Positions 1-42,142 of a stretch of DNA of 42,142 nt are shown piece after piece. The stretch's first letter is position 1, and the number at the start of each line of letters is the position of its first letter. The position numbers were made by a program, and so were the translations under genes. The notes beneath the pieces are model-generated. The model saw only the letters and a program-made list of their open reading frames with translations. It was not told the origin of the DNA and made no database searches. Source of the stretch: Candidatus Gastranaerophilales bacterium (GTDB lineage Bacteria; Cyanobacteriota; Vampirovibrionia; Gastranaerophilales; Gastranaerophilaceae); contig CALURX010000016.1 in the NCBI GenBank assembly GCA_944323265.1, positions 1-42,142 on the forward strand, written 5' to 3'.

Positions 1-622
1 CGGTTTCTTCTCCCATATCGCCTAAAAGGTCATCAATGTTAGGATCTTTTTCGCTATTATCAGCTTCGGTTTCTTCTGCCTTTTCGGTGTTCTCTGTTTC
101 GGTTTCGTTTAAGTCAGATAACTGCTTATTGAAATTATACGTTTCAACATCTGCCTTGTAAGCTTCTTCAAAGGCTTCCGGATCTTTTTCAGCTAATATA
201 ATTGCTTCACGTAAACGAGTTATATCACCTTCATAGATATTAGGATCAATACCTAAATCGTTATCCTCGATATAACTTTCAAGCTGTTCCATAGACATAA
301 CAGACACATTATTAGTATTTCTTGTCTTACCAGATAAATCCGTTACGCCGGTTATAGTGTGTGTCCTTACAGTTCTGAAATCCGGATATTTAGCAATCAT
401 TAATTTGCGTATGGCGCTATTAGGGATTTTCAATCCGGTTTTAAATAAAGATAAAGCTTTAGGTGTGTATTCCGGGAATACAATATCAATAGCATATTGC
501 TTTATCTGTGCGCCTTCCGTTTTTGAACCTGTGTAATACTCGCCTGCAAAAGAAAACTTTACACCTTTTGAAGTTGTTTCAGTTTTTGCGGTCTGTGTTT
601 TGTTTTTAGCTTTGTTTGCCAT
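1..622 (-). CDS. First late gene, 5' part: unknown protein with acidic tandem-repeat C-terminus (crosses contig join)
   Basis: The ATG is at 622-620, behind a good AAGGAG site. The frame stays open to base 1 and continues in frame at the other end of the contig (42065 down to the stop at 41983), giving 234 residues in all. The N-terminal ~150 residues look like a folded domain (FSFAGEYYTG near residue 24) that I do not recognise. The C-terminus is rich in Glu, Asp and Thr and carries a 22-residue unit, EADNSEKDPNIDDLLGDMGE plus ET, encoded by a 66-base direct repeat. It is the first gene of the late operon, just upstream of the terminase genes, so a role in packaging or head assembly is possible, but this is inference from position only. 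Confidence 0.75.
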   Translation of the reverse strand, partial: MANKAKNKTQTAKTETTSKGVKFSFAGEYYTGSKTEGAQIKQYAIDIVFPEYTPKALSLFKTGLKIPNSAIRKLMIAKYPDFRTVRTHTITGVTDLSGKTRNTNNVSVMSMEQLESYIEDNDLGIDPNIYEGDITRLREAIILAEKDPEAFEEAYKADVETYNFNKQLSDLNETETENTEKAEETEADNSEKDPNIDDLLGDMGEET

Positions 623-706
623 AGAGATCTCCTTTTAAAAAAAGAGAGCGATTTGAGCATTATTAAGAGGCTTGCTCCCTAAATTCCCTTATACATTTTA
701 TTTTTA

Positions 707-731
707 CGTTTTTGCATTCGACAATTATTTT
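707..731 (-). promoter_or_regulatory. Leader motif copy (TTGTCGAATGCAAAAACG) of late operon
   Basis: A copy of the repeated TTGTCGAAcAcAAAAA leader motif, on the minus strand about 85-100 bases upstream of the first late gene. It lies just downstream of the expected start of the late promoter, so it would be near the 5' end of the late mRNA. This copy has TGC where most others have CAC. Confidence 0.55.
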
Positions 732-737
732 ACTTAC

Positions 738-767
738 ATTATAAGCTTATATCGCTTAATTTCTCAA
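738..767 (-). promoter_or_regulatory. Late operon promoter, sigma70-like
   Basis: On the minus strand, TTGAGA (767-762) and TATAAT (743-738) are separated by 18 bases. Transcription would start near 731 and run into the gene at 622 and then the whole late block. The perfect -10 suggests host polymerase can use it. No phage RNA polymerase gene is visible. Confidence 0.6.
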
Positions 768-892
768 TGTTTTGTAAAATTTGATTGAGTTCCGTTAATA
801 TGCGTAAATGTTCGTAAAAATTTTATTTTCGGAAAATTTTTTGTAGGATTCCTAACCTATAAAGTCTGAAAATTTGAGGGCTATTAAATAAA

Positions 893-970
893 CAGAGGGG
901 TCCTCCCCCGTCAGAGAGAGCGCCGGCCTCGGGGTCGCATAGGGGTCAAAAACAAGGGGGCTCCCCTAAA
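893..970. other. GC-rich island in AT-rich intergenic DNA
   Basis: A short GC-rich patch in otherwise very AT-rich DNA. It holds GGGGTC three times (897, 931, 942), a GGGG-TCCT-CCCC hairpin (897-908) and AGGGG...CCCCT arms. It lies upstream of the late promoter and close to the terminase genes. It could be a packaging signal or a structured RNA element. No long coding frame crosses it and I do not recognise the structure. Confidence 0.35.
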
Positions 971-975
971 GGCTT

Positions 976-1449
976 TGCATTTTTTAATAGCAAAATATCA
1001 TGCTCGCGGCATTTTAAAATGTAGGCTAATAGTTTTATAAGTCTTAAACCATTATGCCTATTGAGTTTTAAGCATATTAGGACAAGAATATATAACACAA
1101 TATGCTTAATACAATTTCAAGCTATGACAGCGTTTCAGGCTCTTTTTTCTATCGCTTCGCTATATACTGATAATAAAAATTATGTAAAAAGCGAATAAGG
1201 GATAAAAAATTATATAATTAATCTTTTTAAGGCTCTTAAATCGGCTCGTATGAAATATAAAATTTCAAAGTTCATAAAATCATCAGAATTTAAAACAAAA
1301 TAGTATATACAAAAGATATATCAAAACAGACTTTTCAAAGTTTGTGTAAATCGAGGCAAAAAATTAAAAAGTTAATAAAAGCATTTATAAATTTTTTTCA
1401 AAGTTCAGTACGTGAAAATCTCAAAAAGTTATAAAAATTAATCACATAA
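976..1449. other. AT-rich non-coding DNA with TTTCAAAG repeats
   Basis: No credible gene is present. The only pattern seen is TTTCAAAG at 1263, 1333 and 1396, with a fourth copy at 1672. The half-site TTTCAAA also occurs in palindromes inside the HTH gene at 20156-20710, so a common binding protein is possible but unproven. Confidence 0.35.
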
Positions 1450-1455
1450 AAAATA

Positions 1456-1764
1456 CCTTACCTATCTCACCTCTAAAATAGGCAAAAGTTTTTTGAGCTT
1501 ATAGCCTTATGCGCTAAAAACCCCATATTTATAATATTTAATATTATATTTTTACATGTAAGATATGTAAGGTTAATATTAAAAATATTATTATTATTGA
1601 TTTTCACGCCTTACATATAACTTACATTAATATTACCTATCTTACATAAAAAACATAAAAAATTAAAAGATTTTCAAAGGCTCACGCCTTACCTATCTTA
1701 ATATAATTTTAATATAAATCTTACCTTACAGCCTTACATAAAAACCAGATGTAAGAAGGTAAGG
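1456..1764. repeat. CTTAC repeat array, candidate replication origin or partition site
   Basis: About a dozen copies of CTTAC in the forms CCTTACCTATCT, CTTACAT, TTACCTATCTTACAT and CTTACCTTACA lie at 1456, 1609, 1621, 1633, 1641, 1687, 1720, 1724 and 1732. Inverted copies (TGTAAG, GTAAGG) occur at 1557, 1566, 1750 and 1759. ATGTAAGATA at 1556 and TATCTTACAT at 1638 are inverted counterparts. The stretch is non-coding and very AT-rich. Clustered short repeats in AT-rich DNA are typical of iteron origins, centromeres or multi-site operators; the sequence alone cannot choose among these. Confidence 0.45.
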
Positions 1765-1829
1765 TTAAAAACCGTTTGAAATATGCTTTTATTAGTCTAT
1801 ATCAGCATTAATATAATTTAATAAACCTA

Positions 1830-1858
1830 TTGACATATTAATCATTTTTTATTAGAAT
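1830..1858 (+). promoter_or_regulatory. Strong sigma70 promoter for a non-coding transcript
   Basis: TTGACA (1830-1835), a 17-base spacer and TAGAAT (1853-1858). Transcription should start near 1865. No protein gene follows for several hundred bases; instead there are two strong hairpins, which points to a non-coding RNA. The same -35/-10 pair drives the gene at 2753. Confidence 0.65.
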
Positions 1859-1864
1859 TAAAGC

Positions 1865-2014
1865 AAAATTATTAAACGCATTCTAAACTTTTGGCGCAAT
1901 CGGTATAAAATCCGGCTATCGTTTAGAATATAGCAAACAAAAAGCGCGTTAATAGTTAGTAAATATGAAACGGAATTTATTCCGGCAATTGCTAACTATT
2001 AATGCGCTTTTTGC
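1865..2014 (+). ncRNA. Candidate structured small RNA, about 150 nt
   Basis: The RNA would start at the promoter above. Hairpin 1 pairs ATTCTAAAC (1880-1888) with GTTTAGAAT (1921-1929), nine perfect pairs, with an inner CGG/CCG. Hairpin 2 has 21-base arms (1939-1959 and 1992-2012, one G-U pair) and an inner CGGAAT/ATTCCG stem (1971-1976, 1979-1984). It ends in CTTTTT, as an intrinsic terminator does. No reading frame of note crosses it. The function is unknown: an antisense regulator, a packaging RNA or a replication-linked transcript are all possible. Confidence 0.5.
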
Positions 2015-2024
2015 GTTTAATAAC

Positions 2025-2164
2025 TGTCGATACAAAAAACATAATTGTTTTTCAGTGGGAAAATGACAAGAAAAAGCGCAAATATTTGCAGATATTTACG
2101 CTCAAATAATTGTCGAACACAAAAAACGAAAAGGCATGACAAACATGCTTTAGCGTTTTCGTGG
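2025..2164 (+). other. Two leader-motif copies each followed by a hairpin, without a gene
   Basis: The motif variant TGTCGATACAAAAAAC (2025-2040) is followed by a hairpin region containing the palindrome GCAAATATTTGC (2078-2089). The exact motif TTGTCGAACACAAAAAACG (2110-2128) is followed by an imperfect hairpin, ACGAAAAgGCATG with CATGCtttagCGTTTTCG, ending near 2164. The only frame after the second motif is a five-codon ATG...TAG. Elsewhere this motif heads protein genes, so these look like leaders of short non-coding RNAs or remnants of deleted genes. Confidence 0.4.
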
Positions 2165-2250
2165 TTATTCACATTTTAAACTATAAAAATAAAAAAATCA
2201 ACGCTTATTAATTTATATTAACGCTGATTAACTTAGTAAAAATGTGAATG

Positions 2251-2285
2251 AAAAGCCCGCAAAAACATAAAATGCGGGCTTTTTC
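2251..2285. terminator. Bidirectional intrinsic terminator
   Basis: AAAAGCCCGC (2251-2260) pairs with GCGGGCTTTT (2274-2283), giving a GC-rich stem flanked by A and T runs on either side. It can stop rightward transcripts from the 1865-2164 region and leftward transcripts from the regulator gene. Confidence 0.7.
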
Positions 2286-2336
2286 TTTGTACTTTGATAA
2301 TTAAATATTTATAATCGCTCACTTTCTTAAATAGCG

Positions 2337-2363
2337 AAAAAGGGGTATTTATACCCCTTTTTT
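2337..2363 (-). terminator. Terminator overlapping the regulator stop codon
   Basis: AAAAAGGGGTAT (2337-2348) and ATACCCCTTTTT (2351-2362) form a nearly perfect hairpin with a two-base loop. The TAA stop of the leftward gene lies in the loop, and the minus-strand copy ends in a T run. Confidence 0.7.
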
Positions 2364-2594
2364 GCGCCATTCAATACTATAATTAAGTATTTCAGCAATT
2401 TCCAACACCTCTGAATATTTGATTGAACCGCGTTTAAGTTTTTGAGATAAACTTTGCACGCTTTCAGGTCTGTTGCATTTCTCCGTTATTAAATCCGCCA
2501 ATGATGTCGCAGTTAATCCGGACGCAGCAATATATCCGCGGATTTGATTTTCAATAGCTTTTGCAGCGTCTTTGTCTGTAGTCGGTTTAGTCAT
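2349..2594 (-). CDS. Small helix-turn-helix regulator, DUF6471-like
   Basis: An 81-residue protein, charged at the N-terminus, with a helical repressor-like core. The segment SLADLITEK...VQSLSQKLKRGSIKYSEVLEIAEIL resembles the DUF6471/Cro-type HTH pattern, in which a Ser-Leu-Ser...Lys/Arg-Arg-Gly recognition helix is typical. It starts at an ATG behind the GAAAGTGAGGTAAT site also used by early genes. It is transcribed away from the early block from a promoter 40 bases upstream and has its own terminator. Divergent placement and repeats in the shared control region suggest it represses early transcription. Family assignment is by eye. Confidence 0.6.
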   Translation of the reverse strand: MTKPTTDKDAAKAIENQIRGYIAASGLTATSLADLITEKCNRPESVQSLSQKLKRGSIKYSEVLEIAEILNYSIEWRKKGV

Positions 2595-2630
2595 ATTACC
2601 TCACTTTCATTTATAGAGTATTACAATTAT

Positions 2631-2659
2631 ATATTAAACGGTATTATTAAGAATGTCAA
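2631..2659 (-). promoter_or_regulatory. Leftward promoter of the regulator gene
   Basis: On the minus strand, TTGACA (2659-2654), 17 bases, then TAATAT (2636-2631). It faces away from the rightward early promoter 43 bases further on. AAGAATGTcAATAT at 2650 recurs as TAGAATGTTAATAT at 2725, so the two promoters carry similar sites, probably operators. Confidence 0.65.
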
Positions 2660-2701
2660 TATAAATATTAAGAATTGTAACATTAATATTAAATAATACC
2701 C

Positions 2702-2730
2702 TTGACAATCTTAATGTTATCGTTTAGAAT
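2702..2730 (+). promoter_or_regulatory. Rightward early promoter
   Basis: TTGACA (2702-2707), a 17-base spacer, TAGAAT (2725-2730). It drives the gene at 2753 and probably the following early genes. The -10 region overlaps a copy of the AGAATGTnAATAT repeat. Confidence 0.7.
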
Positions 2731-2752
2731 GTTAATATAAAAGGTAAGCAAC

Positions 2753-2938
2753 ATGAAAAAACAAATTACACTAAAAAAATTATTTAAACACTGTAACCGG
2801 TTTGAAATTAGGGTTATAACCGAAAACGGCGATAAAATCTATTTAATGCCGGAGTTAATCCAAAGAACTATTGATAACTTAAAATCAAATCCGGAAATTA
2901 AGCAAATACAATATTTCAAAAATGAAATAAATGAGTAG
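2753..2938 (+). CDS. Small hypothetical early protein
   Basis: A 61-residue, Lys-rich basic protein, first in the early block, 23 bases after the early promoter -10, with AAGGT as ribosome site. I do not recognise the family. Its size and position fit the small host-takeover or regulatory proteins usual at the start of phage early operons; this is inference. Confidence 0.6.
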   Translation: MKKQITLKKLFKHCNRFEIRVITENGDKIYLMPELIQRTIDNLKSNPEIKQIQYFKNEINE

Positions 2939-2970
2939 TTGAACACAAAAAAAGAAAGTGAGGTAAAAAA
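2939..2970 (+). promoter_or_regulatory. Leader motif (TTGAACACAAAAAAAG) with GAAAGTGAGG ribosome site
   Basis: A shortened copy of the repeated leader motif, overlapping the previous stop codon and followed by GAAAGTGAGGTAAAAA and the next ATG. The same GAAAGTGAGG cassette precedes the starts at 2594 (minus), 3710, 4466 and 4784. Confidence 0.5.
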
Positions 2971-3677
2971 TGGCAAACTACTTTGAAAAATGCAAAACGT
3001 CCGAGGAGCTTAAAGCGACTTACAAAGAGTTAGTTAAAAAGTATCACCCGGATATTTACGGCGAAAAAGGAAACGAAATCTTAAAAGAAGTACACAACCA
3101 ACTTGAAAAAGCGGTAAAAAGAATTGATAAGGGGTTTAAAACTTCTTCAAATTATGCCGAAACTGATTTAAACGAAACAGCCGAAACAATCAATTTGAAA
3201 AAAGAGTTATTAAAAGAAGCATTAAAACATGCTTTTCCGGAAGGTGCGCTATTCGCTTTATATTGGCAGCATGGTTTAAGACCAGCAAATCACCGCAACC
3301 CCTTAACAAAGCATAATTTCAGCGGCTGGAATATCTGGACATTAGAAATCGAAAAGCTACAAAATGGCTATCAATCTAATGAGTGGTCTACATTTGCACA
3401 GTATAAAACGGCTAAAAACTCCGTTAAAAAAGGCGAACATGGAACTTATATCACCCTTGCTATTATTGCAAAATCTAAAAAAGATGATGAGACCGAAACA
3501 GATGAACCAGTAAAAGAAAAAATCTATTACAAAGGTTATACCGTATTTAATAAAGAACAGGTTAGGGGCTTAGATGATGTAACGGCTATTGAGACAGTAA
3601 AAGCGATTACAGCTAAAAAAGAACCGGTACAAAAAACGCTTGATTTATGGTCTAAAAAATATGAGGTTATAGCCTAA
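2970..3677 (+). CDS. J-domain fused to ArdC N-terminal-like (antirestriction) domain
   Basis: 235 residues. Residues ~5-50 read as a J-domain: two amphipathic helices joined by YHPD (the HPD motif, around residue 26), the part of DnaJ-type co-chaperones that stimulates DnaK ATPase. A charged linker follows. Residues ~105-205 match the ArdC N-terminal pattern: NPLTKHNFSGWNIWTL, then WSTFAQYKTA, VKKGEHGTYI and YTVFNKEQVRGL. ArdC proteins are antirestriction proteins whose N-terminal domain binds ssDNA. The fusion suggests protection of entering DNA combined with recruitment of host Hsp70. The C-terminal metallopeptidase of full ArdC is absent. Confidence 0.7.
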   Translation: MANYFEKCKTSEELKATYKELVKKYHPDIYGEKGNEILKEVHNQLEKAVKRIDKGFKTSSNYAETDLNETAETINLKKELLKEALKHAFPEGALFALYWQHGLRPANHRNPLTKHNFSGWNIWTLEIEKLQNGYQSNEWSTFAQYKTAKNSVKKGEHGTYITLAIIAKSKKDDETETDEPVKEKIYYKGYTVFNKEQVRGLDDVTAIETVKAITAKKEPVQKTLDLWSKKYEVIA

Positions 3678-3709
3678 GCGGCTATAACCCTTTGAAAGTG
3701 AGGTAAAAA

Positions 3710-4375
3710 ATGTTTGAAAATGAAACCAATAAAATATTAAGCAAGTATTCTGAATCTTTGAAACTATTAAAAAAGCTTCATGCAATAGTTGACTCATACA
3801 AATACGGACAAGAAAAATATGAGAGTGTTTTTTATAGAGCAGTCCCGGACGTATTAGAGTTTGATAGTTTAGATTATTATGCACATGAAGCATTAAATAG
3901 TATTTTAAAAGAAAATGAATTAGCATGGTATTTACCGCAAAAGTTTAAAAAAATGGACAAATTAAGCGTAAAAGAGCATGCAAAAAAGATTAATTCAATT
4001 ACTCCAGAAGTGTTTTATTATAGCGCTTTTTACAAAGATACTTATAATAGGGTTTGTTATAAAGAAAAAGAAACATACAGTATAAAAAATAATACTTATG
4101 AGGATACAAAAAGCTATACAGCTAAAATGTTTTTAATTCTTAATTGCATTTATTTACTCGATAATCCGGAAGCAATAACGGAAGAGCAAAGGCGCAAAAT
4201 ATATAATGCTCTAAAAGATAAAACATTTATATTTAATGGTTGTAAAGTTACCTTGTATAATAACGGACGCTTAATTATAAAATTCTCTAATCCTGAATTG
4301 TTTAAGCGTTTTGAAAACAAAGTAAATTCTACAATTAAGTTGCTTGAAAAAGATTTAAAAGGATTGAGTTATTAA
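3710..4375 (+). CDS. Hypothetical early protein
   Basis: A 221-residue, Lys- and Tyr-rich, soluble and largely helical protein with no signal peptide or membrane segment. I recognise no motif or family. It has the GAAAGTGAGGTAAAAA ribosome cassette. Its stop codon (4373-4375) is one base before the hammerhead ribozyme, so the self-cleaved mRNA for this gene would end with the ribozyme body just past the stop. Confidence 0.65.
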   Translation: MFENETNKILSKYSESLKLLKKLHAIVDSYKYGQEKYESVFYRAVPDVLEFDSLDYYAHEALNSILKENELAWYLPQKFKKMDKLSVKEHAKKINSITPEVFYYSAFYKDTYNRVCYKEKETYSIKNNTYEDTKSYTAKMFLILNCIYLLDNPEAITEEQRRKIYNALKDKTFIFNGCKVTLYNNGRLIIKFSNPELFKRFENKVNSTIKLLEKDLKGLSY

Positions 4376-4376
4376 A

Positions 4377-4438
4377 ACCGCTGATGAGTCTTTGAGAATT
4401 AAGACGAAACGGGGCGTAGCTCCTCCGCCCCGTCCGGT
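4377..4438 (+). ncRNA. Hammerhead ribozyme, type I
   Basis: All core elements are present in order. Stem I is ACCG (4377-4380) with CGGT (4435-4438). The core CTGATGA is at 4381-4387. Stem II is GTCTT (4388-4392) with AAGAC (4401-4405), loop of eight. GAAA is at 4406-4409. Stem III is CGGGGCG (4410-4416) with CGCCCCG (4426-4432), loop of nine. Then T and C (4433-4434) provide U16.1 and H17. Cleavage would fall after 4434. Stem I is open, hence type I. It sits between two early genes, so it should cut the polycistronic mRNA 31 bases before the next ATG. Confidence 0.9.
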
Positions 4439-4465
4439 ATAAGAAAAAATGAAAGTGAGGTAAAC

Positions 4466-4645
4466 ATGGCTACTATTTACGATTTTGAAATTGAGTACGA
4501 CCCTGCAAAAGATAAATACTATTTATCTAAAAATTGCGGCGATTTAATTGGGACTTTTTACGGTGCATGGGCATTGAAAGAATTTTTGTACAGTGAATAT
4601 GATTTAATCGGTCCGCAGGTTGAAAGTGCTATATACAACGCATGA
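4466..4645 (+). CDS. Small hypothetical protein (59 aa)
   Basis: Starts MATIYDFEIEYD and ends SAIYNA. Acidic, Tyr-rich, no membrane segment, no family recognised. It has the GAAAGTGAGGTAAAC ribosome cassette, which would be left near the 5' end of the RNA after hammerhead cleavage. Confidence 0.6.
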   Translation: MATIYDFEIEYDPAKDKYYLSKNCGDLIGTFYGAWALKEFLYSEYDLIGPQVESAIYNA

Positions 4646-4655
4646 GGAGGGTTAT

Positions 4656-4748
4656 ATGCTTATTGAGTTCATACCTATTAAAATACTTGAAACCGTAATA
4701 TATAACGGCTGGACAGTTTACGACATATTAGAAAAAATATTTTGTTAA
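4656..4748 (+). CDS. Very small hypothetical protein (30 aa)
   Basis: The ATG follows GAGGAGGGTTAT, a strong ribosome site that overlaps the upstream stop region. The product is short and hydrophobic (MLIEFIPIKILETV...). No function can be assigned. The strong ribosome site and tight spacing support translation. Confidence 0.45.
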   Translation: MLIEFIPIKILETVIYNGWTVYDILEKIFC

Positions 4749-4752
4749 TTAA

Positions 4753-4783
4753 GTCGAACACAAAAAACGAAAGTGAGGAAAAC
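4753..4783 (+). promoter_or_regulatory. Leader motif GTCGAACACAAAAAACG with ribosome site
   Basis: A copy of the repeated leader motif followed directly by GAAAGTGAGGAAAAC and the ATG at 4784. It shows the motif joined to the standard early ribosome cassette. Confidence 0.55.
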
Positions 4784-4903
4784 ATGAAAAACATTTTAAT
4801 TATTGCATTACTAGCTATTATAGGCTTTCAGTGGCATGCATACGATAAGTTACATAATGATTATACAAATATCATTATTGCTATACAGGAGGAAATATTA
4901 TAA
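4784..4903 (+). CDS. Small single-pass membrane protein (39 aa)
   Basis: Starts MKNILIIALLAIIGFQW: one hydrophobic segment (residues ~4-16) followed by a polar C-terminus. It could be an inner-membrane peptide or a short exported peptide. Its stop overlaps the next start by one base (TAATG), so the two are probably translationally coupled. No family recognised. Confidence 0.55.
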   Translation: MKNILIIALLAIIGFQWHAYDKLHNDYTNIIIAIQEEIL

Positions 4904-5316
4904 TGTGTATAGATATGACAAAAAAGCAAACACAAGCCTTAAAAACGGCTAGAAATTTAATTGAATTAGAAGCGATTGAAACATATTCAGAAAATAGAAA
5001 AATTTTTGAAAACCTTTTTGAAAACGGTTACAATAATAACAATAGCTTATTAGTTGAGTTAATGGACTGTATAGAGGATAACCCCTCATTTGCTTATAAA
5101 GTTCTTAAATATAGGCATATAATGCCGCGTAAGCTTGTAATCTATGCGGAAGCCTTCGCAGAGGTTGAGAGTGAAGAAGACAGCGCAATAAATAATCTAC
5201 TAGATAAAGCCAACGAGATACAACGCAATATAGATTTATTTAATGGGGACTTTACAAAAGAGGATTTTGAAGAACTTAACAGGTATTATATACAACCTCT
5301 GGAAAAAGTTATATAA
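4903..5316 (+). CDS. Hypothetical early protein
   Basis: 137 residues, acidic, predicted mostly helical, no membrane segment or recognised motif. A strong AGGAGG lies ten bases before the start, inside the preceding small gene. It is the last gene before a clear terminator, so it closes the first early transcript. Confidence 0.6.
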   Translation: MCIDMTKKQTQALKTARNLIELEAIETYSENRKIFENLFENGYNNNNSLLVELMDCIEDNPSFAYKVLKYRHIMPRKLVIYAEAFAEVESEEDSAINNLLDKANEIQRNIDLFNGDFTKEDFEELNRYYIQPLEKVI

Positions 5317-5351
5317 GATTTCCTCACTAAAATACCGATAGCGGAGAGACG

Positions 5352-5391
5352 GCGCCTTAAACGATTTTTCAAATTGGTTAAGGCGCTTTTT
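5352..5391 (+). terminator. Intrinsic terminator after the first early gene group
   Basis: GCGCCTTAA (5352-5360) pairs with TTAAGGCGC (5378-5386), nine perfect pairs, followed by TTTTT. Confidence 0.8.
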
Positions 5392-5408
5392 CTACCCCCT
5401 CCCTATGG

Positions 5409-5440
5409 TATAATAAGATTGTCGAACACAAAAAATAACG
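5409..5440 (+). promoter_or_regulatory. -10 element and leader motif of the methyltransferase group
   Basis: TATAAT (5409-5414), preceded by ATGG, is followed five bases later by TTGTCGAACACAAAAAATAACG (5419-5440) and the site GAGGAGG. No good -35 is seen. Transcription would start at about 5421, inside the motif, which suggests that the motif marks mRNA 5' ends. Confidence 0.55.
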
Positions 5441-5450
5441 AGGAGGCATT

Positions 5451-5975
5451 ATGGCACAAAAGGCTTATGATTCTGTGCGTGATGACTATATGACGCCGTC
5501 ATGGATTGTCGATAGTTTACTCAATATTGCACAGACGGCATTTTTTAGTATGGACGTATGTTGCAGTGAGGCTAATATTCCGGCGGACTTTCATGCGTTC
5601 AATGGTATTTATGACGGATTAACGATAAGCTGGCGAGGTAAGTGTTTTCTTAATCCGCCTTTTAAGTATACGCGCAACTGGTTACGCAAGGCGTACAAAG
5701 AGATACAAGAAGGGAATGCGGAAGAAGTTTATATGGTTTTACCGGCTGATAGGCTGGAGACTAATTATTACCAAGAACTAATAATCAAAAACCCGCATTG
5801 TCTTTTTGCTTTTCTTCCCGGCAAGATAGGTTTTATTATTCCGGGGGCAGAAAACGAGACACCGAAACCCAGTCAGAAAATCATGATAGCTATATTTTCT
5901 AAAAGAGTTATGGAGATTCAATATAGCTGGAATTATTATAACTGGTTTAGTACAAGAGCATTTATAGGAGGGTAA
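5451..5975 (+). CDS. Phage DNA N-6-adenine methyltransferase (Dam type)
   Basis: 174 residues, the full length for the compact phage family (PF05869-like). YMTPSWIVDSLL (13-24) is the typical start, CFLNPPF (65-71) contains the catalytic NPPF motif, and LPADRLETNYYQELI follows. It transfers a methyl group from SAM to adenine N6, and probably protects phage DNA from restriction or marks it. No paired restriction enzyme is visible, so it is an orphan enzyme. It starts a new transcription unit after the terminator. Confidence 0.85.
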   Translation: MAQKAYDSVRDDYMTPSWIVDSLLNIAQTAFFSMDVCCSEANIPADFHAFNGIYDGLTISWRGKCFLNPPFKYTRNWLRKAYKEIQEGNAEEVYMVLPADRLETNYYQELIIKNPHCLFAFLPGKIGFIIPGAENETPKPSQKIMIAIFSKRVMEIQYSWNYYNWFSTRAFIGG

Positions 5976-5980
5976 GAAAA

Positions 5981-6595
5981 ATGGACAGAGTAAATGAGGA
6001 TTTTGTTAAAAGACTTTGTGAGAGATTAAGACTTTATTTTGGCGAAGTATCAGTACGAATAGACCTTAATACAACATTCGGTTGCACTTCAATCGAAGTA
6101 TCATTAAGTAATAAAGGGACTATGAGATATACTTTTCGGGGAGACATTATTGATGATATTGATGATATTGTGCAATATTTTGTAAGAACTTTTCCGAGGT
6201 ACCTATTACCCCATGTTGAACTCTATAACTTTGAACTGGAATCAGAGCCAGAAACAGAAACAGGGCCAATGACACCGGTTGAAGGTATAAAATACGATAA
6301 GGGTAAACCCAGAATGTGTGAGATGATTCAAGATTTTGCCGAACCGCTCGAAGAAGTTGCTAAAGTATGGGCGTTTGGTGCTGATAAGTATTCTAAAGGT
6401 AATTGGCGTTATGTTCTTGAAGGAGAAGAGAGATATTCTAATGCTTTAATGCGGCATTTATTAGCAGAACAAGACTGCGCTATAGATCTGGAGAGCGGAT
6501 TATATCACGCAGCGCATGTCGCATGGAACGCCTTAGCACGTTTGTATTTTATTAAGAAAAGATATGCTTCGGAGGTTTGTAAGAGTGAAGATTAG
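5981..6595 (+). CDS. dATP/dGTP pyrophosphohydrolase-like protein (DUF5664) with extra N-terminal domain
   Basis: 204 residues. The C-terminal half (from GIKYDKGKPRM, ~residue 102) matches the phage dATP/dGTP diphosphohydrolase / DUF5664 pattern: KYSKGNWR, ALMRHLLAEQD, then SGLYHAAHVAWNALARL. Such MazG-like all-helical enzymes hydrolyse purine dNTPs and alter nucleotide pools. The first ~90 residues are an unrecognised domain. Related enzymes occur in phages with modified purines, but no PurZ-like gene is present, so base substitution is not supported. The next gene's GTG start overlaps its end. Confidence 0.7.
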   Translation: MDRVNEDFVKRLCERLRLYFGEVSVRIDLNTTFGCTSIEVSLSNKGTMRYTFRGDIIDDIDDIVQYFVRTFPRYLLPHVELYNFELESEPETETGPMTPVEGIKYDKGKPRMCEMIQDFAEPLEEVAKVWAFGADKYSKGNWRYVLEGEERYSNALMRHLLAEQDCAIDLESGLYHAAHVAWNALARLYFIKKRYASEVCKSED

Positions 6596-7586
6596 AAATG
6601 TTTTAAGCCTTTTTGACGGTATGAGGTGCGGCGCTATCGCACTGGAGAGGGCGGGTATTGGATACGATAAGTATTTTGCAAGTGAGATTGATAAGTACGC
6701 TATAAAAATAGCGGATAAAAACTATCCTAAAGCTATTAATCTGGGTGATATTAATAATTTTCAGTTTTGGGAATTTATTGAAGGCTTTTCATGGGAAAGT
6801 ATAGACTTAGTAATGGGCGGGAGTCCATGCCAAGATTTAAGTATAGCAAAACAAAACCGCGAAGGATTAGAAGGAAAGCGTAGCGGACTTTTTTGGGTAT
6901 ATGTTGAAATACTAAAGAAGGCCCGGCCAAAGTATTTTTTACTTGAAAATGTAGCGAGTATGCATAATCGTGATAGAGATATGATAAGCAATATTTTAGG
7001 TGTAGAGCCTATTATGATAAATTCGGCATTAGTTAGCGCCCAGCAGCGCAAACGATATTATTGGACTAATATATGGACCACGCAGCCAAACGATAGAAAA
7101 ATTTTTTTAAGAGATATTATCGAGGCTGGCGAGCCTATGACACAGAAAAGTTATTGTTTAAGCGCTAATTATGGTAAAAAATCCGTAAGAGATATAGACA
7201 AAGGTAATACCATGATTATTGACGAGCCTATACCATGCGCGATTAGAACATATCCGAGAACTAAAAAGCCGGGCGTCCCGCGTGTAAGCCGTCCGGAAGT
7301 GAAACATGACGGAAAAAGCAATAGCCTAACATCTGTAGATAAGGACGCTATGGTGATGTTTCAACTACCGCGCGGAAAAAATAACGGAGGCATACACATA
7401 GATAAAGCGCCTACAATGACATCAAACGCGTGGCCGTATAACAATTTGCTTATAAATAAGCCGGTACAAATAGGCAATATCGGCACAAATGTGCAAGCGC
7501 ACCGCGTTTATTCTGTTGTGGGAAAAAGCGTAACCCTGTCCGCAAACGGGGGGGGCAGGGTGGTAAGACAGGTCTATATAAAATAG
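6585..7586 (+). CDS. DNA C5-cytosine methyltransferase, N-terminal part (frame broken at G8)
   Basis: I chose the GTG at 6585, which follows GGAGGT by eight bases. Motif I is NVLSLFDGMRCGAIALERAG, motif IV is GGSPCQDLS with the catalytic Cys at residue 82, motif VI is ENV (~121-123) and motif VIII is QQRKRYYW. A target-recognition region follows. At 7548-7555 a run of eight G (in ...SANGGG) puts the frame out, and it ends at the TAG at 7584. Motifs IX and X continue in the -1 frame. One more G, or a -1 ribosomal slip on the G run, restores the complete enzyme. It is probably protective against host restriction; see finding. Confidence 0.8.
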   Translation: MKIRNVLSLFDGMRCGAIALERAGIGYDKYFASEIDKYAIKIADKNYPKAINLGDINNFQFWEFIEGFSWESIDLVMGGSPCQDLSIAKQNREGLEGKRSGLFWVYVEILKKARPKYFLLENVASMHNRDRDMISNILGVEPIMINSALVSAQQRKRYYWTNIWTTQPNDRKIFLRDIIEAGEPMTQKSYCLSANYGKKSVRDIDKGNTMIIDEPIPCAIRTYPRTKKPGVPRVSRPEVKHDGKSNSLTSVDKDAMVMFQLPRGKNNGGIHIDKAPTMTSNAWPYNNLLINKPVQIGNIGTNVQAHRVYSVVGKSVTLSANGGGRVVRQVYIK

Positions 7587-7774
7587 ACTTGCCGGACGGT
7601 GATTATTACGTCCGTAAATTAACCCCGTTAGAGTGCGAACGCTTACAAACTGTACCGGAAGGTTATACAGAAGGGGTAAGCAATACACAGAGATATAAGA
7701 TGTTAGGAAATGGTTGGACTGTTGATATTATAGCGCATATCCTGTCCGGTATAAATTTGGAGGGTTTATATTAA
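7548..7774 (+). pseudogene. DNA C5-cytosine methyltransferase, C-terminal part in -1 frame
   Basis: Read in the -1 frame from the G run: GGQGGKTGLYKIDLPDG, then motif IX (RKLTPLECERLQTVPEGYT) and motif X (RYKMLGNGWTVDIIAHIL), ending at 7774. Both motifs are needed for a complete C5 methyltransferase fold. Alone, this part could start only at TTG 7589, which has no ribosome site, so separate translation is unlikely. The protein sequence is intact in every other respect, which argues against an old decayed gene. Confidence 0.75.
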
Positions 7775-7776
7775 CT

Positions 7777-8088
7777 ATGAGAAAAGAATGCACAGAAATT
7801 AAAAAAATGTATCGTTTAGTTAGGAACATATTAAGAGCAGGATTCCCTAGCTATAATATAAAGGTAACATTTAAATACTTAAAAAGGAAAACCGTTTGCG
7901 CTACTTTTATTTTTCGTGGTGAGTATTACAGCTGTACATACTATCATTGCATGACTTTTATGGAATATAGGTGCGCAAGAGCTGGATTTAATACTATTGG
8001 TGAACGGCTCGCCGCTAGTATAAGTACGCAATTAAGCTGTCTTTTATTAAAGAAGAGAGGGTTTAAAAATTTTAAAAATGGGGTATAA
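7777..8088 (+). CDS. Hypothetical basic protein
   Basis: 103 residues, strongly basic, Cys- and Tyr-rich in the centre (YYSCTYYHC), with no recognised family. It begins two bases after the methyltransferase stop. GGAGG lies about 13 bases upstream, rather far, and a second Met at residue 11 is an alternative start. Confidence 0.45.
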   Translation: MRKECTEIKKMYRLVRNILRAGFPSYNIKVTFKYLKRKTVCATFIFRGEYYSCTYYHCMTFMEYRCARAGFNTIGERLAASISTQLSCLLLKKRGFKNFKNGV

Positions 8089-8095
8089 TATAAAT

Positions 8096-8467
8096 ATGAA
8101 ATTCGCAAAAATTTTTATTGTAATTATTTTTCTATCTATGCCGGCATTTGCTTTGGAATGCCCTACGCAATCGGATAATATTCAAGCGTTGATTGCGGGT
8201 AAAGAGGTTAAAAAACTAACTCCTGAACAGATAGCAGCTTGTAAGGCTCAAAAAGAGGAAGAATCTTTTTATAAGCTACGTGAAGCACAAGCAAAACAGG
8301 TGCAATCAAAACAAGAATGGGCTAATTATCTTAATAGTCAAGGATTAAAAGCAAATTATAATGCAATTACCGGAGTTGTTGAGACAGAAGGGGTATCACG
8401 GATTTACCCTACTTTTTATAACGGTTTTATCACGAAAAACGGTATTTTGTATATGTACTCTTATTAA
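8096..8467 (+). CDS. Exported (periplasmic) hypothetical protein
   Basis: I chose the ATG at 8096 because it gives a classic signal peptide: MKFAKIFIVIIFLSMPAFA, with a cleavage site after AFA. The mature part, of about 105 residues, is polar with a charged helical region (EEESFYKLREAQAKQVQ) and a Tyr-rich C-terminus, and has Cys residues early on. The signal suggests it works outside the cytoplasmic membrane, for example in superinfection exclusion, but this is only inference. The upstream frame extends to 8078, but that longer start lacks the signal at the N-terminus. Confidence 0.6.
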   Translation: MKFAKIFIVIIFLSMPAFALECPTQSDNIQALIAGKEVKKLTPEQIAACKAQKEEESFYKLREAQAKQVQSKQEWANYLNSQGLKANYNAITGVVETEGVSRIYPTFYNGFITKNGILYMYSY

Positions 8468-8481
8468 TTTTTAATAACTAC

Positions 8482-8549
8482 TTGACACATTTAAATTATT
8501 GTAGATAATAGTTAATATAAGTCAATATGACTTAATTGTCGAACACAAA
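8482..8549 (+). promoter_or_regulatory. Promoter and leader motif of the replication operon
   Basis: TTGACA (8482-8487), 16 bases, GATAAT (8504-8509), then TTGTCGAACACAAA (8536-8549) about 20 bases after the likely start, then CGGAGG before the gene at 8578. It probably drives the whole replication block 8578-18009. Confidence 0.6.
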
Positions 8550-8577
8550 TTTTTTAATAGTTTTCGGAGGTTGAGAG

Positions 8578-8799
8578 ATGTCGAGATTGATTAACGGCGT
8601 CATGCATTACACTTCTAAAGAAATGGAAGAGAAGTACGGTGATAGTCAAGCCATGTGGAGCCACTACGCAAGAAAGGGTAAAATACCGGCTGTAAAATGG
8701 ATTGATGATAATTGGTATTTTAATCCGGAAGAAGTGGAAAAAGCGGCTATTATAGCTAATATGTATGCAGGACGTGTAAATGAGCAGCAAACAGTATGA
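8578..8799 (+). CDS. Small excisionase-like DNA-binding protein
   Basis: 73 residues. The pattern YTSKEMEEKYG...MWSHYARKGKIPAVKWIDDNWYFNPEEVEKA fits a winged-helix/MerR-type helix-turn-helix as in excisionase-like proteins. It has a strong GGAGG and is first in the replication operon, overlapping the primase start by 20 bases. There is no integrase here, so excision is unlikely; transcription or replication control is more plausible. Confidence 0.55.
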   Translation: MSRLINGVMHYTSKEMEEKYGDSQAMWSHYARKGKIPAVKWIDDNWYFNPEEVEKAAIIANMYAGRVNEQQTV

Positions 8800-10891
8800 C
8801 AGAAACAGTCTTGTACAGGGTTATGTTGACGCAGGCTATACACTTACGCCGCTCAATGGAAAAATACCTTTACGCAGAGACTGGGTAAAAACTGAATATA
8901 ATCCATTTTTAACGGGAGAAGAGATAGAAGGGAACTATGGCGTAGTATTACGTCATGATGATTTGGTAGTCGATGTAGATCCGAGGCGGTTCCCCACCGA
9001 TAGTAACATATTACTTAAACTAGCTAAGGATCTACACTTTTCTTTCGATAAGACATTCCTTGTTATTACAGGCGGTGGCGGTGTGCATATTTATTTCAAA
9101 AAACCCGCCGATATTGCTGTTAAAAACGCTCTTAAAGAGTATCCGGGGATTGAGTTTAAATCTTATGGGCAGCAGGTAGTAGGGGCCGGAAGCATTCACC
9201 CAGAGACCGGTAATCCATACATGATAAAACGTTATCCGTTTAAGCCGGCACCTATTCCGGAAACCTTGTTAAAAGCTATTCAACGTGAAGAAATAGACCT
9301 TAACTCTAATAACGATACCGCTTTTGATGACAGCGACCAGAATATTTTAAGATACATAAAATTCTTGCAAGGGGCGCCGGCAGCTATTGAAGGCGAAGGC
9401 GGTGACATTTGCACATTCAAAACCGCTTGCAGGGGTAGAGATTTCGCGCTTACTGCTCAAAAAACCTTTGAACTTATGGCGGAACACTGGAACCCTCGTT
9501 GCATTCCTGTTTGGGAACTAGAGGACTTAAAAAAGAAGGTTGATAACGCCTATAGATACAATGCTGATAAAGTCGGAAAACATACCGCAGAACAGGACTT
9601 TGCTCAATTTAGAGATCTGGACGAGGAGACTATAGGAGAGCATGAAAGCGAATTAAAATGGGATTATAACGAGCAAACTAAAAGACTATTGCCGACAATC
9701 AGAAACACTGTAAACTATTTGTTATGCAAGGAATATCCGTTTTTAGGCATTCTGAAATACAATGATTTCACGAATGATATAACTTTTGTAAAACCGGCGC
9801 CATGGCATAACGGTAAGAGACTTGGAGCATGGACTGATTCAGACGCAATAAATTTTAAATACTGGCTAAGTCGTGTAAGATTCTTTAATGTTTCTACTCA
9901 ATTATGTCAAGAGGCGGCTATTATCGCTGCTGAAAAATTCCGTTATCACCCTGTAAGGGACTTTTTAAAAACTCTTGAATGGGACGGCGTTAATAGGTTA
10001 GATACATGGCTTACTGATTATGCCGGTGTAGATGATAATGCGTATACCCGTGCTGTCGGCTGTAAAACCTTAATAGGTGCGGTAGCACGTGTATTTAATC
10101 CGGGAATAAAGTTTGATACAATGCTTGTTCTTGAAGGGGAGCAGGGTATCGGTAAAAGCACGTTAATAAGTATCTTAGGCGGAGAATGGTACGGAGATAT
10201 AGGGATTACCGATAGTGACAAGGATACTATTGACGCTATGCGCGGTAATTGGATTATCGAAGTATCAGAAATGGTATGCAGCCGTAAGGTTGAAACCGAT
10301 AAATTAAAATCATTTCTATCGCGTACTACAGACCGCGTAAGGCTTGCATATCGCAGAAACGCAGAAGATTATCCGAGACAAAGCATTTTTATCGGAACTA
10401 TTAATCCGGAAGAGGGCAGCGGATACTTAAAAGATGTTACAGGTAACAGGCGTTTTTGGCCGGTAGTATGCCATAAGGTTGATTTTGAAGGATTAAGAGA
10501 GATAAGAAATCAACTGTTGGCCGAAGCGGTAATAAGATATTTTAAAGGCGAAAAGTTATATTTGGAAGGCGAATTAATACGTATGGCTAATGAAGAAACA
10601 GAAAAAAGAAGACAGAGAGATCCATGGATTGAGCCGATTCGGGAATGGCTATTACGTCCGGACGAGTTTGGAAAAGAACGAACAGTAATAACAGGCAGAG
10701 AGATATTAGAAGAATGTATCGGAATCCCTGTCAGCAGAATGTCTAACCGCGAACTTAACAGAGTTGCTCACATTATGGTTAAGGAACTTGACTGGGAAAA
10801 AGGAAAATTTCATCATAAGAAACTCAATAAAACTACAAACGGATATAGGAAAAAAGACGGAATTAACTTAAAAGCACTAGGATTAGAATAA
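8780..10891 (+). CDS. PrimPol-VapE replicative primase-helicase
   Basis: 703 residues. The N-terminal ~170 residues form a PrimPol-type primase-polymerase domain: VVDVDPR (63-69) holds the metal-binding acidic pair and GGGGVHIYFK (98-107) the catalytic His motif. The C-terminal half is a VapE/D5-type helicase: GEQGIGKST (Walker A, 453-461), WIIEVSE (Walker B, 491-497), FIGTINPE, and GNRRFWPV (555-562) as arginine finger. It should prime and unwind DNA at the phage fork, working with the family A polymerase and the DUF2815 protein downstream. Confidence 0.85.
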   Translation: MSSKQYDRNSLVQGYVDAGYTLTPLNGKIPLRRDWVKTEYNPFLTGEEIEGNYGVVLRHDDLVVDVDPRRFPTDSNILLKLAKDLHFSFDKTFLVITGGGGVHIYFKKPADIAVKNALKEYPGIEFKSYGQQVVGAGSIHPETGNPYMIKRYPFKPAPIPETLLKAIQREEIDLNSNNDTAFDDSDQNILRYIKFLQGAPAAIEGEGGDICTFKTACRGRDFALTAQKTFELMAEHWNPRCIPVWELEDLKKKVDNAYRYNADKVGKHTAEQDFAQFRDLDEETIGEHESELKWDYNEQTKRLLPTIRNTVNYLLCKEYPFLGILKYNDFTNDITFVKPAPWHNGKRLGAWTDSDAINFKYWLSRVRFFNVSTQLCQEAAIIAAEKFRYHPVRDFLKTLEWDGVNRLDTWLTDYAGVDDNAYTRAVGCKTLIGAVARVFNPGIKFDTMLVLEGEQGIGKSTLISILGGEWYGDIGITDSDKDTIDAMRGNWIIEVSEMVCSRKVETDKLKSFLSRTTDRVRLAYRRNAEDYPRQSIFIGTINPEEGSGYLKDVTGNRRFWPVVCHKVDFEGLREIRNQLLAEAVIRYFKGEKLYLEGELIRMANEETEKRRQRDPWIEPIREWLLRPDEFGKERTVITGREILEECIGIPVSRMSNRELNRVAHIMVKELDWEKGKFHHKKLNKTTNGYRKKDGINLKALGLE

Positions 10892-10892
10892 A

Positions 10893-12674
10893 ATGACTAA
10901 ACAACTTAAACACTTTCAAGAAATCGGCAGAGATTTCATGCTAAACCGACAAACCGCACTATTAGCAGATGATATGGGACTAGGCAAAACCGTACAAGCA
11001 GCGGCAGTTATTAACAAACTCGCCCCTAAACGTGTTTTAGTATTAACCCTCTCTACATTAAAAATTAACTGGGAACGGGAATTAAAAGAGTGGGTTACAG
11101 GCGATTATAAGTATCAGATTATCTATAAAATAAAGGATAAAGTTGAAAAAGATGTAAATGTAATTATTTGTAATTATGATTTGATAATCCATAATGAAAT
11201 ACATTCACAGCTAAGAAGTTTACATTTTGATGTTATTGTACTTGATGAGGCGCATAACCTATCAAATAAAGAAGCGCAGCGCACAAAAAAGGTTTTTTCT
11301 AATTCCGGACTTATCAGAAGCGCTGATCGTGTTTATTGCTTAACAGGCACACCGGTCCGGAATCGGCCTAAAGATTTTTATATTATGCTCAAAACTCTTG
11401 CACCAGAGTGCATAGAACCATATACCGATTATGAAAGTTATGCGGTAAGATATTGCGGTGGTTATATAGATAGCTACGGCAGTTTATACGACCGTGGGGC
11501 GTCCAATGTAGAAGAGTTAGCGGAACGTATTAAGCCCTTTATGCTAAGACGTACAAAGGAAGAAGTTTTACCGGAATTACCACCGTTAATTGAAAAAAAT
11601 ATTGAGTTAGAATTAACGGAAGAAATACAAAAAGTATTAAATGAAGAAAGCGAACTGCAAGAAGACATAAATGAGTATAACGATAATGAAGGTCTGGGGG
11701 TTCAAGCTACAATCCGCAGACAGTTAGGGATAGCAAAAATACCGCAGGTGATTGAATATGCACAAAACCTTTTGCAAACGCAAGAAAAAATAGTTATTTT
11801 TGCTTATCATAGAGATGTTATAAATGAATTACGCAGGCGTTTGGCCGGCTATGGTGTCCGTGCTATCCTCGGCGGCATGACCGCTAAGGGTAAACAAATG
11901 GAAGTTGATCTATTTATTAGAGATAAAAACAGTAGAATTTTTATCGGACAATTTACGGCGGCTGGATTTGGGGTTGACGGTCTGCAAAAGGCGGCAAGTG
12001 ACATTGTTTTTGCTGAAATTGACTGGGTGCCGGGTAACATGGATCAAGCAAGAGACAGGGTAAGGCGTATAGGACAGATTAATCCTGTAGTTGCGCATTA
12101 CCTTGTTGTACCGGAAACCTTAGAAGATGAAATGTTACAAACAGTTATAAGGAAGGGTAAAGTGATTACCCGAATATTGTCGAATACAAGTAAAGAAAAG
12201 GAGAAGAAAACCATGACAATTGAAAACTCACTCGAAAGAATCGCAAATGCACTTGAAAAAATGGTAGGTATTGCAGAAAATACAGAACTAGCATGTAATA
12301 CTTGTAGTGAACCTACACAAGAAGCACCTAAGAAAAAAAGCTCAAAGAAAAAAGCGGAACCGACTGAACCGGCCCCGGTTGAACCAGTTGAACCGGTAGC
12401 GGTAGCAGAAGTTGTAGAAGACACTACACCTGTTCCGGCGGCAGACAATTCCGTTGATGACCGGTTAGGAGTAGATACACCGGCTGAAACTAAAGTTGAA
12501 TTAACGTTAGATGATGTAAGAACAGCCTTTACAGCATTTATAAAAGCCGCACCGGATCAAGCAACAGGTGTGCAACAGGCTAAAGCGGTTTTAACAAAAT
12601 ACGGTTATAAACTTGTACCAGAAGTTAAACCGGAACATTATGCGGTAGTTATTAATGATTTAAAGGTGGCATAA
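10893..12674 (+). CDS. SNF2-family helicase fused in frame to a second phage protein
   Basis: 593 residues. Residues 1-440 form a compact SNF2 ATPase: DDMGLGKT (26-33), DEAH (118-121), TGTP (151-154), a second RecA lobe with IVIFAYHRDVI, and QARDRVRRIGQ (385-395). Residues 441-593 are separate: a coiled start (MTIENSLERIANALEKM), a Lys then Pro/Glu/Val-rich low-complexity linker, and a small C-terminal domain. The DNA at the junction is a complete leader, TTGTCGAATACAAG, AAAAGGAG and ATG (12213), so the second part can be made alone. The helicase probably remodels DNA during replication. Confidence 0.8.
   Translation: MTKQLKHFQEIGRDFMLNRQTALLADDMGLGKTVQAAAVINKLAPKRVLVLTLSTLKINWERELKEWVTGDYKYQIIYKIKDKVEKDVNVIICNYDLIIHNEIHSQLRSLHFDVIVLDEAHNLSNKEAQRTKKVFSNSGLIRSADRVYCLTGTPVRNRPKDFYIMLKTLAPECIEPYTDYESYAVRYCGGYIDSYGSLYDRGASNVEELAERIKPFMLRRTKEEVLPELPPLIEKNIELELTEEIQKVLNEESELQEDINEYNDNEGLGVQATIRRQLGIAKIPQVIEYAQNLLQTQEKIVIFAYHRDVINELRRRLAGYGVRAILGGMTAKGKQMEVDLFIRDKNSRIFIGQFTAAGFGVDGLQKAASDIVFAEIDWVPGNMDQARDRVRRIGQINPVVAHYLVVPETLEDEMLQTVIRKGKVITRILSNTSKEKEKKTMTIENSLERIANALEKMVGIAENTELACNTCSEPTQEAPKKKSSKKKAEPTEPAPVEPVEPVAVAEVVEDTTPVPAADNSVDDRLGVDTPAETKVELTLDDVRTAFTAFIKAAPDQATGVQQAKAVLTKYGYKLVPEVKPEHYAVVINDLKVA
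12177..12212 (+). promoter_or_regulatory. Leader motif and ribosome site inside the SNF2 frame
   Basis: TTGTCGAATACAAGTAAAG followed by AAAAGGAGAAG and the ATG at 12213. It has the same layout as the leaders before other genes, but here it is translated as part of the SNF2 frame because no stop separates the two genes. Confidence 0.6.
12213..12674 (+). CDS. Internal-start product: 153 aa protein of unknown role
   Basis: It begins at Met441 of the SNF2 frame with a better ribosome site than the SNF2 gene itself. N-terminal helix, CNTC pair, Lys block (KKKSSKKK), Pro/Glu/Val linker, then a folded C-terminal domain of ~60 residues (LTLDDVRTAFTAFIKAAPDQ...). The layout resembles small accessory replication proteins that sit next to DUF2800 genes, but I do not recognise the family. 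It overlaps the next start by one base. Confidence 0.5.
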   Translation: MTIENSLERIANALEKMVGIAENTELACNTCSEPTQEAPKKKSSKKKAEPTEPAPVEPVEPVAVAEVVEDTTPVPAADNSVDDRLGVDTPAETKVELTLDDVRTAFTAFIKAAPDQATGVQQAKAVLTKYGYKLVPEVKPEHYAVVINDLKVA

Positions 12675-13990
12675 TGGCGGAGACAGTAATTCAACATAGC
12701 TCTGTAGGTGCTTCGTCCTGCGAGCGTTGGTGGAATTGTCCGGGGAGTAATGCGTTAATCGCAAAACTCCCCCCGGCAGAGCCGTCAAAATATGCCGCAG
12801 AGGGGACAGCCGCCCATGCTTTATGTGAGCATGTACTGAAAAATAAGGTACATTATAATGCTAAATGGGACGCCACCGTTTGTATTGGTGAAACCTATGA
12901 AGTTGATGACTTCCAGTTTAAAGTAACAGAAGAAATGGCAACCGCTGCTAATCTATATGTTAATACTATTCTGGAAGACGCAAAGCGCATAGGGTGCAAT
13001 TTACGTAGAACTGTACAATTAGAAGGACAAAACCCGGAAGCATGGAAGGCATGGGATAAAGAAACGCAGGAAAAAATTAATACTCTTTGGGTAAATATTG
13101 AAAAAGGCTTTGAACTTAAAGACGTTGATATAGAGGCAAGGGGTACAAATGACGCGTCTATTTATGTTCCGGGCGAGACTTTAATCGTTTATGACTTCAA
13201 ATATGGCGCCGGTATACCGGTTGAAGCACAAGAAAATAAGCAGATGATGTATTATGCTATTGGCGCAGCCGGTAAAAACCTTATGAGTTTTAAATCTATT
13301 GAACTTGTTATTGTACAGCCGAGAGCAGAACACCCTCTAGGTCCTGTCAGACGTTGGGTAACTACTCCGGAACGGATAGCGCAGTTCAAACGTGATTTAA
13401 AAGAGCACATTGAAGAGACCAGAAAACCTAATGCGGCTACACGTACCGGCAAATGGTGCCGATTCTGTAATGCTAAGTTAATATGTCCGGCTATGCGCGA
13501 TAAAACCTATGAACTAGCAAAAATAGATTTTGCACAGAAACCGGAAAACAATGCTATAAAACACCCTTCAATGCTTACGCCGGAAGAGATTAAACTCTTT
13601 TTAGATAATGCGGATTTACTCGAGCAATACATTAAAGATGTAAAGGCTTATGCTTTGCGTATTCTGGATAATGGCGGAACTATCGAGGGTTATAAGCTGG
13701 TTCGGAGTAATAAAACCCATAGAAAATGGAATGATTCGGAAGAAAATATAACCTCAATGCTTTCGCTCGAGCTGGGTATAGATCCGGAAGATTTATATGA
13801 CAAATCTTTAAAAACTCCGGCGCAAGTTGAAAAGGCTCTCGGAAATACTAAAGGCGTAAAGGACATAGTAGCTTCGTATTGCTACCGTCCGGAGGGAGAA
13901 TTAAAACTCGCACGTGATGAGGATTTACGAGAGAAACAAACACCTACAGCTATAGCAGATTTTCAAGCGATTAGCGAGTTAGGTTTATAA
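12674..13990 (+). CDS. DUF2800 protein, Cas4/RecB-like PD-(D/E)XK nuclease
   Basis: 438 residues. The typical start HSSVGASSCERWWNCPGS is followed by AEGTAAH (His48), then GTNDAS (Asp160) and VYDFKYG (Asp174, Lys176), the PD-(D/E)XK active-site pattern, and a Cys group at 262, 265 and 271 (WCRFCNAKLIC). With Cys16/22 this may hold an iron-sulphur cluster as in Cas4/AddB. It is probably a recombination or DNA-end-processing nuclease. It lies between the helicase and the ssDNA-binding protein, a common order in phage replication modules. Confidence 0.85.
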   Translation: MAETVIQHSSVGASSCERWWNCPGSNALIAKLPPAEPSKYAAEGTAAHALCEHVLKNKVHYNAKWDATVCIGETYEVDDFQFKVTEEMATAANLYVNTILEDAKRIGCNLRRTVQLEGQNPEAWKAWDKETQEKINTLWVNIEKGFELKDVDIEARGTNDASIYVPGETLIVYDFKYGAGIPVEAQENKQMMYYAIGAAGKNLMSFKSIELVIVQPRAEHPLGPVRRWVTTPERIAQFKRDLKEHIEETRKPNAATRTGKWCRFCNAKLICPAMRDKTYELAKIDFAQKPENNAIKHPSMLTPEEIKLFLDNADLLEQYIKDVKAYALRILDNGGTIEGYKLVRSNKTHRKWNDSEENITSMLSLELGIDPEDLYDKSLKTPAQVEKALGNTKGVKDIVASYCYRPEGELKLARDEDLREKQTPTAIADFQAISELGL

Positions 13991-13996
13991 ATTAAA

Positions 13997-14016
13997 TTGT
14001 CGAAACACAAAAACAG
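13997..14016 (+). promoter_or_regulatory. Leader motif TTGTCGAAACACAAAAACAG
   Basis: Variant with one extra A, in the 59-base gap before the DUF2815 gene. It is followed by AAAAGGAG. No convincing -35/-10 pair is seen, so it may act in the RNA rather than as a promoter. Confidence 0.5.
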
Positions 14017-14049
14017 TAAAACAGTAAAAAAGAAAAGGAGAAACCAAAC

Positions 14050-14589
14050 ATGGGAAGAAAAGTTTACACACCTGTATTTAGAGCTAGTTTTGTTCACGTA
14101 TTTACACCGCGTCTGAATCAGTTATCGGGTAAGGAAGAATATTCCGTTAAGATGATATTCGATAAAGACGCTAATTTTACGGACATGAAGGCTATTGTGC
14201 AAGAGGCTATTCAAGAAAAATGGGGAACAAACCCGCCTAAAAATATTAAATTACCGTTCAAAGACGGTAATCAAGGCGATACAGATAAATATCCGGAAGA
14301 TAAAGACAAAATTATTTGTACTGCAAAAACTATGATAGCACCTCCGGGCGTAGTCAATCGTCAATGTCAGCCAATCATGGATCCTAAAGAGATATATAGC
14401 GGCTGCTATATGATAGCAACCGTTACGGCGTACGCTTACGATAATATCGCTAAAGGTGTGGCCTTCGGCCTTCAAAACCTTATGAAATGGGAAGACGGAG
14501 AACCTCTTGTATCAAGAGCGTCAGCGGAGGACGACTTTGCAAAATTCTCCGGTGCGGCTGAAAATGCAGAAAATATCCTAGGCATTTAA
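14050..14589 (+). CDS. DUF2815 single-stranded DNA-binding protein
   Basis: 179 residues, normal length for the family. Typical features are the start GRKVYTPVFRASFVHVF, EEYSVKMIFDKD, then PPGVVN, YSGCYMIATVTAYAYDN and KGVAFGLQNLMKWEDGEPL, with an acidic Asp/Phe-containing tail (EDDFAKFSG). The fold is OB-like. It should coat ssDNA at the fork and recruit partners through the tail. Its own leader motif suggests high, separate expression, as expected of a stoichiometric protein. Confidence 0.8.
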   Translation: MGRKVYTPVFRASFVHVFTPRLNQLSGKEEYSVKMIFDKDANFTDMKAIVQEAIQEKWGTNPPKNIKLPFKDGNQGDTDKYPEDKDKIICTAKTMIAPPGVVNRQCQPIMDPKEIYSGCYMIATVTAYAYDNIAKGVAFGLQNLMKWEDGEPLVSRASAEDDFAKFSGAAENAENILGI

Positions 14590-14600
14590 GGCGGTGCTAC

Positions 14601-16634
14601 GTGATTAAGGTACATTTAGATTTTGAAACACGTAGCAAAATAAGCGTTGCAGATGTGGGTCCATGGCGTTACAGTCTGGATCCCTCTACAACGGTCTTAT
14701 GCCTTTGCTATAAAAAAAGTGATAGCGCTAAAGATATGGTAAGCGTTATTACTAAGAAAGATTTTGAGAATTACTTTGATAATCGGGTTCTTGCGGGAGG
14801 TATAATACCCTTTAGTCCGGGACTTGCTAATATAAATCGCTTAGTTGCGTTAGCCGAAAACCCCAATGTCAGATTTTACGCTCATAACTCTATGTTTGAA
14901 TATTGCATGTGGAATAATATTCTGGCTAAAGTATACGGTTTTCCGGAGTTAAAAGACTTTGATCGTTGGGAATGCACAGCCTCAAAGGCGGCAACTCATG
15001 CACTGCCGCGCGCATTAGGTGCTTGCGCTAAAGCCTTACATTTATCGGAAGAAAAGGACGAAACAGGAAAACGTATTATGATGAAACTATCACGTCCGAA
15101 AAAACCGAGTAAAAAAGATCCGTCAATATGGTGCGATAATCCGGAAGATTTTAAAACTCTTTATAAATATTGCGAACAGGACGTAATAGTTGAATCCGCC
15201 ATTGATAATGCTATACCGGAGTTAAACTCTTTTGAGCGTGAAATATGGAAACTGGACCAGAGGATTAACTCCAGAGGTATAAAAATAGATGTTGAAACGT
15301 TAGATATAGCAATACGATTTGTCGATACGTTTAAAAACAAACTCAATGATGAACTCTGCTATTTAACCGGCGGTTTAGTCTCCAAGGCGTCAGAAGTTAA
15401 AAGGCTAACGGAATACTTGCATGACTTTGTTGACAAAAAAGATTTACCGTCTTTAAATGCCGCAAGTATTAATGAATACCTCGCAAACTGTACCGATTCT
15501 AAGATTAAAAGAATTTTAGAAATCAGACAACAGGCTGGTAAGTCCTCGACTTCTAAGCTGGAAAAAATAAAAATGTGTATTTGTCCGGATAACAAAGTAA
15601 GAGATATTCTTGTATATCACGGTGCTTCTACAGGCCGTTGGGCCGGTGCTGGTATTCAGGTTCAAAACTTTCCGAGAGGTGCCGAAGAGTACGACATAGA
15701 CAGCGTAATTGAAACAATCAAACTCAATAATTATGATGTTTTTGCTACGGTATATCCGAATGTTATTGACGCAATAAGCGCTTCATTAAGAGGCTTTTTA
15801 ATCGCAGATACAGGAAAAGACTTTATTGCAGCTGATTATTCAAATATTGAATCGCGTGTGTTGTTCTGGGTTGCCGGTTGTGATAAAGGTCTTACAGCAT
15901 TTAAGCATGGTACGGATATTTATTGCGAATTGGCGACAGAGATTTATAAACGTAAGATTACTAAAAAAGATAAAGAGGAACGCCAATTAGGAAAAACAGG
16001 CGTGCTGGGCTGCGGTTATCAAATGGGAGCGGATCGGTTCAAAGCACAGGTTAAGACAATGACCGGAATGGATATTACAAGAGAGACCGCTGATCTTGTT
16101 GTTAAAACCTACCGTGCAACGTACCCGGAAGTAGTAGCTTGCTGGTATGCGCAGGAAAGAGCAGCAATAAAAGCAGTAAAAGAGCGTGGTCAGTTAATTA
16201 AAGAAGGTCCTATAATGTGGAAAGTTCAAGGACAGTTTTTATATTGCCGTCTGCCGTCCGGACGTTGTATAGCCTATGCAGAGCCGCAAATTAAACCGAT
16301 TGAAACTTCATGGGGTGAGGTTAAAGAACAATTAACCTTTATGGGTGTAAATTCTTTAAGCAAAAAATGGGAACGTCAACATACTTATGGCGGCTCAATC
16401 GTGGAAAACATTGTACAAGCAACGGCTAGGGATTTAATGGCTTACGGAATGAAAAACGTTGAAGCTAAAGGATATAAAATAGCTATGACCGTACATGATG
16501 AAGTCGTTGCGTCTGTTGATGAAGGGTGCGGAGACGTGCAGGAATTTGAAACGCTGTTGTCAACGATACCCCAATGGGCTAAGGGCTGCCCTGTAAAAGC
16601 CGAGGGTTGGCGCGGTAAACGTTATAGAAAATAG
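14601..16634 (+). CDS. Family A DNA polymerase with 3'-5' exonuclease
   Basis: 677 residues, GTG start eleven bases after the DUF2815 stop. The N-terminal proofreading domain has LDFETRS (Asp7, Glu9) and YCEQD (Asp194). The polymerase has motif A ADYSNIESR (Asp412), motif B RQLGKTGVLGCGYQMG (Arg461, Lys465, Tyr473) and motif C VHDE (Asp633). There is no 5'-3' exonuclease. It is the replicative polymerase of the phage, working with the PrimPol-VapE protein. All catalytic residues are present. Confidence 0.9.
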   Translation: MIKVHLDFETRSKISVADVGPWRYSLDPSTTVLCLCYKKSDSAKDMVSVITKKDFENYFDNRVLAGGIIPFSPGLANINRLVALAENPNVRFYAHNSMFEYCMWNNILAKVYGFPELKDFDRWECTASKAATHALPRALGACAKALHLSEEKDETGKRIMMKLSRPKKPSKKDPSIWCDNPEDFKTLYKYCEQDVIVESAIDNAIPELNSFEREIWKLDQRINSRGIKIDVETLDIAIRFVDTFKNKLNDELCYLTGGLVSKASEVKRLTEYLHDFVDKKDLPSLNAASINEYLANCTDSKIKRILEIRQQAGKSSTSKLEKIKMCICPDNKVRDILVYHGASTGRWAGAGIQVQNFPRGAEEYDIDSVIETIKLNNYDVFATVYPNVIDAISASLRGFLIADTGKDFIAADYSNIESRVLFWVAGCDKGLTAFKHGTDIYCELATEIYKRKITKKDKEERQLGKTGVLGCGYQMGADRFKAQVKTMTGMDITRETADLVVKTYRATYPEVVACWYAQERAAIKAVKERGQLIKEGPIMWKVQGQFLYCRLPSGRCIAYAEPQIKPIETSWGEVKEQLTFMGVNSLSKKWERQHTYGGSIVENIVQATARDLMAYGMKNVEAKGYKIAMTVHDEVVASVDEGCGDVQEFETLLSTIPQWAKGCPVKAEGWRGKRYRK

Positions 16635-16644
16635 GAGGGAGTAA

Positions 16645-16830
16645 ATGGGCTGGCAAGCTGAACAGATGTGGCGCAGTTGTTTAAGAAAAAAGTTTTACCG
16701 CTCAAAGCAAATAGCGGAACAAACTGTTAAACGGATTAAGGAAGAGCGGGGCGTTACGTTATATGTGTATGAATGTCCTATATGCGGATATTACCACCTA
16801 ACTAAAAAGCCCAGAAAGGAAAAAGGCTAA
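16645..16830 (+). CDS. Small zinc-ribbon protein
   Basis: 61 residues, basic. CPICGYYHLT near the C-terminus, with an upstream Cys (SCLRKKFYRS), gives a zinc-binding pattern found in small phage proteins next to replication genes. It could bind DNA or RNA. Strong GGAGG, seven bases before ATG. Overlaps the next start by one base. Confidence 0.65.
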   Translation: MGWQAEQMWRSCLRKKFYRSKQIAEQTVKRIKEERGVTLYVYECPICGYYHLTKKPRKEKG

Positions 16831-17087
16831 TGATTACGGTATCGATATTGATAAACGGCCAACCTATTTATACTCGTTCTGCTGTACGTGAAAGCGGTTC
16901 TATAAGTGAAATATGTACGTATAGATGTGATGACGGTTCAATAATTACACATACTTATGATGACGGGGCTGTAACCCTTGCTCATAAAATGCTAGATACG
17001 ATAAAAGAAACTACTAAAGAAGAAAGACAAAAAAGACGATTGGAAGAACTTTTAAAAGTATTTAAACAAAGAAATGGAGTAAGCTAA
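16830..17087 (+). CDS. Hypothetical protein
   Basis: 85 residues: a beta-rich first part with repeated short strands (SEICTYRCDDGSIITHTYDDG), then a charged helix (KETTKEERQKRRLEELLKVF). One-base overlaps at both ends show tight coupling with its neighbours in the replication operon. No family recognised. Confidence 0.55.
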   Translation: MITVSILINGQPIYTRSAVRESGSISEICTYRCDDGSIITHTYDDGAVTLAHKMLDTIKETTKEERQKRRLEELLKVFKQRNGVS

Positions 17088-17524
17088 TGGCATTAAAAGA
17101 AATAAAAAATGAAAAAGACGGAAACAATATAGAAGCAATCATATTTAATCGGATCAAGCGGCACATATTTATGCTGTATCCGTTTGCTGATGTGGAAGTG
17201 AGGATTGTTTCAATCTTACAGGAAGAAGGATATAGAGACGGCATATATGTTTTTTTGGTATCGGAAGGCATTAACCTTGTCATGAGAATACCGGCAGAGT
17301 ATTTAATAAAGATGATTACACAGGAATTTTACAATCCGTTTTTTGAAGATTCTTTGAGAGAAATATTAAAAAGTTATATTGCAGAATCAGAGAACTATAA
17401 AAAAGGGGCAAAATCCGAAGCGAAAATGACCGACAACAAGCTTAAACCATGTTTATATGTATATTTTAAGTCTGAAAAGCCGGGTGTCTTAAAACGCCTG
17501 CTAGGGGGTTTAAAATTATGGTAA
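17087..17524 (+). CDS. Hypothetical protein
   Basis: 145 residues, mixed alpha/beta, basic C-terminus (EKPGVLKRLLGGLKLW). No recognised motif. It overlaps the preceding gene by one base and the RuvC-like gene by seven, so it is part of the same replication and recombination transcript. Confidence 0.55.
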   Translation: MALKEIKNEKDGNNIEAIIFNRIKRHIFMLYPFADVEVRIVSILQEEGYRDGIYVFLVSEGINLVMRIPAEYLIKMITQEFYNPFFEDSLREILKSYIAESENYKKGAKSEAKMTDNKLKPCLYVYFKSEKPGVLKRLLGGLKLW

Positions 17525-18009
17525 GAATATTGGGTATTGATCCAGGCCAACATGGCGGCTTTTGTTTTATGGATTTAAACGGACAACCCGAGCCTTATGC
17601 CTACAACAAATTGACTGTATTAGACATAGCCTCTAAGCTTATCAATGAGAAAATTTTAGCGCAAATGTTTGACGATAGAATTATTGCTTACATTGAACAG
17701 GTGCATTCAATGCCTCATGACGGCAAAGCCTCTGCATTTTCTTTTGGAAAAAATTTTGGTATGTGGCTTGGTATACTAACTGCTTTGAAAATACCTTACT
17801 ATGAAATTCCCCCGGCTACATGGCAAGCTGGTTTAAAATTGAGAATAAGGGGGAAGGAATACAGAGAAAAGAAAAAAGCTCTTAAAGAAGCCGCACAGAA
17901 ACGCTGGCCGGAATGCAATTTAACTTACGATACCTGTGACGCTGTACTAATAGCAGAATATGGAAGACAGAAAACAATAGCAGAAAGAAAAGCCGCTAAC
18001 ATTCACTAG
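17518..18009 (+). CDS. RuvC-like Holliday junction resolvase
   Basis: 163 residues with an RNase H-like fold. ILGIDPG supplies the first catalytic Asp (residue 7), YIEQVHSMP the Glu (~60), and YDTCDAVLIAEYG the C-terminal Asp pair. It should cut branched DNA made during replication and recombination, before packaging. The stop codon TAG lies inside the terminator hairpin. Last gene of the rightward block. Confidence 0.85.
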   Translation: MVRILGIDPGQHGGFCFMDLNGQPEPYAYNKLTVLDIASKLINEKILAQMFDDRIIAYIEQVHSMPHDGKASAFSFGKNFGMWLGILTALKIPYYEIPPATWQAGLKLRIRGKEYREKKKALKEAAQKRWPECNLTYDTCDAVLIAEYGRQKTIAERKAANIH

Positions 18010-18021
18010 CGGCTTTATTTT
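17988..18021. terminator. Bidirectional terminator between convergent operons
   Basis: AAAGCCGCTA and TAGCGGCTTT (second arm 18007-18016) form a ten-pair stem with an eight-base loop. ATTTT follows on the plus strand and TTTTCTTT on the minus strand. It separates the rightward replication operon from the leftward lysis genes. Confidence 0.8.
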
Positions 18022-18033
18022 CAAATCAGCATA

Positions 18034-18270
18034 TTAATTATATTTTTTAAACTTTTTAATCAGTTTAAGTAGTTTTTTTCTGTCATCTTCTGCCATTTTT
18101 GAAGCGTACTTCATATACAAAAAAATAATGTCTTCGGCTATATCCGTAGCCTCTTGTAACTTTTTAGCGTCTTTTATGGCGTATGTTTCCGCTTGTTTTT
18201 CCGTTCTGGTTTTTCCAAAATTAAACCCGGCAGTAACGGAATCAAAAAAGGCTTTGAGGGCTAAAAACAT
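18034..18270 (-). CDS. Hypothetical small protein of the lysis module
   Basis: 78 residues. A short amphipathic N-terminus (MFLALKAFFDSV) is followed by a long Lys- and Ala-rich helix (QAETYAIKDAKKLQEATDIAEDI). No clear membrane-spanning segment. It overlaps the upstream gene by one base. Its position next to the amidase suggests an accessory lysis role, but I do not recognise the family. Confidence 0.5.
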   Translation of the reverse strand: MFLALKAFFDSVTAGFNFGKTRTEKQAETYAIKDAKKLQEATDIAEDIIFLYMKYASKMAEDDRKKLLKLIKKFKKYN

Positions 18271-18497
18271 TAGCCCTCTACCCCGTCAATTTTATCAGCT
18301 AAGTCAAGCAAAAATTCTTTTGCAGTTTGCAAAATCGGGATAATAGCTTTAAGAACATTGTTACCGTATTTGTTAATCGCATTAATAGCGAAAGTAAATA
18401 CGTGTTCAATGGAATCTTTTGTTACGTCTTCTGCAAGTTCCAGAGCTTCCTGTTTAGCGTCTTCTTTTAACCCTTCTTTCAATTCTTCATCTGCCAT
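18270..18497 (-). CDS. Hypothetical helical protein of the lysis module
   Basis: I chose the ATG at 18497, behind CAGGAGGTAGAAAC, rather than the longer frame to 18548, which would translate the leader motif. 75 residues: acidic N-terminal helix (ADEELKEGLKEDAKQEALELAEDV), then an amphipathic hydrophobic segment (VLKAIIPILQTAKEFLLDLA). It may associate with membranes. No known holin or spanin signature. Confidence 0.5.
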   Translation of the reverse strand: MADEELKEGLKEDAKQEALELAEDVTKDSIEHVFTFAINAINKYGNNVLKAIIPILQTAKEFLLDLADKIDGVEG

Positions 18498-18511
18498 GTT
18501 TCTACCTCCTG

Positions 18512-18530
18512 TTTTTAGTTCGACAATTAT
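18512..18530 (-). promoter_or_regulatory. Leader motif inside the end of the amidase gene
   Basis: On the minus strand TATAATTGTCGAACTAAAAA, followed by CAGGAGG and the ATG at 18497. It overlaps the amidase stop region. TATAAT abuts the motif, but no -35 is evident. Confidence 0.5.
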
Positions 18531-19009
18531 ATTTTCAACAAATACCAACGTATTTTATTTCGTATAAATCCGCCTACTTCGTTCTTTTTAACTTCCGGGT
18601 ATGGCGGTAGATAAGTAATATCTATTTTCCCATGACTTGCAGTTTTAGGGTGATTAAGCCCAAACTCATAATGCGTCATAATATTTTCAAGCGGAATATC
18701 ATATTTTTTTGATAGTTCCGCACATAACTTAAAGCAAGCTTCTAATTGCACCGGAGTTATAGGATATTTACCGCAATTATTTTGAGAAACAAAACCCGCC
18801 ATAGCGCACATACTTACGCCTATTGCTCCTGTATTCCCACCGCCTGTATGGGCGGCATACTTTCCGTCATTACAATTTTCGTTATCTTCGGGCCTATATT
18901 TTCCTTCATGCTTTTGCCCTTCGCCGTCAATTAAAAAATGATAATGTTCCAGATCAGTAGCATTCGGTTTATATGTCCCAGCCGTCCAGTGAATTATGAT
19001 TTTATTCAT
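18527..19009 (-). CDS. Endolysin: N-acetylmuramoyl-L-alanine amidase
   Basis: I chose the ATG at 19009, six bases after AGGTG; a GTG at 19018 is the alternative. About 160 residues, a single Amidase_2/PGRP-like domain: IIIHWTAG (first zinc His), HYHFLIDGEGQ, NTGAIGVSMCAMAG, and MTHYEFGL...KIDITYLPPY near the second ligand site. It cuts the bond between MurNAc and L-Ala. There is no cell-wall-binding domain and no signal peptide, so a holin must release it. The single-domain form fits a Gram-negative host. Confidence 0.85.
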   Translation of the reverse strand: MNKIIIHWTAGTYKPNATDLEHYHFLIDGEGQKHEGKYRPEDNENCNDGKYAAHTGGGNTGAIGVSMCAMAGFVSQNNCGKYPITPVQLEACFKLCAELSKKYDIPLENIMTHYEFGLNHPKTASHGKIDITYLPPYPEVKKNEVGGFIRNKIRWYLLKI

Positions 19010-19247
19010 GCTTTTCACCTATTAACTTATCGTAGATTTTATCAATTTTAATTTGAATATCGGATATTTGAGTTCTGAAATGTTCACTTGTTTCTTTCGT
19101 TGCGTACTTTTTTTCTACCTCATCAAGAATCTCTCTGTGTACTTTTTCAAGCTTTTCCGTTCTAACAAATACATTCATTTGTAGTAGATATAACAATACG
19201 CATGTAGCTATAAACGGTATGTATTCTCTAATAACCTCTATCTCCAC
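19002..19247 (-). CDS. Single-pass membrane protein, candidate holin
   Basis: 81 residues from a GTG start. One hydrophobic segment near the N-terminus (YIPFIATCVLLYLLQM, ~residues 9-25) is followed by a charged coiled-coil (KLEKVHREILDEVEKKYATKE...). It is the first gene of the lysis transcript and overlaps the amidase start. The topology is like XhlA-type or single-pass holins. A holin role is inferred from position and topology. Confidence 0.5.
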   Translation of the reverse strand: MEIEVIREYIPFIATCVLLYLLQMNVFVRTEKLEKVHREILDEVEKKYATKETSEHFRTQISDIQIKIDKIYDKLIGEKHE

Positions 19248-19262
19248 GATAAAACCTGCAAA

Positions 19263-19308
19263 TTGTGTTCGACACTTATATTATGTCTTATTTTTACAGC
19301 AATATCAA
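19263..19308 (-). promoter_or_regulatory. Lysis promoter with leader motif at the start site
   Basis: On the minus strand TTGATA (19308-19303), 17 bases, CATAAT (19285-19280), and then TGTCGAACACAA (from ~19274), which falls at the expected transcription start. It gives the lysis genes their own promoter, apart from the main late operon. Confidence 0.6.
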
Positions 19309-19337
19309 TAGGTTAAGCGAAAAATTTTACAAAAGAA

Positions 19338-19892
19338 CTAGCCGAAATTCCATTTTTCTTTTAGCTTATTTACGTTTATCGCAATTTCCGGGTTAGCCAA
19401 ATCATCATCAGATATAGAATTTAAGTAAGCTCTGGCCGCTTTGTAACTGTTGAATGCTTCAATTAATGAAACTCGTTTTTGTTCTTGCTCTCTTAGTTCT
19501 TGTAACTTTCCGTTCATTCCCGTTAATGAGCGTATCACCTTTGTGAAATATGCGCCCGGAACTCTTGGGGTAAAATCCTTAGTTCTTACCATAGCTTCCC
19601 AAGCATTCAAAGCACCGTATCTCTTAATTACAGAGCGCGGATTATACACTCTCCAGCTTTCCAGAACACTAACTAAATAATTCCAATCATCTTTAGAAAG
19701 TTTTTTGTAATTTTCGGCTTCGTCCTGCTCATGACATGAATACCTTGTAATACTTTCATGATCTTGATCATGGCATGATACATGACTATGACATGATGTT
19801 AAATCCTCTTCTATATGACATGATAACATGTCATGATAACAAGAAACGTCAATTTTTTCTAAACCGTTTAATACCGCTGCATTTAAAGCCAT
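19338..19892 (-). CDS. Hypothetical protein with internal CATG repeats, replication-initiator-like layout
   Basis: I chose the ATG at 19892, behind GGGAGG; 184 residues. Residues ~12-60 contain SCH four times (MLSCHIEEDLTSCH, HVSCHDQD, RYSCHEQD), each encoded by TCATGtCAT. The C-terminal part (LSKDDWNYLVSVLESW, NPRSVIKRYGALNAWEAM, PGAYFTKVIRSLTG) looks like a winged or helical DNA-binding domain, but I do not recognise the family. DNA repeats inside the N-terminal coding region recall initiator genes that carry their own origin (lambda O). Candidate antisense RNA over its leader adds to this. Function unproven. Confidence 0.5.
   Translation of the reverse strand: MALNAAVLNGLEKIDVSCYHDMLSCHIEEDLTSCHSHVSCHDQDHESITRYSCHEQDEAENYKKLSKDDWNYLVSVLESWRVYNPRSVIKRYGALNAWEAMVRTKDFTPRVPGAYFTKVIRSLTGMNGKLQELREQEQKRVSLIEAFNSYKAARAYLNSISDDDLANPEIAINVNKLKEKWNFG
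19729..19840. repeat. CATG-rich repeats inside the gene at 19338-19892
   Basis: ATGACATGA-type units occur at 19729-19739, through 19755-19798, and at 19813-19840. The last includes the inverted repeat ATGACATG-ATAA-CATGTCAT. About ten CATG occur in 110 bases. They encode the SCH repeats, so selection could be on DNA (iterons or operator) or on protein (metal binding). Confidence 0.5.
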
Positions 19893-19928
19893 TTTTCTAC
19901 CTCCCTCAAAATTTTGCATAAAAAGCTA

Positions 19929-19957
19929 TTGACCAAGTAGAAAAACCGTTGTATAAT
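19929..19957 (+). promoter_or_regulatory. Consensus promoter inside the leader of the leftward gene
   Basis: TTGACC (19929-19934), 17 bases, TATAAT (19952-19957). It points away from the leftward gene and towards a terminator 22 bases further on, so it would make only a very short RNA unless read through. Confidence 0.65.
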
Positions 19958-19963
19958 TAAATT

Positions 19964-20005
19964 GCGAATTTTAATTAAGGTTTTGGTTTTTCCAAGGCCT
20001 TTTTT
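19964..20005 (+). ncRNA. Candidate short antisense RNA (~42 nt)
   Basis: It runs from the expected start near 19964 to an intrinsic terminator: GGTTTTGG (19979-19986) and CCAAGGCC (19992-19999), eight pairs including two G-U, then TTTTTT. The hairpin works only on the plus strand, because the G-U pairs become C-A on the other. The RNA is complementary to the leader of the leftward mRNA starting near 20070, the arrangement of plasmid copy-control RNAs. Confidence 0.45.
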
Positions 20006-20075
20006 CATATTTAATTTTTCGTTTTGCGTTAATTTGCGTTAATCTACATTTACAAACGTTCACAAAACATGCATG

Positions 20076-20126
20076 AGTTTAGCAAGCATGGTATACTCTT
20101 GTCAAGAGGTTAAAAAAATTTACAAT
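20076..20126. promoter_or_regulatory. Divergent promoters sharing a palindromic -35 region
   Basis: Leftward: TTGACA (20105-20100), 18 bases, TAAACT (20081-20076). Rightward: TTGTCA (20099-20104), 16 bases, TACAAT (20121-20126). Both -35 boxes lie in the palindrome CTCTTGTCAAGAG. Nearby CATGCATG and GCATGG match the CATG repeats inside the leftward gene, so that protein may regulate here. Confidence 0.5.
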
Positions 20127-20155
20127 AGTTTGAAAAAGTTTAGGAAAGTTTGAGA

Positions 20156-20710
20156 ATGGAAAAGTTAGAACTATCGGCGCAAGACTTAATGAGATTGCTT
20201 AATTGGAAAAAATCAAAGGCATATTATTGGATTAATTCCGGAAAGTTTGAAACTGTTGAACGGGCAGACGGTTTAAAAGCCCTGTTGACAAGAGAAGATA
20301 TAGAACGATATAAAACTTCGGAAAATTCTGAAAATTTTGAAACTGTTTCAAATTCGTTTGAAAATGTTTCAAATAGTTCAACTAATTCCGAAAATGTTTT
20401 AGATGTAGAGTTTGAAAATGTTTCAAAAAGTTTACAAAGTTCTAAAATGTCTGAAATGAAAATTTTGGGAGACGCAATAAATGCTCTTAAATGGGCATTA
20501 GAAAATTCCGGACAACAAACAAAGCTATTAACAGATAGCGCTAGAATAACGGAAGAGAAGTATTTTGAACTCAATGCAGATTATCAAACTTTATCAATTA
20601 AACATGAAGACCTTTTGAAAAAGTTTGAAACTTTAGAGTTGGAAAATTCCGCACTTAAAAAGCAAATTGAAGAACTCAAATCGTCATGGAGTTATAAGCT
20701 ATTCCACTAA
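20156..20710 (+). CDS. HTH protein with coiled-coil and internal palindromes
   Basis: I chose the ATG at 20156, eight bases after AGGAAA; 184 residues. Residues ~5-52 look like a MerR/excisionase-type DNA-binding domain (LSAQDLMRLLNWKKSKAYYWINSGKFETV...TREDIERY). A low-complexity linker repeats FE(T/N)VS(N/K)S. The C-terminal half is a coiled-coil (YFELNADYQTLSIKHEDLL...LELENSALKKQIEELKSS), so it probably forms dimers or fibres. The linker codons form repeated palindromes. The layout recalls plasmid replication or partition accessory proteins. Family not identified. Confidence 0.55.
   Translation: MEKLELSAQDLMRLLNWKKSKAYYWINSGKFETVERADGLKALLTREDIERYKTSENSENFETVSNSFENVSNSSTNSENVLDVEFENVSKSLQSSKMSEMKILGDAINALKWALENSGQQTKLLTDSARITEEKYFELNADYQTLSIKHEDLLKKFETLELENSALKKQIEELKSSWSYKLFH
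20336..20427. repeat. Three palindromes TTTGAAA-n-TGTTTCAAA in coding DNA
   Basis: TTTGAAACTGTTTCAAA at 20336-20352 and TTTGAAAATGTTTCAAA at 20357-20373 and 20411-20427. The first two are 21 bases apart, two helical turns, on the same face of DNA. They encode the FE(T/N)VS repeats. They could be binding sites of the protein itself. Confidence 0.5.
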
Positions 20711-20711
20711 A

Positions 20712-20739
20712 GAAAACGGAGGCAGTTTAACCGCCTCCG
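20712..20739 (-). terminator. Terminator at the end of the late/DGR operon
   Basis: CGGAGGC (20717-20723) and GCCTCCG (20733-20739) form a GC-rich stem. On the minus strand it is followed by TTTTCTTT, so it ends the leftward transcript after the reverse transcriptase. On the plus strand there is no T run. Confidence 0.75.
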
Positions 20740-20750
20740 AAACACGAGGA

Positions 20751-22274
20751 CTACGACAAGCTTTCTATAAGTGTATTGACTTGTTCGACTGTGTACCCCA
20801 TGCGGAATAATCGAGCATGTTCGTCTTCTATCAGTTCCTGCTGATAGTATAATATAGTTTCCGGATTGTCTTGATCCATGCTCTCAATAACTCTGTGAGT
20901 GTCGTCTGTTACCCCTATCTCTTTTGAAGCAAGGGGGGAGACAGTAACCCATACAAAGCGATCATCTCTCAATGATTCTAAAAATTTTTTAGTCTCATTA
21001 GGAAAAATAGCCTTTAAGTTTTCAACGTCATACTTTGTTGCAATATCTGTGTACTTTGGAAATCCGCGCATTTTTACCTCCTTTATTCTTTTTCTCGCGT
21101 TTTCAAACTTCTCATCTAACCCTATACGTTTACGAAAGTTATACGTGTTGGCGTGTTTAGCCCAGCCGTAAAAAGCCCCTAACGTAGAAGTATATTGAAT
21201 GAGAGTTATTTTCTTTTCTTCTAATAACCTGTCTAATTTAGCGACCTTTTTCCGGATCCGTTTTGCAGTTCTCTTTTTAAGCAAAACGTAACCCGGAAAA
21301 TGCCTATAACCTATGAATGGGACACCGTTATCACAGCGTAAAAATTTCTTTTTGCTTAATTTGAGTTTTAAATTTTCCGATAGGAAAGTTTCAAACTGTT
21401 CGATTTTTTCCTTTAATTCCGGAAGATTGTTACTAAAATGTGACTTATCGTCCATATATCGACCAATCGCTTTAAGCTTTAGAACGTGCGCCTCAAATTG
21501 ATCCGCTTCATTAAGATAAAGATTACCTAAATGCTGACTTAATAAGTTACCTATAGGGGTATTGGTTTCGCCTTCTATGGAGTATACTATATCCTTTAAT
21601 AACGCTAATATCTTTTTATCTTTTATTTTTCTTTGTATTACGGCATAAAGTTCATTATGAGGTATACTTGGATAAAATTTTGATACGTCTGTCTGGGCGC
21701 AGTATTTATAACGTTTTACATATTCCGAAATTTTTTTGGAACATTTATGTTGGCCTTTACCTTCTCGGCAAGCGTAACTATTATAAATAAATAATTTATC
21801 CCATATAGGTTTTAGAACATTGACTAACGCATGTTGTACTATCCTATCCGGATATAGCGGTAGAATATAAAGCGTTCTTGGCTTAGGATCTTTTATATCC
21901 CTTGTCTTGTATTCACTTGTAGTAAATTTTCCGCTATCAACTATGTATATCAAATGTTGCATAAATCTTTTTATCCGTTTTTCCCTGCGTTTTTCATATT
22001 CTTTTCTGGTCTCATTTTTGCGTTGTGTTCCAAGAATTTTGCGCACATATTTATTATCTCTTCTTCCTTTTTTAGCTTTATGAAAAGCGCATATAAAATT
22101 ATCCAATGTTATAAATTTTTCGTACAAATTCCCGTGTCTTCTTACCATAAAAGCGAAAAGCCCCTTACTTTCGGCAGCCCTACTAACAAAGGGCTTTCCT
22201 GTTGTGTATTCTTCCATATCCTGCGAATACGGAAAGGATATAGGTCCAGCCGTCCAGCGGCTTACTAGCCGCAA
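20751..22274 (-). CDS. DGR reverse transcriptase with C-terminal extension
   Basis: The open frame gives 507 residues from TTG at 22274; AGGTGG lies eight bases upstream. ATG starts at 22217 and 22148 are alternatives, and the last begins MVRRHGNLYEKF, where typical DGR enzymes begin. Landmarks: QTDVSKFYPS (catalytic Asp ~196), IGNLLSQ (241-247, the GxxxSQ signature of DGR enzymes), YMDD (273-276) and FIGYRHFPGYVL. The usual end (FYGWAKHANTYNFRK) is near 381; ~120 further residues follow that I do not recognise. It copies the template repeat into cDNA with errors at A. No Avd gene is nearby. Confidence 0.9.
   Translation of the reverse strand: MRLVSRWTAGPISFPYSQDMEEYTTGKPFVSRAAESKGLFAFMVRRHGNLYEKFITLDNFICAFHKAKKGRRDNKYVRKILGTQRKNETRKEYEKRREKRIKRFMQHLIYIVDSGKFTTSEYKTRDIKDPKPRTLYILPLYPDRIVQHALVNVLKPIWDKLFIYNSYACREGKGQHKCSKKISEYVKRYKYCAQTDVSKFYPSIPHNELYAVIQRKIKDKKILALLKDIVYSIEGETNTPIGNLLSQHLGNLYLNEADQFEAHVLKLKAIGRYMDDKSHFSNNLPELKEKIEQFETFLSENLKLKLSKKKFLRCDNGVPFIGYRHFPGYVLLKKRTAKRIRKKVAKLDRLLEEKKITLIQYTSTLGAFYGWAKHANTYNFRKRIGLDEKFENARKRIKEVKMRGFPKYTDIATKYDVENLKAIFPNETKKFLESLRDDRFVWVTVSPLASKEIGVTDDTHRVIESMDQDNPETILYYQQELIEDEHARLFRMGYTVEQVNTLIESLS
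22257..22272 (-). other. Hairpin at the template-repeat / RT boundary
   Basis: GCGGCT-TACT-AGCCGC on the plus strand, six pairs and a four-base loop. It starts exactly where the template/variable homology stops. A structured element just 3' of the template repeat is known to matter for cDNA priming in the Bordetella DGR; here a role is inferred from position. Confidence 0.45.
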
Positions 22275-22426
22275 TTACGTATCCACCTGCGCGCGCCGAC
22301 ATTCGTATTCAGATTCAGAGCCGAGTTATTCCCATTACGAGACGAAGGCCCAGCATAGCCGGAGTTATTCCAATTCCCGCCAACTATCAAACGCCCGAAT
22401 AGACCTATACCCTGTAATTTCATCAT
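22265..22426 (-). other. Open frame (53 codons) covering the template repeat
   Basis: Starts MMKLQGIGLFGRLIVGG and continues in the same frame as the fibre C-terminus to a TAG at 22265. It is effectively a detached copy of the fibre tip. GAGG lies about 12 bases before the ATG, so translation is doubtful. The frame may be kept only because it was copied from the fibre gene. Confidence 0.4.
22273..22394 (-). repeat. DGR template repeat (TR)
   Basis: 122 bases, between the fibre gene and the reverse transcriptase. It aligns without gaps to the 3' end of the fibre gene at a constant offset of 201 bases. In the fibre frame it is rich in AAT/AAC codons (WNNSGYAGPSSRNGNNSAL NLNTN), which is the hallmark of DGR templates. 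The GC-rich CGGCGCGCG near its 3' end is shared with the VR and may be part of the IMH* region. Confidence 0.92.
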
Positions 22427-22456
22427 AAGTCGTACTTGTCCTCTTTATAACCTTAT

Positions 22457-24127
22457 TTATTGTTTACTCCGTAAAGGACGGCACCACCCGCGCGCGCCGA
22501 CACCCGTATCCAGATGCAGAGCCGAGGCAGACCCAGTACGAGACGAAGGCCCAGCATAGCCGGAGTCATTCCAACTCCCGCCAACCCTCAAACGCATACA
22601 AGAGCCATATTGATATGCTTTCGTATCATTAAATGATCCGGCTTGCGCCCAGTTTGAGCCGCCTGTAGCCGCAATATGACTTGTTACTTGCCATAATACA
22701 CCGACATCATCTTCATCACCGCCGTTTGATAATATACGGCGTCCGCTTTCATTAACATGACCACCGGCAGTTAAACAATAACTTTCCGCTTTTCCTTGAA
22801 TAGCTTTTAACGGTTCAACTCCTTGTGCGGATACGGTAAATGCTAAACTTGATATAAGTTCCATTCCGACCATGCCTACATCAAACTCATGCCCCCAGTA
22901 ATCACGTGATCTGGTATGCGTAGCACCGTATTCAAAAACGGTATTTGTACCCGTTCCGGATTGCATGTAAATAGTTTTCCAGCCGTCTAATTCCGGAACA
23001 TAACGCATACCGGAAGGGCTGCAAATAGGTCTATGCCATAACGTCCATACTGATAAAGGTAAAATATCACCGGCAAGCCAACCGCTTAAATCGTGACCCT
23101 CAATTGTTCCGGCGTCAACACATAGCGTATGGAATCCGCCTATACGTCTAGTATTCAATGCACTATACCCTGTAGGCGCTGTTTTATTCAGAGATACCTT
23201 AATTCCTATGCTATTTGTTGCTGTATCATCAGGAACTAAGAATATACTATAATCCTTACCGTTTGTAAGCGTTTCTCCTGTATCGAGCAAATCCTCTACG
23301 TTTAGCGTTTGATCTTCCCAGACACAAAATAAACGCGATTCACTTGTACTGCCGCTATCTGTTTCAGTTGTTATATCCAGTCTGATAAAAGTGTTTTTCA
23401 AAATTTTAAGTTTACGTTTGTCTGCATACTCAATAAATCTATTAACATCAGCCTTTACACTGTCAAACGGTAAGTTAAAAATCTCGCCGTTATTTAATCT
23501 CGCCCAAGTTGTAAGGCTTACGGACGCCGGGAATTGTCCTGTGATAGCCGCGGCGGCTTCTGCATTTAATTCGGATCTATCCGCCTGTGCTTCTGCTAAA
23601 GCAACTTGTGCTTGACATTCTTCAACAACCTCGTCCAGATTATATTGAGAGTTCTTGATAGTAGCAGTGTTTCCCTCAATATCGTATATTAAAGCTTTTC
23701 CGTCTTGCGGCTCTTCAAAGTTAATCTCCGAAATAGATGAAAAGCCCGGAATCTTTAAACATCTGTCTATTTGCTCTTGCAACTGCTGACTTATCATTAC
23801 GCCTCTATCAAAAGCATTCTCAATGGTTTCTTCCGGAAAATTCCCTTCTGTTGGGATTTCTTCCGGTTGAATAAGCGGAATTTCTCTGTAAGCATAACAG
23901 TTATATCCGGGGTGAACCTCATTGAGCTTTAATGTTCCGCCGTCCTCAATCCTGCTTATTTCAATTTCATAATCAGTATGCAGCGTTAATAGTGTTTCTT
24001 CCGAAGTTTCTTGATTTATCAAGGAAACAATCAAATCCTTTTCATTAAAAATCTTAAACTCAAAAGGTATGTCCTTTACTTCGCTGCAATCTACTAAAAG
24101 TTTGTTTTCGTCATTCCATACAGCCAT
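22457..24127 (-). CDS. Tail fibre, target of the DGR (T7 gp17-like N-terminus, lectin-type tip)
   Basis: 556 residues. The N-terminal ~125 residues match the T7 tail-fibre head domain (FPEETIENAFDRGVMISQQLQEQIDRCLKIP), which attaches the fibre to the tail. A coiled segment with Ala/Glu repeats follows (~175-195), then a C-terminal domain ending YQYGSCMRLRVGGSWNDSGY...GARGWCRPLRSKQ, with the Gly/Trp/Arg pattern of C-type-lectin-fold DGR targets. The last ~40 residues are the variable repeat. It binds the host receptor. It lies directly upstream of TR and RT. Confidence 0.88.
   Translation of the reverse strand: MAVWNDENKLLVDCSEVKDIPFEFKIFNEKDLIVSLINQETSEETLLTLHTDYEIEISRIEDGGTLKLNEVHPGYNCYAYREIPLIQPEEIPTEGNFPEETIENAFDRGVMISQQLQEQIDRCLKIPGFSSISEINFEEPQDGKALIYDIEGNTATIKNSQYNLDEVVEECQAQVALAEAQADRSELNAEAAAAITGQFPASVSLTTWARLNNGEIFNLPFDSVKADVNRFIEYADKRKLKILKNTFIRLDITTETDSGSTSESRLFCVWEDQTLNVEDLLDTGETLTNGKDYSIFLVPDDTATNSIGIKVSLNKTAPTGYSALNTRRIGGFHTLCVDAGTIEGHDLSGWLAGDILPLSVWTLWHRPICSPSGMRYVPELDGWKTIYMQSGTGTNTVFEYGATHTRSRDYWGHEFDVGMVGMELISSLAFTVSAQGVEPLKAIQGKAESYCLTAGGHVNESGRRILSNGGDEDDVGVLWQVTSHIAATGGSNWAQAGSFNDTKAYQYGSCMRLRVGGSWNDSGYAGPSSRTGSASALHLDTGVGARGWCRPLRSKQ
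22474..22595 (-). repeat. DGR variable repeat (VR), 3' end of the fibre gene
   Basis: Matches the template at 103 of 122 bases. Of the 19 differences, 17 are at template adenines (T on the plus strand); the other two are at 22482 and 22587. Changed residues include Asn to Ser, Asp, Thr, Ala, His, Gly and Pro. The repeat runs to within six codons of the stop. Confidence 0.92.
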
Positions 24128-24133
24128 GTCGTT

Positions 24134-27100
24134 TTAATCCTCCTGTCCTTTGTTTTCTATAATATACGGGCTTATACCTAGCCATAACTTAATCATATTC
24201 AACGCTTGTCCTTCGTCTCTGTATTCTGGTGTTTTCATAAAGACATCACTTACATACTTAATCGGTAATCCTGTGTACGGCCCTATAGTATCTCTACCGA
24301 CTTTCAACAACGTTTCCATTAAATCCTCACCGGTAATATCATCAGAATTTAATAGCTTACTAATATGATCTTTTAATTTATTAAACGGTCCAAAGATAGT
24401 CATATCTAAACCCTCAAAAGCGTCTATATCTTTGAACCGATCTGTATCAATCATATTACCCCATGCTTTCATAGCGAGACTTACGCCGGCAGATAAAATC
24501 TGACCGACTACAGCAGTGGCAGTAAATGGTCCTAATATCGTTGCCTTTAATTGGTCCTCATCGTCCCATGCAAAACCATTAGCTATATACTGAACCAGAT
24601 TCGGTAAAATAAAATGCATGATTACAACAGTCTTAGCCGCTGCCGCAATATGCTCCCTATCGTTAAAAATTATTGCGTCACGCACTGCATGAATCTCTGC
24701 CCTCATCTGTTTCATCTGATCGGACATGAACATTACAAAACATTTTTGTAAAGCATTTCCGCGCTGCCATGCACTTAATTGGTCTACATGTCCGGATTGC
24801 TGATACCTATCAACGGCACGTTCAAAGGCTTCCATAGCTGCCTTACTATCGCCGGTCTTATCGTAAACCGATTTGTACACCGTCCAACCTCCGGCAATAA
24901 TACTCCATTTATCGCCCATTTGCGTGAAGAAATACAAATACTGTCTAAAATCTTTATATCGTGTAATTGCTTGATACTCTTGCGATCTGACAATATCCTT
25001 AATCTCCATGTTTATGGAGTTAGCCCTGTCTTTTAGCAAATACGATTCTGATAATATCTTTGTAGCGTTTACAGGGTGCGCAATAAAATCGGATAAGCCT
25101 TTTACAAAATCAGTTGTAGGGATAGCGTCAGCGAATACTCCTATAGCTGTAGTCTGGGTTAAAAAGATTTTTACCTTAGCACCTAAAGCCGCAGACGTAA
25201 ACAGGTTACGCATTTTAGATATTATACCTAATTCCGGGCGTGTTGATTGTACGCCGTCATTTTTAATATCCGTAAGCTGTTGGTCTATTAATTGCAGGAA
25301 TTTTCTGCCGTATTTATCTTTTATGATCTCTCTGATTTCATAGTTTTTAAATATGTTATCCGCGTCAGTAACGAAGGAATCCATAGCCATAAAATGCTCA
25401 CTGTTAGCGATATGCTCTTGCATAACGGCTATATCGTTAAGAAATGCTAGCGGTCTATCCGCATTCCTGCGGCTTCTAAAGTTACTAGGCACCATGCTTT
25501 TTTGATATGTACTTTGATTTATCCAATCACCTGTCCTGTCTCCTCCGTCTGTTTTCCTTGCAATAGGAGAATAAAAATCATTATACGGCATGTCTATACC
25601 GTATTTCTCTCTGTAAAAAGCATTGAGACGTTTATGATAATCACGGTAGAATTGCAGCTCTACATCTATAAGTGCAAAGTCCTCATCAGTTAAAAACTCT
25701 TCGAGCAATTCCTGCGTTGATTTATCAGTAATGGTAAACTTCCGATCTCTTGTTGCGTTTTCGCCAAACAATAAATCCAGTTCTCTGTTACCTTGCACGC
25801 CGTTATTAACACCCTCAACATCACTTTTAAAAGTATATAGGTTTTTATTTTTTAAAGTGTCTTCGAGCGTTGGATCCAACATCTCCATGTATAGCTTACG
25901 CGCTTCTGCGCGGCTTGCTTGCAACATCACTTGATTGCCGTTTTGGTCTGTATAATACCCTATATCCTCAATAACGGTATCCCTTTTTACTCTAGTATTA
26001 AAATCTCTGGTATTCTTACAGTTAAGCGCTTCCATAGCACTTTTAGCAAATTTATCAAACTGGGTTATCTCTCCGGATATGCGTTTCATTTTTGCCGGGA
26101 ATACGTCAAGTATTTTTGCAAGGCGTCTATCTTTATCATGTAAGCTGGCGATATTCATAAGCCCTGCCCAGCTATCGCTGTTAGCTCCGGCAGTTCTAAA
26201 AAACTGTTTTATATCGTTTTTAATATCCAATTTTCTATTTCCAGTAGGTAATGTATCGCCTATGATAGATTCTTTAGCTTCTTTTAAAATCTGTTCTTTA
26301 TGTGCTTTTTTAGCTGCTTCTCTGAATTGTCCGGCTATCTTACCGTCTTCTAGTAGCATTCGTAAGGCTCGTGCATTATTTAATAACTCTGAAACAGATT
26401 TATCCTTTAAACCGCCATAATTAAACAGTATCCTAATTTTTTGGGTTTGTTCATCTGTTAAAGTGTTCTCCCCTGCATTATCAAAAATACGTTCAATTTC
26501 TGCAAACGCCTGCTCTTGCGTAAGCTTACTTGCTTCTGTTATATCATCTAAAATGGATTGAATATCGGCGTTATATTTACCTACCGGGTTTTTCCCTCCT
26601 TTTTTTGGTGCGGCTTTTTTAATCAGCTTACCCATATAATTAAGTAATTGCCGTTTATTGTGCCTGTCCTCCATTTCGGATATTTTATTTATCAATTCCG
26701 GTAACGCTTTATTGAACTTATCACGACTGTTTAAATCCCTTATTGTCGTAAGGAATTTAGTCTTATCCTTATCACTCATTGATGAGTTACGGATTAAACC
26801 AATGGCAGAGTTTTGAATGTCTCGTATTTCTCTGCGTGTCATACGAACACCTCTTTTTATTCCGGCTTGCATAGCCTTTAATTTAGAGGATAATGCGCTT
26901 AATTGTGCGTTTTTATATCCTCCGGCCGTAATATCAACCTTACCGTTTTCGTTTATAACACCTTCGCTTAATTGCGCGCGTTCTTCATTTAGTGCGCTTC
27001 TCTGCTCTGCAAGAGTGTCCGTCTCTTTCATAGCATTTTCAATATCGGCGTTATACTTAATTCTTTGCTTTTCCAGTGCTGCGTTATTTCGTTTTAGGTC

Positions 27101-29110
27101 CGCAATCTGTTCACGATTTTTAGAAAGCGTTGTTTTCATTTCTGCAACATCGCTCTCTATATCGGTATCTTTTAACGCTGCTTCAATTTCGGCGTTTTCT
27201 TTTTCAAGTGCTGAAATTTTCGCATTGTTTTCGTCTTGTTGACTTTCGATTTTATTGCGATTTTCCCGCGCTCTGTCCTCTTTTTTTTGAGACTTTTCTA
27301 TCTCTGCGTCCAAATCTCTTATATTTTTATTTAACTCTCGTTCACGGGCTTTCTGCGTGCGCTCATTAATTTCTTGCTCGCCCTTCGCTCTTTCTTCTTC
27401 TATCCAAATATCATTAAGCTCTTGTAACTCCTCCGCTGATAATTTTTCTTTTTTACCTTTTTCGGTAAGCTCTTGCTTACGTGATTGCCTGTTTTCTGTT
27501 TCAGACATTTTAGATGAAGTGTTTTCAATCTCTTCCCGGATTAATTTTTGATAGTCTGTTTCATACTTGACTTCATCTCTATAAGCGTTTAAATCCGCCG
27601 TTTCCTGTTCTGTTAAATTCCCTTTTTTCTCCAAACGGCTAATTTCTTTGTTCATGTCATTTATTTTATTTTGGCTTTCTCCTAATTCTGCTTCTAATTC
27701 AGCAATAGTCGATTCCCCTTCTGCAACAGAATCATAAGAGATTTGCCCTTCTAAAACAAATCCGCCTGTAGTAACTTGTTGTCCTTCTGCAAGATTAGAA
27801 ATGTTTTGTTCTATCTCGGCTGTAGTTCCTATCTCACCGGCACCGTTACTTTTAACACTGCCGACATTTGCATTCATTACATCAAAAGGTGTACCGACTG
27901 CGCCCATTAATAACATGGCAGCGGCTGTCTGCGGTCCGGTTTGCGTTATAATTTTTTTCCAATCCTCGGCGGTTGGTTTAGCACTATCAACACTATCAGC
28001 CTGCGCAGCGAGAAGCGTCATTGTATTGTTTACAACGTCTTGTATCATTTCGGTACTGGTTTCCATACCAACGCGCTTAAAGTATTCTGTAGCGCATTTA
28101 GTGACGGCGCTTTTAAAAGCTTTTTGCATAACAGGACTTTTTTTCATACCGTCCCATAACATCTTAGCCGCTGCTTTTTTAGCTGCTCCTTTAATTGGGG
28201 CAGTCATAAACCCAAAGCTGGCCGTTTCTAAAATACCGTCAAGCAATCCGCCGGATAATCCTGCTGCCATAGCGGTTTTATGTTCAATACCTTTTTCTCG
28301 TAAATCAAGATAGAGGTTAGAACCTTCAACGTCCATAGACGTAACAAACGTACCGATAAGCATTCCGTTTGAAATACCTTCTATAAGCCCACCTATTGTA
28401 CCAACAGTTCTACCGCCGGCAGCCCCGGCAAGAGTACCACCGCCCGGCTCTACTGCTGTTCCGGCTACCGCACCGGCGACTTGCGCTTGTTTCCCTCTTA
28501 CCCATGCTGTGGCTGGGCCTAATACCGCCGCGTACTTTGCCCCCTCTGCTAAACCTTTACCATAAAAAGGTAACATCTGTGCGGTTTCCCCTATAACCGT
28601 TCTTAAAGGATCAGACCTAAATTTAGCAAATGAAAACTCCGGAACTTCTGAAATACCGTATTTGTTTAAAATCTCTTGGTGCCTGCCAAATGTGCGGGCT
28701 TGTGCCTCTTCAACCGTTATTTTACCGCTCATTACCTCACGCCCTAAAGTTGCTCGATAATTAGTAAGATTCCCCATATCCATTTTAACGGCGGCTTCGT
28801 CCCATACAGAAGCCGGTTTAGCAGTAACATCATAAGGTGTAAGACTTTCAAAATCCGGGGTATCCGGAGTAGTATATCCGCTCTCATCAACAGGTTGTAA
28901 ACTACCCCAGTCTATAGAATCATCATAATTTTGAATATTACCGCTGTTATCCGTGTTGAACTCCGCCGTAGAATTTTGAGAAGAAGCATTGTAATAAACG
29001 TCTTCATTATATTCCGGCTGCGTCTGCGGTAATGGCGGAAGCTGCTCACTTGCAACACTTAGCTCCCCTATATTTACGTCCATATTTTCTAATTGTATAT
29101 CTTCGTTCAT
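24134..29110 (-). CDS. Giant internal virion (ejection) protein, gp16-like
   Basis: 1658 residues, ATG eight bases after GAGGG. Acidic, Asn/Ser-rich N-terminus; Gly/Ala-rich hydrophobic stretch (~170-240, AAVLGPATAWVRG... GAAGGRTVGTIGGLIEG); long coiled-coil (~460-720, many Glu/Lys/Asn); then a helical C-terminal region with hydrophobic segments (TVVIMHFILPNLVQYIANGFAW, ILGPFTATAVVGQIL). Length and place between the other internal proteins and the fibre match the largest ejection protein of T7-like podoviruses, which forms the channel for DNA entry through the cell envelope. I see no lysozyme motif. Confidence 0.75.
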   Translation of the reverse strand: MNEDIQLENMDVNIGELSVASEQLPPLPQTQPEYNEDVYYNASSQNSTAEFNTDNSGNIQNYDDSIDWGSLQPVDESGYTTPDTPDFESLTPYDVTAKPASVWDEAAVKMDMGNLTNYRATLGREVMSGKITVEEAQARTFGRHQEILNKYGISEVPEFSFAKFRSDPLRTVIGETAQMLPFYGKGLAEGAKYAAVLGPATAWVRGKQAQVAGAVAGTAVEPGGGTLAGAAGGRTVGTIGGLIEGISNGMLIGTFVTSMDVEGSNLYLDLREKGIEHKTAMAAGLSGGLLDGILETASFGFMTAPIKGAAKKAAAKMLWDGMKKSPVMQKAFKSAVTKCATEYFKRVGMETSTEMIQDVVNNTMTLLAAQADSVDSAKPTAEDWKKIITQTGPQTAAAMLLMGAVGTPFDVMNANVGSVKSNGAGEIGTTAEIEQNISNLAEGQQVTTGGFVLEGQISYDSVAEGESTIAELEAELGESQNKINDMNKEISRLEKKGNLTEQETADLNAYRDEVKYETDYQKLIREEIENTSSKMSETENRQSRKQELTEKGKKEKLSAEELQELNDIWIEEERAKGEQEINERTQKARERELNKNIRDLDAEIEKSQKKEDRARENRNKIESQQDENNAKISALEKENAEIEAALKDTDIESDVAEMKTTLSKNREQIADLKRNNAALEKQRIKYNADIENAMKETDTLAEQRSALNEERAQLSEGVINENGKVDITAGGYKNAQLSALSSKLKAMQAGIKRGVRMTRREIRDIQNSAIGLIRNSSMSDKDKTKFLTTIRDLNSRDKFNKALPELINKISEMEDRHNKRQLLNYMGKLIKKAAPKKGGKNPVGKYNADIQSILDDITEASKLTQEQAFAEIERIFDNAGENTLTDEQTQKIRILFNYGGLKDKSVSELLNNARALRMLLEDGKIAGQFREAAKKAHKEQILKEAKESIIGDTLPTGNRKLDIKNDIKQFFRTAGANSDSWAGLMNIASLHDKDRRLAKILDVFPAKMKRISGEITQFDKFAKSAMEALNCKNTRDFNTRVKRDTVIEDIGYYTDQNGNQVMLQASRAEARKLYMEMLDPTLEDTLKNKNLYTFKSDVEGVNNGVQGNRELDLLFGENATRDRKFTITDKSTQELLEEFLTDEDFALIDVELQFYRDYHKRLNAFYREKYGIDMPYNDFYSPIARKTDGGDRTGDWINQSTYQKSMVPSNFRSRRNADRPLAFLNDIAVMQEHIANSEHFMAMDSFVTDADNIFKNYEIREIIKDKYGRKFLQLIDQQLTDIKNDGVQSTRPELGIISKMRNLFTSAALGAKVKIFLTQTTAIGVFADAIPTTDFVKGLSDFIAHPVNATKILSESYLLKDRANSINMEIKDIVRSQEYQAITRYKDFRQYLYFFTQMGDKWSIIAGGWTVYKSVYDKTGDSKAAMEAFERAVDRYQQSGHVDQLSAWQRGNALQKCFVMFMSDQMKQMRAEIHAVRDAIIFNDREHIAAAAKTVVIMHFILPNLVQYIANGFAWDDEDQLKATILGPFTATAVVGQILSAGVSLAMKAWGNMIDTDRFKDIDAFEGLDMTIFGPFNKLKDHISKLLNSDDITGEDLMETLLKVGRDTIGPYTGLPIKYVSDVFMKTPEYRDEGQALNMIKLWLGISPYIIENKGQED

Positions 29111-29118
29111 AGTCCCTC

Positions 29119-30696
29119 TTAATTTAATGGCTCATATCGTCCGTCTGGATAGACTTTAACTCTTCTTCCGTTTTTATCCTGCATTATTTGTCCTGTTTCC
29201 GGAATGTTATTAAGTGCAGGGTTTGAGCGTCTTCTTTGATCCATAATGACCTTGTTGCATAAATTTGCCGCCTGTTGTTGTGTCATCTCCTTACCTTGCC
29301 TATTTTCTAACTGGTCCGCATACCTAACAAAATCGGTAATCATGTTATTAATAGCGTTATAACGATTATCTTTACCTGCGTAAGCTTTTTCCGCAAAGTT
29401 ATAAATAGCAAGATATGATCTGCTATAAGTATCTCTGCCGCTCATTTCACCGTAAGGCATACCGAAAATGTTTTTACCCATTTTCTTTATACGTTTAACT
29501 TTCGGTTCATTTACTTTTGTCATATACGTTTTATACTCGGAATCCGTTAAATACGGTCGGTAAGCTTCTATTTTATTCTGAAATTCGACAATGTCTTTTA
29601 GTTCTAATTCTGGATCTAATTTTCCCTTTTTAGTCATACCGCCTAGCGTATTTGTAATATCTTCTAACGCTTTCGAGCGGTTTGCCTTATACGCCTGCTG
29701 TGTTTGTATTTTTTCGCTTCTTACCCCTTGTGTTGTCAATGAGGTTGTAGGTTTACCACCAAGTGCGACAATGCGTTTATTATCCGCAATAGATTGAGAA
29801 ATACTGTATTTCCCTTGATTTGCAAGAATAGCGGCGTTTTGTTTTATATCAAAAATCTCAAACATGTTATCCATTCTTTCTTGCTTTTCTTCTGCCTTAA
29901 TAACGCTATCTGCCATTTTGAGATATTTATGCTTAGTTTCCGGATCCATGTATGCGTCAAGCTTTCCGCTCTCAATCATAGCCTTAGCTTGGTTACATTC
30001 TTTTCTATCTAGCATTCCGAGGATATATGCTTCTGCAATACCCTTTTTAACGTTTTCTATCTCTTCCGGACCTTTAGCACCGTAAGTAAAATTAATTAGA
30101 TTGTTAAAATCCATTTCTTGCGTGCCGTCATCAACAAACGCATTTATCATACCTTGCACCCGGTTAAAATCGCTTGTTCCAGCGGCTTGAGTGTAAAGCT
30201 GATTAAAAGTATTTTGGATCTTAACTTTAGCATTGGCGGTATCCTGTGTTATTCTCCACGAATTAACTTCATTTAGTTTGCCGCGCAAACTGTTTGTTAA
30301 TATTCCCGCCATTTTTTCTTTAACAGAAGGGTTATTGTCAAATTCGGCTAACCCCTGTTGAATCATAGCAGAACCTTCGCGCTGGATCATCTCTAAACCG
30401 CTTTTAGGATCGTTTATCCATTCCCTTTTATTTTTATCAATCATCTCCCACATCTGTGTTTCAAGAGCGGTCGACTTTTCATAAGCGGTTAAAGTATCAT
30501 TAACATTTTGGAGTTTCGCATTAGCGGCGTCTATTTCTTTCTGCTTTTTTACTGCTAATTGATTAAAAGATTGCGCAAGCTGGAGAGAATCCCCCTCAAT
30601 AGTTTTAGCAAGATTATAACCTGACAAATCTAAATTAGGCGTGCCGACTAATGATGAAGCTAATCTATCTTGCGTATATCTTGGAACTCTAGCCAT
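29119..30696 (-). CDS. Internal virion protein, gp15-like
   Basis: 525 residues, helical, Gln/Asn/Lys-rich, with coiled-coil near the N-terminus (SFNQLAVKKQKEIDAANAKLQNV). Ends with a short KNGRRVKVYPDGRYEPL motif. It overlaps the upstream gene by one base (TAATG). Order small, middle, large before the fibre gene matches gp14-gp15-gp16 of T7. It is expected to form part of the core ejected into the cell. Confidence 0.7.
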   Translation of the reverse strand: MARVPRYTQDRLASSLVGTPNLDLSGYNLAKTIEGDSLQLAQSFNQLAVKKQKEIDAANAKLQNVNDTLTAYEKSTALETQMWEMIDKNKREWINDPKSGLEMIQREGSAMIQQGLAEFDNNPSVKEKMAGILTNSLRGKLNEVNSWRITQDTANAKVKIQNTFNQLYTQAAGTSDFNRVQGMINAFVDDGTQEMDFNNLINFTYGAKGPEEIENVKKGIAEAYILGMLDRKECNQAKAMIESGKLDAYMDPETKHKYLKMADSVIKAEEKQERMDNMFEIFDIKQNAAILANQGKYSISQSIADNKRIVALGGKPTTSLTTQGVRSEKIQTQQAYKANRSKALEDITNTLGGMTKKGKLDPELELKDIVEFQNKIEAYRPYLTDSEYKTYMTKVNEPKVKRIKKMGKNIFGMPYGEMSGRDTYSRSYLAIYNFAEKAYAGKDNRYNAINNMITDFVRYADQLENRQGKEMTQQQAANLCNKVIMDQRRRSNPALNNIPETGQIMQDKNGRRVKVYPDGRYEPLN

Positions 30697-31271
30697 TACA
30701 ACCCTCCTATACTTGGTAACGTGCCCGAATAGCCGGACGCGGTAGTAGAACTGCTGCCGGTAATACTAGGCGTCCAACCTGTAGCTACACCATTAGCGGA
30801 AGAACCAGCAGCGTTGCTACCGCTACCCCATAAGCCGTTAGCTGCACCGCCGGCAATAGTAGTCCCTATTGTAGTTAATGCGTCAGCTGCTCCGCCAAAT
30901 AAAGAGGAACGCCCATTATTAAATGCGGTATTAGCATTTGTCCTGTATAAATCGGCTTGTGCTGCTCCTTGTCTACGGATAGCGTCAACCTCTTGTTGTC
31001 CGAGTGTCATTGTTTCGTACAGAATTTCGAGAGGAGAACCGGCACTTGTAACAACTCCATTTTTCGCCATGGCCATTACTTGCCGTGCTGCCGTTTTATC
31101 AACTTCTCTTTGTTTTTGCAAGGCTGCATATTCGCTCTCTTGTTGCGCTATTTGCGCCTGTTTCATTAGGGCAATACCTTGATCGGAATAAGCGGAATTT
31201 GCTTGTATCCCTTTAACTATTGACGCACCTGCGGAAAGTGCTGTAAATGCTACTAATGCTCCTGTTGCCAT
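30696..31271 (-). CDS. Internal virion protein, gp14-like
   Basis: 191 residues. A hydrophobic N-terminal stretch (GALVAFTALSAGASIVKGI), a central helical part rich in Gln/Ala (QAQIAQQESEYAALQKQREVD), the motif GVVTSAGSPLEILYE common in podovirus gp14-like proteins, and a Gly/Ser/Ala-rich tail. Expected to insert in the outer membrane during DNA ejection. Coupled by one-base overlaps to both neighbours. Confidence 0.72.
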   Translation of the reverse strand: MATGALVAFTALSAGASIVKGIQANSAYSDQGIALMKQAQIAQQESEYAALQKQREVDKTAARQVMAMAKNGVVTSAGSPLEILYETMTLGQQEVDAIRRQGAAQADLYRTNANTAFNNGRSSLFGGAADALTTIGTTIAGGAANGLWGSGSNAAGSSANGVATGWTPSITGSSSTTASGYSGTLPSIGGL

Positions 31272-31708
31272 TAACTATACCTCGCCCAGATTTTATAATC
31301 GTTTCCTTTGGAATCATACTTTTTGAGAATTCCCTCTAAACTAAACTTTAAAAACGATAACCAACGATTATGCAAATCGTCATCTAATGCATGTATTTGT
31401 ATCCTATGATATTCTTTAAAAATGCCGGAGTTAAGCGTTCGTCTAACACATCGAGCAAATTGTATCGGATATTCCGGAAGATATTTTGAAGGCAAAACAA
31501 ACAATTCACAAACGCCGGGCCATAATTCGTAATAACCCATAATAGCGAGTATTCTTCCGTCATGGAGTATTGTTCCGCATGTCTTGCTTTGCTCGAATTT
31601 TTTTAAAGCAAACGCCCAGTTTTCAAGATTTATTGTTGTCATACTTTCGTATTCCCGGATCTCCATGCATTCAACGTGTTCGATTTTAAAAGGAATAACT
31701 TTAGTCAT
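31271..31708 (-). CDS. GNAT-like / T7 gp13-like virion assembly protein
   Basis: 145 residues. The sequence CGTILHDGRILAIMGYYELWPGVCELFVLPSKY... followed by RIQIHALDDDLHNRWLSFLKFSLEGILKKY has an acetyltransferase-like layout (beta hairpin, hydrophobic strand, helix), as in the gp13-like proteins of T7-type phages. GGAGG precedes the start. It overlaps the tail-tube gene by eight bases. Catalytic activity is not proven; a structural role is equally likely. Confidence 0.6.
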   Translation of the reverse strand: MTKVIPFKIEHVECMEIREYESMTTINLENWAFALKKFEQSKTCGTILHDGRILAIMGYYELWPGVCELFVLPSKYLPEYPIQFARCVRRTLNSGIFKEYHRIQIHALDDDLHNRWLSFLKFSLEGILKKYDSKGNDYKIWARYS

Positions 31709-34307
31709 CTACAACCTCCATATAAATATCGAGTGCCTGAATAGTACAAGGTAAAGGACTGTCTTGTACAACATAGACATGTTTTCTTTTTTGTGTCTTA
31801 TCATCATAAACCTGTGATTTTTCACCGGAGAATAGCGCTGTAGGTCTATTCGTTTTACTATCTATGTCCCTAAAATCTAATTTATTTAAGTTATACAAAC
31901 CTGTCCCAAACTTTACGCCCAAAGAATTTAAAAACTCAAATACAACCTTATACACATTCCGTGCTTTATTCTGCGCGCTTCCTGTAGTTCCTCCTACATT
32001 CAAATTCATTGTTTTTATCATTCCACGATAGCCATAACCGATATGGATAACATCGGCCTGCGTCCTAAGTTCAATAGCCCCGTTTTCTACAACGCAATCC
32101 GGGTGTACTGCCCCGTCAGCAACAACTGAAACGGTCTCACCTTCTAAATGTTCTAAACCGCTAATGTTTGCCGTTGTAAGCGTCCATATTCCCGGTGCCA
32201 TTGTATCTATATCAAACTCTTTTAAAATCTTACATTTTACTTGTTTCGCATTGATAAACTCAACAATTTTCGCACGCCCAGAGCCGATACCCTCTTTATG
32301 CAATCGCCAGATCTGCCTATCAAGATCATTATCATTAAATATATCCACGTCCGAATTAAAATAAGCTAGGTTATTTTCTGATCTTGAAATCTTTTGAATA
32401 GTAATAGTAGCATTGTGAGACACGCCTAATTGACTGCCGTCATAACTCATGCAGCAATCAAGGTGCTTTTCTAATTTTTGTCTTTCGTATAAATCATTCT
32501 GATACCGTTCTTTGTCCTCATTTTTCGTTAGCTCATCTGTGTAAAAATCTTCTTCGGTAACGAATTCAATATAATCAGATACATACTCTACGTATCTCTT
32601 AGTTTTACCGTTTATAACTCTTTCAACAACTAACCATAGTTGATCATAGTTATTAGCTCTTGGCATTATTCCGGCGCTTATAACTTTACCGGAACCACCT
32701 AAAATGGTTCTATGCCAACCTGCAACGTCTTCGGTTTCATGATATGTTAAACCTATTAACTGCCCATTCTTTTTAGGGATCCAGAAAATATCCGGACGTC
32801 CTTGTTGGAAAACAATCTCCCGGCAACCGCCGGAAGTAATCCTATCAGATACTAAATTCTTGTCGACAGATTTATAGGAATCATAAACAAGATCATATTC
32901 AAGACCGCGTAATATTAAGCCCTCTTTCTGCAAATAAAAAAGCAAATTCCCTTTAGGAACAGGTCTTATATTAGCACAGCCGGAAGAATCAATCGGGCGC
33001 GCCATTGGTACGGATTCCGCACTAAACGCAGTATCTGAACCGTCCGAACTTACTATTCTTAAAAGCCCGCCTTCTGTACCTACGATAAAATATCTGTTAT
33101 TAGCTGCTAACCATTTAATAATGGTACTCTTACCGTTCATTGAAGCAAGGTACATCTTAATAGCGTCATTTGCTAGTGTTCCTGTAGTAAAGTCATCATA
33201 GCGAGGTGTACCGTCCTCCTCGTCCGGGCCTCTGCTCATAAGGATTAAATCCGGCTCATTTTCAAAACCCGCATATATAATACGCCCGGCTCCGTCAAAA
33301 GCTACGGAGCTAGGGTATTTTCCTTTTTCCGTCATGTAGTCGCTTGTCCTCTCAAATTCCGCAAAGGACCAATCCGTATGAGAAGAACGTGTCAATTTAC
33401 GAGGCTCGTATTGATTATGAACGATATACGCCGTATCTGTATTTTGAGTGTATTGGATTTTATGTAAATACGACATAATCTCTTCATCGGTTAAACCCTC
33501 AACATCTTTATACGGTGTCTCTATTTCAACTATCTTAGAAATACGTCCGCCTGAAATATATAAAAGACTTGTAGTATCGATAGCCTCGTCTTCATCGTTA
33601 TACAGTTCAAAGGTATCGGTAGTAACGTTTTTAACTATAAATGATTTGTTATTAAGCACCTCCATACCAACAACATCATTAAGGAAGACCTCGTCTTCGT
33701 TTTCCAAACCGTGATTTTTAATCGTAACGACAGCCGGAGACACTGCTGTTATTCCGGTTATCGTTTTCTCTATACTTCCGTCGGATTTATACTCCTTATC
33801 AGTTGTATCAATTGCGGTATCGTCAAGAGAATATAAAGCAAAAGTATTTGTTTGAACGGATTTAACTTTATAATATCCGTCCGTTATAACCTCTGAAATA
33901 GTACCCTTTATGCCGCTAATATAAACAATCTCATCATTAACAAAACCATGAGAATTAGAAGTAACAACGGCCGGAGACGCTGCCGTTATTCCGGTTATCG
34001 TTTTTTCTCTGGAATCAACGATAATACCGTTATCCTTATAAAACCTAAAATATCCCGGTGTACATTCAATTAGGTAGGATTGAGAATCAGAAAACTGAAA
34101 CGGTATGAATCTTGCTAAAGCATTTCTACGGGTAGGGTTTACAAACACAGTACCGGTACGATATTTTACAGGTCCTGTAGTTTCCAGCAAGAAATTTTCT
34201 AATCTTTCACAGCCATTAGAATATACTTTAATATCACTTCTTGCAGATACAGAAGGGCATAGTTCACCGCCTACAAAATTCCGTACAACTTCATTAACCA
34301 GAGGCAT
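31701..34307 (-). CDS. Tail tubular protein B, gp12-like nozzle, with duplicated domain
   Basis: I chose the ATG at 34307, seven bases after GGAGG; 868 residues. The start is typical: FVGGELCPSVSARSDIKVYSNGCERLENFLLETTGPVKYRTGT. Residues ~102-178 and ~181-253 are two copies of an FCCH-like beta domain (TITGIT, SPAVVT, GYYKVKSVQTNTFALYS / SFIVKNVTTDTFELYN). The rest is beta-rich with a propeller-like middle. It forms the tail nozzle below the gp11-like ring and carries the fibres. Confidence 0.82.
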   Translation of the reverse strand: MPLVNEVVRNFVGGELCPSVSARSDIKVYSNGCERLENFLLETTGPVKYRTGTVFVNPTRRNALARFIPFQFSDSQSYLIECTPGYFRFYKDNGIIVDSREKTITGITAASPAVVTSNSHGFVNDEIVYISGIKGTISEVITDGYYKVKSVQTNTFALYSLDDTAIDTTDKEYKSDGSIEKTITGITAVSPAVVTIKNHGLENEDEVFLNDVVGMEVLNNKSFIVKNVTTDTFELYNDEDEAIDTTSLLYISGGRISKIVEIETPYKDVEGLTDEEIMSYLHKIQYTQNTDTAYIVHNQYEPRKLTRSSHTDWSFAEFERTSDYMTEKGKYPSSVAFDGAGRIIYAGFENEPDLILMSRGPDEEDGTPRYDDFTTGTLANDAIKMYLASMNGKSTIIKWLAANNRYFIVGTEGGLLRIVSSDGSDTAFSAESVPMARPIDSSGCANIRPVPKGNLLFYLQKEGLILRGLEYDLVYDSYKSVDKNLVSDRITSGGCREIVFQQGRPDIFWIPKKNGQLIGLTYHETEDVAGWHRTILGGSGKVISAGIMPRANNYDQLWLVVERVINGKTKRYVEYVSDYIEFVTEEDFYTDELTKNEDKERYQNDLYERQKLEKHLDCCMSYDGSQLGVSHNATITIQKISRSENNLAYFNSDVDIFNDNDLDRQIWRLHKEGIGSGRAKIVEFINAKQVKCKILKEFDIDTMAPGIWTLTTANISGLEHLEGETVSVVADGAVHPDCVVENGAIELRTQADVIHIGYGYRGMIKTMNLNVGGTTGSAQNKARNVYKVVFEFLNSLGVKFGTGLYNLNKLDFRDIDSKTNRPTALFSGEKSQVYDDKTQKRKHVYVVQDSPLPCTIQALDIYMEVVDD

Positions 34308-34962
34308 TATTATCCTCCTCGTCTTTAGCCCATTCCGCTGGGCGTGTTCTATATGCGTACGAATAATCCCCAAAACCACGTCTTGCCCTGCGATAACGTG
34401 AGCGTTGTATTCTTACTGGCGGTCTCTCCTGTCCGTCAATAGAAATAACTTTAGCTTCTTCAAGTTCTATCCACTTTTGCAACCTGTCTAAAACAGTCTG
34501 TTTATTAGTGAAACGATACGCCATATTAACAGCGAGATATAACGAGAATAGCTGCTTAAATCCGCTATCATATTTCCTTACGTCTGTCTCTCTTCTTATG
34601 TATTTAAGTTTTATGCTTGAAGCTGTGCCGTTCATGAGGATATAACCCCCGGCAAAATCTGGGTATTTACTATTGGTGATAGGTTTTCCGTTAATCTCTA
34701 ATAGCCTAACAAAATCATCGGGTAACTTATACGCTGATTCATACTCAAATTCCGGAGTTCCTTTTAAATCTCTCGGAATTACTTTCCTTGTTACAGCAAA
34801 ATTCCAAACGTACCGCCTTAAAAGAAAATCCAAAGTGTCATTATACCAACGTGCGCATATACGCTCGTTTTCAGTTGTAGGCGTATCTATATTCCCTATA
34901 TCAGCCCTCTGTCCTAATAAATCCAGAGCCTTATTACAAATATCGTTTTGTGAACTTGCCAT
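34294..34962 (-). CDS. Tail tubular protein A, gp11-like head-tail adaptor
   Basis: I chose the ATG at 34962 (MASSQNDICNKALDLLGQ), behind GAGGATAAT; the longer frame to 35028 has no ribosome site. 222 residues. The N-terminus and WYNDTLDFLLRRYVWNFAVTR, with YKLPDDFVRLLEING, are typical of T7 gp11-type proteins, which form a ring between the portal and the nozzle. Arg-rich C-terminus. It overlaps the nozzle gene. Confidence 0.82.
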   Translation of the reverse strand: MASSQNDICNKALDLLGQRADIGNIDTPTTENERICARWYNDTLDFLLRRYVWNFAVTRKVIPRDLKGTPEFEYESAYKLPDDFVRLLEINGKPITNSKYPDFAGGYILMNGTASSIKLKYIRRETDVRKYDSGFKQLFSLYLAVNMAYRFTNKQTVLDRLQKWIELEEAKVISIDGQERPPVRIQRSRYRRARRGFGDYSYAYRTRPAEWAKDEEDNNASG

Positions 34963-35028
34963 ATTATCCTCTTTAAAAAATAAGCGCACCACTGTGCGCT
35001 TATTCATTTTATTTATATATGTGCGCAA

Positions 35029-35526
35029 TTAACCTTGAACAAAAGTAGCAATAACTACCAGATCTCCTGCTGCGGCGCTAGGTGTAACAGCGGTAAGAGC
35101 AATATCGTAACCGGTATCTTTATTACCTACATCATGCCCTGCTAACTCATAGATCTTCTTACCGATAGTGTCGACAGTTAAAGCGCCAAGCCCATTTTTA
35201 GGTGCTGCAATTGTCGCAGCGGTTTTAAAGTCTAAAGCCGCTGCTAATGCGTCAGCGTCAAGAGCTTCGCCGCCTTGTTCATATATACCTAAGTTATATG
35301 AAGAAGACGCAGAAGAAGCCGCTGCCAAAGCTTCATGAACAATATCGACTTTTACCGGAATCATATTGGAAGTTACTTGAAACAGTCTGTAAACAGAGTT
35401 AGCACCGTCATCAGCTGCAATAGATACTTTTTGTATCATAGTAACAACTTTATTTCCGGTAACATTAACGGAATCCGCTATTTTTCCGTTTTGTATATCT
35501 TCATTTGCATATTTATCTACTGCCAT
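35029..35526 (-). CDS. Putative capsid decoration (cementing) protein
   Basis: I chose the ATG at 35526, seven bases after AGGAGACC; 165 residues. Ala/Val/Asp-rich and beta-like, e.g. SVNVTGNKVVTMIQKVSIAADDG. No catalytic motif. It lies directly after the major capsid gene, as the cementing protein Bbp16 does in BPP-1-like phages. The assignment rests on position and composition. Confidence 0.55.
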   Translation of the reverse strand: MAVDKYANEDIQNGKIADSVNVTGNKVVTMIQKVSIAADDGANSVYRLFQVTSNMIPVKVDIVHEALAAASSASSSYNLGIYEQGGEALDADALAAALDFKTAATIAAPKNGLGALTVDTIGKKIYELAGHDVGNKDTGYDIALTAVTPSAAAGDLVVIATFVQG

Positions 35527-35577
35527 TTTTAGGTCTCCTATATTTGAACTTTCTCCAAACGCAGACAACAACCGCTA

Positions 35578-36474
35578 TTAAGCGGCTGTTGCTGTGGTCT
35601 TAATTTTCTGGATTAAGCACCCTTCGGTACGAACGGCACCCATTTCAACAACCATTTGAACTTGATTAGTTTCAATATAGTCGTTTCTTTTATCGATACT
35701 AAGTTTAGGTGTCAAGCTGATACCTACTACGATACCTCTTGTTGAAGCCGCGAAACAAGAACGAATGTTAGAGCTATCCACTGCTAACATAGGCTTTTTA
35801 GTTTTACCGGCGTATTTAACAAGATCAAAACCTAAAGCATTCTGGATCTCGCCTTTATCAATTACGTATTGACGCGAGTAATCTCCAGAAGTTAATTTAG
35901 TTTCGTTCATTAAGTCGGTATGCTCATCTCCGGAAATACCCATAAAGAATTTTTCCGGCATATCATTACCTACATCAGCGTCAATAAAGTTCTGTTTAAC
36001 TTCCAATAACTTTTCATAAGTTAAGCCGGAAGTTGCATCAACTTCAATAACGCCGTCTTGGGCCGCAGTTATTTCAGTCTCAAAATCGCGCCCAGTTTTT
36101 ACATTAGAGAACATAGCCTCAACACATAAACGATCGAATCTACGTTCAATACCCATAACAATTGCTCGCGCATATACATTATGAGGATCTTGAATCATGC
36201 CTCTAACATCTGCTTCATCAACAGGGATAGTGACTTCAAATCTTCTACGTGCGATTTTTCTTCTCAAATGTTCAATATTCGTAAATTGAACAGGCTGAAC
36301 TCTTCCGCTTACTTCTCTAGCTTCTACAGTCCCTACGCCGTCATAAGCCGCATTATCACCTTTAAGCGGAATTACAGATACATAAGGTCTTAAACGTGCC
36401 TTACACTGTTGCGCTTGAATGTGTACGGTATCCATAAACTGCGTAATCATAGCATTATCAATAGTATTTGTCAT
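35578..36474 (-). CDS. Major capsid protein
   Basis: 298 residues. The sequence fits the HK97-fold capsid family of BPP-1-like podoviruses: ITQFMDTVHIQAQQCKARLRP, VSGRVQPVQFTNIEHLRRKI, RRFEVTIPVDEADV and a C-terminal VQMVVEMGAVRTEGCLIQKI. It follows the scaffold gene and has its own ~200-base leader with a leader motif, as expected for the most abundant structural protein. Confidence 0.82.
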   Translation of the reverse strand: MTNTIDNAMITQFMDTVHIQAQQCKARLRPYVSVIPLKGDNAAYDGVGTVEAREVSGRVQPVQFTNIEHLRRKIARRRFEVTIPVDEADVRGMIQDPHNVYARAIVMGIERRFDRLCVEAMFSNVKTGRDFETEITAAQDGVIEVDATSGLTYEKLLEVKQNFIDADVGNDMPEKFFMGISGDEHTDLMNETKLTSGDYSRQYVIDKGEIQNALGFDLVKYAGKTKKPMLAVDSSNIRSCFAASTRGIVVGISLTPKLSIDKRNDYIETNQVQMVVEMGAVRTEGCLIQKIKTTATAA

Positions 36475-36701
36475 TTCTGATTACCTCTCGTTTTTTACTT
36501 TTTGTGTTCGACATTCGGTAAACGCTACCCGTACAACGGACGCAACCTACGTTTTATCGTAAACGCACCGGATAGATTACTATCATCAAACGGACCAAAA
36601 GGCTACCCGCTACTATAATTATTTAATTTTTTTTAAAAAAATTCAACTGTTTGTAAAATTTTAAAAAGTTCCGTAAATCTGCATTAATACAAGCAATACG
36701 G
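36475..36701 (-). promoter_or_regulatory. Capsid leader region with leader motif
   Basis: 227 bases without a gene. On the minus strand there is an A/T-rich stretch with TATAGT, then a GC-richer part with repeated CGGGTAGC, GCGTTTAC and TCCG and a CCGT-TGT-ACGG hairpin. The leader motif TGTCGAACACAAAAAG (36513-36498) and GAGAGGT before the ATG follow. It probably supplies extra transcription or a stabilised mRNA 5' end for capsid. Confidence 0.45.
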
Positions 36702-37640
36702 TTATTTTACATGATTTAATTGTCCGTACAAAGATTGTACCTTCTCTTGTTGTATTTTATATTGTGGATCAAATGGGCTCATGCTAGCCAATTTAGCTAA
36801 TTCCTGTTGTGCTTGTTCCCTTATTGTGGAACCGTCTCCGGAGTTAGAATATCCTTTACGCAAAACTTCCAAATCATCTTGTGAAATATACTCATCTGAA
36901 ACACCTTTTAACACAGAAGCCATAATAATTAAATCCTTATTAGGCATGTTATTTACATGAGACTTTAAATTTTCAGGCGTATATTTACTGATAAGTGCCT
37001 TTGCTACATTTTGAACAGCTTCACGATCTTTGCCCCACGTTTCTGTTGCTAACGTCTCAAATTCTTCATCACTTATCTGCAATTCTTTTTGTTTAGCTGC
37101 AATTTGCTCTAACGCCGATTTATTAGCCTCTAACATTAAATCATCATATTTACTGCTGATAATTTTAGCCTGTTCTTTAGATAAACCGGCTTCGTAAAAT
37201 ATTTCACGTATTTTATTCTCAAACCCTTCCGGGTGAACATTTTTAAGGTTATCCGGTAACTTAGAACTATCAAATTCGTAAATGCTGGAATCTTTTAATC
37301 CGATCCTATTTCGGTATTCGTCCCAATCCTCTTTAGAAGCATTATCGCCCGGGATAAAAGCTTTTTTTCCGACTAAAGTTTCTAAGTTATCTATCTTTTC
37401 AAACATTTTTTCCGGAGATACTAATTCTTGCATAAAGCCTTTATCAGCATAGTCCTTACCGTAAGTAGCTTTAAAATCATCAAAATTAAAGCTGTTATCG
37501 TTGTTAGAACCTTCGGCACCGCCTGCGCCGCCCCCTGTACCTATACCATTTCCGGTAGCCATAGCGGTAATACCTTCAGCGCTTCCCCCTTCTGCGCCTT
37601 CCGCAAAATAACAAGGTCCAAATAATCTTTTTTTACTCAT
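36702..37640 (-). CDS. Scaffolding protein
   Basis: I chose the ATG at 37640 (MSKKRLFGPCYFAEGAEGG), seven bases after GGAGG; 312 residues. Gly-rich N-terminus, then acidic, helical, with many Glu/Lys/Gln, and a basic, Gln-rich C-terminus. Its position between the portal group and the capsid gene and its low-complexity acidic character are typical of podovirus scaffold proteins, which guide capsid assembly and then leave. Confidence 0.72.
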   Translation of the reverse strand: MSKKRLFGPCYFAEGAEGGSAEGITAMATGNGIGTGGGAGGAEGSNNDNSFNFDDFKATYGKDYADKGFMQELVSPEKMFEKIDNLETLVGKKAFIPGDNASKEDWDEYRNRIGLKDSSIYEFDSSKLPDNLKNVHPEGFENKIREIFYEAGLSKEQAKIISSKYDDLMLEANKSALEQIAAKQKELQISDEEFETLATETWGKDREAVQNVAKALISKYTPENLKSHVNNMPNKDLIIMASVLKGVSDEYISQDDLEVLRKGYSNSGDGSTIREQAQQELAKLASMSPFDPQYKIQQEKVQSLYGQLNHVK

Positions 37641-37935
37641 CTTCGTCCTCCTTAAATTCAATTGATATAATATTCTCTTTACTTAAAAATTTTCGTATCC
37701 TCATGTATACGTCTCTACGTGCTTCGTTATAAATTGAGCCTAAAGGGTTTATCTCCCCCGTTGCACAACTCGCAACTACAGCAGGCTCGTTAAATCCGCA
37801 TTCCTTCATTAAGTATCTGAATACCACTTTTCCGGAACTTGTTTTAGCAACATTGTTAAAAGCATTTCGCAGTTTCTGTAATTCTTTTTTATACTGGTTT
37901 TCTTTCGTAGTCTCTTGCGTTTTTTCTTTTGCCAT
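37633..37935 (-). CDS. Bbp19-like protein
   Basis: 100 residues. LRNAFNNVAKTSSGKVVFRYLMKECGFNEPAV...GSIYNEARRDVYMRIRKFL matches the Bbp19-like phage family (NAF...GK.V...L...CG, N.GRRDV). The acidic tail KEDEDE overlaps the scaffold start. Function in the head unknown. Found next to the portal in BPP-1-like phages. Confidence 0.75.
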   Translation of the reverse strand: MAKEKTQETTKENQYKKELQKLRNAFNNVAKTSSGKVVFRYLMKECGFNEPAVVASCATGEINPLGSIYNEARRDVYMRIRKFLSKENIISIEFKEDEDE

Positions 37936-39653
37936 TAAGCGGCCTCCTTACCTTGCATAGCATTCATCTGGGCCACATTACGCCCTATTTCACTCTGTTG
38001 CCTTGCCTGTTCTAATTGCATTAATTGCTGTTGCTGTTGCGCTCTTGCGTCTCTAATACCCTTAACAGTTACGCTGTCTTTTATCAATTCCATTGGCGCA
38101 CCGCTTAATTTAGCTACTCTGCTTATTAATTTATCAAAATCAATATTATCGAGTATTTCTGCATTAGCTGGTGCCACACCAACCGCAAAATTAGCGGTTT
38201 CAATAATGCCGCGCAACTCTTCTGATTGCATTGTACGTTTTGCAGGTGACAAATACGTAATCTCATAAATATCGTCACCGTTTAACATTTTTTGTACAAG
38301 AACGTCCGGAATGTATACCGGCTGAATACCCCTTGATATTAACTCGATTTCTTCTTCTGATCCTGATACAACGCCTAATCTGCCACGTTTCAATAGTATA
38401 TTAAACGTTCTTTCGATAACCGGCGTAACAACTTCATTCTCTTGTCTTGCATAAAAAGCGCCGAGCGATTGACCGCGGAGGGCATTTCTTAGCTGTGCTT
38501 CGCCAAGTGTCATACGTGTTTCATTATTGAAGTCAAGTAGCCTATCAAGATAAAAATGATTATTAATAGTTTCCTTCAACGTATCAATATGAGTGTATGA
38601 ACTTTGCAGCTCACCCACTGTATATATAGGCTCAATTGGCTTTCCGGTATTCAATCGACCGGTTACAGAGAAAACAGTTACACCGCCGGCAGAAGTGTCA
38701 ATATCTCCGCCCCCTAATGCACCGTCATCATACACGGCTAACGGAGGATCTAATTGTTTTTCAGTCGCAATAGATATAGCTTCCCTTACTGCATTAATTT
38801 CCAGAATATCCGCCATAGCAACCATGGCAGGGGAACGACCGTAAATCTCTCCGGGAACTTTTGAAAATCTGCCGACAAACACCGGCATTTCTTCTAAACC
38901 GCTTTCTTTTAATATTTTACGTGTACTTAGTTCTATATGGATAGAAGCTATAGGCATATCCTTAGCACCTTTTTTCTTCGGATCTCTTTCTAAACGCGGT
39001 TCAATAACATGAAGAATTTTTAAAGGCTTTTCAACTTCCCCGTTTTTATAGAGTTCTCTTGCAAACGAAGGCAAATTTTCTAAACCGTATACACGGACTG
39101 CGTTTCTAATAGACATCTCTTTTTCAGAAAAAATAGTATCGATTAACCCGTCCGGGCCTTCATCAACAAGCATATCCTTAATCCCCCAAGACTTATATCT
39201 AATAGGTACAACCGGATCCGTTTCTTTCTCTTCGACATAAACACCGCTAATACCATAAGCCCCTTGATCAAGCATATATTCATCAAATGCAGTTTGAAGC
39301 CCTGCGCGGGTGTTATCCATTACAGAATACATCTGCTGATTTACAAATTCAAAATACTTTTTTATTTCTTCTGTGTCCGGTGTATCCCAAGTACGCCCGA
39401 CAGAAAAAGTCCTAGGACCGTTAGGCCAAATGTTATTAACCATAACGTTAGCCATAATGCCATTCGCACGTTGCGCAGTATTGTCATAAATGTCTTCATC
39501 TGCAAAAATCCCCGCATTAGGTATGCCGTAGCCGTCATACTTACGATTATAGACATATTCGCTTATAAGTTCATATAACGGTATAAGCGTCTGTTTACGT
39601 GATTTTAAAGTTTTAAATCTATGTAAAATAGCGTCAATTCTTGAACTTGCCAC
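37935..39653 (-). CDS. Portal / head-to-tail connector protein
   Basis: 572 residues from a GTG behind GGGGGTGAT. The pattern is that of the T7-type head-to-tail connector (PF12236-like): RIDAILHRFKTLKSRKQTLIPLYELISEYV, DNTAQRANGIMANVMVNNIWP, FGRSPAMVAMADI-like segment YGRSPAMVAMADILEINAV, MTLGEAQLRNALRGQSLGAFYARQENE. The C-terminus is Gln-rich (QQQQQLMQLEQARQQ), as in family members. It forms the twelve-part ring for DNA passage and docks the terminase. Confidence 0.9.
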   Translation of the reverse strand: MASSRIDAILHRFKTLKSRKQTLIPLYELISEYVYNRKYDGYGIPNAGIFADEDIYDNTAQRANGIMANVMVNNIWPNGPRTFSVGRTWDTPDTEEIKKYFEFVNQQMYSVMDNTRAGLQTAFDEYMLDQGAYGISGVYVEEKETDPVVPIRYKSWGIKDMLVDEGPDGLIDTIFSEKEMSIRNAVRVYGLENLPSFARELYKNGEVEKPLKILHVIEPRLERDPKKKGAKDMPIASIHIELSTRKILKESGLEEMPVFVGRFSKVPGEIYGRSPAMVAMADILEINAVREAISIATEKQLDPPLAVYDDGALGGGDIDTSAGGVTVFSVTGRLNTGKPIEPIYTVGELQSSYTHIDTLKETINNHFYLDRLLDFNNETRMTLGEAQLRNALRGQSLGAFYARQENEVVTPVIERTFNILLKRGRLGVVSGSEEEIELISRGIQPVYIPDVLVQKMLNGDDIYEITYLSPAKRTMQSEELRGIIETANFAVGVAPANAEILDNIDFDKLISRVAKLSGAPMELIKDSVTVKGIRDARAQQQQQLMQLEQARQQSEIGRNVAQMNAMQGKEAA

Positions 39654-39671
39654 GACATCACCCCCTAATTA

Positions 39672-40031
39672 TTAACTAGCCAATAAAGCCCTGCGCCCTA
39701 CTGTAGCATTACCTAAAACACCGCTTGCACCTGTGTTATACATAGCTAATGATCTTGTTTTGTTTGTTCCTGTCTCACCTGCTGCGTCAGACGTTGCGGA
39801 TACGCTATTTGCACTACCGCTGGAAGAGCTTAAAGCACTTGCCGCCTTTTGCGCCCCTTTTGATTGCCCAGAACTATTACCAATTGCATAAGCCCCGGCA
39901 CCTACCGCTGCACCGGCTACCCCAACTGTTGCAGCGCCTATAGCGGTAGCCGCAGCAGTACCAACACCGGCCGCACCGCCAATACCTAAAGCACCGGCAA
40001 CAACCCCACCTATAGCAGCTAATATCCCCAT
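39672..40031 (-). CDS. Small Gly/Ala-rich hydrophobic protein
   Basis: 119 residues. N-terminal half is a long run of Gly, Ala, Val and Ile (GILAAIGGVVAGALGIGGAAGVG...) that could span or fold into a membrane; the C-terminal half is Ser-rich and polar. Its AAAGGAGG site is inside the terminase gene, with a 13-base overlap. Such proteins occur among podovirus virion proteins, but the family is not certain. Confidence 0.55.
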   Translation of the reverse strand: MGILAAIGGVVAGALGIGGAAGVGTAAATAIGAATVGVAGAAVGAGAYAIGNSSGQSKGAQKAASALSSSSGSANSVSATSDAAGETGTNKTRSLAMYNTGASGVLGNATVGRRALLAS

Positions 40032-41617
40032 ACTGATACCTCCTTTTTACCTTTATCTTGATTTTTATATCTTGTCCTATTTAACGTTTTCAAAGGACCT
40101 TTTGCCTTATGTGCCTCATCTACCTTTTTAAAACGTATTCTACTATCTCCGTTTTGTTTTCTGACCGGATAAGCGAACGTTAAAATTGCAGCGTCAAAAA
40201 GTGTCGGAGAACGTCCATAAACCTCTTTAATTTTTTCTTTAGATTCAAGTTTAAACTTATTATTAGAGGTTTCCAATTCTCTAGGAATGCACATTGTATC
40301 TGTGTAAAACTCATCGGTATCGGGAACAGACTTATTGCCCTCCTCTACCCAATACTTATAGTTCATGCCCATTTCAGCGCGTTTATTTAAATACTTGTCA
40401 TCTTCAATCGGTGATTCAGAAAAGTCAACGGTTCTAACCTTGTCTTTATATCCCATTTCCCACATACGGCTTGCAATCTGATAGCCGTAACCGTTATCTA
40501 TAAACATCATATCAACACCCATGGTATCTATGAGGTGCATGCAAATTCCCGCAAAACGCATAGGATCCATTTCGCCTTTATATAGCTTGTAACCGGGTAT
40601 AACATCACCTTTACGGAAAACAATGCCGGCGTCATCTTTACCAGAACCTTTAGGATCAACACCCATAATAAGCGGGCTATCCGGATTACTTGGAATCTTA
40701 TTATGCCTAGCTTGCATGAGCTTTTCAGCATTAATAAGTGGATCACCGGAAGTTTGGAAGCATTCATCTATGTTAGCCGGATACTCCTGCTTAAACTTCC
40801 ATTCACTTTTTAGGTTTTCAATCTTTTTTCGGCGCCAATATATCTGCTCATCATCAAGGTCATAAAGTTCTTTATATTCTTGCTCTTCCGGTGTAATAAC
40901 GAAATCTTCCGGAACAGGGCGTCTATATTCTTCCATCCAGAACCACGGAATAAATACGCATTCAAAATCCCCAATTCCTTTAAGCGCGTCCATACATGTA
41001 CGATAGAACCAATTACCAACACCGTTTCCGGTAGATTCAACAAATACCTCCGTTCCCGGCTCATCTGAAACCGCCTGTAATAACCCTGTATCAATTTCGT
41101 CCGTTTTTTCATAAAATGCGGCTTCTGATAAATGCAATTGATGAGCGGTAAAGCCTCGCCCTACATCACCGCTACCTGCCGTTCCTACAGCATACTCGCT
41201 GCCATTTTCCAGAACTAACTGTCTGGAGTTATCTACAATCGCCTTCGGCTTCAACGTGTCCGGACAGTTAAAATGATACCGTTCAGCCATATCAAAGAGC
41301 TTATCCGTGGTTTTTGCTTGGTGCGATAGGATAAATGTCAAGCGGTTATTTAATCTGTTATTTTTATGATAAAACCTCCCCGCAACATACGTACTAACTC
41401 CGCCTTGTCTAGCTTTCGGAATAATAAGTCTTACGCGCCCCGTTCTTCTTAACTGATCCTCTGCTCTCTCGTTTATATACCTTTGCGCCCTATTTAACTC
41501 AAACGGAACAAGATTACCAGCCTTATCAAGAATACGCAAGCAGTGTTTAGCAAAATACGGAAAATCTTCCGTTAATCGTTTATGAACTTGTAAGGCTGCA
41601 TTACTAAGCGTTTCCAT
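40019..41617 (-). CDS. Terminase large subunit
   Basis: I chose the ATG at 41617 (METLSNAAL), though its ribosome site is weak; TTG at 41644 is the alternative. About 532 residues. ATPase: PKARQGGVST (Walker A variant) and LHLSEAAFYE (Walker B with Glu). Coupling: VESTGNGVGNWF. Nuclease: GVDPKGSGKDD, FIDNGYGYQI and SPTLFDAAILTFA, with three acidic metal ligands. It drives DNA into the head and cuts it. Confidence 0.9.
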   Translation of the reverse strand: METLSNAALQVHKRLTEDFPYFAKHCLRILDKAGNLVPFELNRAQRYINERAEDQLRRTGRVRLIIPKARQGGVSTYVAGRFYHKNNRLNNRLTFILSHQAKTTDKLFDMAERYHFNCPDTLKPKAIVDNSRQLVLENGSEYAVGTAGSGDVGRGFTAHQLHLSEAAFYEKTDEIDTGLLQAVSDEPGTEVFVESTGNGVGNWFYRTCMDALKGIGDFECVFIPWFWMEEYRRPVPEDFVITPEEQEYKELYDLDDEQIYWRRKKIENLKSEWKFKQEYPANIDECFQTSGDPLINAEKLMQARHNKIPSNPDSPLIMGVDPKGSGKDDAGIVFRKGDVIPGYKLYKGEMDPMRFAGICMHLIDTMGVDMMFIDNGYGYQIASRMWEMGYKDKVRTVDFSESPIEDDKYLNKRAEMGMNYKYWVEEGNKSVPDTDEFYTDTMCIPRELETSNNKFKLESKEKIKEVYGRSPTLFDAAILTFAYPVRKQNGDSRIRFKKVDEAHKAKGPLKTLNRTRYKNQDKGKKEVSVWGY

Positions 41618-41993
41618 TTTTTGCTTTTTCCTCTTGTCTTGCAAGGTGTTCCAGAAATTCTGGATAAGTCAACGTCATTGTAGTTGTTTCAACACTTTGT
41701 TTCGGTTTTCCTAGAACTCTATCAAGAATCATTTTCGCTGCGTCTATATCTCCTGCGGCTGCCTTTTCCGCCATTCTTACCCACATTACTTCTGCGTTAG
41801 ACATTCCCTCAAATCGCGGATCTATCACATTTATCCCCAGCTCTTCATTATAATCCCCCTCATAAGGTAGCGATAACGCAGTAGTAGCAAGTTGTTTTAT
41901 AGATGAAGGGTTAATGTTTCCGTAAGTCGGTTCCGGAACACCATTAACCCATTGGATCATAGTTTTTTTAGCTATCGGAAAACTATCCCTCAT
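41604..41993 (-). CDS. Terminase small subunit
   Basis: 129 residues. The segment VMWVRMAEKAAAGDIDAAKMILDRVLGKPKQSVE is a standard small-terminase pattern (helical repeats then GKPKQ), and it lies directly before the large subunit, overlapping it. It should recognise the packaging site. Its start overlaps the end of the repeat-containing gene by 11 bases. Confidence 0.75.
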   Translation of the reverse strand: MRDSFPIAKKTMIQWVNGVPEPTYGNINPSSIKQLATTALSLPYEGDYNEELGINVIDPRFEGMSNAEVMWVRMAEKAAAGDIDAAKMILDRVLGKPKQSVETTTMTLTYPEFLEHLARQEEKAKNGNA

Positions 41994-42142
41994 CTGTTTC
42001 GGTTTCTTCTCCCATATCGCCTAAAAGGTCATCAATGTTAGGATCTTTTTCGCTATTATCAGCTTCGGTTTCTTCTCCCATATCGCCTAAAAGGTCATCA
42101 ATGTTAGGATCTTTTTCGCTATTATCAGCTTCGGTTTCTTCT
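41983..42142 (-). CDS. First late gene, 3' part (continues at 622-1)
   Basis: C-terminal end of the gene that starts at 622: two copies of the 22-residue acidic unit, then EETETDEG and the TAG at 41985-41983. The frame is kept when 42066-42142 is treated as the same DNA as 1-77. The stop overlaps the terminase small subunit start. Confidence 0.75.
   Translation of the reverse strand, partial: EETEADNSEKDPNIDDLLGDMGEETEADNSEKDPNIDDLLGDMGEETETDEG
42000..42142. repeat. 66-base tandem repeat at the contig join
   Basis: Identical units at 42000-42065 and 42066-42131, plus 11 bases of a third. Bases 42066-42142 equal 1-77. The unit is 22 codons, so copy number changes keep the frame. Confidence 0.9.

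Follow-up and report, generated by a model that had tools for sequence, protein, structure and literature searches.

A type I hammerhead ribozyme between two early phage genes belongs to a large phage lineage and may process early mRNA

The DNA analysed here (the window, 42,142 nucleotides) is an apparently complete, circularly assembled gut phage genome of about 42 kb with an identical 77-base repeat at both ends. It carries a hammerhead ribozyme, which we place about 1.7 kb into a presumed early transcript because of the repressor, promoter match and ArdC gene that lie upstream (Table 1). The original prediction had located the element between two cistrons of an early operon, and the flanking ORFs, together with the promoter match and the ArdC gene, bear this out. 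Neither a strong promoter nor an intrinsic terminator was found from 4376 to 4466.

Table 1. Coordinates of the ribozyme, its parts and the neighbouring genes in the window.
Feature	Position	Strand	Basis or remark
Divergent repressor	2349-2594	-	Upstream of the early genes
Sigma-70-like promoter match, TTGACA-17-TAGAAT (11/12)	2702-2730	+	Consensus match; candidate start of the early rightward transcript
Early gene, ArdC N-terminal (anti-restriction) domain	2970-3677	+	Pfam ArdcN 61.6 bits, cutoff 22.6; PHROG anti-restriction
Upstream cistron, 221 aa, no assigned function	3710-4375	+	UAA stop at 4373-4375; homologue precedes the ribozyme in L190 and L224
UAAA, upstream stop plus the purine site conserved in the lineage before stem I	4373-4376	+	Presumed loop II partner; putative tertiary role
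Type I hammerhead ribozyme	4377-4438	+	Core and stems read directly; fold, alignment, covariance model
Stem I, ACCG/CGGT, 4 pairs	4377-4380 / 4435-4438	+	Sequence read directly
Catalytic core CUGAUGA	4381-4387	+	Sequence read directly
Stem II, GUCUU/AAGAC, loop UGAGAAUU	4388-4392 / 4401-4405 (4388-4405)	+	Sequence, fold
GAAA (G12 A13 A14 A15.1)	4406-4409	+	Sequence; GAA is 4406-4408
Stem III, 8 pairs (A15.1-U16.1 plus 7), loop UAGCUCCUC	4409-4416 / 4426-4433 (4409-4433)	+	Sequence, fold, alignment
Predicted cleavage site, after C17 (4434)	4434/4435	+	Position set by core and stem I
Conserved ribosome-binding region GAAAGTGAGG	4451-4460	+	Recurs upstream of early genes
Downstream cistron, 59 aa, no assigned function	4466-4645	+	Homologues directly 3' of the ribozyme in L190, L144 and L205

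Elsewhere in the window, the motif GTCGAACACAA occurs six times (at 2112, 4753, 5421 and 8538 on the plus strand and at 19273 and 36512 on the minus strand; 0.02 expected), mostly just 5' of gene starts and on the coding strand, with a near-copy at 12179 (+). Both here and in related phages the motif comes after one of three elements, namely a -10-like box, a covarying small hairpin or, in L004, L144 and L205, a ribozyme stem I, which would suit a tag for a common mRNA 5' leader. Within the helicase ORF (10893-12674), an ATG near 12208 has its own ribosome-binding site, and 5' of these lie a hairpin and a GTCGAATACAA motif that is seen in relatives too; the ORF possibly gives rise to two products. 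On the minus strand, 20751-24127 holds a reverse transcriptase beside a tail protein, at whose 3' end lies one copy, 88% identical, of a 112-nt repeat (repeats at 22283-22394 and 22484-22595); this region is likely a diversity-generating retroelement.

Direct reading of the ribozyme confirmed its predicted extent, its stems of 4, 5 and 7 pairs and all core nucleotides. The predicted distances were also correct: the UAA stop lies just before position 4377, and the cut would fall 31 nt before the ATG at 4466. The prediction spoke of a U16.1-C17 pair, and both nucleotides are present as described, but U16.1 pairs with A15.1 and C17 is unpaired. The invariant core (C3 U4 G5 A6 N7 G8 A9, G12 A13 A14, A15.1-U16.1 and H17) is complete within 4381-4434, and in both fold and alignment three helices join at the core with the open end at stem I, the arrangement of type I. 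For the isolated element, the minimum free energy structure is exactly the hammerhead (-22.9 kcal/mol, z -2.5). When 361 nt of context were folded, with a model that leaves out co-transcriptional folding and the tertiary contact, the predicted structure retained stem II and most of stem III and lost stem I.

At gathering cutoffs, Rfam gave no match in the window or in its relatives. At a permissive threshold, Hammerhead_1 (RF00163) aligned over the whole model (1-45) with 22.0 bits, below its cutoff of 34, and RAGATH-1-hammerhead (RF03152) aligned over its whole length with 22.8 bits against a cutoff of 56.3. The element was nevertheless the sole Hammerhead_1 match in the 2.2-Mb assembly (E = 0.0085). 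The Rfam type I model, proposed earlier as a check, scored the element below threshold, whereas a covariance model of the lineage built without this phage group did recognize it. This held-out model drew on 50 copies from other phages, with the window and all known phages of its group excluded, and covers stems I and II and, of stem III, the first two pairs only. It gave the element 59.3 bits, with E = 2e-15 over seven sources; against the full 2.2-Mb assembly E was 4e-14 for the element and 0.7 for the runner-up, values that are rough owing to a shortened calibration although the margin is large. Weak model matches in the genomes of relatives had E-values of 4e-4 to 0.01. We attribute the sub-cutoff Rfam score to a model that is too insensitive, since at cutoff it also called no hammerhead in 18 loci that hold copies of the lineage. 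The window carries a real hammerhead.

Related phages were retrieved through the primase-helicase, terminase and ArdC proteins; a search for relatives with the 221-aa upstream protein as query found none, and an exact search using the window's own stem I gave no match. A contig from another assembly (L158) is circularly permuted and shares an 8-kb stretch at 96% identity with the window. All seven other relatives that span the site carry the element (L158, L224, L190, L144, L205, L004 and L006). L224 (on the same contig as L005), L190, L144 and L205 have one copy each, beside homologues of the window's flanking genes, while L004 has three copies and L006 one. When the eight elements of this group, one per phage, are aligned, the core and stem II are unchanged, as is most of loop II, and stems I and III are rewritten with their pairing maintained. 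No related phage had disrupted stems, an outcome that would have spoken against the original prediction. The compensatory changes it anticipated in stems II and III are found in stem III; stem II is constant in the group and different in the distant terminase relatives L226 and L234, which have hammerhead-like elements. Relatives came from bins labelled Gastranaerophilales, Elusimicrobia and Bacteroidales, so we consider the binning unreliable and claim no host.

A search pattern that fixes the core and stem II only recovered at least 120 stretches in IMG/VR. Bacterial and archaeal assemblies yielded 68, many of them Clostridia and Lachnospiraceae records that plausibly represent prophages or co-binned phages. 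The crAss-like phage genomes cr53_1, cr131_1, cr272_1 and cr273_1 share this core, as do, at 90% identity, the Agathobaculum phages AB434P2 and AB434P3; AB434P2 shows changes on both sides even at the second stem III pair. The core was not found in 28 Gb of E. coli genomes or in 7.3 Gb of plasmids. Among the matches listed there were 181 distinct cores with sufficient flanking sequence, and 151 of them can be completed to a type I fold with at least 4 pairs in each of stems I and III, compared with a mean of 0.5 and a maximum of 4 when the 3' flank was dinucleotide-shuffled. This test does not presuppose the stems and is cleaner, unbiased evidence than a 55-sequence alignment whose rows were picked for having them, in which 99.4% of pair cells hold standard pairs, 210 cells are double changes (58 when shuffled) and the covariation score is 0.61 (0.11 when shuffled). 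Compensatory change across the lineage is extensive in stems I and III. The invariance of stem II across the lineage is set by the design of the search, and stem II does vary in L226 and L234. Loop II is almost constant in 155 copies, of which 150 have A at -7 and 150 a purine (A/G) at -6; by analogy with known type I hammerheads, these purines and the conserved loop may form a tertiary contact between stem I and loop II.

Some copies depart from the standard form. In L076, L098, L101, L105, L109, L125 and L128, stem III consists of three standard pairs followed, where further pairs would be expected, by a recurring CUA.../GAUGG-type internal motif. In L028, L041, L046, L114, L131 and L164, stem II is intact and stems I and III have no convincing partner in the available DNA; some of these cores share an upstream TGTAGA or CACCAAAGC, and they may be decayed, split or part of another fold. 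A Parablautia muri contig (L154) has a pistol ribozyme (6368-6436, 71 bits) about 300 nt upstream of its hammerhead.

Lineage copies are intergenic and on the coding strand of the flanking genes, and the distance from the cut to the next plausible start codon has a median of 40 nt in the 124 copies where a start was found. Well over a hundred other phage sequences, from the gut and from the environment, carry close copies of the element at such gene boundaries. They share with clustered phage and prophage hammerheads an intergenic position within operons, on the same strand and often in multiple copies; the window has one copy only. From its sequence and setting, self-cleavage of the hammerhead probably separates the neighbouring early cistrons of the phage mRNA. 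The nascent early mRNA would fold the ribozyme and cut itself at 4434/4435, between the 221-codon and 59-codon genes. In a type I topology almost all of the ribozyme would stay on the upstream mRNA, whose end, the folded body of the ribozyme with stems II and III and a 2',3'-cyclic phosphate, would serve as a 3' cap; the downstream mRNA would begin with a 5'-OH and a 31-nt leader bearing the ribosome-binding site. These fates of the two ends are those expected from known hammerhead chemistry, and the stability and expression of the adjacent early genes would become uncoupled. Built-in, protein-free processing of the early mRNA, as originally proposed, is thus supported as the best reading, and the phages of this lineage probably trim their own mRNAs without a protein enzyme.

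Processing of phage mRNA by hammerheads has been proposed before, and the window element is a further example. Perreault et al (2011; PMC3088659) described hammerheads flanking genes in prophages, for example in Clostridium scindens and, near ardA, in Agrobacterium tumefaciens, and suggested that phage transcripts are cut into operon- or gene-length mRNAs; three arrays were shown to cleave in vitro and one in E. coli. The present element resembles these prophage clusters in its hammerhead core, its intergenic position in a phage operon and its proximity to an anti-restriction gene. The clusters often have several copies around single genes, as do parts of the present lineage. A near-constant stem II and loop II and an overlap with the upstream stop characterize our lineage and are not described in the phage-cluster section of that paper. 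Some lineage copies may already be in its alignments. We found no account of the stop-codon overlap or of the stem II lineage in the literature accessible without most subscription journals. HHphage of the haloviruses HF1 and HF2 (PMC3088659) is likewise found a few bases 5' of an early viral gene, but it is a structural variant from archaeal viruses, 13 nt from the start codon, whereas the window element has a canonical core and would be cut 31 nt away. Among the Rfam families, Hammerhead_1 shares its type I topology and core, with a stem III shorter than that of the window, and the extra upstream hairpin of RAGATH-1-hammerhead forms poorly in the window.

The position of the upstream stop codon raises another reading. 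In 83 of 142 copies an ORF of at least 60 codons ends at -14 to +1 of the core, where random positions would give 3.9; most often these ends fall at -8, -9 and -10, and a second maximum lies at +1, on the core's own UGA. UAA at -8 terminates an ORF of 60 or more codons in 24 of 53 cases compared with 3.4% of other UAAs on the same strands, an author-annotated CDS of AB434P2 stops at -9, and in the window the upstream UAA coincides with the conserved purine site. With the stop codon inside the element, a ribosome that terminates there could cover stem I and the core and delay cleavage, so that cutting would report upstream translation. Part of the precision of the stop positions is forced, since any ORF that reads into the element will meet one of the stop triplets within it and end there; that upstream ORF and element abut is not forced in this way. 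Compact genomes together with these triplets could, however, yield the same spacing. The evidence for such ribosome gating is positional, and we regard it as possible but rather doubtful, and as the most interesting of the readings raised. The stronger proposal, that the stop is built into the ribozyme periphery throughout a widespread lineage such that terminating ribosome and folded ribozyme would be mutually exclusive, seems unlikely to us; if true, phage mRNA would be cut only where upstream translation had ended or never begun.

Pairs of ribozymes could also excise fragments with 5'-OH and 2',3'-cyclic-phosphate ends, to be ligated into circular or discrete RNAs. Two of the three copies in L004 closely flank a 279-codon ORF, as such a scheme would have it, but the single copy in the window leaves no excisable fragment there, and Perreault et al (2011) sought such products and report none (PMC3088659); we consider this very unlikely. 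It is at least as improbable, and in our estimate slightly more so, that the element is a decayed relic that has lost the ability to cut. The score under the Rfam cutoff and a short stem I of only 4 pairs would fit decay, but all core positions are intact, other relatives have compensated stems, and in one relative the element is identical despite 15.6% site differences in the upstream gene, although the adjoining 3' stretch is identical too. A chance resemblance of an ordinary hairpin or transcription terminator to a hammerhead, for which one could cite the GC-rich stem III, is ruled out for practical purposes by the model E-value and the covariation, and the element is not followed by a T-run and was not called as a terminator.

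Separation of early cistrons by self-cleavage remains the reading we favour. The role of prokaryotic hammerheads has been listed among the field's open questions (PMC6155905). The lineage described here is large, has one recognisable signature and is missed at Rfam cutoffs; it reaches crAss-like phages and, with the Agathobaculum phages AB434P2 and AB434P3, phages of a gut bacterium in culture, and its copies often have a stop codon directly on one side and the next ribosome-binding site on the other. These properties open mRNA processing, and its possible link to translation, to direct tests in a phage amenable to cultivation.
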